Shown: piece by piece, positions 1 through 54,093 of the stretch | Numbering within the stretch: the first letter of the stretch is position 1 | How the letters are laid out: each line of letters opens with the position of its first letter | From: an uncultured Desulfuromonadales bacterium | Lineage (GTDB): Bacteria > Desulfobacterota > Desulfuromonadia > Geobacterales > Pseudopelobacteraceae | Assembly: GCA_903868145.1 (NCBI GenBank) | Contig: CAIPTY010000084.1 | Span: 1-54,093 of the forward strand | Length of the DNA stretch: 54,093 nt | Direction of reading: 5' to 3' | The notes under the pieces: generated by a model | What the model saw: the letters and a program-made list of their open reading frames with translations, nothing else | Told to the model about the DNA's origin: nothing | Databases searched by the model: none | Translations under genes and position numbers: made by a program

Positions 1-270
1 ACGCAAAGACGCTAGGGCACGGAGTCGCAAAGAAAGTCCAAAATATTTCAGTTTTTGCCTTTCCCCTTGTGTCTTCGAGCCGTTGCGCCTTTGCGTTGAA
101 GAATTTAAAGTCAGAGGCTTTAACGCAGAGACGCCAAGGCGCAAAGTCGCCAGGAAAGTACAAAATCTTTTCAGATTTTAAACCCAAAAAGATTTCAGTT
201 TTTACTTTTCCTTTGTGTCTCTGCGGCTTTCCACCTTTGCGTTGAAGAATTTCAAGTCAGAGGCTTTAGA
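1..270. repeat. Two tandem palindromic repeat units (about 146 bp period)
   Basis: This gene-free stretch holds two direct copies of one unit. The shared end, gaagaattt(a/c)aagtcagagg, begins at 98 and again at 244, a period of 146 bp. Each unit is itself an imperfect inverted repeat: an arm rich in acgcaaagacg/acgcagagacg at its left pairs with a gtgtct..cctttgcgtt arm at its right. The first unit may be cut by the window edge. Related long hairpins occur at 22855-23002 and 25500-25643, so this is a dispersed intergenic family. It may shape the mRNA of the following hydrolase gene; no function is known to me. Confidence 0.75.
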
Positions 271-326
271 AATCTTCCGGCATGACCAGATAGAATGTAC
301 GAGTTCTTCAAAAGGAGATACACTGC

Positions 327-1352
327 GTGAACATATGGAAACCATCGTACAGTATGGCTGCAGTATCTCTCGTCGCCCTATTATTGACATCTGCCGCCGT
401 TTTGCCCCGCAACCTGCAGGCAGAAGAATTATCCCCGCTTTCCATATCCCTTGAAGGGTACGACTACCCCTATCCTGTCAGCTACCTGCCTTTGGTTATG
501 GAAGGTCAGGATCTGAAGATGGCGTACATGGATGTACTGCCACGCGGAGGCGGGAATGCTAAAACGGTACTGCTTCTGCACGGCAAGAATTTTCCGGGTG
601 CCTACTGGAAGGATACCATTGCGTATCTGACCGGCAATGGTTACAGGGTCATCGTCCCGGATCAGATTGGCTTCGGAAAATCATCGAAACCCAATATCCA
701 CTACAGCTTCCACGCCCTTGCATCAAACACGAGGAAACTTCTGGATTCCCTGAATGTCAGGGAGGTGACCGTAGTCGGCCACTCCATGGGAGGTATGCTG
801 GCGGCGCGTTTTGCCCTTCTGTACCCGGAGACCGCAACCGGACTCGTACTGGAGAACCCCATTGGCCTGGAAGACTACCGCCGGTTTGTTCCCTGGGTTT
901 CTGTCGATGAGCAGTACCAGAATGAACTGAAGGCCACAGCCGAAAGCATCCGCAGCTACCATAAAACCTATTTTGTCAGTTTCCGCCCTGAGTACGGCGA
1001 ATATGCCGAGCTTGCCGCTCGTCAACGGTTAAGCGGCGAGTATCCCCGCCTGGCCATGTCATCGGCTCTGACCTATCTGATGATTTACGAGCAGCCGGTG
1101 AGTCACGAATTCGCACATATAAAAGCGAAGACTCTTCTGATAATTGGCCAGTCGGACCGTACGGTGGTAGGAAAGGCCCGGGTAAAGAAAGAGTTGTTGC
1201 CAACCGTTGGCCAATACCCGGAACTGGGTCGCACAACAGCCAGGCTGATTTCGGGTGCAAAACTGCTTGAACTGGACAAGGTCGGTCATATTCCACATAT
1301 GGAGATGAAGGACAGATTCCACGAGGTGTTACGGGATTTCCTCAAGGAGTGA
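327..1352 (+). CDS. Exported alpha/beta hydrolase
   Basis: A 341-residue alpha/beta-fold hydrolase, probably an esterase or lipase acting in the periplasm. It starts with GTG at 327, nine bases after a good Shine-Dalgarno (aaaggag, 311-317). Residues about 5-32 form a signal peptide or anchor ending near LQA. The fold is marked by the oxyanion HG motif (85-86), the nucleophile elbow GHSMGG with Ser153, an acid in GQSDRT (Asp277) and the catalytic His in VGHIPH (His321), so the triad is complete. The substrate cannot be told from sequence. It is the first gene after the tandem repeats and is separated from pilA by 261 bp with its own promoter, so it is not obviously part of the pilus locus. 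Confidence 0.85.
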   Translation: MNIWKPSYSMAAVSLVALLLTSAAVLPRNLQAEELSPLSISLEGYDYPYPVSYLPLVMEGQDLKMAYMDVLPRGGGNAKTVLLLHGKNFPGAYWKDTIAYLTGNGYRVIVPDQIGFGKSSKPNIHYSFHALASNTRKLLDSLNVREVTVVGHSMGGMLAARFALLYPETATGLVLENPIGLEDYRRFVPWVSVDEQYQNELKATAESIRSYHKTYFVSFRPEYGEYAELAARQRLSGEYPRLAMSSALTYLMIYEQPVSHEFAHIKAKTLLIIGQSDRTVVGKARVKKELLPTVGQYPELGRTTARLISGAKLLELDKVGHIPHMEMKDRFHEVLRDFLKE

Positions 1353-1532
1353 CAGAACGAGGCTGATTCCCGGAAAGCCGGTCCATGGGAACGATACCGT
1401 GCCTGTTCGATCGCACAGAACTGCCGCAAATTGTCACTTTCCCTGACAACCACGGGAAATATACCCGGAGTCAGAAAAATAATGGAATGATGCAATGTAA
1501 TAATTCCAGCTTGTTATCTGGTTTTGTTCCGT

Positions 1533-1550
1533 TTGGACTGATTATTGCTG
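1533..1550 (+). promoter_or_regulatory. Sigma-54 (RpoN) type promoter of pilA
   Basis: The string TTGGACTGATTATTGCT carries GG at 1535-1536 and GC at 1547-1548 with exactly 10 bases between, the -24/-12 spacing of RpoN promoters. The -12 box TTGCT is perfect and the -24 box TGGAC is close to TGGCAC. Transcription would start near 1560, about 54 bases before the pilA ATG. RpoN/PilR control of pilA is established in Geobacter sulfurreducens, which supports the reading. Confidence 0.75.
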
Positions 1551-1613
1551 AATAGAGATCAATCACTTTAATCATGCTCTTAAATGAGCGCAAACCCCGA
1601 AAGGAGAAACACC

Positions 1614-2063
1614 ATGTTGAACAAACTGAGAAGCAGACAAGGTTTTACCCTGATCGAGCTTTTGATCGTTGTTGCGATCATCGGCATCCTGGCAGCTATT
1701 GCCATCCCGCAGTTCTCTGCCTACCAGAAGAGAGGTTTTGCTTCGGCAACTCGTTCTGATGCACGCAACCTGCATACAGCAATCAAAGCAGCTTTTGCTG
1801 ACAACATTGGTGCTAGTGATATCTCCTCAGCTGCACCTGGGGGATTAGGCGTAAGTATTGGCTCCGCTTTCACACAAACAAATCAACCAGTGCCACCGCT
1901 CGCTGCTGCGAAAGTTTCAGCTGGCGTAAGCTTGACAGTTGGCAATGGGTCTGAGGATGCATACACTATCACTGCTACACATTCAAAGTTAACGACAACG
2001 GGTTCCCAGTATTGGATTAATGGTTCCGGCGCTGTTTCAGATGATCTTTCCAAAGGTTGGTAG
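1614..2063 (+). CDS. pilA: Type IV major pilin PilA (long form)
   Basis: Prepilin of 149 residues. The leader MLNKLRSRQG is cleaved before Phe (G10/F11), and FTLIELLIVVAIIGILAAIA is the hydrophobic N-terminal helix with the essential Glu5 of mature pilin. The first ~60 mature residues resemble the short Geobacter pilins (QFSAYQ, RNLHTAIKAAFAD). A Ser/Thr/Gly-rich globular extension of about 80 residues follows, ending in DDLSKGW, so the protein is much longer than the 61-residue conductive pilin of G. sulfurreducens. ATG 1614 is chosen because aaaggag lies 8 bases upstream. An in-frame ATG at 1584 would add 10 residues, which recalls the two PilA start codons described in G. sulfurreducens. 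A terminator follows. Confidence 0.95.
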   Translation: MLNKLRSRQGFTLIELLIVVAIIGILAAIAIPQFSAYQKRGFASATRSDARNLHTAIKAAFADNIGASDISSAAPGGLGVSIGSAFTQTNQPVPPLAAAKVSAGVSLTVGNGSEDAYTITATHSKLTTTGSQYWINGSGAVSDDLSKGW

Positions 2064-2082
2064 TATTACTTGATTTAAATTT

Positions 2083-2113
2083 AAAAAAGGCCAGCTTTGC
2101 TGGCCTTTTTTTT
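2083..2113 (+). terminator. Rho-independent terminator after pilA
   Basis: The stem aaaaggccagc/gctggcctttt with a three-base loop is followed by a run of eight T. It ends only about 12 bases before the ATG of the next gene, so some read-through may feed that gene. Confidence 0.92.
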
Positions 2114-2124
2114 GAGTGGTAACC

Positions 2125-3516
2125 ATGTCTATTTCGAAAAGTTATCAACTCATCATTCTTTGCGTTGCCGTACTGACCGTTTATTACTCAGCCCTCTTTG
2201 CCCCCATCTGCGTTATCGATGATAATCGACTGATCTTCTTTTACCCAACAGAGGCAACCCTGAGCGATCTGGTCTCACTTTTTATTTCCAATGCGGGCTA
2301 TTATCGCCCCTTACTCGCCGCAACCTTCATGCTGGATAACTACCTCTGGATGATGCATGAAAGCTTCCTGCACCTGGAGAACGTCCTTCTGCACGGCGCC
2401 AATACATTGCTGCTGTACGCCGTCACCGAGCGCCTTGCCAGACGCGCCGGTATTGCACCCGCCACCGGTATCCCTTTTATGGTCGCCCTGCTGTTCGCCC
2501 TGCATCCGCTGGCCACCGAATCGGTTGACTGGATTTCCGGACGCACCGACCCGCTGGCCTGCCTGTTCCTGCTGCTCTCCGTTAAATTTCTGCTGGATTG
2601 GTGTGAAAAACCTGCAACCGCCCGTCTGATCTGGATGCAGCTCTGTTTTCTGCTGGCCTGCCTCTCCAAAGAGACAGCGGTGTTTTTCATCGGCCCGGCG
2701 GTGCTGCTTGCGCTGGTTCTGCGGAAGAGGGACGGGGCTGCAAACACTCTTCGCTCCCTGCTAGCTTCCATTCGTACAGACTGGACGATATACGCTGCTT
2801 TTGTGGCAACCACCATTGCCTATTTTGCCCTGCGGGCCTATTCGGCATCCGTGACCGCAGGCGGCGACCGCGGCATGAGCAAGCTTGCGAAATACGCAAC
2901 AGGGGAAAAGACCGATTCGCTCTGGTTTGATAAGGTGATGGAGGTATTCCGCTCCATCGGGTTTTACAGCAAGAAGATTGTTATCCCCTGGCCGCTCAAT
3001 TTCAACATCGTCGGTGTTTCGGACTGGTATGTGCTGCTTGGAATCCTGAGCCTCGCCCTGCTCTGCCGGTTCTGCTGGCAACGGCGCGATCTGCTTGCGG
3101 CGTTGCTGCTGTCGGCGTTTCTGGTCGCGTCATCGGCGCTGCTGGTGTCGGTCGGCAGACTGGCCTGGACACCCTACGCCGAGCGCTATCTGTATATTCC
3201 GCTGATCTTTTTCATCCCCGCCAGCGTGCTGTGGCTGCACGAAAAAATCGGCACGCTCAGAGACGGGCAGCTACTCCGCGTTATCATCATCCTGCTCTGC
3301 GGAGCCAGCCTGATCACCACCGTACAGCGCAACCTGGTCTGGATGGATGGCGCGGCGTTCTACGAATGCAACTACCGACAGGCGCCGAATCTCCCCATTA
3401 CCATGAAGAACTATGCGACCACTCTACGCCAGCAGGGGCGGATGGAGGAGGCACAGGAGATAATGAAGCGCATCCCCCGAAAACCGCGGGTGGAGAAGGG
3501 GTCGGCGGGGAAGTGA
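2125..3516 (+). CDS. TMTC/PMT-like multi-span membrane glycosyltransferase (candidate pilin glycosyltransferase)
   Basis: An integral membrane protein of about 463 residues with roughly ten hydrophobic segments. Features of the GT-C fold and of the TMTC/DUF1736 group are visible: an Asp-Asp pair in the first outer loop (CVIDDNR, residues 32-33), HLENVLLHGAN (about 80-90), HPLATESVDWISGRTDPLA (about 130-150) and SKETAVF. In TMTC proteins a comparable membrane domain transfers mannose from a polyprenyl-phosphate donor. It starts a few bases after the pilA terminator. That place is where pilin glycosyltransferases such as TfpO/TfpW sit in other bacteria, so PilA is the obvious candidate acceptor. 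ATG 2125 is preferred over GTG 2116; neither has a strong ribosome site. The short hydrophilic C-terminus resembles a degenerate TPR helix pair. Confidence 0.72.
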   Translation: MSISKSYQLIILCVAVLTVYYSALFAPICVIDDNRLIFFYPTEATLSDLVSLFISNAGYYRPLLAATFMLDNYLWMMHESFLHLENVLLHGANTLLLYAVTERLARRAGIAPATGIPFMVALLFALHPLATESVDWISGRTDPLACLFLLLSVKFLLDWCEKPATARLIWMQLCFLLACLSKETAVFFIGPAVLLALVLRKRDGAANTLRSLLASIRTDWTIYAAFVATTIAYFALRAYSASVTAGGDRGMSKLAKYATGEKTDSLWFDKVMEVFRSIGFYSKKIVIPWPLNFNIVGVSDWYVLLGILSLALLCRFCWQRRDLLAALLLSAFLVASSALLVSVGRLAWTPYAERYLYIPLIFFIPASVLWLHEKIGTLRDGQLLRVIIILLCGASLITTVQRNLVWMDGAAFYECNYRQAPNLPITMKNYATTLRQQGRMEEAQEIMKRIPRKPRVEKGSAGK

Positions 3517-3549
3517 GGGGATAGGCTACAATGCTCAACGTCAAAAGCA

Positions 3550-3658
3550 CCCCTCATCCGCCCTGCCGGGCACCTTCTCCCTCAGGGAGAAGGCAGAGAA
3601 GGCATGTTTTTTATTCCTTCTCCCTCGGGGAGAAGGTGGCCAAAGGCCGGATGAGGGG
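3550..3658. repeat. REP-like palindromic element
   Basis: A long inverted repeat: cccctcatccg at the left end pairs with cggatgagggg at the right. Inner arms caccttctccctcagggagaagg and ccttctccctcggggagaaggtg pair in turn. It belongs to the widespread family of ctcatccgg/cttctccc intergenic palindromes. It occupies most of the 330-bp gene-free stretch between the glycosyltransferase and the antitoxin. The unit is related in style, not in exact sequence, to the elements embedded in the methyltransferase gene at 43032-44561. Confidence 0.85.
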
Positions 3659-3779
3659 ATAAAGCAGGATTTTAGCCATTTTGCATTTATAACTCTGCCA
3701 GGGAAGCAACAAGAAAGGAGCGTGATGGTTTTGTTTCTTCACGCACCACGCGATCGGTCAGGAGGAAACGATACATGTC

Positions 3780-3820
3780 TTGACATGCCATTGATGACCA
3801 TATATGATGACCATGTATAT
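3780..3820 (+). promoter_or_regulatory. Promoter and probable operator of the Phd/VapC-type module
   Basis: TTGACA (3780-3785) and TATGAT (3803-3808) are separated by 17 bases, a near-consensus sigma-70 promoter. A direct repeat, gatgaccatatat then gatgaccatgtatat, covers 3793-3820 and overlaps the -10 box and start point. That is where a Phd-type antitoxin would bind to repress its own operon. The operator role is inferred. Confidence 0.7.
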
Positions 3821-3846
3821 GATTTGTCATTGTGGAGGTAAAAAAC

Positions 3847-4074
3847 ATGCGACAGTTTAATATTGCCGAAGCAAAGTCTCATTTTTCAGATATTGTGAAA
3901 ATTGCCATGCTCGGAGAAGATGTTGTTATCGCAAAAGGCAACAAACCGCTGTTACGGCTTGTTCCAATTGAATCAGATATAACAATTCGTAAACCGGGAA
4001 CGGCAAAGGGACAAATTCTCCATATTGCCCCTGATTTCGATGAAATGCCGACGGATTTCAAGGAGTATGTCTAG
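3847..4074 (+). CDS. Phd/YefM-family antitoxin
   Basis: A 75-residue antitoxin starting MRQFNIAEAKSHFSDIV, which matches the N-terminal DNA-binding fold of the Phd/YefM family (xxNVxEAKxxLSxLL-like pattern). The C-terminal half (DFDEMPTDFKEYV) is the acidic segment that wraps the toxin. ATG 3847 is selected because ggaggt at 3833-3838 lies eight bases upstream; the in-frame GTG at 3832 lies on the ribosome site itself. It would neutralise the PIN-domain toxin encoded immediately downstream and repress the shared promoter through the direct repeats at 3793-3820. Confidence 0.9.
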   Translation: MRQFNIAEAKSHFSDIVKIAMLGEDVVIAKGNKPLLRLVPIESDITIRKPGTAKGQILHIAPDFDEMPTDFKEYV

Positions 4075-4463
4075 TGTCACGACTGCTCCTGGATACGCAT
4101 ACGTTCTTGTGGTGGGCTAATGACGCTCCGGAGTTGTCACCTGCAGCTCGCAACATGATTTCCAATACGAATAATGAATGCTTTCTGAGCGTTGCAAGCT
4201 GCTGGGAGATGGCCATAAAATCAAGCCTTGGTAAACTTGTCCTCACCAAGTCGGTGGATCGGTTTGTTCACGAACAAATTATAGAAAATTGCTTTATGAT
4301 TTTGAACATTGAACTTCGTCACGCTGCAAAAGTTGAATCTCTGCCGTTTCATCATCGCGATCCCTTTGATCGTCTGCTTATAGGCCAGGCCATTTCAGAG
4401 GAACTCACTCTCGTGACAGCAGACAGAATGTTTTCCCGTTATGACGTTCAAGTGATCTGGTAA
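4074..4463 (+). CDS. PIN-domain toxin (VapC-like ribonuclease)
   Basis: A 129-residue PIN-domain protein, the toxin partner of the preceding antitoxin. The acidic metal-binding residues expected of a PIN RNase are present: Asp7 in LLLDTH, Glu45 in SCWEM, and Asp96 and Asp99 in HRDPFDR, with Asp117 in TADR. It starts with GTG at 4074, sharing one base with the antitoxin stop TAG, so translation is coupled. PIN toxins of this group usually cut tRNA or rRNA; which RNA is cut here is unknown. The gene is full length, so the module may be functional. Confidence 0.9.
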   Translation: MSRLLLDTHTFLWWANDAPELSPAARNMISNTNNECFLSVASCWEMAIKSSLGKLVLTKSVDRFVHEQIIENCFMILNIELRHAAKVESLPFHHRDPFDRLLIGQAISEELTLVTADRMFSRYDVQVIW

Positions 4464-4498
4464 CATTCCGGACGATCCGGAGCCCACTAATCGTTACG

Positions 4499-4807
4499 TT
4501 ACGCCGCGCGTTTTATTTCCTCACGCACCACACGCCGCAGGGTGCTTTCAAGACCCTGGTGGCCAATAGATTGTTTCAGTGCTTCATTAATGAGCGTTTG
4601 ATAGCCACGATCTCCCGCCTGCGACTTGAACCATGCGACAATTGAAGCGTCAAGCATGATGTTGATGCGCTGTTTTTTTGCATTGACTGAAGCGCGCCAT
4701 TCCTCGCGGGTAACATCTTTCATGTTGATGCGGAGACGCCCACGGGCCAGGTCTTCATCGGTGATTTCCGGATATTCGTCATATTTTTCTAAATCGTCTT
4801 TGTTCAT
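4499..4807 (-). CDS. brnA: BrnA-family antitoxin
   Basis: A 102-residue antitoxin of the BrnA family. An N-terminal toxin-binding region rich in Asp/Glu is followed by the ribbon-helix-helix DNA-binding segment (RINIMLDASIVAWFKSQ and GYQTLINEALKQ). The C-terminus is basic and helical (RRVVREEIKRA). The gene overlaps the end of brnT by 29 bases on the same strand, the usual order of toxin first and antitoxin second. In Brucella, BrnA represses the operon and binds BrnT. It converges with the PIN toxin gene, from which it is separated by 35 bp containing a small ccgga-cga-tccgg hairpin. Confidence 0.9.
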   Translation of the reverse strand: MNKDDLEKYDEYPEITDEDLARGRLRINMKDVTREEWRASVNAKKQRINIMLDASIVAWFKSQAGDRGYQTLINEALKQSIGHQGLESTLRRVVREEIKRAA

Positions 4808-5045
4808 TTCGTGTCGCCTTTCTCATTGAAATTATGCGCACCACCTCTGCTGTTTCCGTGTGGACAACAACGACAACCACTATTTCCAACAGGCCAATGG
4901 CGACCCATCTCTGCTCACCATAATCGTAGCGCGTGTCTTCAAAAATAATCATGTTACCTCTGAAAACCTTTTCAGCATCGGCAAAATCAAGCTGATGGTT
5001 TTTCAGGTTCAAGAGCCGCTTGTTTTCATCCCACGTAAATCTCAT
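4779..5045 (-). CDS. brnT: BrnT-family ribonuclease toxin
   Basis: An 88-residue BrnT toxin, a RelE-fold RNase. The family pattern is clear: FTWDENKRLLNLKNH near the N-terminus, DFADAEKVF, then EQRWVAIGLLE, and RIISMRKATRNEQRRF at the C-terminus. One oddity is a run of six valines (about residues 57-62, encoded by alternating gtt/gtc codons) where most homologues have a shorter beta strand. The ATG at 5045 lies directly at the predicted transcription start of its promoter, so the mRNA may be leaderless; no Shine-Dalgarno is visible. Confidence 0.9.
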   Translation of the reverse strand: MRFTWDENKRLLNLKNHQLDFADAEKVFRGNMIIFEDTRYDYGEQRWVAIGLLEIVVVVVVHTETAEVVRIISMRKATRNEQRRFRKI

Positions 5046-5050
5046 AATTA

Positions 5051-5079
5051 TTTATACACATGATTATACATACCGTCAA
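5051..5079 (-). promoter_or_regulatory. brnTA promoter with overlapping palindrome
   Basis: On the minus strand TTGACG (5079-5074) and TATAAA (5056-5051) are 17 bases apart. The spacer and -10 contain the near-palindrome tatacacatgattata (5053-5068, 12 of 16 symmetric positions), a plausible BrnA operator. Transcription would begin at about 5045, on the brnT start codon. Confidence 0.72.
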
Positions 5080-5084
5080 GCCGA

Positions 5085-5113
5085 TTGACACAGATTGACA
5101 CCGTCATTATAAT
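5085..5113 (+). promoter_or_regulatory. Perfect consensus sigma-70 promoter for the small lipoprotein
   Basis: TTGACA (5085-5090), 17 bases, TATAAT (5108-5113). Both hexamers and the spacing are exactly the consensus. Transcription would start near 5120, about 50 bases before the lipoprotein ATG. The -35 boxes of this and the divergent brnT promoter are only five bases apart, so BrnA binding could affect both. Confidence 0.85.
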
Positions 5114-5169
5114 TTCGACTTGACGCGCTTAATATCTTTCTCTCTAACCCGCCCTGAAAGGACGTAATC

Positions 5170-5406
5170 ATGAGAACATTTTCTGCTGTACTTCTTGGCG
5201 CAGTACTTTTTCTGTCGGCATGCACGTCATCCCCGCAGCAGCCGGTGGCGCAAAAGGATCAGGGACGACCGGAAACAAAGAAACTGGAGGCGGCAACCGC
5301 AGCCGGTTATGACGGCGCCGCCGTCAGAAAAACAGTTGATAAAACTCTCAACAGTAATGACGACCGCACGAAGGATATGGATAAACAGGGGGCTGAAAGC
5401 AAATAA
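5170..5406 (+). CDS. Small lipoprotein, unknown function
   Basis: A 78-residue lipoprotein. The signal peptide MRTFSAVLLGAVLFLSAC ends in the lipobox LSAC with Cys18. The mature part is short, hydrophilic and probably helical (AAVRKTVDKTLNSNDDRTKDM), without cysteines or known motifs. A ribosome site (gaaagga) lies upstream of the ATG. Its promoter is a perfect consensus, so strong expression is expected, as for abundant small envelope lipoproteins, but it lacks the heptad pattern of Lpp and cannot be assigned to a family. Confidence 0.8.
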   Translation: MRTFSAVLLGAVLFLSACTSSPQQPVAQKDQGRPETKKLEAATAAGYDGAAVRKTVDKTLNSNDDRTKDMDKQGAESK

Positions 5407-5595
5407 ACAAAAAGGCACCTGAAAACAAGAGACACAACATGAATGAGGTGTGAAAAGGACGCTCTTGCCGACACCCGGAGGCACAGACGATGAAGGTGCT
5501 TTTCACATCCGGTAAAATCAGGTATTGTGCCCCCTACCCCACGAAAGAACTCACGCCGCAGGGGTTACACAGAAAAATATCAGGAGGTACCTCGC

Positions 5596-8190
5596 ATGAT
5601 GGTTCCAGGATCTGGGTTGAGATGGTTGGTGATGCTTGCCATGACGCTCGTTTCAGCTTTACTCTTCGGTTGTAGTGACGGAGGTGGCGGATACTTCGGC
5701 GGAGTGACTCTTACCAGCATTCAGGTGACACCTGCCGTCAAGGAGATCGCCAGGTCACAGCAGGTACAATTCAGTGCAACCGGTGTCTACAGTGACAGGA
5801 CGACCAGGGATCTTACCGGACAGGTAGTCTGGTCCAGCAGCGACACCGCTAAAGCAACCATCGTCAGCACCAGCGGTATGGCAACCGGTGTCGCTCCCGG
5901 CGCTGTTGCCGTCACCGCCACCTCGGGCACCATCAGCGGCACTGCCACCCTGACGGTTGACGCATCAACCCTTGCAAGCATTGCGATTACGCCTGTTGCA
6001 AAAGAGATCGCCAAGGCGGAACAGGCTCAATTCATCGCCATCGGGACGTTCAGTGACGGCGATGTCCACGATCTGACTTCCCAGGTCACCTGGTCCAGCA
6101 GCGATGCCACAAAAGCGACCATCGTCGCTGCAAGCGGCATGGCAACCGGCGTTGCTCCCGGCAGCACCACCATCACTGCAACCGCCGCCAGCCTGGGCGG
6201 CATCAAGGGTACCGCCACCCTGACGGTTGACGCATCAACCCTGACAAGCATTGCGGTTACTCCCTCCACACAGCAGATCGCCAGGGGACAACAGGCTCAA
6301 TTCATCGCCATCGGGACGTTCAGTGACGGCGATGTCCACGATCTGACTTCCCAGGTAAGCTGGACCAGCAGCGATACCACTAAAGCGAGCATCGTTGCGG
6401 GCAGCGGCGTTGCAACCGGCCTTGCAACCGGCACCACCACCATCACTGCCACCGCCGCCAGTCTGGGGGGCATCAAAGGCACAGCCTCTCTGACGGTTGA
6501 CCCCTCCAAACTGACGAGTATTACGATAACACCGGCCACTGCTTCGATAACCGTTAAGGGCAGTCAACAATTCGCTGCCATGGGGACGTTCGATGACGGT
6601 CACATCCATGATCTGACTGCCGAGGTTGACTGGTCCAGCAGTGACACCTCGAAAGCCACCATCGTCAGCACCAGCGGGGTGGCAACCGGTATTGCTGCGG
6701 GTACCGCCAGCATCACCGCACATGCCTCAAAACTGGGCGGCATCCGAGGAACCGCGACCCTTACGGTCAGTACGGCCGCGGATCCCGCTAATATTCCGAC
6801 CCCACCGAGTGATGACCCGAAATACTTCCAGGTCATGATCGACAACCGTGTTGCCGCTGCTAAAATAGTCGGCGACGGCGTCACCAACGACGGTAAAATC
6901 CATTTTTTGGTGACGGGCAAGAGAATGCAGGTTGTTAACGACGGAAAATCCTTTACATATTTTACCTGGCTGAGCGGCGGCAAGGACGCCGGCGGCAAAT
7001 GGAGCGACTGGAGCAACCCGGCTTTTCATACACCCAATACTGCCGATGATCTCAACGATCCTGCAAAAACCAACGGGAAAAGCGCCGACGGGGCAATCTA
7101 TAAAAGCACTACGCCCGGTGACGGCGGCTACGATGTTACCCTGGACCAACTGCCTCTGGACGCCACCGGTAAATATCGCGTCCTGAAGATTCCTTTCCGT
7201 GATCCCGCTGACCCTGACTATTCAATGATGGGGTCAGGACGGGTACTTTTTGCCCTGGGCAAGCCGGTCTGGTCTCGAATCGAACTTGCAGCCGACGGCT
7301 ATTATACCCCTGTCGGACCTGATATTAACAACCCGACTACCGGGGGGGCCACCCGATTTGACTTTATGGAAATGAACTGCGCCACCGCGCCCAAGGGAAG
7401 CACGGGTACTGTTCCGGTATGCTATGTTAATACCACAAACGTTGATTTCTTCTCGCTTGGGGTGGCCATAAACGGTCGTCAAAGTAACGGCATCACAAAG
7501 ACATTTGGTCTGGATCTGGGAAAATCATCCACCCCCGTGTCCGATGTCGTCGCTGCCCTCTCGAAACTGACGGGTGATTACACGATGGGAAAACAGACAG
7601 TTACCGTTGCCGGTGTTGACACTTTCGTCAGATTCCGGAGTCCGAGCAAATCTTTCCCCCTCACATCCACTGAGCTGGATGCCACAATAACCAAGGGTTT
7701 TGAAAAGTACAAAACCACTGCCCTGAGTTTCAGAGACGGTGACAATGTCCTGTACGAAGCAAAGGTGGACGCTTCCAACAACATCGTGTTCTCATCGCCT
7801 ACTGCATTTACACTTAAATCGGTAGGTGGAAAACTGCCGACCAGCCAGGAAGTTGTCGCTGCCGAGGGTGGCAAAGCCGGAATATTCAATACTGCCGTGG
7901 TAGATAATACCGGCGACAAAAAATACCCGAATGTCGCGGTCGCGTGGATCAATGCATTCCTCAACAGGGGGGTATTCGATGATACGGACAAGTGGAAATA
8001 CAGCAGGAAGGACGAATGGTATCCTGCAGGCGGCGTCTACAACCAGTATTCAAAGACGATCCATGATTACTTCCTCTATAAGTCGGCCTACGGTCTCCCG
8101 TACGATGAGCCGGGAGGCATTAAAGATAACCCGACAGAGCCGAAGATAAGTGATTGCACCGCAATGACCCTGACAATCACCATCGACTGA
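5596..8190 (+). CDS. Lipoprotein with four Big_2 repeats and a GH64-like (beta-1,3-glucanase/thaumatin-like) domain
   Basis: An 864-residue surface or outer-membrane lipoprotein. ATG 5596 follows caggaggt by eight bases; the signal peptide ends in LLFGC. Four Ig-like Big_2 repeats of about 82-85 residues follow (roughly 35-375), each with LTSIxVTP, FSDGxxHDLTxxVxWSSSD, KATIVxxSG and GTATLTV. After a Pro-rich linker comes a domain of about 450 residues whose landmarks fit GH64/thaumatin-like beta-1,3-glucanases: FQVMIDN at its start, RVLFALGKPV, NTTNVDFFSLGVAINGR, and AYGLPYDEPGG near the end. GH64 membership is my reading of these motifs, and the catalytic acids were not verified. Repeats 2 and 3 are almost identical at DNA level (recent duplication). 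A terminator follows. Confidence 0.8.
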   Translation: MMVPGSGLRWLVMLAMTLVSALLFGCSDGGGGYFGGVTLTSIQVTPAVKEIARSQQVQFSATGVYSDRTTRDLTGQVVWSSSDTAKATIVSTSGMATGVAPGAVAVTATSGTISGTATLTVDASTLASIAITPVAKEIAKAEQAQFIAIGTFSDGDVHDLTSQVTWSSSDATKATIVAASGMATGVAPGSTTITATAASLGGIKGTATLTVDASTLTSIAVTPSTQQIARGQQAQFIAIGTFSDGDVHDLTSQVSWTSSDTTKASIVAGSGVATGLATGTTTITATAASLGGIKGTASLTVDPSKLTSITITPATASITVKGSQQFAAMGTFDDGHIHDLTAEVDWSSSDTSKATIVSTSGVATGIAAGTASITAHASKLGGIRGTATLTVSTAADPANIPTPPSDDPKYFQVMIDNRVAAAKIVGDGVTNDGKIHFLVTGKRMQVVNDGKSFTYFTWLSGGKDAGGKWSDWSNPAFHTPNTADDLNDPAKTNGKSADGAIYKSTTPGDGGYDVTLDQLPLDATGKYRVLKIPFRDPADPDYSMMGSGRVLFALGKPVWSRIELAADGYYTPVGPDINNPTTGGATRFDFMEMNCATAPKGSTGTVPVCYVNTTNVDFFSLGVAINGRQSNGITKTFGLDLGKSSTPVSDVVAALSKLTGDYTMGKQTVTVAGVDTFVRFRSPSKSFPLTSTELDATITKGFEKYKTTALSFRDGDNVLYEAKVDASNNIVFSSPTAFTLKSVGGKLPTSQEVVAAEGGKAGIFNTAVVDNTGDKKYPNVAVAWINAFLNRGVFDDTDKWKYSRKDEWYPAGGVYNQYSKTIHDYFLYKSAYGLPYDEPGGIKDNPTEPKISDCTAMTLTITID

Positions 8191-8237
8191 TGCGTCCGGG
8201 TGCGTAAGCCGCTGATGTACATGAGGGTGTAACACCA

Positions 8238-8277
8238 ACGACCTGCCGTTGTATGAGTGACGGCAGGTCGTTTTTTA
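8238..8277 (+). terminator. Rho-independent terminator after the Big_2/GH64-like gene
   Basis: The stem acgacctgccg/cggcaggtcgt is followed by six T. The next gene has its own ribosome site about 50 bases later. Confidence 0.93.
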
Positions 8278-8332
8278 TCTGGATTTTCAGTGAGATCTGT
8301 TTAGTAATGGCCACCCAGAAAAAGGAGATTAT

Positions 8333-8815
8333 ATGAGAGCGCTTGTCCACACATTTATTCTGCTGGCCTGCTTTACTGCCCCGCTATATGCCGCGCCCGC
8401 AAGCATTGTTCCTCTTACAATCAAGGGGAAGGCAATCACAATCGGCTCCTCCGCCGACAGAGCATCAATCGCCACGACTCTCAAAGGGGTATTCAAAAAG
8501 GAAGCGCCCTCCGTATCTTTACCGGATTTTCTCCAGTATGATTTTTCGGCGGTGGAAGGGCAAGGGCCTGTTTCTCTGAACTTTAAATTCGACACGCGGG
8601 GTATGTGGACCGAGATTGACATCTTTGCATATATGAAGGAACAAAATCCGGTTGCACAGCAGCTTGTCGGCTGGCTGACGAAAAAAGTCGGCAAGGGGAA
8701 GAAGAACGGTAAGAAAACAACCTGGAAATATGAAGGACTTGTGTATCGCCTTGAGGAAGTGAAAGACTCTGGTGATGAATCGGCCTACAGCATGAACATT
8801 TCAAAAATAAGGTAA
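8333..8815 (+). CDS. Secreted protein of unknown function
   Basis: A 160-residue exported protein. Residues 1-20 are a signal peptide (LLACFTAPLYAA). The mature part starts with beta-strand-like segments (IVPLTIKGKAITIG) and has a basic stretch, KKVGKGKKNGKKT, near residue 122. It starts with an ATG nine bases after aaaaagg. I recognise no family. It lies 11 bp before a membrane-protein gene and may be co-transcribed with it; the terminator at 8238 separates it from the upstream lipoprotein. Confidence 0.72.
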   Translation: MRALVHTFILLACFTAPLYAAPASIVPLTIKGKAITIGSSADRASIATTLKGVFKKEAPSVSLPDFLQYDFSAVEGQGPVSLNFKFDTRGMWTEIDIFAYMKEQNPVAQQLVGWLTKKVGKGKKNGKKTTWKYEGLVYRLEEVKDSGDESAYSMNISKIR

Positions 8816-8826
8816 TATTCAGAAGC

Positions 8827-9450
8827 ATGCACACGCTTACCATCATGCACGGGTACACCCTGGGATGGCTCGCCTGCTGTATAGCCTCATGCGCACTGGT
8901 GCTGCGCCGTCGGGAGGCATTCGCTTTCATGCACCGGGAATACTGGCGCCTGCAGAGTGAACCGTGGAAACTGCTGACCGGTGCAACCGCTGCAATCGGC
9001 CTGACAGTCATGGCGCCCTACACGGGCGATCCGACCTGGGACTATGTTGACGCCCTGTTCATGTCGATCCTGACATATACTGCGGCACCATGGACGGTGG
9101 CGATCCTCTTCCGCTTCTTCAGGCGTCTGGCCTCGATACAACAGATGTTCGTGGCCTGCTGCCTCTGGTTATTTTCGGCCAGTTGGTCATACGACCTCTA
9201 CATCTGGCTGCGTGACGGTTTGTACCCCCTCACATGGACATCCAACCTGGTGGCGTCGTCATTTCTGTACCTGATGGGTGGCTTGGTCTGGTGTCTGGAA
9301 TGGCTGCCCGGCAGAGGAATGTCCTTCTCGTTCATGCGACCCGATTGGCCACTACGCACCGTTTCAACCCCATTCAGCAGGATCGCCTGGCTGGCGTTGC
9401 CAATAATGCTGCTGATAGCAGTTCTTATGCTCAGGTTCCTGCTCCCGTAA
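8827..9450 (+). CDS. Six-helix membrane protein of unknown function
   Basis: A 207-residue protein with about six transmembrane segments (near 9-26, 52-68, 80-98, 110-125, 140-158 and 185-205) and a short Arg-rich first cytoplasmic loop (LRRREAFAFMHREYWR). There is no recognisable family motif and no pore or transporter signature. The start could be ATG 8827 or the in-frame ATG 8845. It follows the secreted protein at 8333 with an 11-bp gap and converges with the DUF815 gene. Confidence 0.7.
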   Translation: MHTLTIMHGYTLGWLACCIASCALVLRRREAFAFMHREYWRLQSEPWKLLTGATAAIGLTVMAPYTGDPTWDYVDALFMSILTYTAAPWTVAILFRFFRRLASIQQMFVACCLWLFSASWSYDLYIWLRDGLYPLTWTSNLVASSFLYLMGGLVWCLEWLPGRGMSFSFMRPDWPLRTVSTPFSRIAWLALPIMLLIAVLMLRFLLP

Positions 9451-9479
9451 CATCACGGTCTATGCCGAACCGCATGGTA

Positions 9480-10400
9480 TCATGCACGTTGCCGCAACAG
9501 CGCGGTTCCAACCCAGTCGGTTGCGAATTGATACGCTATGCGTCCGCTGTTGTCCCCCTTGGTGTAGGCCCACTCAATGGCTGCCTTTTCCCCGTCAGCG
9601 CACCAAACGGAAGCAACATTACACTGCTGTGAAAGTTTCATAACCCACTGCCGGACAACTTCGAGATACTGTTCCTGAGAAAACGGGTGAAAACCGATCC
9701 AAAGCCCAAACCTGCCGGATAGGGAGATTTTCTCTTCCACCGCCTCACCATGGTGAATCTCGTTGTTGACCAGCATTGCTCCCCGATTGTCGGTCTCGTA
9801 TTCCGGCAACAGGTGCCGCCGGTTGGAGGTAACGTAGATTCTGGTGTTTTCAGGTGGAGCGTACACGGAACCGTCCAGGGCGCTTTTCAGCATCTTGTAG
9901 CCGATTTCTCCGATTTCAAACGATACGTCATCCGAGAAGATTATGAAGCGATACGGTTCCAGCTTGATCGAATCAACAATCACCGGGAGATGTACCAGAT
10001 CATCCTTGTCTACCTGAATGATCCTGAGACCTTCTGGCGCATATCGATTGAGAAGAGCGCGCACCACTGAAGATTTTCCGGTGCCGCGGGTACCCCACAG
10101 CAGTACGTTATTGGAGGGAAACCTGTTGAGAAACTGTACCGTATTCTGGACCAGAATATGTTTCTGCTTTTCAATGCCGAGCAGGTCGTCAAGGTGTATC
10201 CCCTCGATTTCCGGCACCGGATCCAGATAGCCTGTAAAAGAGTGCCGCCGCCAGTTGGCGGCGTGGCACTCCTTCCAGTCGATCCTGCCTGTCCGTTGCG
10301 GCAGCAGATATTCGACAGCGTCAAGAACACGTTTAAGTTGTTCACCTAATGCCTGATCCATGGAGATTGTGTGTGAGTTGGACATGTCAGATACTTTCAC
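9480..10400 (-). CDS. DUF815 family AAA+ ATPase
   Basis: A 306-residue ATP-binding protein of the DUF815 family. The P-loop GTRGTGKSS is at residues 103-111, after an N-terminal region containing the family-typical HLDDLLGIEKQK. A Walker B-like FIIFSDDVSFE and a sensor-like YVTSNRRHLLPE follow, as in DnaA/clamp-loader-like AAA+ proteins. Its start (GTG 10400, or ATG 10385) overlaps the stop of the NuoB-like subunit gene, so it is translationally coupled to the Ehr operon. The family has no established role. In this setting a part in assembly, quality control or activation of the membrane complex is a reasonable inference only. Confidence 0.85.
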   Translation of the reverse strand: MKVSDMSNSHTISMDQALGEQLKRVLDAVEYLLPQRTGRIDWKECHAANWRRHSFTGYLDPVPEIEGIHLDDLLGIEKQKHILVQNTVQFLNRFPSNNVLLWGTRGTGKSSVVRALLNRYAPEGLRIIQVDKDDLVHLPVIVDSIKLEPYRFIIFSDDVSFEIGEIGYKMLKSALDGSVYAPPENTRIYVTSNRRHLLPEYETDNRGAMLVNNEIHHGEAVEEKISLSGRFGLWIGFHPFSQEQYLEVVRQWVMKLSQQCNVASVWCADGEKAAIEWAYTKGDNSGRIAYQFATDWVGTALLRQRA

Positions 10401-11143
10401 CGTATTTTGTCGATAATGCGGAGCAATCCGTCAAGGATGGTCGCGGGATGGGGCGGACAGCCGGGGATGAAAAGATCGACCGGAACTAGACCGGCCGCTC
10501 CGTTTTTAACCTGGGGTGAATCAATGTACGGACCTCCATGTATGGCACAGGCACCGCAGGCGACAACTATCTTGGGATCAGGAATCGCAGTATATGTGGT
10601 GAGGAGGGCCTGAGCCATGTTTTCGGTAACCGGGCCGGTTATCCAGAGACCGTCTGCATGACGGGGCGACGCCACAAACTGTATGCCGAAACGTCCGAGA
10701 TCCCAGCCGATCGTTGACAGCACGTTAGTATCAGCCTCGCAGGCGTTACATCCTCCGGCGCTGACCTCCCGGAATTTGAGCGAGCGGCCCACTATGCGCT
10801 GCAGGTCGGCAGAAAGCGCCTGCGCAAATTGCCGGGAAGCTCCGGGCTTTATGAGAAGATGATCTCTTTGTGTCGCCGCAAGTCGATAATCAGTGGTGAA
10901 TTCAATCCCTCCTGCCGGGCACTCGGCGCAGAAAAGGCATTTCCCCATATCCAGGCATCCACCTTCTTCAGCAGAAAAGGCACCGTAGGGACATTCCGCC
11001 GATGTACCATGCTGTTCGGCCGACCGTGCAAGCGATGACGGCACAGGGTAACCGCGAAACCGCTCCGGCATCTGCAAAGGCTCTGCGGGATAGGGCATGG
11101 TCCGGTGCCCTTGCTTCAGGCGGGAAATAATTTCTCTGATCAT
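10397..11143 (-). CDS. Ehr/hydrogenase-4 small subunit (HyfI/NuoB-like) with ferredoxin-like N-terminus
   Basis: A 248-residue iron-sulfur subunit, homologous to NuoB/HycG/HyfI. The cluster ligands of the NuoB fold are all present: Cys132 and Cys135 in GGCNACEAD, Cys199 in GACAIHGG and Cys229 in PGCPPHP. The N-terminal 80 residues add a Cys-rich segment (Cys51, 63, 69, 72, 75; GKCLFCAECP) like half of a ferredoxin, which could bind one more 4Fe-4S cluster. ATG 11143 is chosen for its ribosome site (ggagagagga). It is the electron-transfer module between ferredoxin-type donors and the large subunit, on the cytoplasmic face of the membrane complex. Confidence 0.88.
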   Translation of the reverse strand: MIREIISRLKQGHRTMPYPAEPLQMPERFRGYPVPSSLARSAEQHGTSAECPYGAFSAEEGGCLDMGKCLFCAECPAGGIEFTTDYRLAATQRDHLLIKPGASRQFAQALSADLQRIVGRSLKFREVSAGGCNACEADTNVLSTIGWDLGRFGIQFVASPRHADGLWITGPVTENMAQALLTTYTAIPDPKIVVACGACAIHGGPYIDSPQVKNGAAGLVPVDLFIPGCPPHPATILDGLLRIIDKIR

Positions 11144-11160
11144 ACCCTGTTCCTCTCTCC

Positions 11161-12681
11161 TTATAAATCGAACCCGCAATAGGAAAGGTTGAAGCTCTTG
11201 TTACAGAGCGGAAAATCAGATATCTGCTGACCGCGTAATGCCATGGCAAGTCCCGGCCAGTTGTGAAACGAGGGATCCACGATCTTGTACCGGACAAACC
11301 TCCCGGTGGCGTCAGTGACAGCCACGTGACATATCTCGCCGCGCCATCCTTCCGTCATGGCCAGGGCCAGCCGGTGACCTGCGCATGCAGATGCCTGACG
11401 GCGATGCCCGCCGCCGGGCATCTGCCGAAGCTGCTCCTCGATGAAATCCATGGACTTGAGGGCTTCCTGCCATCTGATCATTGTCCTGGCACAAACGTCC
11501 CCGTGGAATGAAGTGGCAACGGGCACATTGGTCATGCGATAGATGCCGAAGGGATAATCGTTGCGCACATCCCGCTTGATCCCGCAGGCCCGTGCAGGAG
11601 GGCCGACCAGCCCCAAATCAAGCCCCTGCAGCAATGTCAGGCTGCCGGTATCCTCCAGACGCCCCATGACCGATGGCGAGTTCCAGAGAAGTTCAACGGC
11701 ATCAGTCAGGTCGCGGCGCGCCTCCGCCAGGCGCTTGAGCAGGTTGTCCCGCAGATCGTTCGTGATATCGAAAACCGTGCCGCCGGGTGTGAGGAGTCCC
11801 CGCCCGAATCTGCTTCCACACAGGACGGCTGTCATATTGAGGAAATCTCCCCGGATACGGCCACAGAAGGATGCCGTAGGCAGATAACCGACATCACCGG
11901 CGATTGCGCCCAGGTCGCCGGTATGGTTCGCCAGCCGTTCAAGCTCCAGAGCAATGCCGCGCAGTACCTCGGCGCGAGGCGGCACTTTGGTCCCGGACAG
12001 TGCCTCCATAATCATGCAGTAGGCCTGACCATGTCCTATGGTAGTGTCTCCGGCGGCAGTCTCCATGGTCTGCAGGGTGCGTGGATGAGGCCCGCCGATA
12101 CACGCTGCCTCAATACCACGGTGCTGGTAACCCAGTGATATTTCCAGATGGAATACCTCTTCTCCGTGACACTGGAAACGAAAGTGACCTGGTTCAATGA
12201 TCCCGGCATGCACCGGGCCGACGGCAACTTCATGCACGTTATCGCCGGCTACCTGAAAGTACTCCATGACACCTACACGGATGGGCTCATCTGCAGGTCG
12301 GTTCCAGGCATCGCGTCCAGGCACAAACGGGTGGTGGAAGCGTACGGGGTTAAACCGGGGATGGTCATCAAAAACCAGACCGCACTGTTCGGCGATCTCC
12401 CGCTCAAAGAGGTGTGCCTGTGTGCAGAGTGAAGCGATTGACGGGAAGCGGTCATCGGTTACATCCGTGCGTGTTACGGCGAGACGCCCCTCCCCCTTGT
12501 CGGCAAGAACACATATCAGCACGACTCCTTTGTTATCGGGAATGCCAAAGTAGGAAACAATGCGCCATCCCTGGTCAACAACGTCCATAATTCCCTGCAA
12601 AAACGGGATGGAATCGACTACGGGAATGTCCGCCAGCGGAATGGAAGAACTGTTGTAGAGAGTATGCAGGGAACCGCTCAC
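11161..12681 (-). CDS. Ehr complex large subunit (HyfG/NuoCD-like) lacking Ni ligands
   Basis: A 506-residue fusion of a NuoC-like N-terminal domain (FEREIAEQCGLVFDDHP) and a NuoD/hydrogenase-large-subunit-like domain. In true [NiFe] hydrogenases two CxxC pairs bind nickel. Here the first position reads AAGDTTIGHG (about 209-218) with no cysteine, and the C-terminal pair is replaced by two cysteines eight residues apart (C493, C502: LCNKSFNLSYC). It should therefore not make or use hydrogen. This fits the energy-converting-hydrogenase-related (Ehr) group. The start is GTG 12681, overlapping the previous gene's stop by four bases. Its true substrate is unknown; a quinone- or ferredoxin-linked reaction is possible. 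Confidence 0.85.
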   Translation of the reverse strand: MSGSLHTLYNSSSIPLADIPVVDSIPFLQGIMDVVDQGWRIVSYFGIPDNKGVVLICVLADKGEGRLAVTRTDVTDDRFPSIASLCTQAHLFEREIAEQCGLVFDDHPRFNPVRFHHPFVPGRDAWNRPADEPIRVGVMEYFQVAGDNVHEVAVGPVHAGIIEPGHFRFQCHGEEVFHLEISLGYQHRGIEAACIGGPHPRTLQTMETAAGDTTIGHGQAYCMIMEALSGTKVPPRAEVLRGIALELERLANHTGDLGAIAGDVGYLPTASFCGRIRGDFLNMTAVLCGSRFGRGLLTPGGTVFDITNDLRDNLLKRLAEARRDLTDAVELLWNSPSVMGRLEDTGSLTLLQGLDLGLVGPPARACGIKRDVRNDYPFGIYRMTNVPVATSFHGDVCARTMIRWQEALKSMDFIEEQLRQMPGGGHRRQASACAGHRLALAMTEGWRGEICHVAVTDATGRFVRYKIVDPSFHNWPGLAMALRGQQISDFPLCNKSFNLSYCGFDL

Positions 12682-14114
12682 GGCTGCACCCCCAGCATGG
12701 CAGCGCCGTCTTTGAGAAGGGAGACCAGAAATACCGGCGGCCATATTCCAAACATGAGGATTACCATCAACATGAAGAGCGGCGGTCCCACGGTAAGCAG
12801 GCGGTCCTCATAGTCGCTCGGCTCGATGTCAGCCGGTGGCGTGCCCATCACCATCGGCAGCACAGTCAGGGCCATACCGATGAAGACAATCACCAAAAAG
12901 AGCAGAAACAGGGCTCCAACCAGATAACGTCCTTCAATAAAGGCGCTGCTGACAATGGTAAACTCGCTGATGAACGGCGAAAACGGGGGAGAACCGGTAA
13001 TGGCTATGAAACCGGCCAGAAAGATGCCGCCGGACCAGGGCAGTCGCGTCAGTGCCCCCCTGACCACTCCGGTCGTTTTATTCGAGTACGATCGATGGAT
13101 ATTGCCCGATGAAAGGAAGAGCACCCCTTTGGTCAATCCGTTATTCAACATGTGGAAGAGCGCACCATACAGGGCACCTTTGCCGAGACCGAGGCCTATG
13201 GCGAGAATCCCCACATGCTCGACGCTCGAATAGGCCAGCATTCTCTTGAAGTCGGCCTGCCGGGCCATAAAAACAGCGGCAAAGGCCATGGATATGAGTC
13301 CCATCACGAGCAGGCCCTGTTGAAAAAAGCGGATCTCGGTGCCGGATGCCAGACAGATCTGGTAAACCCGCAGGATCGAAAGAAAGGCACAATTGACCAG
13401 TCCACCGGCAAGCAGGGCACCGACCAGTCCCGGAGCTTCCCCGTAGGCATCCGGTTTCCAGGCGTGTAATGGCGCCAGTCCCATTTTCGTGCCGTAGCCG
13501 ACCAGGAGAAAAATCGTTGCAGCGTGCAGCCACGCGGGGTTCAGATCACGGGCGGAGGCCATGAGAGGCCCAAGCAGCAGGGTGGCATGATGATCTGCAA
13601 CGTAGGTCGAATAGGCGAGGAAAAGCAACCCGAGCAACGCCAGGCCGATCCCGACGGAACAAAGCAGAAGATACTTCCATGTTGCTTCGATGGAACGTGC
13701 GTTACGATTAAAATAGATGAGCGGCGCCATGGAGACGGTGGTCGTTTCCACGGCGACCCAGAGCAGACCCAGATGCTGGGTCATGGTCACCATGCTCATG
13801 GCTGACAGGCAGACCAGAAGCCCCACGCAGAGAACCCGGTTGGAACGTTCCTGGCGATAGGAGAGATAACCGACCGCATAGAATGCGCATACGGCAAAGA
13901 GCATACTGATGCACAGCAGGACGATCTTTCCAAGGGGATCAAGCCATATCCATCCATCCGGAGAAGGAAGCGGAGCGTTGCCCAACAGAAGAGCCGTGAG
14001 GATACCATGGATGGTTGCGACTACCGGCAGAACGATGGGGCGCAACCGATTGTCCGGTATGATCCAGGCGCTTAATGCTCCAAGCAGGGGCAGCAGAACA
14101 AGTGCATGCAGCAT
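12678..14114 (-). CDS. Ehr/hydrogenase-4 proton-pumping subunit (HyfF/NuoN-like)
   Basis: A 478-residue antiporter-like membrane subunit with about 14 transmembrane helices. The NuoL/M/N/MrpD family core is clear: the conserved Glu in LGLLWVAVETTTV (TM5), the Lys in GYGTKMGLAPLHAWKPDA (TM7) and the Lys in ADFKRMLAYSSVEHVG. These residues form the ion channel in complex I homologues. It would move protons or sodium ions driven by redox chemistry in the peripheral arm. It overlaps the large-subunit gene by four bases and follows the hyfE-like gene by four bases. Confidence 0.92.
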   Translation of the reverse strand: MLHALVLLPLLGALSAWIIPDNRLRPIVLPVVATIHGILTALLLGNAPLPSPDGWIWLDPLGKIVLLCISMLFAVCAFYAVGYLSYRQERSNRVLCVGLLVCLSAMSMVTMTQHLGLLWVAVETTTVSMAPLIYFNRNARSIEATWKYLLLCSVGIGLALLGLLFLAYSTYVADHHATLLLGPLMASARDLNPAWLHAATIFLLVGYGTKMGLAPLHAWKPDAYGEAPGLVGALLAGGLVNCAFLSILRVYQICLASGTEIRFFQQGLLVMGLISMAFAAVFMARQADFKRMLAYSSVEHVGILAIGLGLGKGALYGALFHMLNNGLTKGVLFLSSGNIHRSYSNKTTGVVRGALTRLPWSGGIFLAGFIAITGSPPFSPFISEFTIVSSAFIEGRYLVGALFLLFLVIVFIGMALTVLPMVMGTPPADIEPSDYEDRLLTVGPPLFMLMVILMFGIWPPVFLVSLLKDGAAMLGVQP

Positions 14115-14118
14115 GCAG

Positions 14119-14760
14119 CTACTCCTCTTTGAGGGCGCTCAGCCGGGACGTGTCAATGGATGAAAATTCCCGACTGATCTGGTTGATTACAATTCCCATG
14201 ACAAATATCCCCACCAGAAGATCGAGAAGTGCGCCAGCCTCTACCATGAACGGCATTGCTTCACTCAGCAACAGGCCGAACAGAAAAATGCCGTTTTCCA
14301 TCACCAGATAGCCGATAACCTGGGAAATAGCCTTGCGGCGGGTTGTGAGAAGCAAAAAACCGGTCAACAGGGTGGCGATGGAGGCCGGTACGAACAGGAG
14401 ATCCTTGTGTTCCGGCGCGAGAGGCAACTGTTCGGCAAAAACAAACGAAAGAGCCGTGAATACCGCGCCAAGAAGCAGGGTTGGCACATAGCCGATGAAT
14501 GGTTCCACTTCGCGCCTGATATGGGCCTTGCGAACGGCCTCGTTGATCAGGTAGGGAATGGCAACCCCCTTGGCCAGAATGATAACTGCCGTGATGGTTG
14601 CCAGATGAGTTGAAAATGGGTGAATAAGCCCCGGCAAAATACCGAGAATCACCCCTTGGACAGCTACTGCACGAATGGAAAAAATCAGTCGACTTGTTCC
14701 GAGCATGACCAGGTTGATGAGCATGACGAGCACTAACAGTTGATCGGCAAATAAATTCAT
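14119..14760 (-). CDS. Ehr/hydrogenase-4 component E (HyfE, NuoK-like)
   Basis: A 213-residue membrane protein with six to seven predicted helices, matching hydrogenase-4 component E. The second half resembles NuoK (a membrane-buried Glu in YLVMENGIFLFG). It sits between the HyfC-like and HyfF-like subunits, spaced by only four bases on each side. In complex I the NuoK Glu takes part in proton translocation, and the same is expected here. Confidence 0.9.
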   Translation of the reverse strand: MNLFADQLLVLVMLINLVMLGTSRLIFSIRAVAVQGVILGILPGLIHPFSTHLATITAVIILAKGVAIPYLINEAVRKAHIRREVEPFIGYVPTLLLGAVFTALSFVFAEQLPLAPEHKDLLFVPASIATLLTGFLLLTTRRKAISQVIGYLVMENGIFLFGLLLSEAMPFMVEAGALLDLLVGIFVMGIVINQISREFSSIDTSRLSALKEE

Positions 14761-14764
14761 CGTA

Positions 14765-15673
14765 TCACCTCAACACCAGCATCATGGCAAAGGCTGAAAG
14801 AATCGTGGCACCGACCAGCAGCTGCGGGATACGCACCATCCTCAATCTGGCCATGACCGACTCGACGGTGCCGATTACAACAGCCAGAACAAGCATGCCG
14901 GCAATAAAAATTACCCAGTCAGCCAGCGCGATTCCTGTGCTGACAGGGAGGGCAACATTGATGAAAACCGCCCCAAGAACAAACAGTTTCAAGGCTGCGC
15001 CATAGAGAATCATTCCAAAGGCAGGTCCGCTGTGATCCAGAACCATAACCTCATGGATCATGGTCAATTCCAGGTGTGTGTTCGGGTCATCAAAGGGAAT
15101 GCGGCTGTTTTCCGCCAGCAGGGTGATGAAGAGCGCCGCTACCAGCAGCAGCATGCTGGCCCCGGAAGCAAACCATGTCGCGGATGTGGCGTGCGTCAGA
15201 ATGGTCGAAAGGGAGAGGGATTTGCTCAGGCGAGCCAGGGTAATCAGGGCAAAAAACAGTGTCGGTTCGGCAAGGCAGGAGAAAGTAACTTCACGGGCGG
15301 CTCCCATCCCCTCAAAACTTGAGCCGGTATCGAGGGCGGCAATGGTAGTGAAGAAGCGCGACAGCCCGAAAAGGTAGGTAAACAAAACAAGATCACCACT
15401 GAATGAAAGCGGCGCGGCATGACGACCCAGAGGGATAAGCAGGACAGCTATGAGAATCGCCGAAAGCGTTACCACAGGTCCGGCGCGAAAAACCCACGTT
15501 GTGGTGTCGCTGAAGACCGAGCCCTTGCGGAAAAGTTTGATCAGGTCGTAATAGGGCTGAAAATAGGGCGCCCCGACCCGGCCGGCAAATACCGCCTTTG
15601 TCTTGCCGATGACTCCCAGCAGAAGAGGCGGGAAGAGCAGCGCCACGGCGCAATGGATGATGATATCAGTCAT
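14765..15673 (-). CDS. Ehr/hydrogenase-4 component C (HyfC, NuoH-like)
   Basis: A 302-residue membrane subunit with about eight helices, homologous to NuoH/HyfC/EchB. Family landmarks are GRVGAPYFQPYYDLIKLFRKG near the N-terminus and the acidic loop AENSRIPFDDPNTHLELTMIHE, which in complex I forms the quinone-side link between the peripheral and membrane arms. Its presence shows the complex keeps the complete E-channel region even though the large subunit has lost nickel. A 69-bp gap separates it from the end of the HyfB-like gene, the largest gap inside this operon. Confidence 0.92.
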   Translation of the reverse strand: MTDIIIHCAVALLFPPLLLGVIGKTKAVFAGRVGAPYFQPYYDLIKLFRKGSVFSDTTTWVFRAGPVVTLSAILIAVLLIPLGRHAAPLSFSGDLVLFTYLFGLSRFFTTIAALDTGSSFEGMGAAREVTFSCLAEPTLFFALITLARLSKSLSLSTILTHATSATWFASGASMLLLVAALFITLLAENSRIPFDDPNTHLELTMIHEVMVLDHSGPAFGMILYGAALKLFVLGAVFINVALPVSTGIALADWVIFIAGMLVLAVVIGTVESVMARLRMVRIPQLLVGATILSAFAMMLVLR

Positions 15674-15742
15674 GAATGGTCATCTAGCCCCGAAAAACAT
15701 GATACGTACGTTAATAATGATGAAGCCGCTGAAAGCCATACC

Positions 15743-17758
15743 TCAATGTTTCCAGAACATCAGCACAAACAGCGTGGCAAATATATACAGCACATAGATA
15801 TTAATCTGTCCATGCTGCACCCTCCTGAGATAGGAAAAGGCCAGCCCTGTCCATTGGAAGATCGGCGTCAGGATCCGGTCAAGCACTGTTTCGGTGATGG
15901 TGTAGTCAAAACGGGAACCCACAGGTGGAATGAATGCTGCAAGTTCGGGGCGTCGGCGTTTGGGGGCAACGATTGCCTCCAGCAGATTCACCACCATCTC
16001 GCTGAAGGAGGTGCCGGTATATTGCATTCTGGCTGTCGGTTCAAGAAAGCCACATCCCCAGGTAGAGCCTTGGGAACGGGGTAAACGGCGCAACCGCCGG
16101 AGATATAACGTTCCAATTAGCATGATGAGCGTGATGAGCAGAATGTTTGCAATTGTCAGCGGCATGAGCGGCACCTGGCCGGTAATCTTGGCTATGACAG
16201 GCGGAGCCAGATTACCATAATAAGCGACCACCGGGGTCACCACGTTTACCAGCAGCAGCGGCGCCATCCCGGCAGCCAGACAGGCAATCGCAAGTAAGAT
16301 CATCGGCCCGGTCATTGTCGTTGGTGCTTCATGGGCGTGGGTGGCCGAGTCTGAGCGGGGAGTACCAAGGAATATGATCCCATAGAGTTTGACAAAGGTA
16401 ATGACCGCCAACCCGCCGACTAGGGCCAACACCGGCGCTACCAGTGCTGCCACCGGCATCGGGGCGACGATACCATCGGTGATTGCGCCGACATAGAGAA
16501 ACAGTTCTCCGACAAAACCATTGAGTGGCGGCAGGCCGCAGATAGCAAGGGAGCCGATCAAAAAGAGCGGCGATGTTATCGGCATGCGTCGTGCGAGTCC
16601 CCCCATGAGGTCTATCTCCCGGGTTCCGGCAGCATGGATCAGTACCCCGCTGCCCAGAAAGAGGAGCGACTTGAACAGTGCATGGTTGATGATGTGAATG
16701 AAGGCCCCGAAAAGACCGCACACCACCAGATACGGTGTCTGCATCTGGAGTCCTACCAGCGCCAGCCCGATGCCAATGAAAATAATACCGATATTTTCGA
16801 TGCTGCTGCAGGCCAGAAGGCGTTTCAGGTCACGTTGGCCGGCAGCCAGGGTAATTCCGTTTATTGCAGACCAGGCTCCCAGCAGAATAATGACCCAGCC
16901 AAGCCAGACCGGAAATCCGTCAAAAAAGGATAACGTCCGCAGGATGCCATAGACTCCCATCTTCAGCATTAAACCGGACATCATGGCCGAAACATGGCTG
17001 GGGGCATTGGCATGAGCGCCGGGCAGCCAGAAATGCAAAGGCATGAGACCAGCCTTGCCGCCAAAGCCGAACAATGCGGTCAGTATAACTACCGAAGCAA
17101 CCGGTAGAGTCTGGGAAAGGGAATGAAACGCTGGGAACAGGAATGTGCCGCTTGTTCCGCAGAGCAGTGAAAACGTTACAAACAGTGCCATGGTGCCGGT
17201 ATGGGTGGCAATGAGATAGATGATCCCCACCCGTTGTACGTCTGAATTCCGCTGTTCTGTGGTCAGCAGAAAATAGCCTGACAGGGCCATGACTTCCCAG
17301 GCCACGAGAAAGAGAACGCCGTGACGGGCCATGAGTACCATGACCATCGACGCGGCAAAGAGTCCCATAAATAACGTAAGCTTTCCCGCGTTGGCCTTTT
17401 CTCTGGCAGGCCAGTAGGCAAGTGAGTAGACTGAGACACATCCGGAAACCAGGAACAGGGGAAGGAGAAAAAGAGTGGAGAGATGATCAACGGATATGAG
17501 AACCTGGCCGAACGGCAGCGGCCAATCAATCTGATACACAGCCCCCGGATACCCGCTCAGGAGAGCAACGACGGCAGATTCACCCAGTAACGCTGCGATT
17601 ATGAACAGGAAAGTGGCTATTCGCTGGCTCAGAACAGGATTATGCAGCACAAGTCCGGGTACCCCGGAGAGGGCCATAAGTGTTGCTGCAATCAACAGGC
17701 ACAGTGTTGGATCACCGGACAGAAACAAGAACACCCCACGCCTGCGCTCTCCGTTCAC
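15743..17758 (-). CDS. Ehr/hydrogenase-4 component B (HyfB/HycC, NuoL-like)
   Basis: A 671-residue antiporter-like subunit, first gene of the Ehr operon. It has about 16 transmembrane segments. Conserved channel residues are the Glu in LFLVAWEVMALSGYFLL, the Lys in FGGKAGLMPLHFWLPGAH and the Lys in RDLKRLLACSSIENIG. The C-terminal extension (after about residue 500) ends in a final helix, VLYIFATLFVLMFW. With the HyfF-like subunit this gives the complex two antiporter-type pumps. The start codon is GTG 17758, about 65 bases after the predicted promoter start. Confidence 0.92.
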   Translation of the reverse strand: MNGERRRGVFLFLSGDPTLCLLIAATLMALSGVPGLVLHNPVLSQRIATFLFIIAALLGESAVVALLSGYPGAVYQIDWPLPFGQVLISVDHLSTLFLLPLFLVSGCVSVYSLAYWPAREKANAGKLTLFMGLFAASMVMVLMARHGVLFLVAWEVMALSGYFLLTTEQRNSDVQRVGIIYLIATHTGTMALFVTFSLLCGTSGTFLFPAFHSLSQTLPVASVVILTALFGFGGKAGLMPLHFWLPGAHANAPSHVSAMMSGLMLKMGVYGILRTLSFFDGFPVWLGWVIILLGAWSAINGITLAAGQRDLKRLLACSSIENIGIIFIGIGLALVGLQMQTPYLVVCGLFGAFIHIINHALFKSLLFLGSGVLIHAAGTREIDLMGGLARRMPITSPLFLIGSLAICGLPPLNGFVGELFLYVGAITDGIVAPMPVAALVAPVLALVGGLAVITFVKLYGIIFLGTPRSDSATHAHEAPTTMTGPMILLAIACLAAGMAPLLLVNVVTPVVAYYGNLAPPVIAKITGQVPLMPLTIANILLITLIMLIGTLYLRRLRRLPRSQGSTWGCGFLEPTARMQYTGTSFSEMVVNLLEAIVAPKRRRPELAAFIPPVGSRFDYTITETVLDRILTPIFQWTGLAFSYLRRVQHGQINIYVLYIFATLFVLMFWKH

Positions 17759-17830
17759 ATCCGGTCATGACGTGATGTCGGGCGGCATTAAACTTGATGT
17801 AGTTGTAAAAAATCATACCATGAGTCGGGC

Positions 17831-17859
17831 AATATATGTTACAAACGGAAACAGGTCAA
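17831..17859 (-). promoter_or_regulatory. Promoter of the Ehr operon
   Basis: On the minus strand TTGACC (17859-17854) and TATATT (17836-17831) lie 17 bases apart, a good sigma-70 promoter. It faces the divergent HTH-EIIA gene, and the 220-bp shared region could hold that protein's binding site. Confidence 0.65.
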
Positions 17860-17981
17860 TAATATTATAGCATTATGAAATACCAAAACATTTATCTTTC
17901 ACCCGGACAGGACACCTCGTCATCAATGAGACCCGCAAATTCCCCGACTCCATGTAAGTAGAACTAGATAAAGGATACTCC

Positions 17982-18668
17982 ATGTTGCTTGAACCCTCCG
18001 AGGCCGCACAGGCCCTGAACGTAGATGAAAAGTCAGTGCTTCGCTGGATCAAAAAAGATCATTTGCCTGCGGAGTCTCTCCAGGGAGATTACCGGATCAA
18101 CCCCGTGGACCTTCTGGAATGGGCAACGGAGCGTGGCATAAAGGTTAATCCGGCTCTCTACAAGATGCCGGAAGCGGATAGTTGTCCGTTGCCGAATCTG
18201 AGCCAGGCGCTGAAGGCCGGCGGCATTCATTGCGGATTTCCGGGAACCGACAAGGAAACGGTACTGCGTAATGCTGTTGCTATCCTGGATCTGCCAGCGG
18301 AGATCGATCCCGACTTTATCCTGCAAGTCCTGCTGGCACGGGAAGCCATGGGGACAACTGCAGTTGGCGACGGGATTGCGATACCCCATGTGCGCAATCC
18401 GATCCTGGTCCAGTTGCCCGTCCCGAAGATTGCCCTCTGCTTCCTCTCGGAACCGGTTGACTTTGGGGCGTTGGATGGCAAACCGGTTCAGATACTCTTT
18501 ACCATCATCTCGCCGACTATCAGGATGCATCTGCATCTGCTCTCAAAACTGGCCTATTGTCTGAGGGATCAACGTTTGCGAGATATTCTTGGCAGGCAGT
18601 GCAATGCCGAGGGAATTATGGCCGCCGTTCTTGAAATTGAAAACGATATCGGAAAATCCGCTTCATGA
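17982..18668 (+). CDS. HTH-EIIA(Ntr) regulator (PtsN-like)
   Basis: A 228-residue protein with two domains. Residues 1-60 are an excisionase/MerR-type helix-turn-helix (EPSEAAQALNVDEKSVLRWIKKDHLPA). Residues about 75-222 are a PTS EIIA(Ntr) domain with the phosphorylatable His136 in GIAIPHVRNP. Such a fusion suggests a DNA-binding or protein-binding switch set by the nitrogen-type phosphotransferase cascade. It is divergent from the Ehr operon and is the natural candidate for its regulator, though that is inference from position. No PtsP or HPr gene is present in the window. Confidence 0.88.
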   Translation: MLLEPSEAAQALNVDEKSVLRWIKKDHLPAESLQGDYRINPVDLLEWATERGIKVNPALYKMPEADSCPLPNLSQALKAGGIHCGFPGTDKETVLRNAVAILDLPAEIDPDFILQVLLAREAMGTTAVGDGIAIPHVRNPILVQLPVPKIALCFLSEPVDFGALDGKPVQILFTIISPTIRMHLHLLSKLAYCLRDQRLRDILGRQCNAEGIMAAVLEIENDIGKSAS

Positions 18669-18906
18669 CCACTCATCTGCCGGCAACATAAACAAACCTC
18701 ACATCAAATAATTCATAATATACCATGGTTCTATTATTACATTGACATTCATACAGAAAAATTTATGCTGTCATCGGTGACGTACACTTGGCGTTCATGC
18801 TCACACAAAAATATGTTGCTATTTTTAAAGTAATTGTGTAAAGAATGTTTTTATTATAGCTGTAATCAGTTTCTGGTCGTAAGCACTAACTATTTGTTTT
18901 AATGAA

Positions 18907-18935
18907 TTAACAGTTCCAGTTCTGTTCAGGATAAT
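18907..18935 (+). promoter_or_regulatory. Promoter of the hdr-flx operon
   Basis: TTAACA (18907-18912), 17 bases, GATAAT (18930-18935), 22 bases before the start codon region. A second candidate, TTGACA (18742) with TATGCT (18764) spaced by 16, lies further upstream in this AT-rich 295-bp interval, which otherwise shows no gene. Confidence 0.55.
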
Positions 18936-18963
18936 TCTACTATAGATAAAAAGGACGTCTGGC

Positions 18964-19548
18964 TTGAAAAAGAAAAAGATGATCATCTCGCAGGAAACCA
19001 TGGATGTTGATTTCGTCCGAAAGGTCGAGTCACTTTCTGGAACATCGGTTCGGCGCTGCTTCCAATGCGGCAAATGTTCGGCCGGATGTCCCATGGCAAC
19101 CTTCATGGAGCATCCACCCAACCGGGTTGTGCGCCTGCTGCAGCTGGGTCAATGGCAACGCATCCTTGCCGGTCGATCCATCTGGTACTGCGCCTCCTGT
19201 GAAACCTGTTCCACCCGCTGCCCCAACAAGGTGCATCTGGCCTCCATCATGGACGCCCTGCGCAAACTCTCCTGGGATGCGGAAGGACCATCCAAGGAGA
19301 GCTATGTTCAACTGGCCAACAAGCTCTTTCTCCAGAACATCCGCACCTACGGCCGACAGTACGAAATGAGGCTCGCCGCCGTATTCAACGTCAAATCCGG
19401 CCAATTTCTGAAAGACCTGATGCTTGGCCCGAAACTGCTCGCCAAAGGCAAACTGAAAATGTTCCATCATAAAAACAAGAACATGACCGAAATCGAAAAG
19501 ATATTCACCCGCATTGAAGCAATGCGTCACAAGGGGGAGGCTCTGTGA
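18964..19548 (+). CDS. hdrC: Heterodisulfide reductase subunit C (HdrC)
   Basis: A 194-residue soluble iron-sulfur protein with two classical 4Fe-4S motifs: CFQCGKCSAGCP (Cys32, 35, 38, 42) and CASCETCSTRCP (Cys76, 79, 82, 86). It passes electrons between HdrA and HdrB. TTG 18964 is taken as start because aaggacg lies about eight bases upstream; the next in-frame ATG (18979) is too far from it. The C-terminal 80 residues are basic and helical. There is no membrane segment, so the complex is cytoplasmic. The stop overlaps the hdrB start by four bases. Confidence 0.93.
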   Translation: MKKKKMIISQETMDVDFVRKVESLSGTSVRRCFQCGKCSAGCPMATFMEHPPNRVVRLLQLGQWQRILAGRSIWYCASCETCSTRCPNKVHLASIMDALRKLSWDAEGPSKESYVQLANKLFLQNIRTYGRQYEMRLAAVFNVKSGQFLKDLMLGPKLLAKGKLKMFHHKNKNMTEIEKIFTRIEAMRHKGEAL

Positions 19549-20432
19549 GCGAATCAACTCCTCTTAAATATGCCTATTATCCCGGATGTTCGCTGCACGC
19601 ATCGGCCGGCGAGTATGACCTTTCAACCCGCGAACTCTTCAAGGAACTTGAGATCGGCCTGACCGAAGTGCCCGACTGGTTCTGCTGTGGAGCCACACCG
19701 GCCCATAACGTGGACGAACTGCTGTCGCTGTCCCTGTGCGCCAAGAATCTTGAGCTTGCCGAGCAGGTCGAAGGGGATCTGGCCGTTGCCTGCGCGGCAT
19801 GCTTCTCGCGCCTCAAGACCACCCAGCATGTTCTTGCCGAGAGCGACGTCAAGCGCAAGCAGGTGGAAAAGGCCATCGATGCTCCCCTGAAAATTGACGG
19901 CAAGGTTAAACATCTGCTCGATATCATCGCCCACGACCTGGGGTTGGAAAAGCTGAAATCCGCCGTCAAAAAACCTTTGGCCGGTCTCAAGGTGGCCTGC
20001 TACTACGGCTGTCTGCTGACCCGTCCGACCGATGTACCGAATCTGGACTGCGTTGAAGCGCCCACGATCATGGAGGATGTGCTCGCGGCGGTCGGCGCCG
20101 AGACCGTTCCCTGGACCCACCGTCTGGAATGCTGCGGCGCCAACTTCACCCTCTCGCGACCCGGCGTTGTCATACAGCTCACCAATGCCATACTCGATTC
20201 GGCAAAAGCCGCCGGAGCGGACTGTGTCATGGTGGGCTGCCCGCTGTGTCACGGAAATCTTGACATTCGCCAGAAAGAGATCGAAGGCGTCTACAACACC
20301 AGTTACGCCCTGCCGGTCTTCTACATCACCCAACTGGTCGGCATGGCCTGCGGGCTCTCCCCCGAGAAACTGGGACTGGGGGCGCTCATAGTAAACCCGA
20401 TGCCCCTGCTCAAATCGAAGGGTCTGGTGTGA
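19545..20432 (+). CDS. hdrB: Heterodisulfide reductase subunit B (HdrB)
   Basis: A 295-residue catalytic subunit with two CCG domains. The first contains YYPGCSLH, FCCGAT and CAACFSR; the second CYYGCLL, ECCGANF and CPLCHGN. In methanogens these cysteines hold two unusual 4Fe-4S clusters that cleave the CoM-CoB disulfide. In bacteria the disulfide substrate is not settled; DsrC-type proteins have been proposed. The start GTG 19545 overlaps the hdrC stop, and the stop overlaps the response-regulator start, each by four bases. Confidence 0.93.
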   Translation: MSESTPLKYAYYPGCSLHASAGEYDLSTRELFKELEIGLTEVPDWFCCGATPAHNVDELLSLSLCAKNLELAEQVEGDLAVACAACFSRLKTTQHVLAESDVKRKQVEKAIDAPLKIDGKVKHLLDIIAHDLGLEKLKSAVKKPLAGLKVACYYGCLLTRPTDVPNLDCVEAPTIMEDVLAAVGAETVPWTHRLECCGANFTLSRPGVVIQLTNAILDSAKAAGADCVMVGCPLCHGNLDIRQKEIEGVYNTSYALPVFYITQLVGMACGLSPEKLGLGALIVNPMPLLKSKGLV

Positions 20433-20845
20433 CACAACCGCTGCGCTGTCTGGTGGTTGATGACGATGAGCTGAGTCGGGAAATGCTGGTCGCCATGCTG
20501 GCGGACTGTGCAGTGTGTGATGTCGTTTGCAACGGCAAAGAGGCTGTTGAAAGGTTTGCAAAGTCCCTCACATCAATCGGCTATGACGTGATCTTTCTCG
20601 ATATACTCATGCCGGAGATGGATGGTCACGAAGCGTCCCGAATAATTCGTCAGATGGAACAGGAACGCGGCATCAGCCCGGACAGGGGAGTCAACATTGT
20701 TGTTCTGACCTCCCTCAATACGCCGGATGATATAATTCAATCCTACATGTCGGCCCAGTCGGCGGCTCACCTGATAAAACCGGTCAAACCGGAAAAGCTG
20801 AAGAAGACCCTGCACAGAATGGGGCTGATCCCTGAAGAGGTTTAA
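20429..20845 (+). CDS. CheY-like single-domain response regulator inside the hdr operon
   Basis: A 138-residue receiver domain without an output domain. The acidic pocket is VVDDDE (about 10-14), the phosphoryl-acceptor Asp58 is in IFLDILMPEMDG, the switch Thr is in VVLTSLN and the conserved Lys in HLIKPVKP. It starts with GTG inside the hdrB stop (GTGA overlap) and ends directly before the hdrA ATG, so all three are made from coupled translation. A receiver between HdrB and HdrA suggests either direct regulation of the Hdr complex by phosphorylation or a hitchhiking signalling gene. The cognate kinase is not identified; the kinase at 26996 carries its own receiver. Confidence 0.92.
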   Translation: MTQPLRCLVVDDDELSREMLVAMLADCAVCDVVCNGKEAVERFAKSLTSIGYDVIFLDILMPEMDGHEASRIIRQMEQERGISPDRGVNIVVLTSLNTPDDIIQSYMSAQSAAHLIKPVKPEKLKKTLHRMGLIPEEV

Positions 20846-22843
20846 ATGTCCAGAATAGGCGTATTCATCTGCCATTGCGGCGAGAACATATCCAGAACCG
20901 TTGATGTGGCACGGGTGGCGGCGGAAGTAGGCAAGCTGCCGGGTGTAGCTTTCTCCACCGACTACAAGTACATGTGTTCCGACCCGGGGCAGACCCTGCT
21001 GAAGAAAACCATCCAGGATCAGAAGCTCTCCCACGTCGTCGTTGCGGCCTGCTCTCCCCGCATGCACGAGCGCACCTTCAGGAAGGCCGTCGAAGCCGCC
21101 GGATTGAACCCGTTTTTATGCGAGATGGCCAACATCCGCGAGCACTGTTCCTGGGTCCACGAGAACATCGAGGAAGCCACTGTCAAGGCCACTGAAATCG
21201 TCGGCATGATGGTCGAACGGGTCAAGAAGAATCGCGTTCTCCCCACCATCACGGTACCCGTAACCAAAAGGTCGCTGGTCATCGGCGGCGGCATCGCCGG
21301 AATACAGGCGGCGCTGGACATTGCCGACGGCGGTCACGAGGTCATTCTGGTCGAACGCGAACCTTCCATCGGCGGCCACATGGCCCAACTCTCCGAAACC
21401 TTCCCGACCCTTGACTGTTCCCAGTGCATCATGACCCCCAAGATGGTGGATGTCGCCAACCACCCTAAAATTACACTTTATACCTATTCCGAGATCGAAC
21501 TTGTCGAGGGTTACATCGGCAATTTCCAGATCACAATCAGGAAAAAAGCACGCTCGGTCGATGAGGACAAATGCACCGGCTGCGGGGTCTGCATGACCAA
21601 ATGCCCGATAAAGAAGATTCCCAACAAATTCGACTGCAACCTGGGCATGCGCCCGGCCATCTACGTTCCCTTCCCCCAGGCTGTGCCCAACACCCCGGTC
21701 ATCGACCGTGATAACTGCACAAAATTCAAGACCGGTAAATGCGGCCTCTGCCAGAAAGTCTGCGGCCCTGGCGCCGTGGACTACGAACAGGAAGATACCC
21801 TGATTGTCGAACCGGTCGGCGCCATCGTGGTGGCAACCGGCTTCGACCTCTACACCATTGCCGAAAAGCCCAAAGGCTCCCCCATCAAAGGCTACGGCGA
21901 ATTTGGACACGGCAAAATACCGGATGTCATCGACGGCATGACCTTCGAGAGACTCGCCTCGGCGTCCGGCCCCACCGGCGGCAAAATCCTGCGCCCTTCC
22001 GACGGGAAGGAACCGAAGCAAATCGTCTTTATCCAGTGCATCGGCTCTCGTGCAAGAGAAAAAGGGATCTCCTACTGTTCCAAAGTCTGCTGCATGTATA
22101 CCGCCAAGCACACCATGCTGTACCACCACAAAGTGCACGACGGGCAGGCATATGTCTTCTTCATGGACGCCCGCACCCCCGGCAAGAGCTACGATGAATT
22201 CTGGCGCAGATCAATTGAAGAGGAAGAAGCGGTCTACATCCGGGGTATGGTATCGCGTCTCTATCAGAAGGGTAAAAAGATCGTCGTGATGGGGAGCGAC
22301 ATCGCCGTAGGCGTCCAGGTCGAGATCGAAGCCGACATGGTGGTTCTGGCCACGGCCATTCAGCCTCAGGCAGGAGCCGACACCCTGGCCCAGAAACTGG
22401 GCATCTCCTACGATAAATACAACTTCTACTCCGAAGCCCACGCCAAGCTGCGCCCCGTGGAATGTGCCACCGCCGGTATCTACCTGGCTGGCGCCTGCCA
22501 GGGTCCCAAAGACATCCCGGATACTGTCTCCCAGGCCTCCGCAGCAGCAGCCAAAGTCATGGCGCTGTTTTCCAAGGATAAACTGGAACGGGAACCGATC
22601 GTGGCCAGGGTTAAGGAATCGGCCTGTGTCGGCTGTTTTGCCTGCAAGAAGGTCTGCGCCTACGGTGCGATTGAGGAGAAGGAAATCAGGGACCGCCAGG
22701 GCAATCTTGTAAAAGTTGTTGCCTACGTCAACCCCGGCGTATGCAGCGGTTGCGGCACCTGTCAGGCCACCTGCCCTTCCAAGTGCGTGGAACTGGATGG
22801 GTATACGGATGAACAGATAGTCGCGATGATAGAGGCACTGTAA
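20846..22843 (+). CDS. hdrA: Heterodisulfide reductase subunit A (HdrA), flavin-containing
   Basis: A 665-residue flavo-iron-sulfur subunit. In order: an N-terminal domain (FICHCGENIS), the FAD-binding GGGIAGIQAALDIADGG with ERE and GGHMAQ, the HdrA hallmark FPTLDCSQCIMTPKM, a 4Fe-4S motif CTGCGVCMTKCP, a second inserted set CGLCQKVC, and a C-terminal ferredoxin with CVGCFACKKVC and CSGCGTCQATCPSKC. HdrA is the electron-bifurcating centre: electrons from the Flx side split between ferredoxin and HdrB. The domain set is complete. A 175-bp palindromic repeat separates it from flxD. Confidence 0.93.
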   Translation: MSRIGVFICHCGENISRTVDVARVAAEVGKLPGVAFSTDYKYMCSDPGQTLLKKTIQDQKLSHVVVAACSPRMHERTFRKAVEAAGLNPFLCEMANIREHCSWVHENIEEATVKATEIVGMMVERVKKNRVLPTITVPVTKRSLVIGGGIAGIQAALDIADGGHEVILVEREPSIGGHMAQLSETFPTLDCSQCIMTPKMVDVANHPKITLYTYSEIELVEGYIGNFQITIRKKARSVDEDKCTGCGVCMTKCPIKKIPNKFDCNLGMRPAIYVPFPQAVPNTPVIDRDNCTKFKTGKCGLCQKVCGPGAVDYEQEDTLIVEPVGAIVVATGFDLYTIAEKPKGSPIKGYGEFGHGKIPDVIDGMTFERLASASGPTGGKILRPSDGKEPKQIVFIQCIGSRAREKGISYCSKVCCMYTAKHTMLYHHKVHDGQAYVFFMDARTPGKSYDEFWRRSIEEEEAVYIRGMVSRLYQKGKKIVVMGSDIAVGVQVEIEADMVVLATAIQPQAGADTLAQKLGISYDKYNFYSEAHAKLRPVECATAGIYLAGACQGPKDIPDTVSQASAAAAKVMALFSKDKLEREPIVARVKESACVGCFACKKVCAYGAIEEKEIRDRQGNLVKVVAYVNPGVCSGCGTCQATCPSKCVELDGYTDEQIVAMIEAL

Positions 22844-22854
22844 AATCAGAATCC

Positions 22855-23002
22855 ACCTCAGAGTCACAGAGATCTCTGAGGAATTTAACGACAGAGAAAA
22901 CAAGGGGAAATAAAGCTTTAGCCCCAAAAAGATGTATGCTTTTATGTATCTAAAAAGGTTTTTTTGTTTTCTCAGTGTCCTCTGTGACTCTGTGGTGAAA
23001 AG
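22855..23002. repeat. Long palindromic repeat between hdrA and flxD
   Basis: Outer arms cagagtcacagag (22861 region) and ctctgtgactctg (22979 region) pair, with further pairing of gagaaaacaa and ttgttttctc inside. The hairpin spans nearly the whole hdrA-flxD gap. It is of the same type as 25500-25643 and 1-270. Being transcribed within the operon, it should form a large RNA hairpin that could affect mRNA stability or relative expression of the Hdr and Flx parts. Confidence 0.82.
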
Positions 23003-23018
23003 ATTTAAAGGATTTAAA

Positions 23019-23519
23019 ATGCACACTGAAAAACCGAAAAATTCATTTGAACCCAAGATCATCGCCTTCGTCTGCACCTGGTGCACATACGCCGGTGCCG
23101 ACCTGGCCGGTACATCGCGCATGCAGTATCCGTCAAACGTGCGGGTACTCAAGTTCCCCTGCACCGGCCGCATCGATCCGGTCTTTATCCTCAAGGCCTT
23201 TCAGCAGGGGGCCGACGGGGTGCTGGTCTCCGGCTGCCATCCGGGCGACTGTCACTACATCGCCGGAAACTTCCATGCCCGCAGAAGATTCGCCGCCTTC
23301 AGAAAGCTGCTGGAGTTCATCGGCGTTGACCTGAACCGCCTGCAGTTCTCGTGGGTTTCGGCCGCCGAGGGGGGGAAATGGGTCGAGGTAGTGACCGACC
23401 TGACCGAACGGGTCAGAAGCATGGGACCGATGGTGGAGTTCAAGGAGCTGGCCATGGAAGAGCAGTGGTCCGGAACCATCGACACTCCGGAACTGAAAGA
23501 AGCGTATAACCAAATCTGA
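23019..23519 (+). CDS. flxD: FlxD / MvhD-family iron-sulfur subunit
   Basis: A 166-residue MvhD-domain protein that links HdrA to its electron-donating partner. Cysteines typical of the family are in FVCTWCTYAGADLAG, KFPCTGRIDP and SGCHPGDCHY and bind a 2Fe-2S cluster. ATG 23019 (MHTEKPKNSFEP) is the start: aaagga lies just upstream, and longer frames would run into the palindromic repeat. In methanogens MvhD connects the hydrogenase to HdrA; here the partner is the Flx NAD(P)H dehydrogenase. Confidence 0.9.
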   Translation: MHTEKPKNSFEPKIIAFVCTWCTYAGADLAGTSRMQYPSNVRVLKFPCTGRIDPVFILKAFQQGADGVLVSGCHPGDCHYIAGNFHARRRFAAFRKLLEFIGVDLNRLQFSWVSAAEGGKWVEVVTDLTERVRSMGPMVEFKELAMEEQWSGTIDTPELKEAYNQI

Positions 23520-23544
23520 TTTGAGACAGTTTTAAGGTGTTTAC

Positions 23545-24465
23545 ATGACACAACCAATTGATGAATCCATCTATACCGCCGTTACCGTGGCCATCCAGGC
23601 CGAGGCGCAACGAATTCTCTCCGAAGGACTGGTAACGGCGGTTGTCGGCTACGCATCCGCCCGCCGCAAAGGTTCGACCCAGCCGATCGTGATCACCGAC
23701 GCAGCTTTGGCGGAGAAGCTGATTTTTACCCCCGCCTGTGTCAACAACCTGGCGGTCTACCTGACCAAGGCCAAGAAAGAAATCCCAAAGACCGGCAGGA
23801 TCGGCATCGTTGTCAAGGGGTGCGACCTGAAGGCGCTGGTGGGTCTCATGGGTGAATCACAGCTCAAACGGGAGGATCTCTACCTGATCGGTGTTCCCTG
23901 CATCGGTGTACTTGGTTCCATCATCCAGCCGGATACGGCGTTCACATCCGACTCCATAGCCCCCAAATGCCGCGAGTGCGACGCCCACCTGCCGCTGGGA
24001 TGCGACTTCGTTCCGAGCCAGCAGCCGATCACTCCGGAACTGGAAAAGAAGTACGCCGCCGAAATCGACCGTCTTGAGGCCATGACGCCTGCCGAGCGCT
24101 GGGCATACTGGAAAGAGCAGTTCTCCAAGTGCATCAAGTGCTACGCCTGTCGCCAGGTTTGCCCGTTCTGTTTCTGTGAACAATGTCTCTGCGATCGCAA
24201 CAAGCCCCAGATGGTGGAAACAACTCCTCGTCCGGCGGGAAATTTCGCCTGGCATATTGTTCGTGCCATGCACCTGACCGGAAGATGCGCCGGTTGTGCC
24301 GAGTGCGAGCGGGCCTGTCCGATGGATATACCCCTGAATCTGCTGAACCGCAAGATGGCCAAGGAGTTGAAGGACCTGTATGAATATGAGGCCGGCTTTG
24401 AAGTCAATGCAAAAGGGCCGCTGACGATGTTTACGGAAAAAGATGACCAGAGCTTCATCAAGTAG
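23545..24465 (+). CDS. Flx iron-sulfur subunit (FdhB/FrhB-like with 4Fe-4S dicluster)
   Basis: A 306-residue cytoplasmic electron carrier. The first 130 residues resemble the F420-hydrogenase beta/FdhB type domain (GIVVKGCDLKAL, GVPCIGV). Cysteines follow in CRECDAHLPLGC, then CIKCYACRQVCPFCFCEQC, and a second ferredoxin motif CAGCAECERACP near the C-terminus. It corresponds to one of the two ferredoxin-like subunits (FlxB/FlxC) of the FlxABCD-HdrABC system; I cannot say which from sequence alone. It lies 25 bp after flxD. Confidence 0.85.
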   Translation: MTQPIDESIYTAVTVAIQAEAQRILSEGLVTAVVGYASARRKGSTQPIVITDAALAEKLIFTPACVNNLAVYLTKAKKEIPKTGRIGIVVKGCDLKALVGLMGESQLKREDLYLIGVPCIGVLGSIIQPDTAFTSDSIAPKCRECDAHLPLGCDFVPSQQPITPELEKKYAAEIDRLEAMTPAERWAYWKEQFSKCIKCYACRQVCPFCFCEQCLCDRNKPQMVETTPRPAGNFAWHIVRAMHLTGRCAGCAECERACPMDIPLNLLNRKMAKELKDLYEYEAGFEVNAKGPLTMFTEKDDQSFIK

Positions 24466-24489
24466 ATCACGTTCAATACAAAGGTTTTT

Positions 24490-25494
24490 ATGAAAACATA
24501 CATCTCCGAGCAAAACCTGAACACCCTCCTTGACACGCTGATTGCTGAAGGCAAGCGCGTGGTAGCCCCCCGTATGAATGCCGGTACACCGCTGTACGAA
24601 CCGCTTGCAAGCGCAGACGAGCTGGTTACTGACCAGTTGCCGAAACGGTCGGGCAAGGAGGCATTCTTCCCCCTCTGCGAGGACATAATGTCCTACGAGA
24701 AGGAGGGGCAGAAGGTCAGTATAACGGATATCGATCCGGCACGTTTTCCGGAGACCGTGCTGGTGGGCGTACGCTCCTGCGATGCCGCCGCGATTCCGGT
24801 TCTGGATGCGGTCTTCTCCTGGGACTACAAGGATGAATTTTTCCTGGAGCGCAGAAAAAAGACCACCGTTGTGGGACTGGCCTGCACCATGGCCGACGAC
24901 GCCTGTTTCTGCACCGCTGTGGGTCTGTCTCCCGCCGAAACCAGGGGGAGCGACCTGTTCCTGACCCCCGTCGAGGGGGGGGGCTACTCCTGCGAGACCT
25001 GTAGCGAAAAAGGTGAGGCGCTTGTAAAAAGCTACACAGCACTCTTTGCCGAAGCCTGCAGTTCCAAGGCCCTGCCGCTGGCAGAGCCGCAGACCGAAAA
25101 GATCGACCTTCAGAAAGTCAAGGGTTGGCTTGACAACCACTTCGAGGATCCGGCCTGGGATTCGATCGCTACCCGCTGCGTCGGTTGCGGAGCCTGCGCC
25201 TTTGTCTGCCCGGTCTGCCACTGTTTCGACATCGTGGACGAAGGAACCGAGAAAAGCGGCAAGCGCCGGAAGAACTGGGACGCCTGCGGCTTCTGGAAGT
25301 TCACCCATCACGCATCGGGTCACAATCCACGCGACCAGCAGCCCAAACGCTACCGCAACCGCATCATGCACAAATTCAAGTATTACGACGACAAGTTCGG
25401 AGAGACTCTCTGCACCGGCTGCGGCAGGTGCATCCGGCTCTGCCCGGTGGGAATTGATATCGCCGGTATCGTTGAAGAGATAAGCAAAAAATAA
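24490..25494 (+). CDS. Flx iron-sulfur subunit (sulfhydrogenase beta-like)
   Basis: A 334-residue protein of the 4Fe-4S dicluster group related to the beta subunit of soluble sulfhydrogenases. An N-terminal domain of about 200 residues contains VGVRSCDAAAIPVLD and a Cys set CTMADDACFC, and is followed by two ferredoxin motifs, CVGCGACAFVCPVCHCFD and CTGCGRCIRLCPVGID. It would pass electrons from the flavin subunit FlxA toward FlxD/HdrA. It is 24 bp after the previous gene, while a 159-bp palindromic repeat separates it from flxA. Confidence 0.87.
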   Translation: MKTYISEQNLNTLLDTLIAEGKRVVAPRMNAGTPLYEPLASADELVTDQLPKRSGKEAFFPLCEDIMSYEKEGQKVSITDIDPARFPETVLVGVRSCDAAAIPVLDAVFSWDYKDEFFLERRKKTTVVGLACTMADDACFCTAVGLSPAETRGSDLFLTPVEGGGYSCETCSEKGEALVKSYTALFAEACSSKALPLAEPQTEKIDLQKVKGWLDNHFEDPAWDSIATRCVGCGACAFVCPVCHCFDIVDEGTEKSGKRRKNWDACGFWKFTHHASGHNPRDQQPKRYRNRIMHKFKYYDDKFGETLCTGCGRCIRLCPVGIDIAGIVEEISKK

Positions 25495-25499
25495 TATTT

Positions 25500-25643
25500 A
25501 ACACAGGGGCACAGAGGAGACGGAGATAACTTCAGGAGAATTCGTCGAGAGTACAGACAAAGATACGCTCTTCACTTTTGGATATTTGCTCTGCCCGGAA
25601 TATCTGGTTTTCTCGGTTTTCTCTGTGTCTCTGGGTTTAAGAA
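25500..25643. repeat. Long palindromic repeat before flxA
   Basis: The left arm aacacaggggcacagagga and right arm tctctgtgtctctgggttt are imperfect inverted copies about 100 bases apart. It fills the gap before flxA, the second such hairpin inside this operon, and resembles the element at 22855-23002. Confidence 0.78.
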
Positions 25644-25653
25644 GGAATCTGTA

Positions 25654-26502
25654 ATGAGTGATCACACCAACAAGAACATCTACCTCCCCTACCTTACCAC
25701 TGTCGAAGAGGTCATCGACGAGACGCCTGATGTGCGTACACTCAAGCTGGTCTTTCAGGATGAAAAGGTCAGGGAGAACTTCAGCTTCCGGGCTGGCCAG
25801 TTCGCGGAATACTCGGCATTCGGAGCCGGGGAATCCACCTTCTGTATCGCCTCATCTCCAACGCGCGCGGGCTTTATCGAGTGCTGTTTCCGCTCGGTGG
25901 GCAGAGTTACCGAGGAGCTGCGACGTCTCGAAGTGGGGGACAGCCTGGGTGTTCGCGGCCCCTACGGCAATTCCTTTCCCATTGAGGATTTCTTCGGTAA
26001 AAACCTGGTCTTCGTAGCGGGCGGTATCGCTCTGCCGCCGTTGCGCACGCTGATCTGGAACTGTCTGGACTGGCGCGACAAATTCGGTGACATCACCATC
26101 GTCTACGGCGCTCGAACCGAGTCTGATCTGGTGTATAAGCGGGAATTGATGGATTGGCAGGAACGTGCGGATGTGCGGCTGGTCAAGACCGTCGATCCGG
26201 GCGGCAACGGCCCGGAGTGGGACGGCAGGGTCGGTTTCGTGCCGACCATACTGGAAGAGGCGGCACCGGGCGCAGAAAACACCATAGCCCTGGTATGCGG
26301 CCCGCCGATCATGATCAAGTTCACCCTGCCGGTGCTGGAAAAACTGGGCTTTACCGATGAGCAGGTGTACACCACGCTGGAGAACCGTATGAAATGCGGC
26401 CTGGGAAAATGTGGCCGCTGCAATGTGGGCAACGTCTACGTATGCAAGGACGGGCCGGTCTTTACGGCACAGCAGGTCAAGGCCATGCCGATGGAGTTCT
26501 GA
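25654..26502 (+). CDS. flxA: FlxA, FAD/NAD(P)H-binding oxidoreductase subunit
   Basis: A 282-residue flavoprotein of the ferredoxin-NADP reductase/dihydroorotate-dehydrogenase-electron-transfer (PyrK, HydG-like) family. It has the FAD-binding barrel (FRAGQFAEYS, FCIASSPTRAG), the NAD(P)-binding domain (VFVAGGIALPPLRTL, VCGPPIM), and a C-terminal 2Fe-2S motif MKCGLGKCGRCNVGNVYVCKDGP. It feeds electrons from NADH or NADPH into the Flx-Hdr complex. It is the last gene of the operon and converges with the DsbC-like gene with five bases between stops. A ribosome site (aagaagga) precedes ATG 25654. Confidence 0.9.
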   Translation: MSDHTNKNIYLPYLTTVEEVIDETPDVRTLKLVFQDEKVRENFSFRAGQFAEYSAFGAGESTFCIASSPTRAGFIECCFRSVGRVTEELRRLEVGDSLGVRGPYGNSFPIEDFFGKNLVFVAGGIALPPLRTLIWNCLDWRDKFGDITIVYGARTESDLVYKRELMDWQERADVRLVKTVDPGGNGPEWDGRVGFVPTILEEAAPGAENTIALVCGPPIMIKFTLPVLEKLGFTDEQVYTTLENRMKCGLGKCGRCNVGNVYVCKDGPVFTAQQVKAMPMEF

Positions 26503-26507
26503 CGCTG

Positions 26508-26999
26508 CTACCGACGTGGACCCAGGGCTTCCTCAATCATTTTTAAGTCAAAACCTTCAATAATCCTGCCGTTTATCATGAATGTCGGTGTAGCCGACAC
26601 CTTGTTTTTCTTTGCCACCTCCAACTGTTCATCCAGCATCCTGACACCTGCAGGGGTTGAAGCAAGTGGCGGAGCCGCATCCATTCTCCCTGACATGACA
26701 TCGTGGTAGGCTCGTGACCTGTCCGGCATCGAAAGGACAAAACGGGCCTTTTCCCGTGCACGGGGATGACGGGCCAGGGGATAAAAGAATACATACCGCT
26801 TCACGTCAGTACGCTGGTCAAAGTAGCTGGAAGCCTTGCGGCAGAAGGGGCAATCCGGATCGGTAAACTCCAGAACGACCTTGGAGCCTGAACCTATCTC
26901 TATGGCCCGGCTGAGATCAACTCCTCCCGCAGCCGCAGGGCGGATCCAGCCGCAGGCCGCACATACCAGACCTATCATCATAATCCTGAGTACCGTCAT
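26508..26999 (-). CDS. Periplasmic thioredoxin-fold protein (DsbC/DsbG-like)
   Basis: A 163-residue exported thioredoxin-fold protein. A signal peptide ([18 protein letters not shown]) is followed by the redox motif CPFC (Cys50, Cys53) in TDPDCPFCRKAS and a cis-Pro loop in SATPTFMING. It lacks the dimerisation domain of classical DsbC, as do many short DsbC-like proteins in this group. A role in disulfide exchange or c-type cytochrome maturation is plausible. Its start ATG overlaps the stop of the upstream kinase gene by four bases, making it the last cistron of the gntR-selA-ispD-kinase chain. Confidence 0.85.
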   Translation of the reverse strand: MTVLRIMMIGLVCAACGWIRPAAAGGVDLSRAIEIGSGSKVVLEFTDPDCPFCRKASSYFDQRTDVKRYVFFYPLARHPRAREKARFVLSMPDRSRAYHDVMSGRMDAAPPLASTPAGVRMLDEQLEVAKKNKVSATPTFMINGRIIEGFDLKMIEEALGPRR

Positions 27000-28207
27000 A
27001 CTGCTGTTCCTCCCATACAGTCCGGGCAGCGAATCCTGTCTGGCGGATAGCAGGGGAGCAGGATGATAAACTCGCTGCCACCCTCCGGGGGACTCTCGGC
27101 CCAGATGGTTCCGTTGAAACTGTTCACCGCCTGACGACAGAATGCCAGCCCCAGTCCCGCACCCCCTTTTTCCCGGATGGTGGCATTTGCGGACTGGATG
27201 TACCGATCAAAAACGCGGCCCAGATCTTCCGTCGGGATGCCGTTGCCGCTGTCCTTGACGGACAATTTAACGAAACAGGTGCGGCAGGCGATCCCCGCAG
27301 ATGGCTGAACATATACCGGAATTCTCACTCCGTTGGCCCCACCGTTATCCACACACCGGCACGAAACCTCAATCGCTCCCCCTTCGGGTGTAAATTTGAC
27401 AGCATTTGCCAACAGATTGGTTAGAACCCTGCCCATGACGAAGCGATCTACCGCAATAACCGGCATCTCCTCCGCCACGTCAAGCGTCAGTGAAATGCCG
27501 TCATGTTCAATGGCTCTGATAAAGTTTTTTACCGCCGAGGCGATAATATCTGCAGGTTCGCAGGGCCTGAGTGATATGGGCATCATGCCCGACTCAAAGC
27601 GCCTCAGATCAAGCATGTTATCGATCATGCTGACAATTTCGCTGCAACTGTCGATGGCAGACTCCAGATATTCCTTCTGTTCCTGATTTACCGGACCGAG
27701 CCGACCCTCACGGATGATATCGATGGAACCGACCACCGCCGTAATGGGGTTTTTCAGATCGTGGGACAGCATGAAGAAAAAATCTTCCTTCTCCTGTTCA
27801 AGTTTTTTCTTCTCCCTCATTGTCCGCCGGATGGAAAGCGCCCGTTCCAATCTCTGGAGCAGATCGTCAAGCGAGAACGGTTTGGTGAAATAGTCGAAGG
27901 CGCCTGATTTTATGCACTCCACCGCCAGATCCTCACTGCCGTGGGCGGTCATTATGATCACAGCGGTCTCCAGGCCTGCCTCCTCAACACGCTTAAGCAG
28001 ATCAATGCCGCTCATTCCGGGCATTCTGACATCCACAAGCGCAAGCGCGTAGCTGTTGCCGTTCAGCATGTTCCAGGCCGTGTCGCCGTCTCCAGCCCAA
28101 TCGGTACTGTAACCGGAATCTCCCAGATGAAGCTTGAGTATGACGGCAATATCCGGTTCATCATCCACAATCAGAATCCTTTCGGGCAATTGTGCTGACA
28201 TGTTCAC
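26996..28207 (-). CDS. Hybrid response regulator-histidine kinase
   Basis: A 403-residue cytoplasmic protein with a receiver domain first (phospho-Asp59 in [11 protein letters not shown], Lys109 in FTKPF), a coiled-coil linker rich in Lys/Glu (about 125-142), a HisKA dimerisation domain with His149 in LSHDLKNP, and an HATPase domain ([26 protein letters not shown]). There is no sensor or membrane region, so the input is probably phosphotransfer to its own receiver. Two Cys pairs (ACRTC within the ATPase domain and RCPDC at the C-terminus) are unusual and might respond to redox state or bind metal. ATG 28207 overlaps the ispD stop by four bases. Confidence 0.9.
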
Positions 28208-28917
28208 TGTTCCTTTCTCCGGCGGGCAAGAAAAGCCTCTGCCAGGACAAGATCCTCAGGGGTGGTTATCTTGATGTTCTGGTACTCTCCGTTGACGATT
28301 CTTACCCTGCCGCCCAACCGCTCGACCAGTGACGCATCGTCGGTGCCGCTGCAGTTTTCACGCTCTGCCGCTCGATGGGCGTCGTAAATGATGCCGAAGC
28401 GGAAAGTCTGGGGGGTCTGCGCCTGCCAGAGCATCTCGCGCGGTGGAGTGTCAATGACGATGCCGTCACGAACGGTCTTTATGGTGTCCTTGGCCTGAAC
28501 GGCCACAAGAGCGCCGTCATTGCAGCGGGCAGATTCGATGGATGCAGTCAGCAGAGCAGGAGAGATCAGGGGACGGACACCGTCGTGGATGAGCACGGTA
28601 TCGTCATCCGTCACATCCGGCCGCATGGCATTCAGGCCGTTCATGACTGAGTTCTGACGTTCGCGCCCCCCCGGCACAATTGCACGTACTTTGCGAAATC
28701 CGCAGGCTTCCACGACATGCTCGCGACAGTAGGGAATCTCGTCCGCGGGGATCACCAGATAGATCGCTTCAATAAGGGGTGAGCTTTCAAAGATTGCGAT
28801 AGTGCGGGCAACAATCGGCAACCCCTCAAGCAGCAGGTACTGTTTGTTGATGGACGCCCCCATGCGTTTTCCCATGCCGGCGGCAGGTATCAGGGCGAAA
28901 GAGCGGTAGTCGTTCAT
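28204..28917 (-). CDS. ispD: 2-C-methyl-D-erythritol 4-phosphate cytidylyltransferase
   Basis: A 237-residue IspD enzyme of the non-mevalonate isoprenoid pathway: MEP + CTP gives CDP-methylerythritol. The nucleotide-binding loop [12 protein letters not shown] with the following KQYL is at the N-terminus; [21 protein letters not shown] and [12 protein letters not shown] follow in the usual order. Its normal partner ispF is not adjacent. It overlaps selA and the kinase gene by four bases on either side. Confidence 0.95.
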
Positions 28918-30344
28918 CTGACGGTCTCACAGCAGCGTTTTGCCGCTTCTGCAAGGGAGTTTGAGAGTGCGGGAAGGTCGCGGTCAAGAATCGTGCGGAC
29001 ATCCAGCAGATAGCGGTCATGGTGGATCCTGCCTATAACCGGTACTGGTGGCCGCCGCAGGGCGGCTTCAATCTGCTGCGCCGATGAAACGCCTATCCTG
29101 ATCTCGATGAGTGTTGTTGGAAGTTGGAGCAGGGGGAAGGAGCCCCCGCCGGCGCTTGATTCACCGGGGTGTTTGACCAGTGAGACGGAATCCGGAATCG
29201 CTCGGCGTAGTTTTCGGCAGATCGTATCGGCTCGTCGGACAAGCTGCCCGCCTGTCATGGTCAGCATGCGCAGAGTGGGAATTGAGGCCAGCGCACGCCG
29301 CTCATCCCGATACAGCCGCAGGGTCGCCTCCAGAGCGGCCAGATTGAGCTTGTCCATGCGCAGAGCCCGCAGCAGAGGGTGGTGTTTCATCGGTTCAATA
29401 AGGCGCCGTGCTCCGGCGATCAGACCGGCCTGGGGGCCGCCCAGCAGTTTATCACCGCTGAAGGTCACCAGATCGGCTCCTTTTTCCAGATACTGCCTGA
29501 TGGTTGGCTCGCCGCTGATACCATAGGAGGAGAGATCAATAAGGGAGCCGCTTCCCGCATCCAGCATGACCGGAATCCCCGTTTCAGGCCTCAACATGGC
29601 CATTGCGCCGATGGAAACCTCGGCAGTAAAGCCCACAATTGCAAAATTGCTGGTATGCACCTTAAGCATCAGGGCGGTTGCATCGGTGATGGCAGCACGG
29701 AAATCAGTGATGTGCGTGCGGTTTGTGGTGCCGACCTCGACCAGTCTGGCGCCGCTCTGACGCATGACATCCGGGATACGGAAGGAACCGCCGATCTCCA
29801 CCAGTTCGCCCCGCGACACGATCACCTCACGTCCCTGTGCCAGTGTGGTGAGCGCCAGTATGACCGCCGCCGCATTATTGTTGACCACCAGCGCCGCTTC
29901 CGCCCCGGTCAGCTCGCAGATCAGACCTTCAACGTGGGCATAGCGACTGCCACGCTCGCCGTTTTCAAGGTCGAATTCGAGGTTTGAATAGCCTGCCGAG
30001 ACCGAATGAATGGCCTCTTCAGCCTCATCCGCCAGTGGTGAACGCCCCAGATTGGTGTGAACCACCACACCGGTGCCGTTGACAACGCCCCGCAGGCTGC
30101 GGGATGTGCGGAATTCGAGTTCTGACATAATCAGCGCGATGATCCGGGCTGGCTCGGGCACATCCGCCAGAACGCCGGTTAGCACCTCACCGCGCAACCG
30201 GTCAATCACTGCGCGAACGCCTGCCACAACCACCGGTCGCGGATACCCGTCAACACCCAGCGCCAGATCGCTCCACGCCATAACCCGGTCAACCTTGGGC
30301 AGCGTCCGCAGCAGTTGCTGAATTCCTGTGGAGAGAACTGCCAT
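28914..30344 (-). CDS. selA: L-seryl-tRNA(Sec) selenium transferase
   Basis: A 476-residue PLP enzyme converting Ser-tRNA(Sec) to Sec-tRNA(Sec) with selenophosphate, so the organism makes selenoproteins. Family landmarks: [17 protein letters not shown], the glycine-rich [13 protein letters not shown], and the PLP lysine in [12 protein letters not shown] (near residue 298). ATG 30344 is taken as start; a longer frame would run back into gntR. The gene begins one base after the gntR stop. selB and selC are not in this window. Confidence 0.95.
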
Positions 30345-30345
30345 G

Positions 30346-31035
30346 TCAGAGATCAATCTGGAGTTCGGCCCGCTGGGATGCCGTGACAGCTCCGTCCAGC
30401 AAAACCCTGCCGCCGTATTCCGCATTTTTGCGCACCAGCATCTCGGCTGTCTCCGCCTCGTGCGCACGGAACGCCTCAATTATTTTCTGATGTTCCTGAA
30501 CCGCTATCTTCATTCTGCCCGGCAGACTGAGAGACATGAAGCGCAGCCGCTGAAAGCGTGTCACGACGCTGGTGATCAGCTCCTTCAGTTTTTCGTTGTC
30601 TGCCGCCTTGATGAACATGTCATGGAAATCGCTGTGGATTTTGAAAAAAGTCTTGATGTCGTTCTGCTCTGCCAGTTCGGAGAGCCGGTCATTGATTGCC
30701 TGGAGCCGATCAAGCTCCCTGGCGGTCAGCTTTGCGCAGGCCATGCGCGCGGCATAGCCTTCCAGGATGCTTTTTATGGCATAAAACTCCTCAACATCCT
30801 TCTGATTGAATTCGCTGACAATCGCTCCACGGCGAGGGATGACGGACAGATAGCCCTCCGATTCCAACTGGCGGAATGCTTCGCGGATCGGAGTCCGGCT
30901 GATGCCGTAACGTTCGGCCAGTTCCGGTTCCGATACCCTGCTGCCGGCCTTCAGGGTCCCCGATATGATGGCGTCACGGATATGTTCCAGGATCATCTCG
31001 CGCAGTGTGAGATGCTTTTCAATGGCTTTTTTCAT
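30346..31035 (-). CDS. GntR-family regulator, FadR/FCD subfamily
   Basis: A 229-residue transcription factor. The winged helix (REMILEHIRDAIISGTLKAGS, SEPELAERYGISRTPIREAFRQLESEG) is followed by an all-helical FCD effector domain (about 80-215) containing the metal-ligand pattern Asp...His (HSDFHDMF) and a later His (VQEHQKI). It probably senses a small organic acid. It is the first gene of the selA-ispD-kinase-dsb chain. The near-palindrome ttgtatacagtatgca at about 31068 in front of it could be its own operator. Confidence 0.9.
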   Translation of the reverse strand: MKKAIEKHLTLREMILEHIRDAIISGTLKAGSRVSEPELAERYGISRTPIREAFRQLESEGYLSVIPRRGAIVSEFNQKDVEEFYAIKSILEGYAARMACAKLTARELDRLQAINDRLSELAEQNDIKTFFKIHSDFHDMFIKAADNEKLKELITSVVTRFQRLRFMSLSLPGRMKIAVQEHQKIIEAFRAHEAETAEMLVRKNAEYGGRVLLDGAVTASQRAELQIDL

Positions 31036-31221
31036 GGCTCATTCTGCTCCGGAAAGTGATGGCCGCATTGTATACAGTATGCACCATTTGTCAACGGTAA
31101 CATTCCGGCATTTATTTCAGTGCGCTTCCTGTTTTTTACTGTTTTTTTCGGGGGGATGTTGCATAATCCACCCGGATTTTTATATGACTGTGCCCTTGAG
31201 TCAGGGGTATCCAGGAGCATC

Positions 31222-33879
31222 ATGAACAGAGAACTTGCCAAGGGCTATGAGCCTCACGACGTTGAAAAGAGATGGTACGCAGAATGGGAGGAAAAGGGCT
31301 ATTTTCACGCCTCCGCCACATCCGGCGCTCAATCTTACTCCATAGTAATTCCCCCGCCGAATGTGACCGGTGCCCTGCACATGGGGCACGCTCTCAACAA
31401 TACCCTGCAGGACATACTCTGCCGCTGGAAGCGGATGCAGGGGTACAACGTGCTCTGGATGCCCGGAACCGATCACGCCGGCATCGCCACCCAGAATGTG
31501 GTCGAGCGCCAGTTGAGCGCTGAAGGCAGGGATCGTCATGAACTGGGGCGTGAAGCCTTCATCGAACGGGTCTGGCAGTGGAAGGCGGAATCGGGCGGCC
31601 AGATCATCGGCCAGTTGAAGCGCCTGGGCGCCTCCTGCGATTGGGAGCGGGAACGCTTCACCATGGATGAGGGGCTCTCAAAGGCCGTGCGCACGGTCTT
31701 TGTCAAGCTCTACGAGGATGGTCTGATCTACCGTGACAACCGCCTGATAAACTGGTGTCCGCGCTGTCACACAGCCTTGTCTGACATAGAGGTGGAGCAT
31801 GAGGATCACAAAGGGCATCTCTGGCACATCCGCTACCCGGTGGTGGGCGAGCCGGGTAGATATGTCGTCGTCGCGACCACCCGCCCCGAGACCATGCTGG
31901 GTGATACGGCAGTAGCGGTGCACCCCGAGGATGAGCGTTACCGCCATCTGGCAGGAAAAAAGGTGCTGTTGCCGCTGATTAATCGCGAAATACCGGTAGT
32001 GGCCGACGACTACGTGGATCGCGAGTTTGGCACCGGCGTAGTAAAAATCACTCCGGCCCACGATTTCAATGACTTTGAAGTCGGCCTGCGCCACGGCCTG
32101 GAGAAGATCAACGTGCTGGACGAATCCGGCATCATTAACGCCGCAGGCCAGCAATACGAAGGGCTGGAACGCTTTGAGGCCCGCAGGCGGATCGTAGCTG
32201 AACTGGAGGAGGCTGGATTACTGGAAAAGATCGATGACCACGCAATGTCGGTCGGCGGCTGCTACCGCTGCAAAACGGTTGTGGAACCGTATCTTTCGCT
32301 GCAGTGGTACGTCAAGGTTGCTCCGCTGGCCGAACGGGCACTTGATGCGGTAAAAAGCGGCAGAACCAGGATCCTCCCCAGGCAGTGGGAGAACACCTAC
32401 TTCGACTGGATGGAAAACATCCGTGACTGGTGCATCTCGCGCCAGATCTGGTGGGGACACCGCATTCCGGCCTGGTTCTGCGAAGAGTGCGGCGCGATCA
32501 CCGTTGCCATGGATGATCCTTCAAAATGTTCAAAATGCGGCAGCAGCGGACTTCGCCAGGAAACAGATGTTCTGGACACCTGGTTTTCATCGGCTCTGTG
32601 GCCCTTTTCAACCATGGGCTGGCCGGATGAAACCGCAGAACTTAAGACCTTCTACCCCACATCATGCCTGGTGACCGGATTCGATATCCTCTTTTTCTGG
32701 GTGGCCCGCATGATGATGATGGGGCTGCACTTCATGGACGATGTTCCGTTCAGGGATGTGTACATCCACGCCCTGGTGCGCGATGCCCAGGGACATAAGA
32801 TGAGCAAGTCCAAGGGGAATGTCATCGATCCGCTGACGGTGATAGACCAGTACGGCACCGACGCCTTCCGCTTCACCCTGGCCGCCTTTGCCGCCCAGGG
32901 GCGCGACATCAAGCTGGCCGAGGAGCGCATCGCCGGCTACCGCAATTTCTGCAACAAGGTCTGGAACGCCGCTCGCTTCACCCTTATGAATCTTGACGGC
33001 TTTAACCCTGATGGCCTCAGCCTCACGGGACTGGAACTCTCCCAGGCGGACAGGTGGATCCTGCACCGTCTGAACGAGACCGCCCGGACGGTTGACGAGA
33101 CCCTGACCGGATACCGCTACAACGAAAGCGCCATGGCGCTCTACCAGTTTACCTGGAGCGAGTTCTGCGACTGGTATCTGGAGCTGTCAAAACAGGATTT
33201 ATACAACGGCGCACCGGAGCGCCGAATGACAACCCAATACGTCCTCTGGTATACGATTGAGAACCTGCTGCGCCTTTTGCACCCCTTCATGCCGTTTATC
33301 ACCGAAGAGATCTGGCAGACCTTGCCGGGAACAAAACCTGCCCCGACCATCATGCAGGCTCCCTATCCCGTTTTCTGTGACAGTCGCGTCTTTCACAAAG
33401 ATGCCGCTGACATGGAACGGGTCATGGCGGTAATCAGTGGAATCCGGAATATTCGTGGTGAAATGGAGGTTCCACCCTCAAAACATATTGCCGTGATCCT
33501 CTCGTGCGACAGCGAAGAGAGCCAGCGGCTCATGAAGCACAACGAAAGTGCCATTATCAGCCTGGCCCGTGTTTCGGACCTGGCCATCGGCCACGGGATA
33601 GAAAAACCGGAAGATGCCTCGATACAGGTGGCTGGCGATGTGCAGATTTATGTACCGCTGAAAGGACTGGTGGACGTGGCGGCAGAAGAGGAGCGTCTGC
33701 TGAAGGAGATAGGCAAGCTCCATAAGGAAATTGAGATGTTCTCCGGGAAATTGGCGAGCCCGGCTTTTGTGGATCGGGCACCGGCTGAGATAGTTGCAAA
33801 AGAACGCCAGAAACTGGCGGATGTGCAGGGAAAGAAGCTGGTTCTTGAAGAGAGTCTGGTCAAGATCAGACTGTTATAG
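31222..33879 (+). CDS. valS: Valyl-tRNA synthetase
   Basis: An 885-residue class I aminoacyl-tRNA synthetase. The HIGH motif is HMGH (53-56) in PPPNVTGALHMGH, and KMSKS is at 526-530. The editing domain (TTRPETMLGDTAVAV, TPAHDFNDFEVG), the zinc-type CEECGAITV...CSKCGSSG segment and the C-terminal coiled-coil arm (ERLLKEIGKLHKEIEMF) are all present. ATG 31222 follows aggag by six bases; the frame extends upstream without any better start. It converges with secA. Confidence 0.97.
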   Translation: MNRELAKGYEPHDVEKRWYAEWEEKGYFHASATSGAQSYSIVIPPPNVTGALHMGHALNNTLQDILCRWKRMQGYNVLWMPGTDHAGIATQNVVERQLSAEGRDRHELGREAFIERVWQWKAESGGQIIGQLKRLGASCDWERERFTMDEGLSKAVRTVFVKLYEDGLIYRDNRLINWCPRCHTALSDIEVEHEDHKGHLWHIRYPVVGEPGRYVVVATTRPETMLGDTAVAVHPEDERYRHLAGKKVLLPLINREIPVVADDYVDREFGTGVVKITPAHDFNDFEVGLRHGLEKINVLDESGIINAAGQQYEGLERFEARRRIVAELEEAGLLEKIDDHAMSVGGCYRCKTVVEPYLSLQWYVKVAPLAERALDAVKSGRTRILPRQWENTYFDWMENIRDWCISRQIWWGHRIPAWFCEECGAITVAMDDPSKCSKCGSSGLRQETDVLDTWFSSALWPFSTMGWPDETAELKTFYPTSCLVTGFDILFFWVARMMMMGLHFMDDVPFRDVYIHALVRDAQGHKMSKSKGNVIDPLTVIDQYGTDAFRFTLAAFAAQGRDIKLAEERIAGYRNFCNKVWNAARFTLMNLDGFNPDGLSLTGLELSQADRWILHRLNETARTVDETLTGYRYNESAMALYQFTWSEFCDWYLELSKQDLYNGAPERRMTTQYVLWYTIENLLRLLHPFMPFITEEIWQTLPGTKPAPTIMQAPYPVFCDSRVFHKDAADMERVMAVISGIRNIRGEMEVPPSKHIAVILSCDSEESQRLMKHNESAIISLARVSDLAIGHGIEKPEDASIQVAGDVQIYVPLKGLVDVAAEEERLLKEIGKLHKEIEMFSGKLASPAFVDRAPAEIVAKERQKLADVQGKKLVLEESLVKIRLL

Positions 33880-33915
33880 GTAGTCGCTAAGCGGATCCGC
33901 GTTGAACTGATTACC

Positions 33916-36606
<2,691 letters not shown>

Positions 36607-36731
36607 GTACTTCTCCCATTGAGCGTATTGATGGCAAAACAGCTTGTGAAACTAACACAAGTCGGGATGGTACTCAATAAAAAAGGGTACGGGTCGGTGT
36701 CGCGGGAGATGGGATGGTGCAGGATCACGCA

Positions 36732-36768
36732 AAGCGCCCCTTCGACGGTCACTCGAGGGGGCGCTTGA
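36732..36768. terminator. GC-rich hairpin between secA and the FlgC-like gene
   Basis: aagcgcccc (36732-36740) and gggggcgctt (36756-36765) form a strong stem. Neither side has a clean T run (tgactttt on the plus side), so it is a weak terminator candidate for the FlgC-like gene. Confidence 0.5.
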
Positions 36769-36788
36769 CTTTTACAGTTGTTTTACCG

Positions 36789-37085
36789 CTATGCTTTCAG
36801 TTTCAAAAGTTCTTTCGTCATCTCATCCGACGTCTTGAGCACCGCAGTATTCGCTTTAAAACCGGCGCGGGTTGCCATCATATCCGTTGCTTCCCGTGAT
36901 ATGTCAACGGTGTCGCTGCCCTTGCTGACAGTGGCAGAAACCCCGCCGGACTTCTGTTCCTGCAACGACGTGCGCGAAGCCTTGAAGTCAGTTGAGTTGA
37001 CATTGGCAACATTGTTGGCAGTTACGGCCTGCCTGACACCGTAAGCCTTCAAGGCGCTCCCCGAAATCCCTGATACGCTGTCCAT
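36789..37085 (-). CDS. Small FlgC-like flagellar rod-family protein
   Basis: A 98-residue protein that combines the N-terminal rod motif (SGISGSALKAYGVRQAVTANN followed by NVNSTDFKAS) with a C-terminal helix typical of rod/hook proteins (TDMMATRAGFKANTAVLKTSDEM), and almost nothing between. Normal FlgC is about 130-140 residues. It stands alone, away from any flagellar operon, with its own ribosome site (aggagcacatc ATG). It might be a minimal rod-like filament component or a diverged paralogue; function unknown. Confidence 0.8.
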   Translation of the reverse strand: MDSVSGISGSALKAYGVRQAVTANNVANVNSTDFKASRTSLQEQKSGGVSATVSKGSDTVDISREATDMMATRAGFKANTAVLKTSDEMTKELLKLKA

Positions 37086-37293
37086 GATGTGCTCCTTTGC
37101 CGCTCATGGTTTGCACTACAAAGCTGAATACCCCGTGAATACGACTACCACTCTACATCCTGAACAGGCTGTACTGCAAGTGATTTTTCATCATGATTTC
37201 CACGCCATTACCCGCAGTATTGTCGGCTTGCATTTGTCGGATATGGGAGTATAACTTCCTGAAGATTATAAAAACATTTCAGGAGAAGAGACC

Positions 37294-38073
37294 ATGTCAT
37301 TGATCATTACCACCCACAGCAACAATATCGGCACGATCATCCTTAATCATGTAGAAACCCACAACAGCCTTTCAAACCAGTTGCTGAACGAGCTGATCGA
37401 GGCTTTGGAGTTCTTTGAAAAGCGAAAAGCCCGTGCGGTGATAATCCGTGCCGAAGCAGGTGTCAAGGTCTGGTCATCGGGATTCGATATCACGGAACTC
37501 CCGGTACCGGGGCGCGACCCGCTTTCCTACAACGATCCGCTCGAACATGCCCTGCGCGCCATCCAGCTTTTTCCAGCCCCGGTGATCGCCATGATAGAGG
37601 GGAGTGTCTGGGGTGGCGCGTGTGATCTCTCATTCATCTGCGATATTGCCATCGGTTGTCCGACAGCCGCTTTTGCCATCACACCGGCCAAGATCGGAGT
37701 ACCCTACAACTCCACGGGCATCCTCCATTTCATCAATGTTGTCGGTCCCCGCATTACCCGCGAAATGTTTTTTACCGCCAAACCTATTGGCGCCGTGCGT
37801 GCCCTGGAGGTCGGCATCCTTAACCACCTTGTGCCAACCGAGGAACTGGAGGCTTTCGTATATGCCATGGCGGAGCAGATCTCCGAAAATTCGCCGCTGG
37901 CCATCGCTGTCATCAAGGAGCAACTGCGCCTGCTGGGCAACTCCCACCCCTTGAGCCCTGAGACATTTGAGCGCATCCAGGGACTGCGGAGAAAGGCCTA
38001 CGACAGCACCGATTATCTGGAGGGGAAGCAGGCGTTCTTTGAAAAGCGAAAACCGGTATTCAAGGGGGAGTAG
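37294..38073 (+). CDS. scpB: Methylmalonyl-CoA decarboxylase (ScpB-like, crotonase fold)
   Basis: A 259-residue crotonase-fold enzyme that matches ScpB/YgfG: KVWSSGFDITELPVPGRDP followed by LSYNDPLE, then EGSVWGGACDL (oxyanion hole) and KIGVPYNSTGILHF with the Tyr proposed to be catalytic in the E. coli enzyme. The reaction is (methylmalonyl-CoA to propionyl-CoA + CO2), the last step of a propionate-forming route. A ribosome site (aggagaag) precedes ATG 37294. A mutase gene is not adjacent. Other crotonases are possible, but the conserved SYNDPLE segment favours ScpB. Confidence 0.88.
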   Translation: MSLIITTHSNNIGTIILNHVETHNSLSNQLLNELIEALEFFEKRKARAVIIRAEAGVKVWSSGFDITELPVPGRDPLSYNDPLEHALRAIQLFPAPVIAMIEGSVWGGACDLSFICDIAIGCPTAAFAITPAKIGVPYNSTGILHFINVVGPRITREMFFTAKPIGAVRALEVGILNHLVPTEELEAFVYAMAEQISENSPLAIAVIKEQLRLLGNSHPLSPETFERIQGLRRKAYDSTDYLEGKQAFFEKRKPVFKGE

Positions 38074-38146
38074 CACCAGACGGGGTTTAAGCCCGTAACA
38101 CTCTGATTTTATGTGTTCGCCGTATCCTGCATGGTCTTTTTTCGGA

Positions 38147-38686
38147 TTATGGCCTCGTATCCAGAGAATCTCTCCAGAGACGAAATGCAAAGACCCGCTC
38201 GATGAAGTTCTCCCGAATTGAGGTATCGTTCAATCGTTCAGCCTCCTCGACCGGCATCTGGGGAAAGTGCCGCGCAAAGGCGTCAGCGAAGAGACCCCGC
38301 CCCGCTTCCCGCAACGCGCCGTCCTCCGGGTTGAATACCTTGACCCGGTACAGGCCTGAACTGGGTGAATCCTTCTTGAAGATGAAACCGCAGATATCCG
38401 CTTTTTCCAGATCCTGCACCTTTTGGTTGCAATACGACAGCATCTGGTCAGTCTTGTCGATGCGGCTTTGACGGGTCATCAACCGTGGGCTGGCCGGATC
38501 CCCCTCCAGGCGCATGGGCTCACGCGGGATCGGCATGCCGCATTCGACCTCTGGGCAGACCGGATGGAAGGTGAAGAGTCTGCCCAGAGTGTCCGTAATC
38601 GTGGGATCATGCATGTGGCCGCCGTCATAGCGGACGCGTTCACCCAACAAACAGGCGCTGACACCCACTTTAATGAGTGTCGTCAT
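38147..38686 (-). CDS. DUF523 family protein (TudS-like)
   Basis: A 179-residue DUF523 protein. Three conserved cysteines that could hold a 4Fe-4S cluster are visible: VSACLLGERVRYDGG, HPVCPEVECGMP and KADICGFIFKKDSPSSG. Some members (TudS) desulfurate thiouracil, which suggests a role in thio-nucleobase breakdown or tRNA thiolation balance. Activity here is inferred from the family. ATG 38686 overlaps the stop of the cytidylate-kinase-like gene by four bases, so the two are co-translated. Confidence 0.87.
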   Translation of the reverse strand: MTTLIKVGVSACLLGERVRYDGGHMHDPTITDTLGRLFTFHPVCPEVECGMPIPREPMRLEGDPASPRLMTRQSRIDKTDQMLSYCNQKVQDLEKADICGFIFKKDSPSSGLYRVKVFNPEDGALREAGRGLFADAFARHFPQMPVEEAERLNDTSIRENFIERVFAFRLWRDSLDTRP

Positions 38687-39390
38687 GCTTGATCGTTTAC
38701 ATAGCGGGCAATAGTCCGGGATATCTTCTCCGCTGAATTTCGACCATTGTTGAAGAGTAAATGGTAGAGTTCCTGGTCATGGTCGTCACGATCAAGGAAA
38801 TCGCGGGTAAACGTGTCGCGCCGCTTTTGCTCCCTGGCAACCAGCTTTTCGGCAGCCTCCACCTCTATATGCATCCGGCGTGCAATGGTCTCGGTTTTGA
38901 ATTTTGACCGGGCAAATATCCGGAAATGGTAGGAATTTTCGATATGGCGGGTAATGATCGCCCCGCCCAGTTCCATGATTATAACATTGCCCTGCTCCGC
39001 CAGTGCAACCACGTGACGGCACAGCATGCGGAAATAATCATGTTCACTCGTCCAGCGTGGAGAAAATGTTGCCAGCACCTCGTCCAGAATACGGTTTTTC
39101 TCCCCCAGGCTCCCCAAGATATCCTCCGATATGTTGTGACGCCGGGCGACCTCCTCAAGTACGGCTTTGTCGATAAGCACCCACTCATCTCCGGTTTCCT
39201 GCATCATGATATCCCTCAGCAGTTCCGCCACCGGATACCCTTCGCAGCCGAATTCCCGCGAAAGTGTCAGACAGGGGCGCGGCTTTGGTTTGCGGTGTCG
39301 TGCTGCCGCTTTTTCCTTCTGACGGCGGTTGTATTCTTCGAGCGCCCCGACCCTCAAATCAACCGATGGCATCAACAGGTTTTCAGGCAT
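38683..39390 (-). CDS. Cytidylate kinase-like family protein
   Basis: A 235-residue protein of the cytidylate-kinase-like family, common in Geobacter and relatives. After a basic, Pro-rich N-terminus (QKEKAAARHRKPKPRP) comes LTLSREFGCEGYPVAELL, which takes the place of a P-loop, then WVLIDKAVLEEVARRH. RRMHIEVEAAEKLVAREQKRR near residue 175 resembles the lid arginines of nucleoside monophosphate kinases. A standard Walker A is absent, so kinase activity is not assured. Confidence 0.8.
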   Translation of the reverse strand: MPENLLMPSVDLRVGALEEYNRRQKEKAAARHRKPKPRPCLTLSREFGCEGYPVAELLRDIMMQETGDEWVLIDKAVLEEVARRHNISEDILGSLGEKNRILDEVLATFSPRWTSEHDYFRMLCRHVVALAEQGNVIIMELGGAIITRHIENSYHFRIFARSKFKTETIARRMHIEVEAAEKLVAREQKRRDTFTRDFLDRDDHDQELYHLLFNNGRNSAEKISRTIARYVNDQA

Positions 39391-39405
39391 GGCTACCTCC
39401 CCTTT

Positions 39406-39942
39406 TTATTTACAACAAACTGTACCATAAACCTTTATTGAAAAAACCTTCGCGAGCCAGATCAGCAGGGGCGTGATGATTCCCCATCCAAGTGCCAGCA
39501 GCAGCATTCCGTTTGTGGATGGCAAAGCCTCTGTCGCTCCCAGTTTTGCGCCACTGTAGTAGGCCAGCGGGCCGCCGACAGCTCCGAAAACCGCCGCAAC
39601 CAGATAGCGTCCACGCAGCCAGGCCATGGAAACATTCAGGGTAGCGGCAAAGTTGATCCAGAGACAGATCATCCAGGGCGGGCTGAAGGGTCGGGGAAGC
39701 AGGTGCTGAAGCGGTGTGAATATGCCGAATGAAACGAGTGCCGTGTCGTAGAAAAAACCGAGGATACCAGCTGCGGCAAGCAGTTTCAGCTCTCCCGCCC
39801 GGTCATCAGTCAGCGTCAGGTGTGTTCCCAGCACCGGCAGCATGGCTAATGGACCCAGCCACGGTGTGCCATGAGCAGTCCCCAGCACCGCAGCGAACCA
39901 GGCGGCCTGGAAGAGCACCACATTGAGTATCCTTTTCCCCAT
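39406..39942 (-). CDS. DUF2878 family membrane protein
   Basis: A 178-residue protein with about five transmembrane segments matching the DUF2878 family (an N-terminal NVVLFQAAWFAAVLG and central WICLWINFAATLNVSM-like helix). ATG 39942 shares its A with the TGA of the lipocalin gene (TGATG), so translation is coupled. DUF2878 genes commonly travel with DUF1365, Cfa-like and flavin oxidoreductase genes, as here. Biochemical function is unknown. Confidence 0.82.
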   Translation of the reverse strand: MGKRILNVVLFQAAWFAAVLGTAHGTPWLGPLAMLPVLGTHLTLTDDRAGELKLLAAAGILGFFYDTALVSFGIFTPLQHLLPRPFSPPWMICLWINFAATLNVSMAWLRGRYLVAAVFGAVGGPLAYYSGAKLGATEALPSTNGMLLLALGWGIITPLLIWLAKVFSIKVYGTVCCK

Positions 39943-40484
39943 CAGCGTCCCTGTCCACCCGCATCCGGCCATTTCTGCGGCACCTTGCGCAGTTTTGTCA
40001 TGTCGTAACCCTGTCCGGTCAACTCCTTCAGCAGATTCTGATAGTCAGCACCCTCTATCTGCGGGGTGCGGGCCATGATCCAGACATAATCGCGCTTGTT
40101 GCGGCCGATGACCGTGCGGCTGTAGTCCGGTGACAGGTGGGTGATCAGATATTCGGCTTTAAAGGGCCAGATGAAACGCATGCCCCAGGTGGAGTTGTTG
40201 ACCGTATCAACTATAAAACCACGCGGGTTGTAGCGCTTGGGCGGGCCGTCAAAGCCGCCCTTGTTGAAGGTGAATACCGTGTCGATACTTCCGTCAATGT
40301 CAAGCGTGTAGGTTTCAACGCCGTTGTAAGCCTCGGTTTCGATGGAAGTCGGGATACAGGCAATCACATACCAGGGGCCCATGAAGCGCTTGACATCGAC
40401 GTTATCGACCGTTTTCAGCGGCGGCAGTGTGGCGCTGCATCCGGTTAGAGCAAGCAGGGTAATCATCAGTAGTGTATGTTTCAT
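39942..40484 (-). CDS. Outer-membrane lipocalin (Blc-like)
   Basis: A 180-residue lipoprotein of the bacterial lipocalin family. The signal peptide MKHTLLMITLLALTGC has the lipobox LTGC. The lipocalin motif RFMGPWYVIACIP follows, then the family segments NGVETYTLDIDGSID, STWGMRFIWPFKAEYL and RDYVWIMARTP. Blc proteins bind lysophospholipids or fatty acids, which fits neighbours that modify membrane lipids. ATG 40484 has a good ribosome site (gaaagga). It begins 83 bp inside the end of cfa. Confidence 0.92.
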   Translation of the reverse strand: MKHTLLMITLLALTGCSATLPPLKTVDNVDVKRFMGPWYVIACIPTSIETEAYNGVETYTLDIDGSIDTVFTFNKGGFDGPPKRYNPRGFIVDTVNNSTWGMRFIWPFKAEYLITHLSPDYSRTVIGRNKRDYVWIMARTPQIEGADYQNLLKELTGQGYDMTKLRKVPQKWPDAGGQGR

Positions 40485-41772
40485 AAGGATTCCTTTCGTA
40501 CAGTGGTGGCAGCAGCGGTTCAGCGCGGTATCCCGGCTTGCTGAACAGCAGCTGTTGAACGCCGGTAAAGCGTTCCGCAAAAGCCCCTTCGCAGTAGCTG
40601 AGATAATAATCCCACATCCTGATAAAGCGCTCATCAAAACCCATCTCCCGGACCTGTGTCAACTTGTCGTGAAAGGCGCTGCGCCAGGATTGCAGCGTGC
40701 GGGCGTAGTGCGGCGAGAGATCTTCCAGGTGGTTCAGGCGCAGGTCGGTTGAGCGGGCGACCGCATCGGACATGGCATGCAGCGACGGACAGCAGCTGCC
40801 GGGGAAAATATAACGGTTGATGAAATCGGGGCAGTCGAGATAGCGGTCATAGAGATGATCCGGCATGGTGATGGCCTGGATCAGAGCCGCACCGTCCGGC
40901 TTCAGGCGCTCTGCGCAGACCCGGAAATAGGTCGGCAGGTGGCGGTGCCCGACCGCTTCGATCATTTCAATTGAAACCAGTCGGTCAAACTGTCCGGTCA
41001 GGTCGCGATAATCCAGCTTCAACAGGGTAATCAGGCTGCCCACGCCCGCAGCTGCGATGCGCTCTGCCGCCAGATCGTGCTGCTGCTGCGAGATCGTGGT
41101 GGTGGTAACGTGACAGCCGTAGTTCTGAGCGGCGTGGATTGCAAAGCCGCCCCAGCCGGTGCCGATCTCCAGTACGGTCATGTCAGCGGTCAGGCCCAGC
41201 TTGCGGCAGATCCGATCGAACTTGGCCCGGGATGCTTCCTCCAGACTACTGTCAGCCCGTTCGAAGATCCCGCAGGAATAGGCCATGGTCGGATCAAGAA
41301 ACAGCTGATAGAAGTCGTTGCCCAGATCGTAATGTGCGGCGATATTCTTGCGGCTGCCGCGATGAGTGTTGTCGTTCAGGCGGTGCAGCAGTCGCTGCAG
41401 CGGAGCGGTCACTTTCGCCAGACCACTCTCCAGCGACTGTTGTGCTCCCTGGTTGCGTACCATGATCTGCACCAGCGCTGTCAGATCGCTGCAGCTCCAC
41501 AGGCCGTCCATGTAGGTCTCACCGGCGCCGATTGTGCCGCCGAAAGCCACCCGGCGATAAAAATCGGGATGCTGTACACGAACGGTTGTGGATAGTTCAG
41601 AGCTGCGTTCGCCGAATTCATAGCGTTCGTCGCGGTCAATAAAAATCAGGCGACCCTGCCTGATTGCCCCCAGACTCTTGAGTACCAGTCCCCGCGCCAG
41701 ACGATACATCAGGCCGTTCGGTGCCGGTGTTCCGTCATGGCAGGTGTCGCAGGTGTGTTCGTTATTACTCAT
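40402..41772 (-). CDS. cfa: Cyclopropane-fatty-acyl-phospholipid synthase-like methyltransferase
   Basis: A 456-residue SAM-dependent methyltransferase of the CFA family, acting on unsaturated acyl chains of membrane phospholipids. The SAM site is VLEIGTGWGGFAIHAAQNYG; AHYDLGNDFYQLFLDPTMAYSCGIF and the later RYIFPGSCCPSL are family hallmarks. The last 28 residues (after EPLLPPL) are read out of frame through the lipocalin gene, suggesting that the original stop was lost. The start ATG and its ribosome site lie in one of the two 62-bp direct repeats bounding the restriction cassette. Confidence 0.9.
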   Translation of the reverse strand: MSNNEHTCDTCHDGTPAPNGLMYRLARGLVLKSLGAIRQGRLIFIDRDERYEFGERSSELSTTVRVQHPDFYRRVAFGGTIGAGETYMDGLWSCSDLTALVQIMVRNQGAQQSLESGLAKVTAPLQRLLHRLNDNTHRGSRKNIAAHYDLGNDFYQLFLDPTMAYSCGIFERADSSLEEASRAKFDRICRKLGLTADMTVLEIGTGWGGFAIHAAQNYGCHVTTTTISQQQHDLAAERIAAAGVGSLITLLKLDYRDLTGQFDRLVSIEMIEAVGHRHLPTYFRVCAERLKPDGAALIQAITMPDHLYDRYLDCPDFINRYIFPGSCCPSLHAMSDAVARSTDLRLNHLEDLSPHYARTLQSWRSAFHDKLTQVREMGFDERFIRMWDYYLSYCEGAFAERFTGVQQLLFSKPGYRAEPLLPPLYERNPYETYTTDDYPACSNRMQRHTAAAENGR

Positions 41773-41814
41773 ACTGTATAGCGTCCTTTTCTCACATCAA
41801 GTTTTTCCGGGTGC
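41753..41814. repeat. 62-bp direct repeat A at the cfa end of the restriction cassette
   Basis: It matches 46201-46262 in 55 of 62 positions, including a 28-base identical core (tgtatagcgtccttttctca plus eight more bases). Read on the minus strand it encodes the last residues of the DUF1365 protein (HPEKLDVRKGRYTV, stop), the cfa ribosome site, and the first seven codons of cfa in an ATGA overlap. Confidence 0.93.
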
Positions 41815-41937
41815 TGCAGCATCCATTTCGGGATGTTTTCGGGAGATTATCACTATTCGCACAATACAATCGTTCTAACAAATTCTCCGCTGCACGAATT
41901 GGTTTCACCGTAGATTTGCCGGTTTATTTTTTTCTCC

Positions 41938-42765
41938 TTATCGCCTGTTTAACAATCTGCTTTCTTCCGATTTTACCCGCCGTTCCAGTTTTTTGATATC
42001 TTCGGCAGCTGGCAGCTCCTCTGGCTTGATGCCGCGGTCCGTCAGTACCTTGCGCACATCCTGATTATTCTTCACATGTTCGGATGCAATCGCGTCCTCG
42101 TGGCGCAGGTCGTCGCGCTTGATATTGAAATTGGTAATCTCGTTGGCAAAATCCTTGGCCTTGATGGTGATGGTTGGGAGAAAGTCTGCCAAAGCCCGAT
42201 TGTCGGGCATCCCCAGACGATCTTTCATCTGCTGGGTCGTCTTGCCACCAAACAGAGCCGCGTCACCTTTGCTGCGGATACGGGCAAAACCGCTGTTGTC
42301 GCCGATACGCTCAAAGATCAGGCCGGAAAGCTCCTTTTCAGACAGCGTCAGTTTCTGGCGGGCGGCCAGGCGCTCCTGTTCTTCAAGCCGTTTTTCGATC
42401 AGTTCCAGTCTACGGGTCTGGACGGCAAAATACGTTTGAGCAAAGGCAATCTCGACCTTGCGTGGATCGCCGTTCTGGGCGATCAGGTAGCAGGCGTAGC
42501 GGGTAAGCATGAGATCATCTATCTCTTTTTCGGCACCCTTGGGCATCGGGATCGTTTTGCTGACGTCAGCAAAATGATCAGTGACCTGATGTCCTGCGGT
42601 CTGACAGGCGATTTTTGCCTTGTCAATAACCTGCTCAAAGTTGCGCCATTGTGTATAGCCGAGCAGTGGCTGCAGTTCGCGGGCAAACCAGAATTCTTCG
42701 CCGTCGAGCTGGTGGGAGTAATCCTCGAAGTTTTTGTGTAGTTGGATGATTATGTCGCTTTTCAT
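41938..42765 (-). CDS. dinD: DinD-family DNA-damage-inducible protein
   Basis: A 275-residue DinD homologue. The N-terminal region ([38 protein letters not shown]) is the Bro-N-like fold used by phage antirepressors and DinD. The conserved [15 protein letters not shown] and a helical charged C-terminus ([15 protein letters not shown]) follow. E. coli DinD is SOS-induced and dissolves RecA filaments. The start overlaps the stop of the restriction-methyltransferase gene by four bases. Pairing with a restriction enzyme suggests it helps the cell deal with DNA damage from self-cutting or shares the same mobile cassette. Confidence 0.92.
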
Positions 42766-45700
42766 GGCTTCCTCTTTTGCCTTTTGGTTTCAGTCACCGC
42801 CAACGGCGCAATCAACTGCTGGTAGCGCTCAAACAAAAATGCCACTCGCTCGGCTTCGGTTTTGAAGGCGGTTTTGCCGTAGGCAGCATCAACGGCTCGA
42901 TCCAGAGCCTGATGTGCCTTGACCAGTTCCGGCGGCATGGTCAGGGGGTCGTAAAGGTCGGCAAGAGTGGATGTTGGGTATTTGTTACGGGCGTCGAGCA
43001 CGCCTTGGGCGGCGGCTTCGATCTTAGCCTTTAACTCCTCCCCTTTCAAGGGGGAGGTTGGGAGGGGGATGGGTTTGGTTTTTGCTGCCAATTCAACCCC
43101 ATCCCCACCCCGACCCTCCCCTTGAAGGGGAGGGAGAACGTCAACATCCGGCCAGGGGAAATTGTTGTAGACGATGTTGACAGAGTATTGATAATCGCTC
43201 TTTAGCCTGCCCGTAACAGCCCGAGTCCAGGCCATGTGCATGAGGGATTGCAGTACACCAAACTCGAATAATCTGGCGTTGGGGAAAATACGCAGTTTAT
43301 TGCTGGCAAGCGTTTCAGGAGTCAAGTAGCCAAGCGGTATGTAAACACGCCGTTCTGATGAAACTTCTGGGATAACCAGAAAATTTCCTTCCGGCATATT
43401 CTCAACATGGAATCGGGTCGGCGTATCGGCAATCTTGCGGGTTGGCGCGCTTTTACTCTCCAGGCGCACTCTACGCACTGCCTCGACCCGTTTCAATGCC
43501 TCGGGCATTTTTCGTAGTTCATCCGGCGGGCAGTCACCCAACCAAAGACACCAACGTTCATAACCGTTGATAAATTCGTCACTGCCCAGCCAACGGCGAA
43601 ACCATTTCGCAGCCGCTGGCTCCTTGCATAGAAACTCGTCTCGCTCCTGAATGGTAAATAAGTAGTTACCGCCATCAATCGGCTTGTTGCCGATGCCGAT
43701 CTCCGGCACGTTGCAGATCGGTTTTGTTCTGCTTTGCAAAACCACATCCGGCCCGTCCACCAGATAGGGATTGATGTTGCTGGCTTTGACAGCGTGCGGC
43801 TCGCTCTTGGGGGTGTCATAGTCAAACAGCAATTTCTCCGGCACCCCATCCCCTCCCCGACCCTCCCCTTGAAGGGGCGGGAGATGAAAACCGATGATAA
43901 CGCAATGCACGGCGGCCTTGCCGCGCGCCTCACTGTTCCACTGGAAGGTACGATGGGCAAAGTTAATCCTGATACCTCGTCGAAATAGGTCAGGCCAGAG
44001 GATGCCGACCTGTTCACCCTGGGTAATTGAGTTGGTGGAGACGAAGGCGGCACGAATTTTACTCCCCTCTCCCGCAGGCGGGAGAGGGGCTGGGGGTGAG
44101 GGCGCTTGAGGTGTGGGCACTTCAGGCAAGCTCCGGTAAATCTCTTCCAAAACAGCTTCGGTTTCATTCAATACCTGATTGTTCCAAAATCGCAAAACGG
44201 TAATACCTTGCTCACGTAACCACTCATCACGCGAACAATCGTACTCTTTTTGATCGGTGTGGTGAGCGCCGTCCAGTTCCACTGCCAGCTTGTGTTCGGC
44301 ACAATAAAAATCGAGTATGAACCGCCCGACAGGATGCTGACGTCTGAACTTTGCTTCCTTCAATGAACGATTTCGAAGCATACTCCAAATGAGCTGTTCC
44401 GCATCGGTTTGATTGCTTCGCATGGTACGGGCAAAGAATTTCAAGTCTTCCGGTAAAGGTGCTGGCTGATTTGGTATATACCCTGACCAGGCATCCAAAG
44501 TGCTTGCAACACCCTCACCCCCCGCCCTCTCCCGCCTGCGGGCGAGGGGGCTTTCTCCGCCCATATACTCCGCTGCCTTGCGATACCAGCAGGCCACGTA
44601 ATCCAGCACACCAGCGCCCTTGGCATCGTGAAAGACAGCAGCTACCTCCGCCCGTTGACCGTCGCTGAGCAGTTTTGACCCCACAAACGGCGGATTCCCC
44701 AGCAAATACGACAACCGCCACGACGGAACAACATCATTCCAATCAATCCGCAAGGCATTGCCATGCACAATGTGCGGCGCTTTCTTGAGCGGCAGGCGGG
44801 CGTAGTACTGCCCGAACTCCTCCGATACCTTCAGGTTCATCTGGTGGTCGGTCAGCCAGAGCGCCACCTCGGCAATCCGCGCCGGCCACTCCTCGATCTC
44901 GATGCCGTGGAACTGATCGACGTTGACACCGATAAGCTGGAAGACGTCAAGCATGAGCTGGTCGCTCTGGCGCACGTGTCGCAGCACCTCCAGCTCCAGC
45001 AGGCGCAGCTCGCGATAGGCAATAACGAGGAAGTTTCCGCAGCCGCAGGCCGGATCGAAGAACGTCAGGCGCGAGAGCTTTTTCAGAAACTCGAAGAGCT
45101 GATTCTTATTGCGTTTGACCTTGTGGAACTCGGCCCACAGTTCATCCAGAAAAAGCGGCTGGATCAGTTTGAGGATGTTGGTTTCTCCCGTGTAGTGCGC
45201 GCCCAAATTACGGCGGGCAGTGGTATCCATGATGCTCTGGAAGAGTGAACCGAAGATGGCTGGTGAAATACGGCTCCAGTCCAGGGCGCAGCAATCCAGC
45301 AGCGCTTCACGCATCTGGCGGGTACAGTCGGAAATGGGGAGTGTTTCGCCGAATAACTGGCCATTGACGTAGGGAAAAGCGACCAACTGTTCGTCAAGTG
45401 CGTGGGAGCGGCGCTCCGGTGCGGTGTCGAGAACCTGAAACAGTTTGGCAAGGTGCATACCCAGATCGCTGCCGTCCTCACCCGTGCGCTGCTCCAGATA
45501 ATCCTGAAACTGGCAGCGCTCAAAAAGGGCGGTATCCTCGGCAAACATGCAGAACAGGATACGCACCAGTACTACTTCCAGCGGGTGTCCGTCGTAACCG
45601 GACGATTTCAGCAAATCGTGCAGTTTGCCAAGTTTTTCAGCAGCCTGGATATTGACCGGGTCTTGCTGGCCAAAACTGCGGGTTTGATAACCGGCGATAA

Positions 45701-46121
45701 AGCCGAAGAGTTTGATGTTTTTGGAGAAGTCGGCAAGCAGGAAGTCGTGTTGCTCTTTGGTATCCAAATCGTGCAGACGAAACCTGGCAAAGTCGGACAC
45801 CAGAACATAGCGCGGCAAATCACGTTCTTTCAGGCCGGGGAAGTAATCGAACGCCTGACGCGCCGCTCGATCAAGGTCTTTTCCACGTGATTTATGTTCG
45901 ACCAGCAACACGCCTTTCCAGAGCAGGTCGATAAAACCGCCCTGGCCATCGCCTTTTTTAACTGGAGCTTCAAACGAAGCAACACGTCGTCGGGTGATTC
46001 CAAAAACGTTGAAAAAACCGTCCCAGAAACTTTTGGCTTCGGCGTCTTCCGAGCTTTCATCAGCCCATTCGCGGCTGAAAGCCAGGGAACGGTCGCGTAT
46101 TTCATTCCAGGAAAGCGGCAT
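42762..46121 (-). CDS. MmeI-like single-chain restriction endonuclease-methyltransferase carrying three in-frame palindromic inserts
   Basis: A 1119-residue bifunctional enzyme of the MmeI (type IIL/IIG) group. Nuclease: Asp65, Glu75 and Lys77 (GGFID...LLVEHKSRG), spaced as in MmeI D70/E80/K82. N6-adenine methyltransferase: motif [10 protein letters not shown] (356-364) and motif IV GNPPF (475-479). A target-recognition region follows, and [22 protein letters not shown] closes the protein. Relative to a normal chain it has inserts at about residues 521-688 (a whole DUF559 nuclease between two palindrome arms), 746-761 and 992-1030. All keep the frame. Without them about 896 residues remain, the usual family size. 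Whether the enlarged enzyme still works is unknown. It is an accessory gene on a cassette between DUF1365 and cfa. Confidence 0.92.
43032..43148. repeat. In-frame palindromic element, copy 3 (both arms)
   Basis: An inverted repeat inside the methyltransferase gene: ctcccctttcaagggggagg at one end and gaccctccccttgaagggga at the other, with caaccccatccccaccccg/gaggttgggagggggatggg flanks. It is translated as [14 protein letters not shown] and [13 protein letters not shown], sequences foreign to the enzyme family. It sits between YNNFPWP and [13 protein letters not shown], which are adjacent in relatives. Confidence 0.85.
43839..43886. repeat. In-frame palindromic element, copy 2 (single arm)
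   Basis: A 48-bp insert containing ccgaccctccccttgaaggg, almost identical to one arm of the element at 43032-43148. It adds [16 protein letters not shown] between CVIIGF and [10 protein letters not shown]. The length is 16 codons exactly, so the frame is preserved. Confidence 0.82.
44058..44561 (-). mobile_element. 504-bp palindrome-bounded element carrying a DUF559 (Vsr-like) nuclease domain
   Basis: The ends are inverted copies of each other: 44062-44105 and 44512-44552 share about 40 bases at close to 90% identity (cccgcaggcgggagaggg in both). Between them lies a full DUF559 domain, about residues 560-664 of the host protein: [20 protein letters not shown], then the catalytic-type DFYC (Asp604) and [11 protein letters not shown] (Glu615, Asp617), and [14 protein letters not shown]. 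The insertion interrupts [21 protein letters not shown] of the MmeI-like enzyme and is 168 codons long. This is a mobile-element-like unit; no transposase or target-site duplication is evident. Confidence 0.75.
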
Positions 46122-46200
46122 TACATCGATCCTTTTTGTTGATCAAGCGCTACATCGTAGCTGGTGATCGTGACGCTAAATTTTCATAGGTGTCAATTCA

Positions 46201-46262
46201 GTGTGTTCATTGCCACTCATCTTGTATAGCGTCCTTTTCTCACATCAAGTGTTTCCGGGTGC
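46201..46262. repeat. 62-bp direct repeat B at the DUF1365 end of the restriction cassette
   Basis: This is the partner of 41753-41814. On the minus strand it encodes the true C-terminus of the DUF1365 protein (HPETLDVRKGRYTR, stop), then an orphan ATG with MSGNEHT, a vestige of a cfa-like start that goes nowhere. Confidence 0.93.
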
Positions 46263-46996
46263 GGACAGAAGGGCACCCCTTTCAACTTCAGGCGCAGCGC
46301 CTGCCAGTAGATGGCGGCAATTACCTTGGCCGTCATAACCGGCCATTTCAGCAGTGCACGTGCCAGATTACCGCCGGCAAGCGGCTGTTGCTCCAGGTGC
46401 AGGGATGCACTGAAAATCTCTTTACCCTGACGCAGGCTGGTCATTTGTACCGCCAGCGTATCTCCCGGCGCGGTGAAGCGCCAGTCGTAGCCCATATCCA
46501 TCGACATGAAGGGGGATACGTGAAACTCCTTATCCAGCTTGAATGTGTGCCAATCGCCGTTGCGATGGCTCTTTCGGGCATCAAAGGCCCGCAGGTACTC
46601 TTCACCCCAGGGGGTGTTATGGATCTCAATCATCAGGGCCTCCAGGGTTTTGCCGTCGTCTGCAAAACAGTAGTAGATGCTGATGGGGTTGAAGCAGTAC
46701 CCCAGATAACGCAGGTGCGTCAGGATGCGAATCGGGCCGCTCGGCCGGCGTCCAAGCTGGCGTTCTACTTCGTCACGTACCGCTTGGTCCAGCGGCTGTG
46801 GTGAAGCGTGAAAATAGTCCGAACGGCGGAAGCTGGCCCAATTCGGGCGTTCCAGCGACCAGAACCAGCGGTCTGCAAAAACGGATTCCAGTTCAGCCAG
46901 ATCGAGATACAGGAAAAAAAGGCTGTAGCGGAAACCGTTGCCGACCGGCGTCAGGCGCTGGTGCCCTACCTGTCCGGTGTAAAGTCGGCTTTCCAT
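46217..46996 (-). CDS. DUF1365 family protein
   Basis: A 259-residue DUF1365 protein. Family landmarks: MESRLYTGQVGHQR at the start, FFLYLDLAEL, the pattern ILTHLRYLGYCFNPISIYYCF, EIHNTPWGEEY, and HVSPFMSMDMGYDWRF. These genes nearly always sit with a flavin amine-oxidase-like gene and a CFA-like methyltransferase, and a role in modifying membrane acyl chains is inferred. ATG 46996 follows the upstream stop by two bases. In the ancestral order its stop would have overlapped the cfa start; the restriction cassette now lies there. Confidence 0.9.
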   Translation of the reverse strand: MESRLYTGQVGHQRLTPVGNGFRYSLFFLYLDLAELESVFADRWFWSLERPNWASFRRSDYFHASPQPLDQAVRDEVERQLGRRPSGPIRILTHLRYLGYCFNPISIYYCFADDGKTLEALMIEIHNTPWGEEYLRAFDARKSHRNGDWHTFKLDKEFHVSPFMSMDMGYDWRFTAPGDTLAVQMTSLRQGKEIFSASLHLEQQPLAGGNLARALLKWPVMTAKVIAAIYWQALRLKLKGVPFCPHPETLDVRKGRYTR

Positions 46997-46998
46997 GA

Positions 46999-48243
46999 TT
47001 ACAACCCCACCCTGAACTGCCGACAGACCGCCAGGGCACTTTTGACGCCGTCTTCGTGGAAGCCCCAGCCCCAGTAGGCACCGCAATAGGAAGTTCGGTT
47101 AACGCCGCTGATCTCGTCGTGCCTTTTCTGTGCTTCAAAAGCGGCAGTGGAGTAGACCGGGTGGTGGTAGACCAGACGGCGGATGACCGTTTCGGGGGCA
47201 ATGATCTCCGGGCTGTTGAGTGTCACGCAGAAATCAACCGGCGAGCTGATGCTTTGCAGCAGGTTCATCCAGTAGGTCAGCACCACCCCCCCCTGTTGTC
47301 TGCGTGGCAGATGACAGTTCCAGCTGGCGCGGGCCTTGGGGATATCCGGCAGCAACCGTTTGTCTGTGTGCAGGACCGTGTCGTTTTTCTGGTAGGGGAT
47401 TGCCCCCAGCAGCTCGCGTTCGGCATCCGTGGGATCGACAAGCATCGTCAGTGCCTGGTCGCTGTGGCAGGCCATGATGACGTGATCGAAACTCTCTGCC
47501 TCGCTGCCGCGCGGGGTTACGAGCACCCGATCGCCGCATCGCTGCACTTTTTCAATAGGCGCCGACAGCCTGACCCGTTCGCGGAAGGAGCGCGCCAGCG
47601 GTTCCACATACTGCCCTGATCCACCTTTGACAACACGCCAAGTGGGTTGATCCACCACGTTAAGCATACCGTGATTGGTGAAAAACTGCACGAAGGCCGC
47701 TGCCGGAAATTTCAGAAACTGCTCCGGATCGGCAGACCAAACCGCTGCACCCATGGGGATCAGAAACTTTTCAATGAACAGTTCCGAGTAACCACGAGAA
47801 CGCAGGTACATACCAAGCGGCAGGCTCATGTCGCTGCTGCCGTACAGTTCCGCCGAAGCCTTGTTGAAACGCAGAATTTCCAGCAGCATGCGCCAGAAGG
47901 GCAGATTGAGCAGGTTTTTGCGCTGGGCGAAGAGCGTATCCAGGTTGGTGGCACTGTACTGCAGACCGCTGGCTTCACAGACGACCGAAAAGCTCATCAC
48001 ACTCGGCTGTGACGGAACACCCAGCTTGTCCAGCAGCTTGATGAAGTTGGGATAGGTGCGCTCGTTGAAAACAATGAAGCCGGTATCCACCGCATAGATG
48101 CTGCCAGCATGCGATACATCCAGCGTGTTGGTGTGTCCGCCCAGGTAGTCGTTGGCCTCAAAAAGTATGACCTCATGCTCCCCGCACAGCAGGTGCGCTG
48201 AGGTAAGACCGGATATACCGCCACCGATGATTGCAATTTTCAT
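46999..48243 (-). CDS. FAD-dependent amine-oxidase-like oxidoreductase
   Basis: A 414-residue flavoprotein. The dinucleotide-binding motif IAIIGGGISGLTSAHLL is at the N-terminus, with the second FAD contact EANDYLGGHTNT and the family segment DTGFIVFNERTYPNF. Its closest visible relatives are the predicted NAD/FAD-binding proteins that accompany DUF1365 and CFA-like genes and are proposed to desaturate or rearrange membrane acyl chains. It is expressed ahead of DUF1365 with only two bases between genes. Confidence 0.9.
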   Translation of the reverse strand: MKIAIIGGGISGLTSAHLLCGEHEVILFEANDYLGGHTNTLDVSHAGSIYAVDTGFIVFNERTYPNFIKLLDKLGVPSQPSVMSFSVVCEASGLQYSATNLDTLFAQRKNLLNLPFWRMLLEILRFNKASAELYGSSDMSLPLGMYLRSRGYSELFIEKFLIPMGAAVWSADPEQFLKFPAAAFVQFFTNHGMLNVVDQPTWRVVKGGSGQYVEPLARSFRERVRLSAPIEKVQRCGDRVLVTPRGSEAESFDHVIMACHSDQALTMLVDPTDAERELLGAIPYQKNDTVLHTDKRLLPDIPKARASWNCHLPRRQQGGVVLTYWMNLLQSISSPVDFCVTLNSPEIIAPETVIRRLVYHHPVYSTAAFEAQKRHDEISGVNRTSYCGAYWGWGFHEDGVKSALAVCRQFRVGL

Positions 48244-48259
48244 GATAGATTTTCTCTCT

Positions 48260-48631
48260 TCACACCAGGTCTCTCACTTCCACAACCTTGAACCAGGCCG
48301 CATGGGTAACAGAAGCACCGGCACCCGGCCCGACGATATCATCAGTGTTTTGCTTGATAAGATCCAGTAATTCGCCCTCTTCTTCGGTTCTGATCAACTC
48401 CAGGGCCAGCCGTACTCCGCTGAATCCGTGCCCGTTCTCTTTGAAAAGAAAAGCAGCATGCCGGTTGCGGGATATGTTCTGGTAGGTGCGCTTGTCGGTC
48501 ATGCCCCAGACCAGCGTTGTTTCGTCGATGACATGCGGCCGGGCATAGACCGCGCTGTTGACTTTGCCATCCGAAGAGGATGTGGACATAACCCCCAGTC
48601 CGGGATGGGTGAACAGTTCGGAAAGGTTCAT
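48260..48631 (-). CDS. Pyridoxamine 5'-phosphate oxidase-like flavin-binding protein
   Basis: A 123-residue split-barrel protein of the PNPOx-like superfamily: LSELFTHPGLGVMSTSSSDG at the start, NSAVYARPHVID, then NRHAAFLFKENGHGFSGVRL. These small proteins bind FMN or F420 and reduce quinones, heme products or unknown metabolites. ATG 48631 has a strong ribosome site (aaaggag). It belongs to the same minus-strand run as the photolyase and the flavin oxidoreductase. A substrate cannot be assigned. Confidence 0.82.
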   Translation of the reverse strand: MNLSELFTHPGLGVMSTSSSDGKVNSAVYARPHVIDETTLVWGMTDKRTYQNISRNRHAAFLFKENGHGFSGVRLALELIRTEEEGELLDLIKQNTDDIVGPGAGASVTHAAWFKVVEVRDLV

Positions 48632-48659
48632 GGTTGCAGCTCCTTTTTTTGTAGTACGT

Positions 48660-49076
48660 TTACCGCATCCACCGCGACACCAGCGCGGCAAAAAGGGTTG
48701 TAACTCCGCAGAGAAAGCAGCCCCAGCAGATATCGATCCAGACCATCCTGACCGGCCAGCGTTCAAGCGTGGACATGTTGGTCATGTCATAGACACCGTA
48801 AACAGTCAGTCCGAACAGCCCGCCCCATACAAGTGATGAAACCACCAGGTTGGCCGGATCCACCCTCGGCAGGGCAAACAGCACGATACCCAGCGGCAGA
48901 AGCAGGTAAACAATGGCGGCAGCCCAGTAGACCGGCATGATGGTGGTGCCCCGAACCCGTGCATAGGGGCCCAGTTCCTTGATGTAAAAACCTTGCATCA
49001 GTTTGGCCAGCCAGATGTAGTCCAGCAGCAGCGTAAACGGCAGGCAGAGCAGGTAGATCTTCAGAAAGTGCAGCAT
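48660..49076 (-). CDS. DUF2177 family membrane protein
   Basis: A 138-residue protein with four transmembrane helices matching DUF2177: FLKIYLLCLPFTLLLDYIWL, then YAAR-like loop residues, and WGGLFGLTVYGVYDMTNMSTL, the most conserved family segment. ATG 49076 follows gaggaa. Members are frequently near photolyase/DUF1295/DUF1365 genes, as here. Function unknown. Confidence 0.85.
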   Translation of the reverse strand: MLHFLKIYLLCLPFTLLLDYIWLAKLMQGFYIKELGPYARVRGTTIMPVYWAAAIVYLLLPLGIVLFALPRVDPANLVVSSLVWGGLFGLTVYGVYDMTNMSTLERWPVRMVWIDICWGCFLCGVTTLFAALVSRWMR

Positions 49077-49086
49077 ATCAGATTCC

Positions 49087-49902
49087 TCACTTGGGTGGCA
49101 GCGGAAAGAAAGCACTGGTGCGGCGCTTGTATTCCTGGAAATCGGCGCGATCCTCATACGGTTTTTCCAGCATGGGGATGCCGGAGACCTTCAGGATCAG
49201 GATTGTGACCGTCAATGGCCCGATAATCGTCAACCAGCCACCCGGCAGACCCAGGGTCATAAGCCATATCCCCCACCAGAGAGTCACTTCGCCGAAGTAG
49301 TTAGGGTGCCGGGTGTAGCGCCACAGGCCGGAGGTCATCAGTGTACCTTTTTTATCCGGATTGCGGATGAATTTCAGCAGTTGCCAGTCACCAACAGCCT
49401 CAAAACCGAAGCCGAACAGCCAGATTGCCAAGCCTAGCAGATCGAGCCAGCCAAGGAGTGCTGGCGGTGCCTGGTTGACAAAGATAATCGGTATGGCCAC
49501 CATCAGCAGCAGCATTCCCTGCAGCATAAAGACCTGCAGGAATGAACGCAGCACAAACTTCGTTCCCCACTCCTCGCGCCATTTCCGGTAGCGCGGATCT
49601 TCACCACGGCCACGATTTCGGCTGTGAATATGGAGTGCCAGGCGGAGGCCCCAGATCAGTACCAGATTCGATACCAGCAGGGCCCGCGCTGAAAAGACAT
49701 GGCCGGCGATCAGCGAAACAGCTGCCACCAGGACAAAGCCCAACCCCCAGGCAACATCGGCGATGTCGTTGCGTCCCCGGATCTGGGCGGCGATGAACCA
49801 GCCGGTCATGTACACGATTACGGAGGCTGCCGTAACCTGGAAAATCTGTATCACTCTCCACCCCGGTTCAAGAGCCGTGCCTGCTGATATATTCTGCCAC
49901 AT
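49087..49902 (-). CDS. DUF1295 family membrane protein (steroid-5-alpha-reductase-like)
   Basis: A membrane protein of up to 271 residues with about seven helices. The C-terminal [20 protein letters not shown] is the hallmark of DUF1295 and of NADPH-binding steroid-reductase/isoprenylcysteine-methyltransferase-like enzymes; [12 protein letters not shown] and [13 protein letters not shown] are also typical. It likely reduces a double bond or methylates a lipid; which is not known. The start is uncertain: ATG 49902 overlaps the photolyase end by 35 bp, while GTG 49854 or ATG 49809 would not. Confidence 0.85.
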
Positions 49903-51229
49903 TAAACTTTCGCAGGCATCCTTTGTAATTCATGTAGCGAATTTTCCCGAAAACCGGACGTTCTCCCCAGGCCCGGTCATGCACGCCACCGATACTCCAG
50001 GCGATTCCTGCATACCCGTTGGGGTCGCGACCGTCCAGCTGATAGCGGTCGTTCAGCATGATCGCTGCTGACATGGCATCTTCAGGCGAAGGTGACCACT
50101 CCAGAATCTTCTTGGCCCAGTACATCCGCAGGTAGCCATGCATCGTTCCGGTGTTAACCATAGTCAGTTGTGCGGTATTCCAGAGCGGGTCATGCGTCTG
50201 CGCCGTTTGCAGCTGTTCCGGGGAATAGAGGTACTCCCGCGGGTCGTGACGATGTTCCGCAATCGTCCGTTGCGCCCATTCCGGGAATCCTGCCACACGG
50301 TCATAGCTGCTGTTATGTAGACAGAAATTGTCGGCCAGTTCCCGCCGTACGATCAACTCTTCCAGAAATGCTTCCGTAGAAGATGAAATACTCAGGTGAC
50401 GTGAAACTTCCAGCACCACCCGTTGTGCTGAAATCTGACCGAAGTGCAACCAGGGAGACAACCCGGACTGTCCATGGCGGCAGGGATCGTTTCGCTCTGC
50501 TTCGTACAAAGCCAGACCGTTGTTGATAAAGTCATGGAGCCGCGCTCTACCCCCCTGTTCCCCGGGCGTAAGTCCGCCGATCTCTCCCACAGATCGGTCA
50601 ACCGGTATGCTGGACAAGGTTGCCTCAAGATCGAAGTCATTGACCGGCGCTGTCCAGGGAAATGGATGTTGTACAACGGGCGGGAAGGCATCAAGAAAAT
50701 CGGGAAGCAACCGATGAATTTTAGGCCGGATGGTGTAGGCGCCATACTCCTGCCTGTTTGAAGCGATCCGGCAAGGCACGACATTGTGAGTATCCACTTC
50801 CATACAAGGGATGGGTACACTCCGTGCCACCTGATCATGCCAGCTACGCTTGATGCGGAGCGGATCAAAATCCGTTACCAGCACGCCGACGTTGTGCTGC
50901 TGGATGAAGCGACATATTTCATCGGGCGGGTTACCTCGCAGCAGGATAAAGGAGACATCAAGCTCCTTCAGCCGCTCGGCAACGCCCGCCAGGCCACGCA
51001 GCATGAAGCCGAACTGACGCAGGGTCGCACCAAGAAATGAATCTGCAAGCGTAAACACAACCGCCAGAGGTGCCTGCCGCTCCAGCGCCAGGCTCTGCGC
51101 ATGGAGTAACGCCCAGTTGTCGGCCACGCGCTGGTCGCGGCTCATCCAGTAGATCACTGCACCGGAAGCTTCGGGAATCTGGTTACGGCAAGTGATGCGC
51201 AACGGATGTATAGAGTTATGACTACTCAA
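49868..51229 (-). CDS. phrB: Class II CPD photolyase
   Basis: A 453-residue light-dependent DNA repair enzyme that splits cyclobutane pyrimidine dimers with FAD. The class II type is shown by [17 protein letters not shown] near the start, [30 protein letters not shown], and [20 protein letters not shown] in the C-terminal FAD domain. The start is probably TTG 51229, seven bases after ggggaa; no ATG fits the N-terminus. This start lies within the 3' end of a decayed glutathione peroxidase gene, so the two were once coupled. A photolyase in an otherwise anaerobic gene set indicates exposure to light. Confidence 0.92.
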
Positions 51230-51358
51230 TCATTCCCCGCAGATCATTCTCGAATTTTTTCGGCGTATCGCTCGGCGCGTAGCGTTTCAGCACCTGCCCC
51301 GTTGATATTGACGAGAAACTTGGTGAAATTCCACTTGATCATTACTGGCGGCCTGGTT
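51222..51358 (-). pseudogene. 3' remnant of a glutathione peroxidase gene
   Basis: On the minus strand the segment reads VMIKWNFTKFLVNING, then after one extra G in a GGGG run (51297-51300) it continues in a new frame as GQVLKRYAPSDTPKKFENDL and RGMIE with a stop. That is the conserved C-terminus of glutathione peroxidases (WNFTKFL...RYAP). Everything upstream of it is lost, and the frame is broken, so the gene is dead. Confidence 0.85.
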
Positions 51359-51364
51359 GTGGCA

Positions 51365-51504
<140 letters not shown>

Positions 51505-51519
51505 AACGTTTCCTGAATC

Positions 51520-52110
51520 TCATTTCTTGCGCCCTTTCAGCAGGTCCCGTTTAAGTTTTTCGTCAATCGGTTCGCGCCCCAGCCAGATACCAAAATAAGC
51601 CGCAGCAAAATCAGCTCCTTCTATGGTCAAGAGCGGCGTGCCGTTCAGGGCCAGTTCGGTTCCCCGACCCGGCAGATAGGTCAGTGAGTAGCGATCGCCG
51701 GCCTTGACATCCTTGTAGGTGGTATTGATACGGTCAATGCGCCCTTGTAAACGCGCAAGTTCAGCGGGGGTCTGGTTACGCTCCAGGCTCGGTGCGGCGC
51801 CTTTGCCGAAATCGGTACCCTTAATCGAAACGAGATAACTGAGTTCAAGTCGTTTGGGGATATCGGACAGCACCTGTTCCTCTGATATTCCTTCCGGCAG
51901 GTACAGAGCGGCAACGTAGGCCTTGATGATTTTCAGGTAGCGCAGCATCGCCGCATTGTGAATCGTTACCGTTTTACCCCCAATCTGTACCGTGTCGGAA
52001 AAGGTCACGCTCTCTACGGTCAGGGCTCGGACTGGTGTGGTGTGGCAGAGGATGGAGAGGAAAAAAAGAAGTACAGCAACGGATCGTGGCAGGTGATTAT
52101 CGAACTTCAT
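51520..52110 (-). CDS. Chalcone-isomerase-like periplasmic protein
   Basis: A 196-residue exported protein. The signal peptide (AVLLFFLSILCHTTPVRA) precedes a chalcone-isomerase-like domain (LTVESVTFSDTVQIGGKTV, MLRYLKIIKAYVAALYLPE, RLELSYLVSI, and AAAYFGIWLGREPIDEKLKRDLL). Bacterial members are not known to isomerise chalcones and are thought to bind fatty acids or act in lipid metabolism. It fits the surrounding lipid-modification cluster and diverges from the DUF1499 gene. Confidence 0.88.
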   Translation of the reverse strand: MKFDNHLPRSVAVLLFFLSILCHTTPVRALTVESVTFSDTVQIGGKTVTIHNAAMLRYLKIIKAYVAALYLPEGISEEQVLSDIPKRLELSYLVSIKGTDFGKGAAPSLERNQTPAELARLQGRIDRINTTYKDVKAGDRYSLTYLPGRGTELALNGTPLLTIEGADFAAAYFGIWLGREPIDEKLKRDLLKGRKK

Positions 52111-52217
52111 GCAGATGCTCCTGTAAAAAATATTAACAAAGAAATATCAGATTCGGCTATAAATAGCAAAGATGTAGAATTTCATCTTGTTGAAATAGAT
52201 TTTGGAGACTGTTTGTC

Positions 52218-52673
52218 ATGAAATCATCCGGGAGGCTCGTAATCATGATGGGGATAGGACTGCTGGGACTGGTGGGGTGTGCAGGCGAACGCCCTGCAAA
52301 TCTGGGAATACATGAGGGAGGTCTGACTGCCTGTCCGTCATCCCCCAACTGCGTTTCCAGTCAGGCGAACGATCAGGGGCACCACATCGCTCCATTGTCG
52401 TTCGGCGGCGATGGTGATGCCGCTTTCGTCCGACTGAAACGGGTACTCGATCTCAGGAGTGATGCGACGATCATCCAGGAACAGCCGGGGTATCTGCAAT
52501 TTGAATTGCGTACGACCCTGTTTGTCGATGACGCGGAATTTTTACTGGACAGGGAGAAAAGAATCATTCATATCCGTTCTGCATCGCGCCTGGGGTATTC
52601 CGACCTGGGCAAGAACCGCAGTCGGCTGGAAGAAATTCGGCGCGAATTCCAGCAGGCAGGGCAGACACCATGA
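52218..52673 (+). CDS. DUF1499 family lipoprotein
   Basis: A 151-residue lipoprotein with lipobox LVGC (Cys21). The DUF1499 signature is present: LTACPSSPNCVSSQAND with two conserved cysteines, then AAFVRLKRVL, YLQFELRTTLFVDDAEFLLD and HIRSASRLGYSDLGKNRSRLEEIR. Function is unknown, but the family is typically found with photolyase and CFA-like genes. The start ATG follows ttggaga. It diverges from the chalcone-isomerase-like gene and is 51 bp before the nitroreductase gene. Confidence 0.9.
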   Translation: MKSSGRLVIMMGIGLLGLVGCAGERPANLGIHEGGLTACPSSPNCVSSQANDQGHHIAPLSFGGDGDAAFVRLKRVLDLRSDATIIQEQPGYLQFELRTTLFVDDAEFLLDREKRIIHIRSASRLGYSDLGKNRSRLEEIRREFQQAGQTP

Positions 52674-52724
52674 GTCTGCTGATAAACCAGTCCCCCTTCA
52701 TCTATCTAATTTACAGGAGCCGCT

Positions 52725-53552
52725 ATGCTGGACTTTATTGTTGATGAACAGGTTTGCACCCGTTGCGGCGAGTGCGTCGCCGATTGTCCTGCACGGATCA
52801 TTGCCATGCAGGAGGGAGTCCCGGAAATTGCCCCGGATAAAGAGGCATCCTGCTACCGTTGCCTCCACTGTCTGGCTGTTTGTCCCACCGGTGCCGTCTC
52901 GATTATAGGCGTGACCCCTGTCTCCTGCAAGCCGTTGGCCGGTACGTTTCCCGAACCGGACAAGCTGGAGGCGCTGATCAGGGGACGACGCTCGGTGCGG
53001 CGCTACAAACCGGAAAACCTGGAGCCGCAGTTGTTGCAGAGACTGCTGGATGTGGCCTGGCAGGCCCCCACCGGCGTTAATTCCCGCGATGTGCTCTTTA
53101 CGGTGGTGGATGACCGGGATAAGCTTGTGCGCCTGCGGGCAGACGTCATGGCAGGACTCGGTGGCCTGGTGCGTGAAAACCGTCTGCCGGAGGGGATGGA
53201 GTTTTTTGCAAATTTCGTCAAGCTGTGGGAGGAAAAGGGGGTGGACATTCTCTTCCGCGATGCCCCGCATCTGCTGATTGCCACGGCTCCCCGCAGTGCG
53301 GCATCGCCGGTGCCGGACTGTCTGATAGCGCTCTCCTACTTTGAGCTTTTCGCCCAGAGCCTGGGAGTGGGGACTCTCTGGAACGGTCTGGTAAAATGGG
53401 GGCTGTTCGAGATTCTGCCAGACATGCGCCAGCGGCTGGGCATCCCTGATGAACACGTCATCGGCTACGCCATGTCCTTCGGAAAACCTGCGGTGCGCTT
53501 TGCCCGCTCGGTTCAGCACGGACAGGCTGCCATCAACAGGGTATCCGTCTGA
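52725..53552 (+). CDS. Ferredoxin-nitroreductase fusion protein
   Basis: A 275-residue protein with an N-terminal two-cluster ferredoxin (CTRCGECVADCP and CYRCLHCLAVCPTGAV, residues 11-57) fused to an FMN-dependent nitroreductase domain (RGRRSVRRYKPENLE, QAPTGVNSRDVLF, and a closing GYAMSFGKPAVRFAR). Such fusions are common in anaerobes, where the ferredoxin part supplies electrons directly. Substrates may be nitroaromatics, quinones or other electron acceptors. The stop overlaps the start of the next gene (TGATG). Confidence 0.92.
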   Translation: MLDFIVDEQVCTRCGECVADCPARIIAMQEGVPEIAPDKEASCYRCLHCLAVCPTGAVSIIGVTPVSCKPLAGTFPEPDKLEALIRGRRSVRRYKPENLEPQLLQRLLDVAWQAPTGVNSRDVLFTVVDDRDKLVRLRADVMAGLGGLVRENRLPEGMEFFANFVKLWEEKGVDILFRDAPHLLIATAPRSAASPVPDCLIALSYFELFAQSLGVGTLWNGLVKWGLFEILPDMRQRLGIPDEHVIGYAMSFGKPAVRFARSVQHGQAAINRVSV

Positions 53553-53857
53553 TGCCGGACGCCTGGGAGTCCACGTGCCGCTTGTGCGGCGTCTGCTGCT
53601 TTGAAAAGTTTGAGAACGACCGGGGTACGATTTTCTATACCCAGACCCCGTGCCGGTACCTGGATGTGGTCAGCAGGCGCTGTAAAATCTACGAGAACCG
53701 TTTTGAGATCAATCCGGAGTGCATCAAACTGACACCGGATCTGGTGGCGACGTTGCGCTGGCTGCCGGGAGATTGCGGATATCACCGGGTTTCCTCGGAG
53801 AATGTGCCGACTCCTGTCGGTCGGAAACGATCCCGACGAGGACGCAACCGACCGTAA
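53552..53857 (+). CDS. YkgJ/YcgN-like Cys-cluster protein
   Basis: A 101-residue protein with a conserved cysteine set of the YkgJ/UPF0260 zinc- or iron-chelating type: CRLCGVCCFEKFEND, TPCRYLD, RRCKIYENR, PECIKL and GDCGYH. It has a basic tail (GRKRSRRGRNRP). It probably binds a metal or Fe-S centre. ATG 53552 shares a base with the nitroreductase stop, so the two are translationally coupled and may act together. Confidence 0.85.
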   Translation: MPDAWESTCRLCGVCCFEKFENDRGTIFYTQTPCRYLDVVSRRCKIYENRFEINPECIKLTPDLVATLRWLPGDCGYHRVSSENVPTPVGRKRSRRGRNRP

Positions 53858-53868
53858 CGCAATCCGCC

Positions 53869-54093
53869 TCACGCCCTGTTGATAGCAGCGTTTGACAGAT
53901 AGGCCATCATTTCCGCATGAGACTCATCAACGGCAACATCGTGCATTTCCTTCCTGATGGCGACGAATTCATCGATGTGTTTCAGGAATATCCCCAGCAG
54001 CGCGGGGTCGAAGAATTCACCCCTCCCCTCCTCCATGATGGCAATGCTCTTTTCAAAGGAAAACGCCTTCTTGTAGGGGCGCTCCGAGGTAAG
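53869..54093 (-). CDS. C-terminal part of an HD-GYP-type phosphodiesterase (cut by window edge)
   Basis: The last 74 codons of a gene entering from the right edge. They read LTSERPYKKAFSFEKSIAIM, EEGRGEFFDPALLGIF and LKHIDEFVAIRKE, which match the end of the HD-GYP domain (TSxRPYK...GRGxxFDP) that degrades cyclic di-GMP. The N-terminal part, including the HD and GYP residues, is outside the window. The stop converges with the YkgJ-like gene. Confidence 0.82.
   Translation of the reverse strand, partial: LTSERPYKKAFSFEKSIAIMEEGRGEFFDPALLGIFLKHIDEFVAIRKEMHDVAVDESHAEMMAYLSNAAINRA

Follow-up and report, generated by a model that had tools for sequence, protein, structure and literature searches.

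A CheY-like receiver gene lodged between hdrB and hdrA in hdr-flx operons of some Geobacterales

The FlxABCD-HdrABC system, reportedly described by Ramos et al. in 2015, is the described system whose gene content and order are shared by the locus reported here. Receiver domains carry a phosphorylation motif that consists of an acidic pair, the phospho-accepting Asp, a Thr or Ser residue and a Lys residue. Some receivers stand alone and have been linked to redox complexes. Rv3143 co-purified with NuoD and was crosslinked to it, the genes of its orthologues often lie within the nuo operon, and 513 of 516 insertion-bearing NuoD proteins co-occur with Rv3143 (PMC9274095). MSMEG_2064 is presented as an extra supernumerary subunit of the complex I of M. 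smegmatis (PMC11522691). Another stand-alone receiver, FixT of Caulobacter, is described as an Fe-S-binding single-domain receiver with cysteines at positions 53, 56, 59, and 64 (PMC7078487).

The window analyzed here is a stretch of 54,093 nucleotides from an uncultured Desulfuromonadales bacterium. It harbors the FlxABCD-HdrABC gene set on a single strand (+), in the order hdrC (18964..19548, TTG start as listed), hdrB (19545..20432, GTG start, CCG domains by Pfam), which overlaps hdrC by 4 nt, hdrA (20846..22843, 665 aa, ATG start, Fer4 and FAD-binding domains by Pfam), mvhD/flxD (listed as 22932..23519, FlpD (MvhD) by Pfam, with a likelier start at the in-frame ATG at 23019), and the genes for a flxC-like iron-sulfur protein (23545..24465), a flxB-like iron-sulfur protein (24490..25494), and a flxA-like NAD/FAD-binding protein (25654..26502). 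The letters of the latter three are presumed, from gene order and recall. The operon differs from the FlxABCD-HdrABC system by one extra gene between hdrB and hdrA, a CheY-like receiver gene (cheY, 20429..20845, + strand, GTG start, TAA stop), which makes the receiver, like the Rv3143-type proteins, a product of the operon of a redox complex. cheY overlaps hdrB by 4 nt at the hdrB stop, within which gene a putative ribosome-binding site for the receiver can be read (gaaggg, 20417..20422, + strand), and 0 nt separate its TAA from the hdrA ATG. The first-pass annotation had placed the receiver in this way, overlapping the hdrB stop by four bases and abutting hdrA in an otherwise standard hdrCBA-flx operon, and coordinates, gene content and Pfam assignments agree with it. 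The counts of a promoter and terminator scan were near chance (4 vs. 4.3 and 11 vs. 8.5) and speak neither for nor against an internal stop.

Response_reg (E 1.2e-17, residues 8-128 of 138) is the sole Pfam family in the 138-aa receiver protein, which is thus a single-domain response regulator, with a receiver domain and no output domain. With the GTG start numbered 1, the conserved Asp is residue 58, and D11/D12, D58, T94, and K117 make up the predicted phosphorylation pocket. In the alignment of 46 family members, D12, D58, K117, and P118 are invariant, Ser or Thr always occupies position 94, and residue 11 is acidic (Asp or Glu) without exception, which upholds the earlier claim that the pocket around Asp58 is intact. 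dN/dS values of 0.03-0.15, obtained for the 10 of 12 genome pairs with finite dS, point to purifying selection on the gene. The predicted structure has a (βα)5 fold (mean pLDDT 88, pTM 0.85), and the structures nearest to it are hybrid-kinase receivers, namely GacS D1 (Z 20.8), the Hpt-bound receiver 8pdc (Z 20.7), and Sln1 with YPD1 (Z 20.5), these top matches being tied within 1. Receivers of Hpt phosphorelays (GacS D1, Sln1-YPD1, Spo0F-like) thus resemble the window receiver as its nearest folds, and also as sequence matches. The best-conserved stretch (I90, T98, D101, S111, A113, K117, P118) is common to hdr and non-hdr receivers. Like FixT, the protein is a stand-alone receiver with four cysteines, but these are residues 7, 27, 30, and 34, whereas FixT has them at 53, 56, 59, and 64 (PMC7078487). 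An Fe-S receiver was set aside, as C27 and C34 differ from the residues found in hdr relatives.

Outside hdr, 18 of the 24 orthologues examined lie behind a HisKA-HATPase-REC-Hpt kinase gene, 21-96 bp ahead of the receiver, the domain make-up of the kinase having been determined by Pfam for two. In contrast, no such kinase adjoins the window receiver or any of the other 21 receivers in hdr or relocated contexts. G131 has an Hpt kinase (71% identical) without an adjoining receiver, and its own receiver belongs to the hdr lineage, which argues against a recent move; a recent transfer from the Hpt-kinase cluster into hdr was discarded, since the G131 receiver groups with those of hdr loci. The Hpt kinase is also retained in G009 and G010, with no such receiver beside it.

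Among the 107 genomes of the order that have hdrB, 17 carry the receiver, by coordinates, at the hdrB/hdrA junction and 90 lack it there. All 17 carriers belong to one family, of which they represent 17 of 61 hdrB-bearing genomes, and they span five genus codes; 11 of them fall in a single genus, which includes Trichlorobacter, and Trichlorobacter thiogenes (L166) is a cultured carrier. As the junction recurs in 17/107 genomes and dN/dS is low, the presence of the gene there is no chance event. The distance from hdrB to cheY ranges from -4 to 11 nt in 16 of the 17 carriers and is 65 nt in G007. In 13 of the 16 junctions that could be read, hdrA starts directly at the end of cheY, and the ribosome-binding site of hdrA, probably gaagagg (20834..20840, + strand) in the window by sequence reading, would therefore fall in the final cheY codons.

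In receiver-less loci with both genes, the hdrB-hdrA gap does not exceed 266 bp in 69 of 70 cases, and it amounts to 480 bp, with a PDDEXK_3 gene, in the other one (survey of 88 loci, including one duplicate, L099 = L136). With 17 carriers in 107 and gaps too short for the gene in 69 of 70 loci, the idea that the receiver is a constant subunit of Hdr throughout the order was rejected, and the receiver is not a standing member of the FlxABCD-HdrABC operon. The first-pass annotation had asked whether the insertion is conserved across Geobacterales and regarded related operons devoid of it as the mark of a passenger gene. Conservation holds within part of one family and fails in the 90 genomes without a junction receiver, so that related operons of both kinds exist.

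No orthologue was found beyond the order at E<=1e-31 in 277 genomes of the class, in other orders of which there are five weaker matches (34-41% identity). Each of the 53 genomes that have an orthologue at E<=1e-31 contains exactly one, with zero genomes in overlap between the hdr and non-hdr groups (p 3.7e-5 if genomes are assumed to be independent, 0.17 within g7, a genus rich in both), and this single copy per genome could reflect ancestry. The carriers cluster by genus in the receiver tree, and receiver presence requires 7 changes on the HdrB tree, which does not separate gain from loss; together, these patterns fit an old insertion followed by several losses.

Five genomes (G004, G017, G034, G130, and G134) hold an intact cheY orthologue away from the hdr genes. 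It lies beside ispD or its neighbours in four of them and 4.7 kb from these genes in G130. In the latter genome, 100 nt upstream of cheY align to the 3' end of hdrB of G000, G102, and G131, beating all 1000 shuffles in each case, and this segment is an hdrB fossil. For the other four, hdr remnants were searched for and dismissed, the tblastn matches being weak and on the opposite strand or out of place; in G034, the contig extends only about 140 bp upstream of cheY. The hdr operon is retained elsewhere in four of these five genomes, and the receiver could therefore act on Hdr in trans. The exception is G134, a draft 92% complete with 6% contamination, in which neither HdrA (E<=1e-60) nor HdrB (E<=1e-110) was found.

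The position of the gene, its coupling to its neighbours, its intact pocket, the purifying selection on it, the range of its contexts, its persistence outside hdr and the hdrB fossil are documented. The explanation we place first, at even chances, is that cheY encodes an orphaned phosphorelay receiver, co-expressed with Hdr, whose main partner would lie elsewhere. The gene of a functional single-domain phosphorelay receiver would have settled at the hdrB/hdrA junction in an ancestor of the family and then dropped out of the operon several times. Being co-encoded and translation-coupled, it would be made together with Hdr, from a shared operon that is presumably co-transcribed. Asp58 would probably receive its phosphate from a phosphorelay encoded at another place in the genome, the likeliest donor being an Hpt-containing hybrid kinase like those whose genes precede the orthologues in other genomes. 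The output would then pass through the conserved β4-α4-β5 face to a partner in common with the non-hdr orthologues, Hdr not being the primary target. Should the receiver indeed act elsewhere, the locus still documents a signalling gene that is lodged between two subunit genes, provides the second of them with its ribosome-binding site and outlives the operon, and it cautions that operon membership alone is an unsafe guide to function. The strict junction geometry (0 nt to hdrA) would also be expected of a subunit, and it counts against a lodger.

It is rather unlikely, although less so than the other alternatives, that in the carrier lineages Hdr-Flx includes the receiver as an accessory subunit, or is gated by it, under the control of phosphorylation, with Rv3143/MSMEG_2064 of complex I as the model. 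Slightly more doubtful still is the analogy-based proposal of a phosphorylation-switched subunit of a flavin-based electron-bifurcating Hdr-Flx complex in these lineages, by which a phosphorelay would directly throttle electron flow between ferredoxin, NADH and thiols. An accessory role would agree with the maintenance of position and tight coupling over five genus codes of one family and with purifying selection. Moreover, the fold matches include the RpfC receiver in complex with another protein, RpfF (3m6m, Z 19.2), and, at rank 37, chain 8e9g_O, a receiver in mycobacterial complex I, which we take to be MSMEG_2064. The precedent lies in the binding of Rv3143 to NuoD (PMC9274095) and in the supernumerary complex I subunit MSMEG_2064 (PMC11522691). 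These proteins are likewise stand-alone receivers that have the conserved Asp, and their genes often lie in the operon of a redox complex that depends on NADH. They belong to another complex and another phylum, however, with physical binding and a co-occurring NuoD insertion, whereas no matching indel was found here in HdrA, HdrB, HdrC, FlxA, FlxB, or FlxC.

Against such a role, the receiver is kept in G134, where neither HdrA nor HdrB was found, and beside the hdrB fossil in G130. A co-evolution scan covered residues in HdrA, HdrB, HdrC, and MvhD and indels in HdrA, HdrB, HdrC, FlxA, FlxB, and FlxC. No column with a gap-frequency difference >0.5 between carriers and non-carriers was found in the latter six proteins, in contrast with the NuoD insertion that accompanies Rv3143 (513/516; PMC9274095). 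Nor did any residue separate the two groups in HdrA, HdrB, or HdrC, where the best frequency difference, 0.65, comes mostly from the 11-genome clade, and a co-evolution signature in Hdr was thus discarded. The nearest to a separating position is MvhD residue 183, which is Leu in 0.85 of carriers and 0.05 of others, and Ile in the window. In distant pairs, the receiver is far less conserved than its neighbours, with 55-65% identity between G000 and G102 or G131, where HdrB reaches 84-86% and HdrA 91-94%. The subunit or gate at which the first-pass annotation had hinted is therefore not borne out as a general feature of Hdr, given the 90/107 genomes without a junction receiver, the five relocated copies and the failure to find a tracking indel or a separating residue in HdrA, HdrB, or HdrC.

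In the literature searched, neither direct phospho-control of electron bifurcation nor a receiver in Hdr was found. The earlier remark that such an arrangement had not been seen described thus stands for Hdr but not for redox complexes at large, a receiver partner being known in Rv3143/MSMEG_2064 (PMC9274095). Cultured carriers such as T. thiogenes make the question of phospho-control testable; as a subunit, the receiver would be to Hdr what Rv3143 is to complex I.

It is improbable that the receiver is the cognate of the receiver-HisKA-HATPase kinase encoded next to the operon (26996..28207, - strand), with which it would form a two-component system at the edge of hdr-flx or within it. Many family members have this kinase gene next to hdr-flx, 28 of 32 genomes searched contain it, and the relocated cheY of G017 and G134 adjoins that kinase locus. 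However, the kinase is also present in genomes without the receiver (e.g., G001, G003, G005, G009, G010, and G026), and it was not found in the receiver-bearing G004, G019, G034, and G139, of which G019 is 74% and G139 83% complete. With co-occurrence inconsistent over the 32 genomes, the kinase, a candidate phospho-donor, is not favoured.

Least probable of all is a neutral passenger, functionless at the hdrB/hdrA site, for although receiver presence is patchy and other passengers (PDDEXK_3) are found at junctions of the operon, dN/dS values of 0.03-0.15, a pocket invariant in 46/46 members, strict junctions in five genus codes and the retention of cheY after the loss of its hdr neighbours all speak against it. 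In G010 a PDDEXK_3 gene separates hdrB from hdrA, in G023 and G031 one lies between flxB and flxA, and in G015 one follows mvhD; the junctions of the hdr-flx operon accept other passengers, in line with the reading of the receiver as a lodged phosphorelay gene.

In the window, hdrC (18964-19548), hdrB (19545-20432), the CheY-like receiver gene (cheY, 20429-20845), hdrA (20846-22843), mvhD/flxD (listed at 22932-23519) and three further genes whose order matches that of flxC, flxB and flxA (to position 26502) are encoded on the same strand. These coordinates bear out the first-pass annotation, which described an hdrCBA-flx operon whose receiver gene overlaps hdrB by 4 nt and abuts hdrA; the hdrA ATG directly follows the receiver stop codon, and a putative hdrA ribosome-binding site (gaagagg, 20834-20840) lies inside the receiver gene. 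The 138-residue product has Response_reg as its sole Pfam family (E 1.2e-17), is confidently predicted to adopt a receiver fold (pLDDT 88, pTM 0.85) and possesses the Asp58 reported in the same annotation. Among its cysteines (residues 7, 27, 30 and 34), C7 and C30 occur in 45/46 and 37/46 family members, respectively, and C27 and C34 differ from the residue of the hdr relatives; their spacing is unlike that of FixT, a four-cysteine Fe-S receiver of Caulobacter.

The hdr-operon receiver is a genuine feature, of long standing in one family and with a functional protein product. HdrB was called in 107 of 141 genomes of the order (E<=1e-110), and a receiver orthologue in 53, with exactly one per genome (E<=1e-31). 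Coordinate comparison placed it directly 3' of hdrB in 17 genomes, all belonging to family f1, in which 61 genomes bear hdrB (by genus: g2, 11; g5 and g7, two each; g1 and g9, one each). Conservation across the order, raised by the first-pass annotation, thus holds in part: the insertion is kept in these 17 genomes, but only 17/107 hdrB-bearing genomes carry it. A set of 88 hdrB loci, one a duplicate, yielded the same 17 with the receiver and 71 without; hdrB and hdrA are at most 266 bp apart in 69 of the 70 receiver-less loci in which hdrA was seen, and 480 bp in the remaining one. On the HdrB tree, receiver presence requires 7 changes, with 11 carriers forming one clade (including two records named Trichlorobacter, L166 and L168) and six scattered inside the same 60-row part. 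One genome, G102, has two hdr loci (L101, L112), of which a single one contains the receiver gene at its hdrB/hdrA junction.

With start codons picked by script, hdrB-cheY spacing is -4 to 11 nt in 16/17 carriers (65 nt in G007). Of the 16 carriers having hdrA on the contig, 13 have no nucleotide between the cheY stop and the hdrA ATG; the others show gaps of 13 (G011), 70 (G131) and 174 nt (G019). The hdrA ribosome-binding site therefore lies inside cheY where the genes touch, which may explain the acidic tail common to many hdr-resident receivers.

The reading that we favor over its three rivals, with about an even chance of being correct, is that a phosphorelay receiver with its own partner would have become lodged in the hdr operon. 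The receiver's conserved face (I90 and A113, K117 and P118, all 46/46; S111, 45/46; D101, 44/46; T98, 43/46) is identical between hdr and non-hdr members, which points to a common partner. Most of these genomes encode Hdr, so it could be that partner, through an action in trans. Counted against Hdr are two genomes with the receiver family and no Hdr match: G041 (estimated completeness 100%; no HdrB at E<=1e-40) and G134 (draft 92% complete, 6% contaminated; no HdrA at E<=1e-60, no HdrB at E<=1e-110). Among solved structures, the closest matches are hybrid-kinase receivers that operate with Hpt proteins. In 18 of 24 rows from other contexts, which leave out six family members (G008, G113, G114, G117, G121, G132), the orthologue lies 21-96 bp 3' of a HisKA-HATPase-receiver-Hpt-related kinase, these domains having been read by Pfam for two of the kinases. 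HDOD and FapA genes are often in the cluster; L066, L069, L070 and similar loci combine glutamate dehydrogenase-like, PilZ, HDOD, HisKA-HATPase-REC-Hpt kinase, receiver orthologue, FapA, second receiver and lactate racemase-like genes. A related kinase was found in 37/37 genomes searched; that of G131 is close (71%) and has no such receiver behind it, the receiver being in hdr instead, and G009 and G010 have close kinases (75-76%) with no such receiver beside them or in hdr. Hdr or relocated receivers (22 within the family) and other-context receivers (24) never share a genome (53 genomes, E<=1e-31). This exclusion is weak evidence, because its p value of 3.7e-5 assumes independent genomes and becomes 0.17 inside genus g7.

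A subunit of Hdr, phosphorylation-controlled or gating electron bifurcation as first proposed, is rather unlikely; what speaks for it is the strictness of the junctions with hdrB and hdrA, together with the parallel with the receiver of complex I. The literature searched yielded no published description of a stand-alone receiver of Hdr. Such a subunit would be expected to leave traces in Hdr. Across 60 family operons (17 carriers versus 43 others), no residue of HdrA, HdrB or HdrC separates carriers; the best frequency differences are ~0.65, mostly from the 11-genome clade, and MvhD residue 183 discriminates better (Leu, 0.85 in carriers versus 0.05 in others; Ile in the window). No indel in HdrA/B/C or FlxA/B/C tracks the receiver. 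In contrast, 513/516 insertion-bearing NuoD co-occur with Rv3143, the orphan receiver of mycobacterial complex I (PMC9274095).

Pairing of the receiver with the neighboring kinase is improbable. A minus-strand block encoding a thioredoxin-like protein, a receiver-HisKA-HATPase kinase, ispD, selA and gntR (26508-31035) flanks hdr-flx in the window and many family members.

Five genomes have a same-lineage cheY away from hdr genes, adjoining ispD or its neighbors in G004, G017, G034 and G134 and 4.7 kb from the ispD block in G130. In G130 (L102), a decayed hdrB 3'-end fragment directly precedes an intact cheY (8755-9156); its alignment score beats 1000/1000 shuffles against hdrB of G000, G102 and G131, and is reached by 14/1000 against G007 and 161/1000 against G018. 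Judged from this remnant, the operon was lost around a retained receiver at least once. Shuffle-tested alignment detected no such remnant upstream of cheY in G004, G017, G034 or G134; in G034 the contig ends ~140 bp upstream, the only hdrB match being on another contig. Since G004, G017, G034 and G130 keep a receiver-less hdr operon elsewhere, their receivers might act on Hdr in trans.

Receiver dN/dS is 0.03-0.15 in 10 of 12 pairs, those with finite dS, and a neutral passenger is very improbable. At larger distance the receiver diverges faster than neighboring Hdr proteins (G000 versus G131: receiver 55%, HdrB 86%, HdrA 94% identity). The hdr-flx operon does take passengers: a PDDEXK_3 gene flanked by inverted repeats occupies the hdrB/hdrA junction in G010 (L079:5752-6147), and L084, L085 and L095 have relatives of this gene at different junctions. 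PDDEXK_3 genes separate flxB from flxA in G023 and G031, and one follows mvhD in G015. In the window, an imperfect 30-nt inverted repeat (22854-22883 and 22968-22997) separates hdrA from mvhD, whose listed start, 22932, falls inside it; 23019 is the likelier start. Upstream of hdrC lies a gene combining an HTH_17 helix-turn-helix with a PTS EIIA domain (17982-18668).
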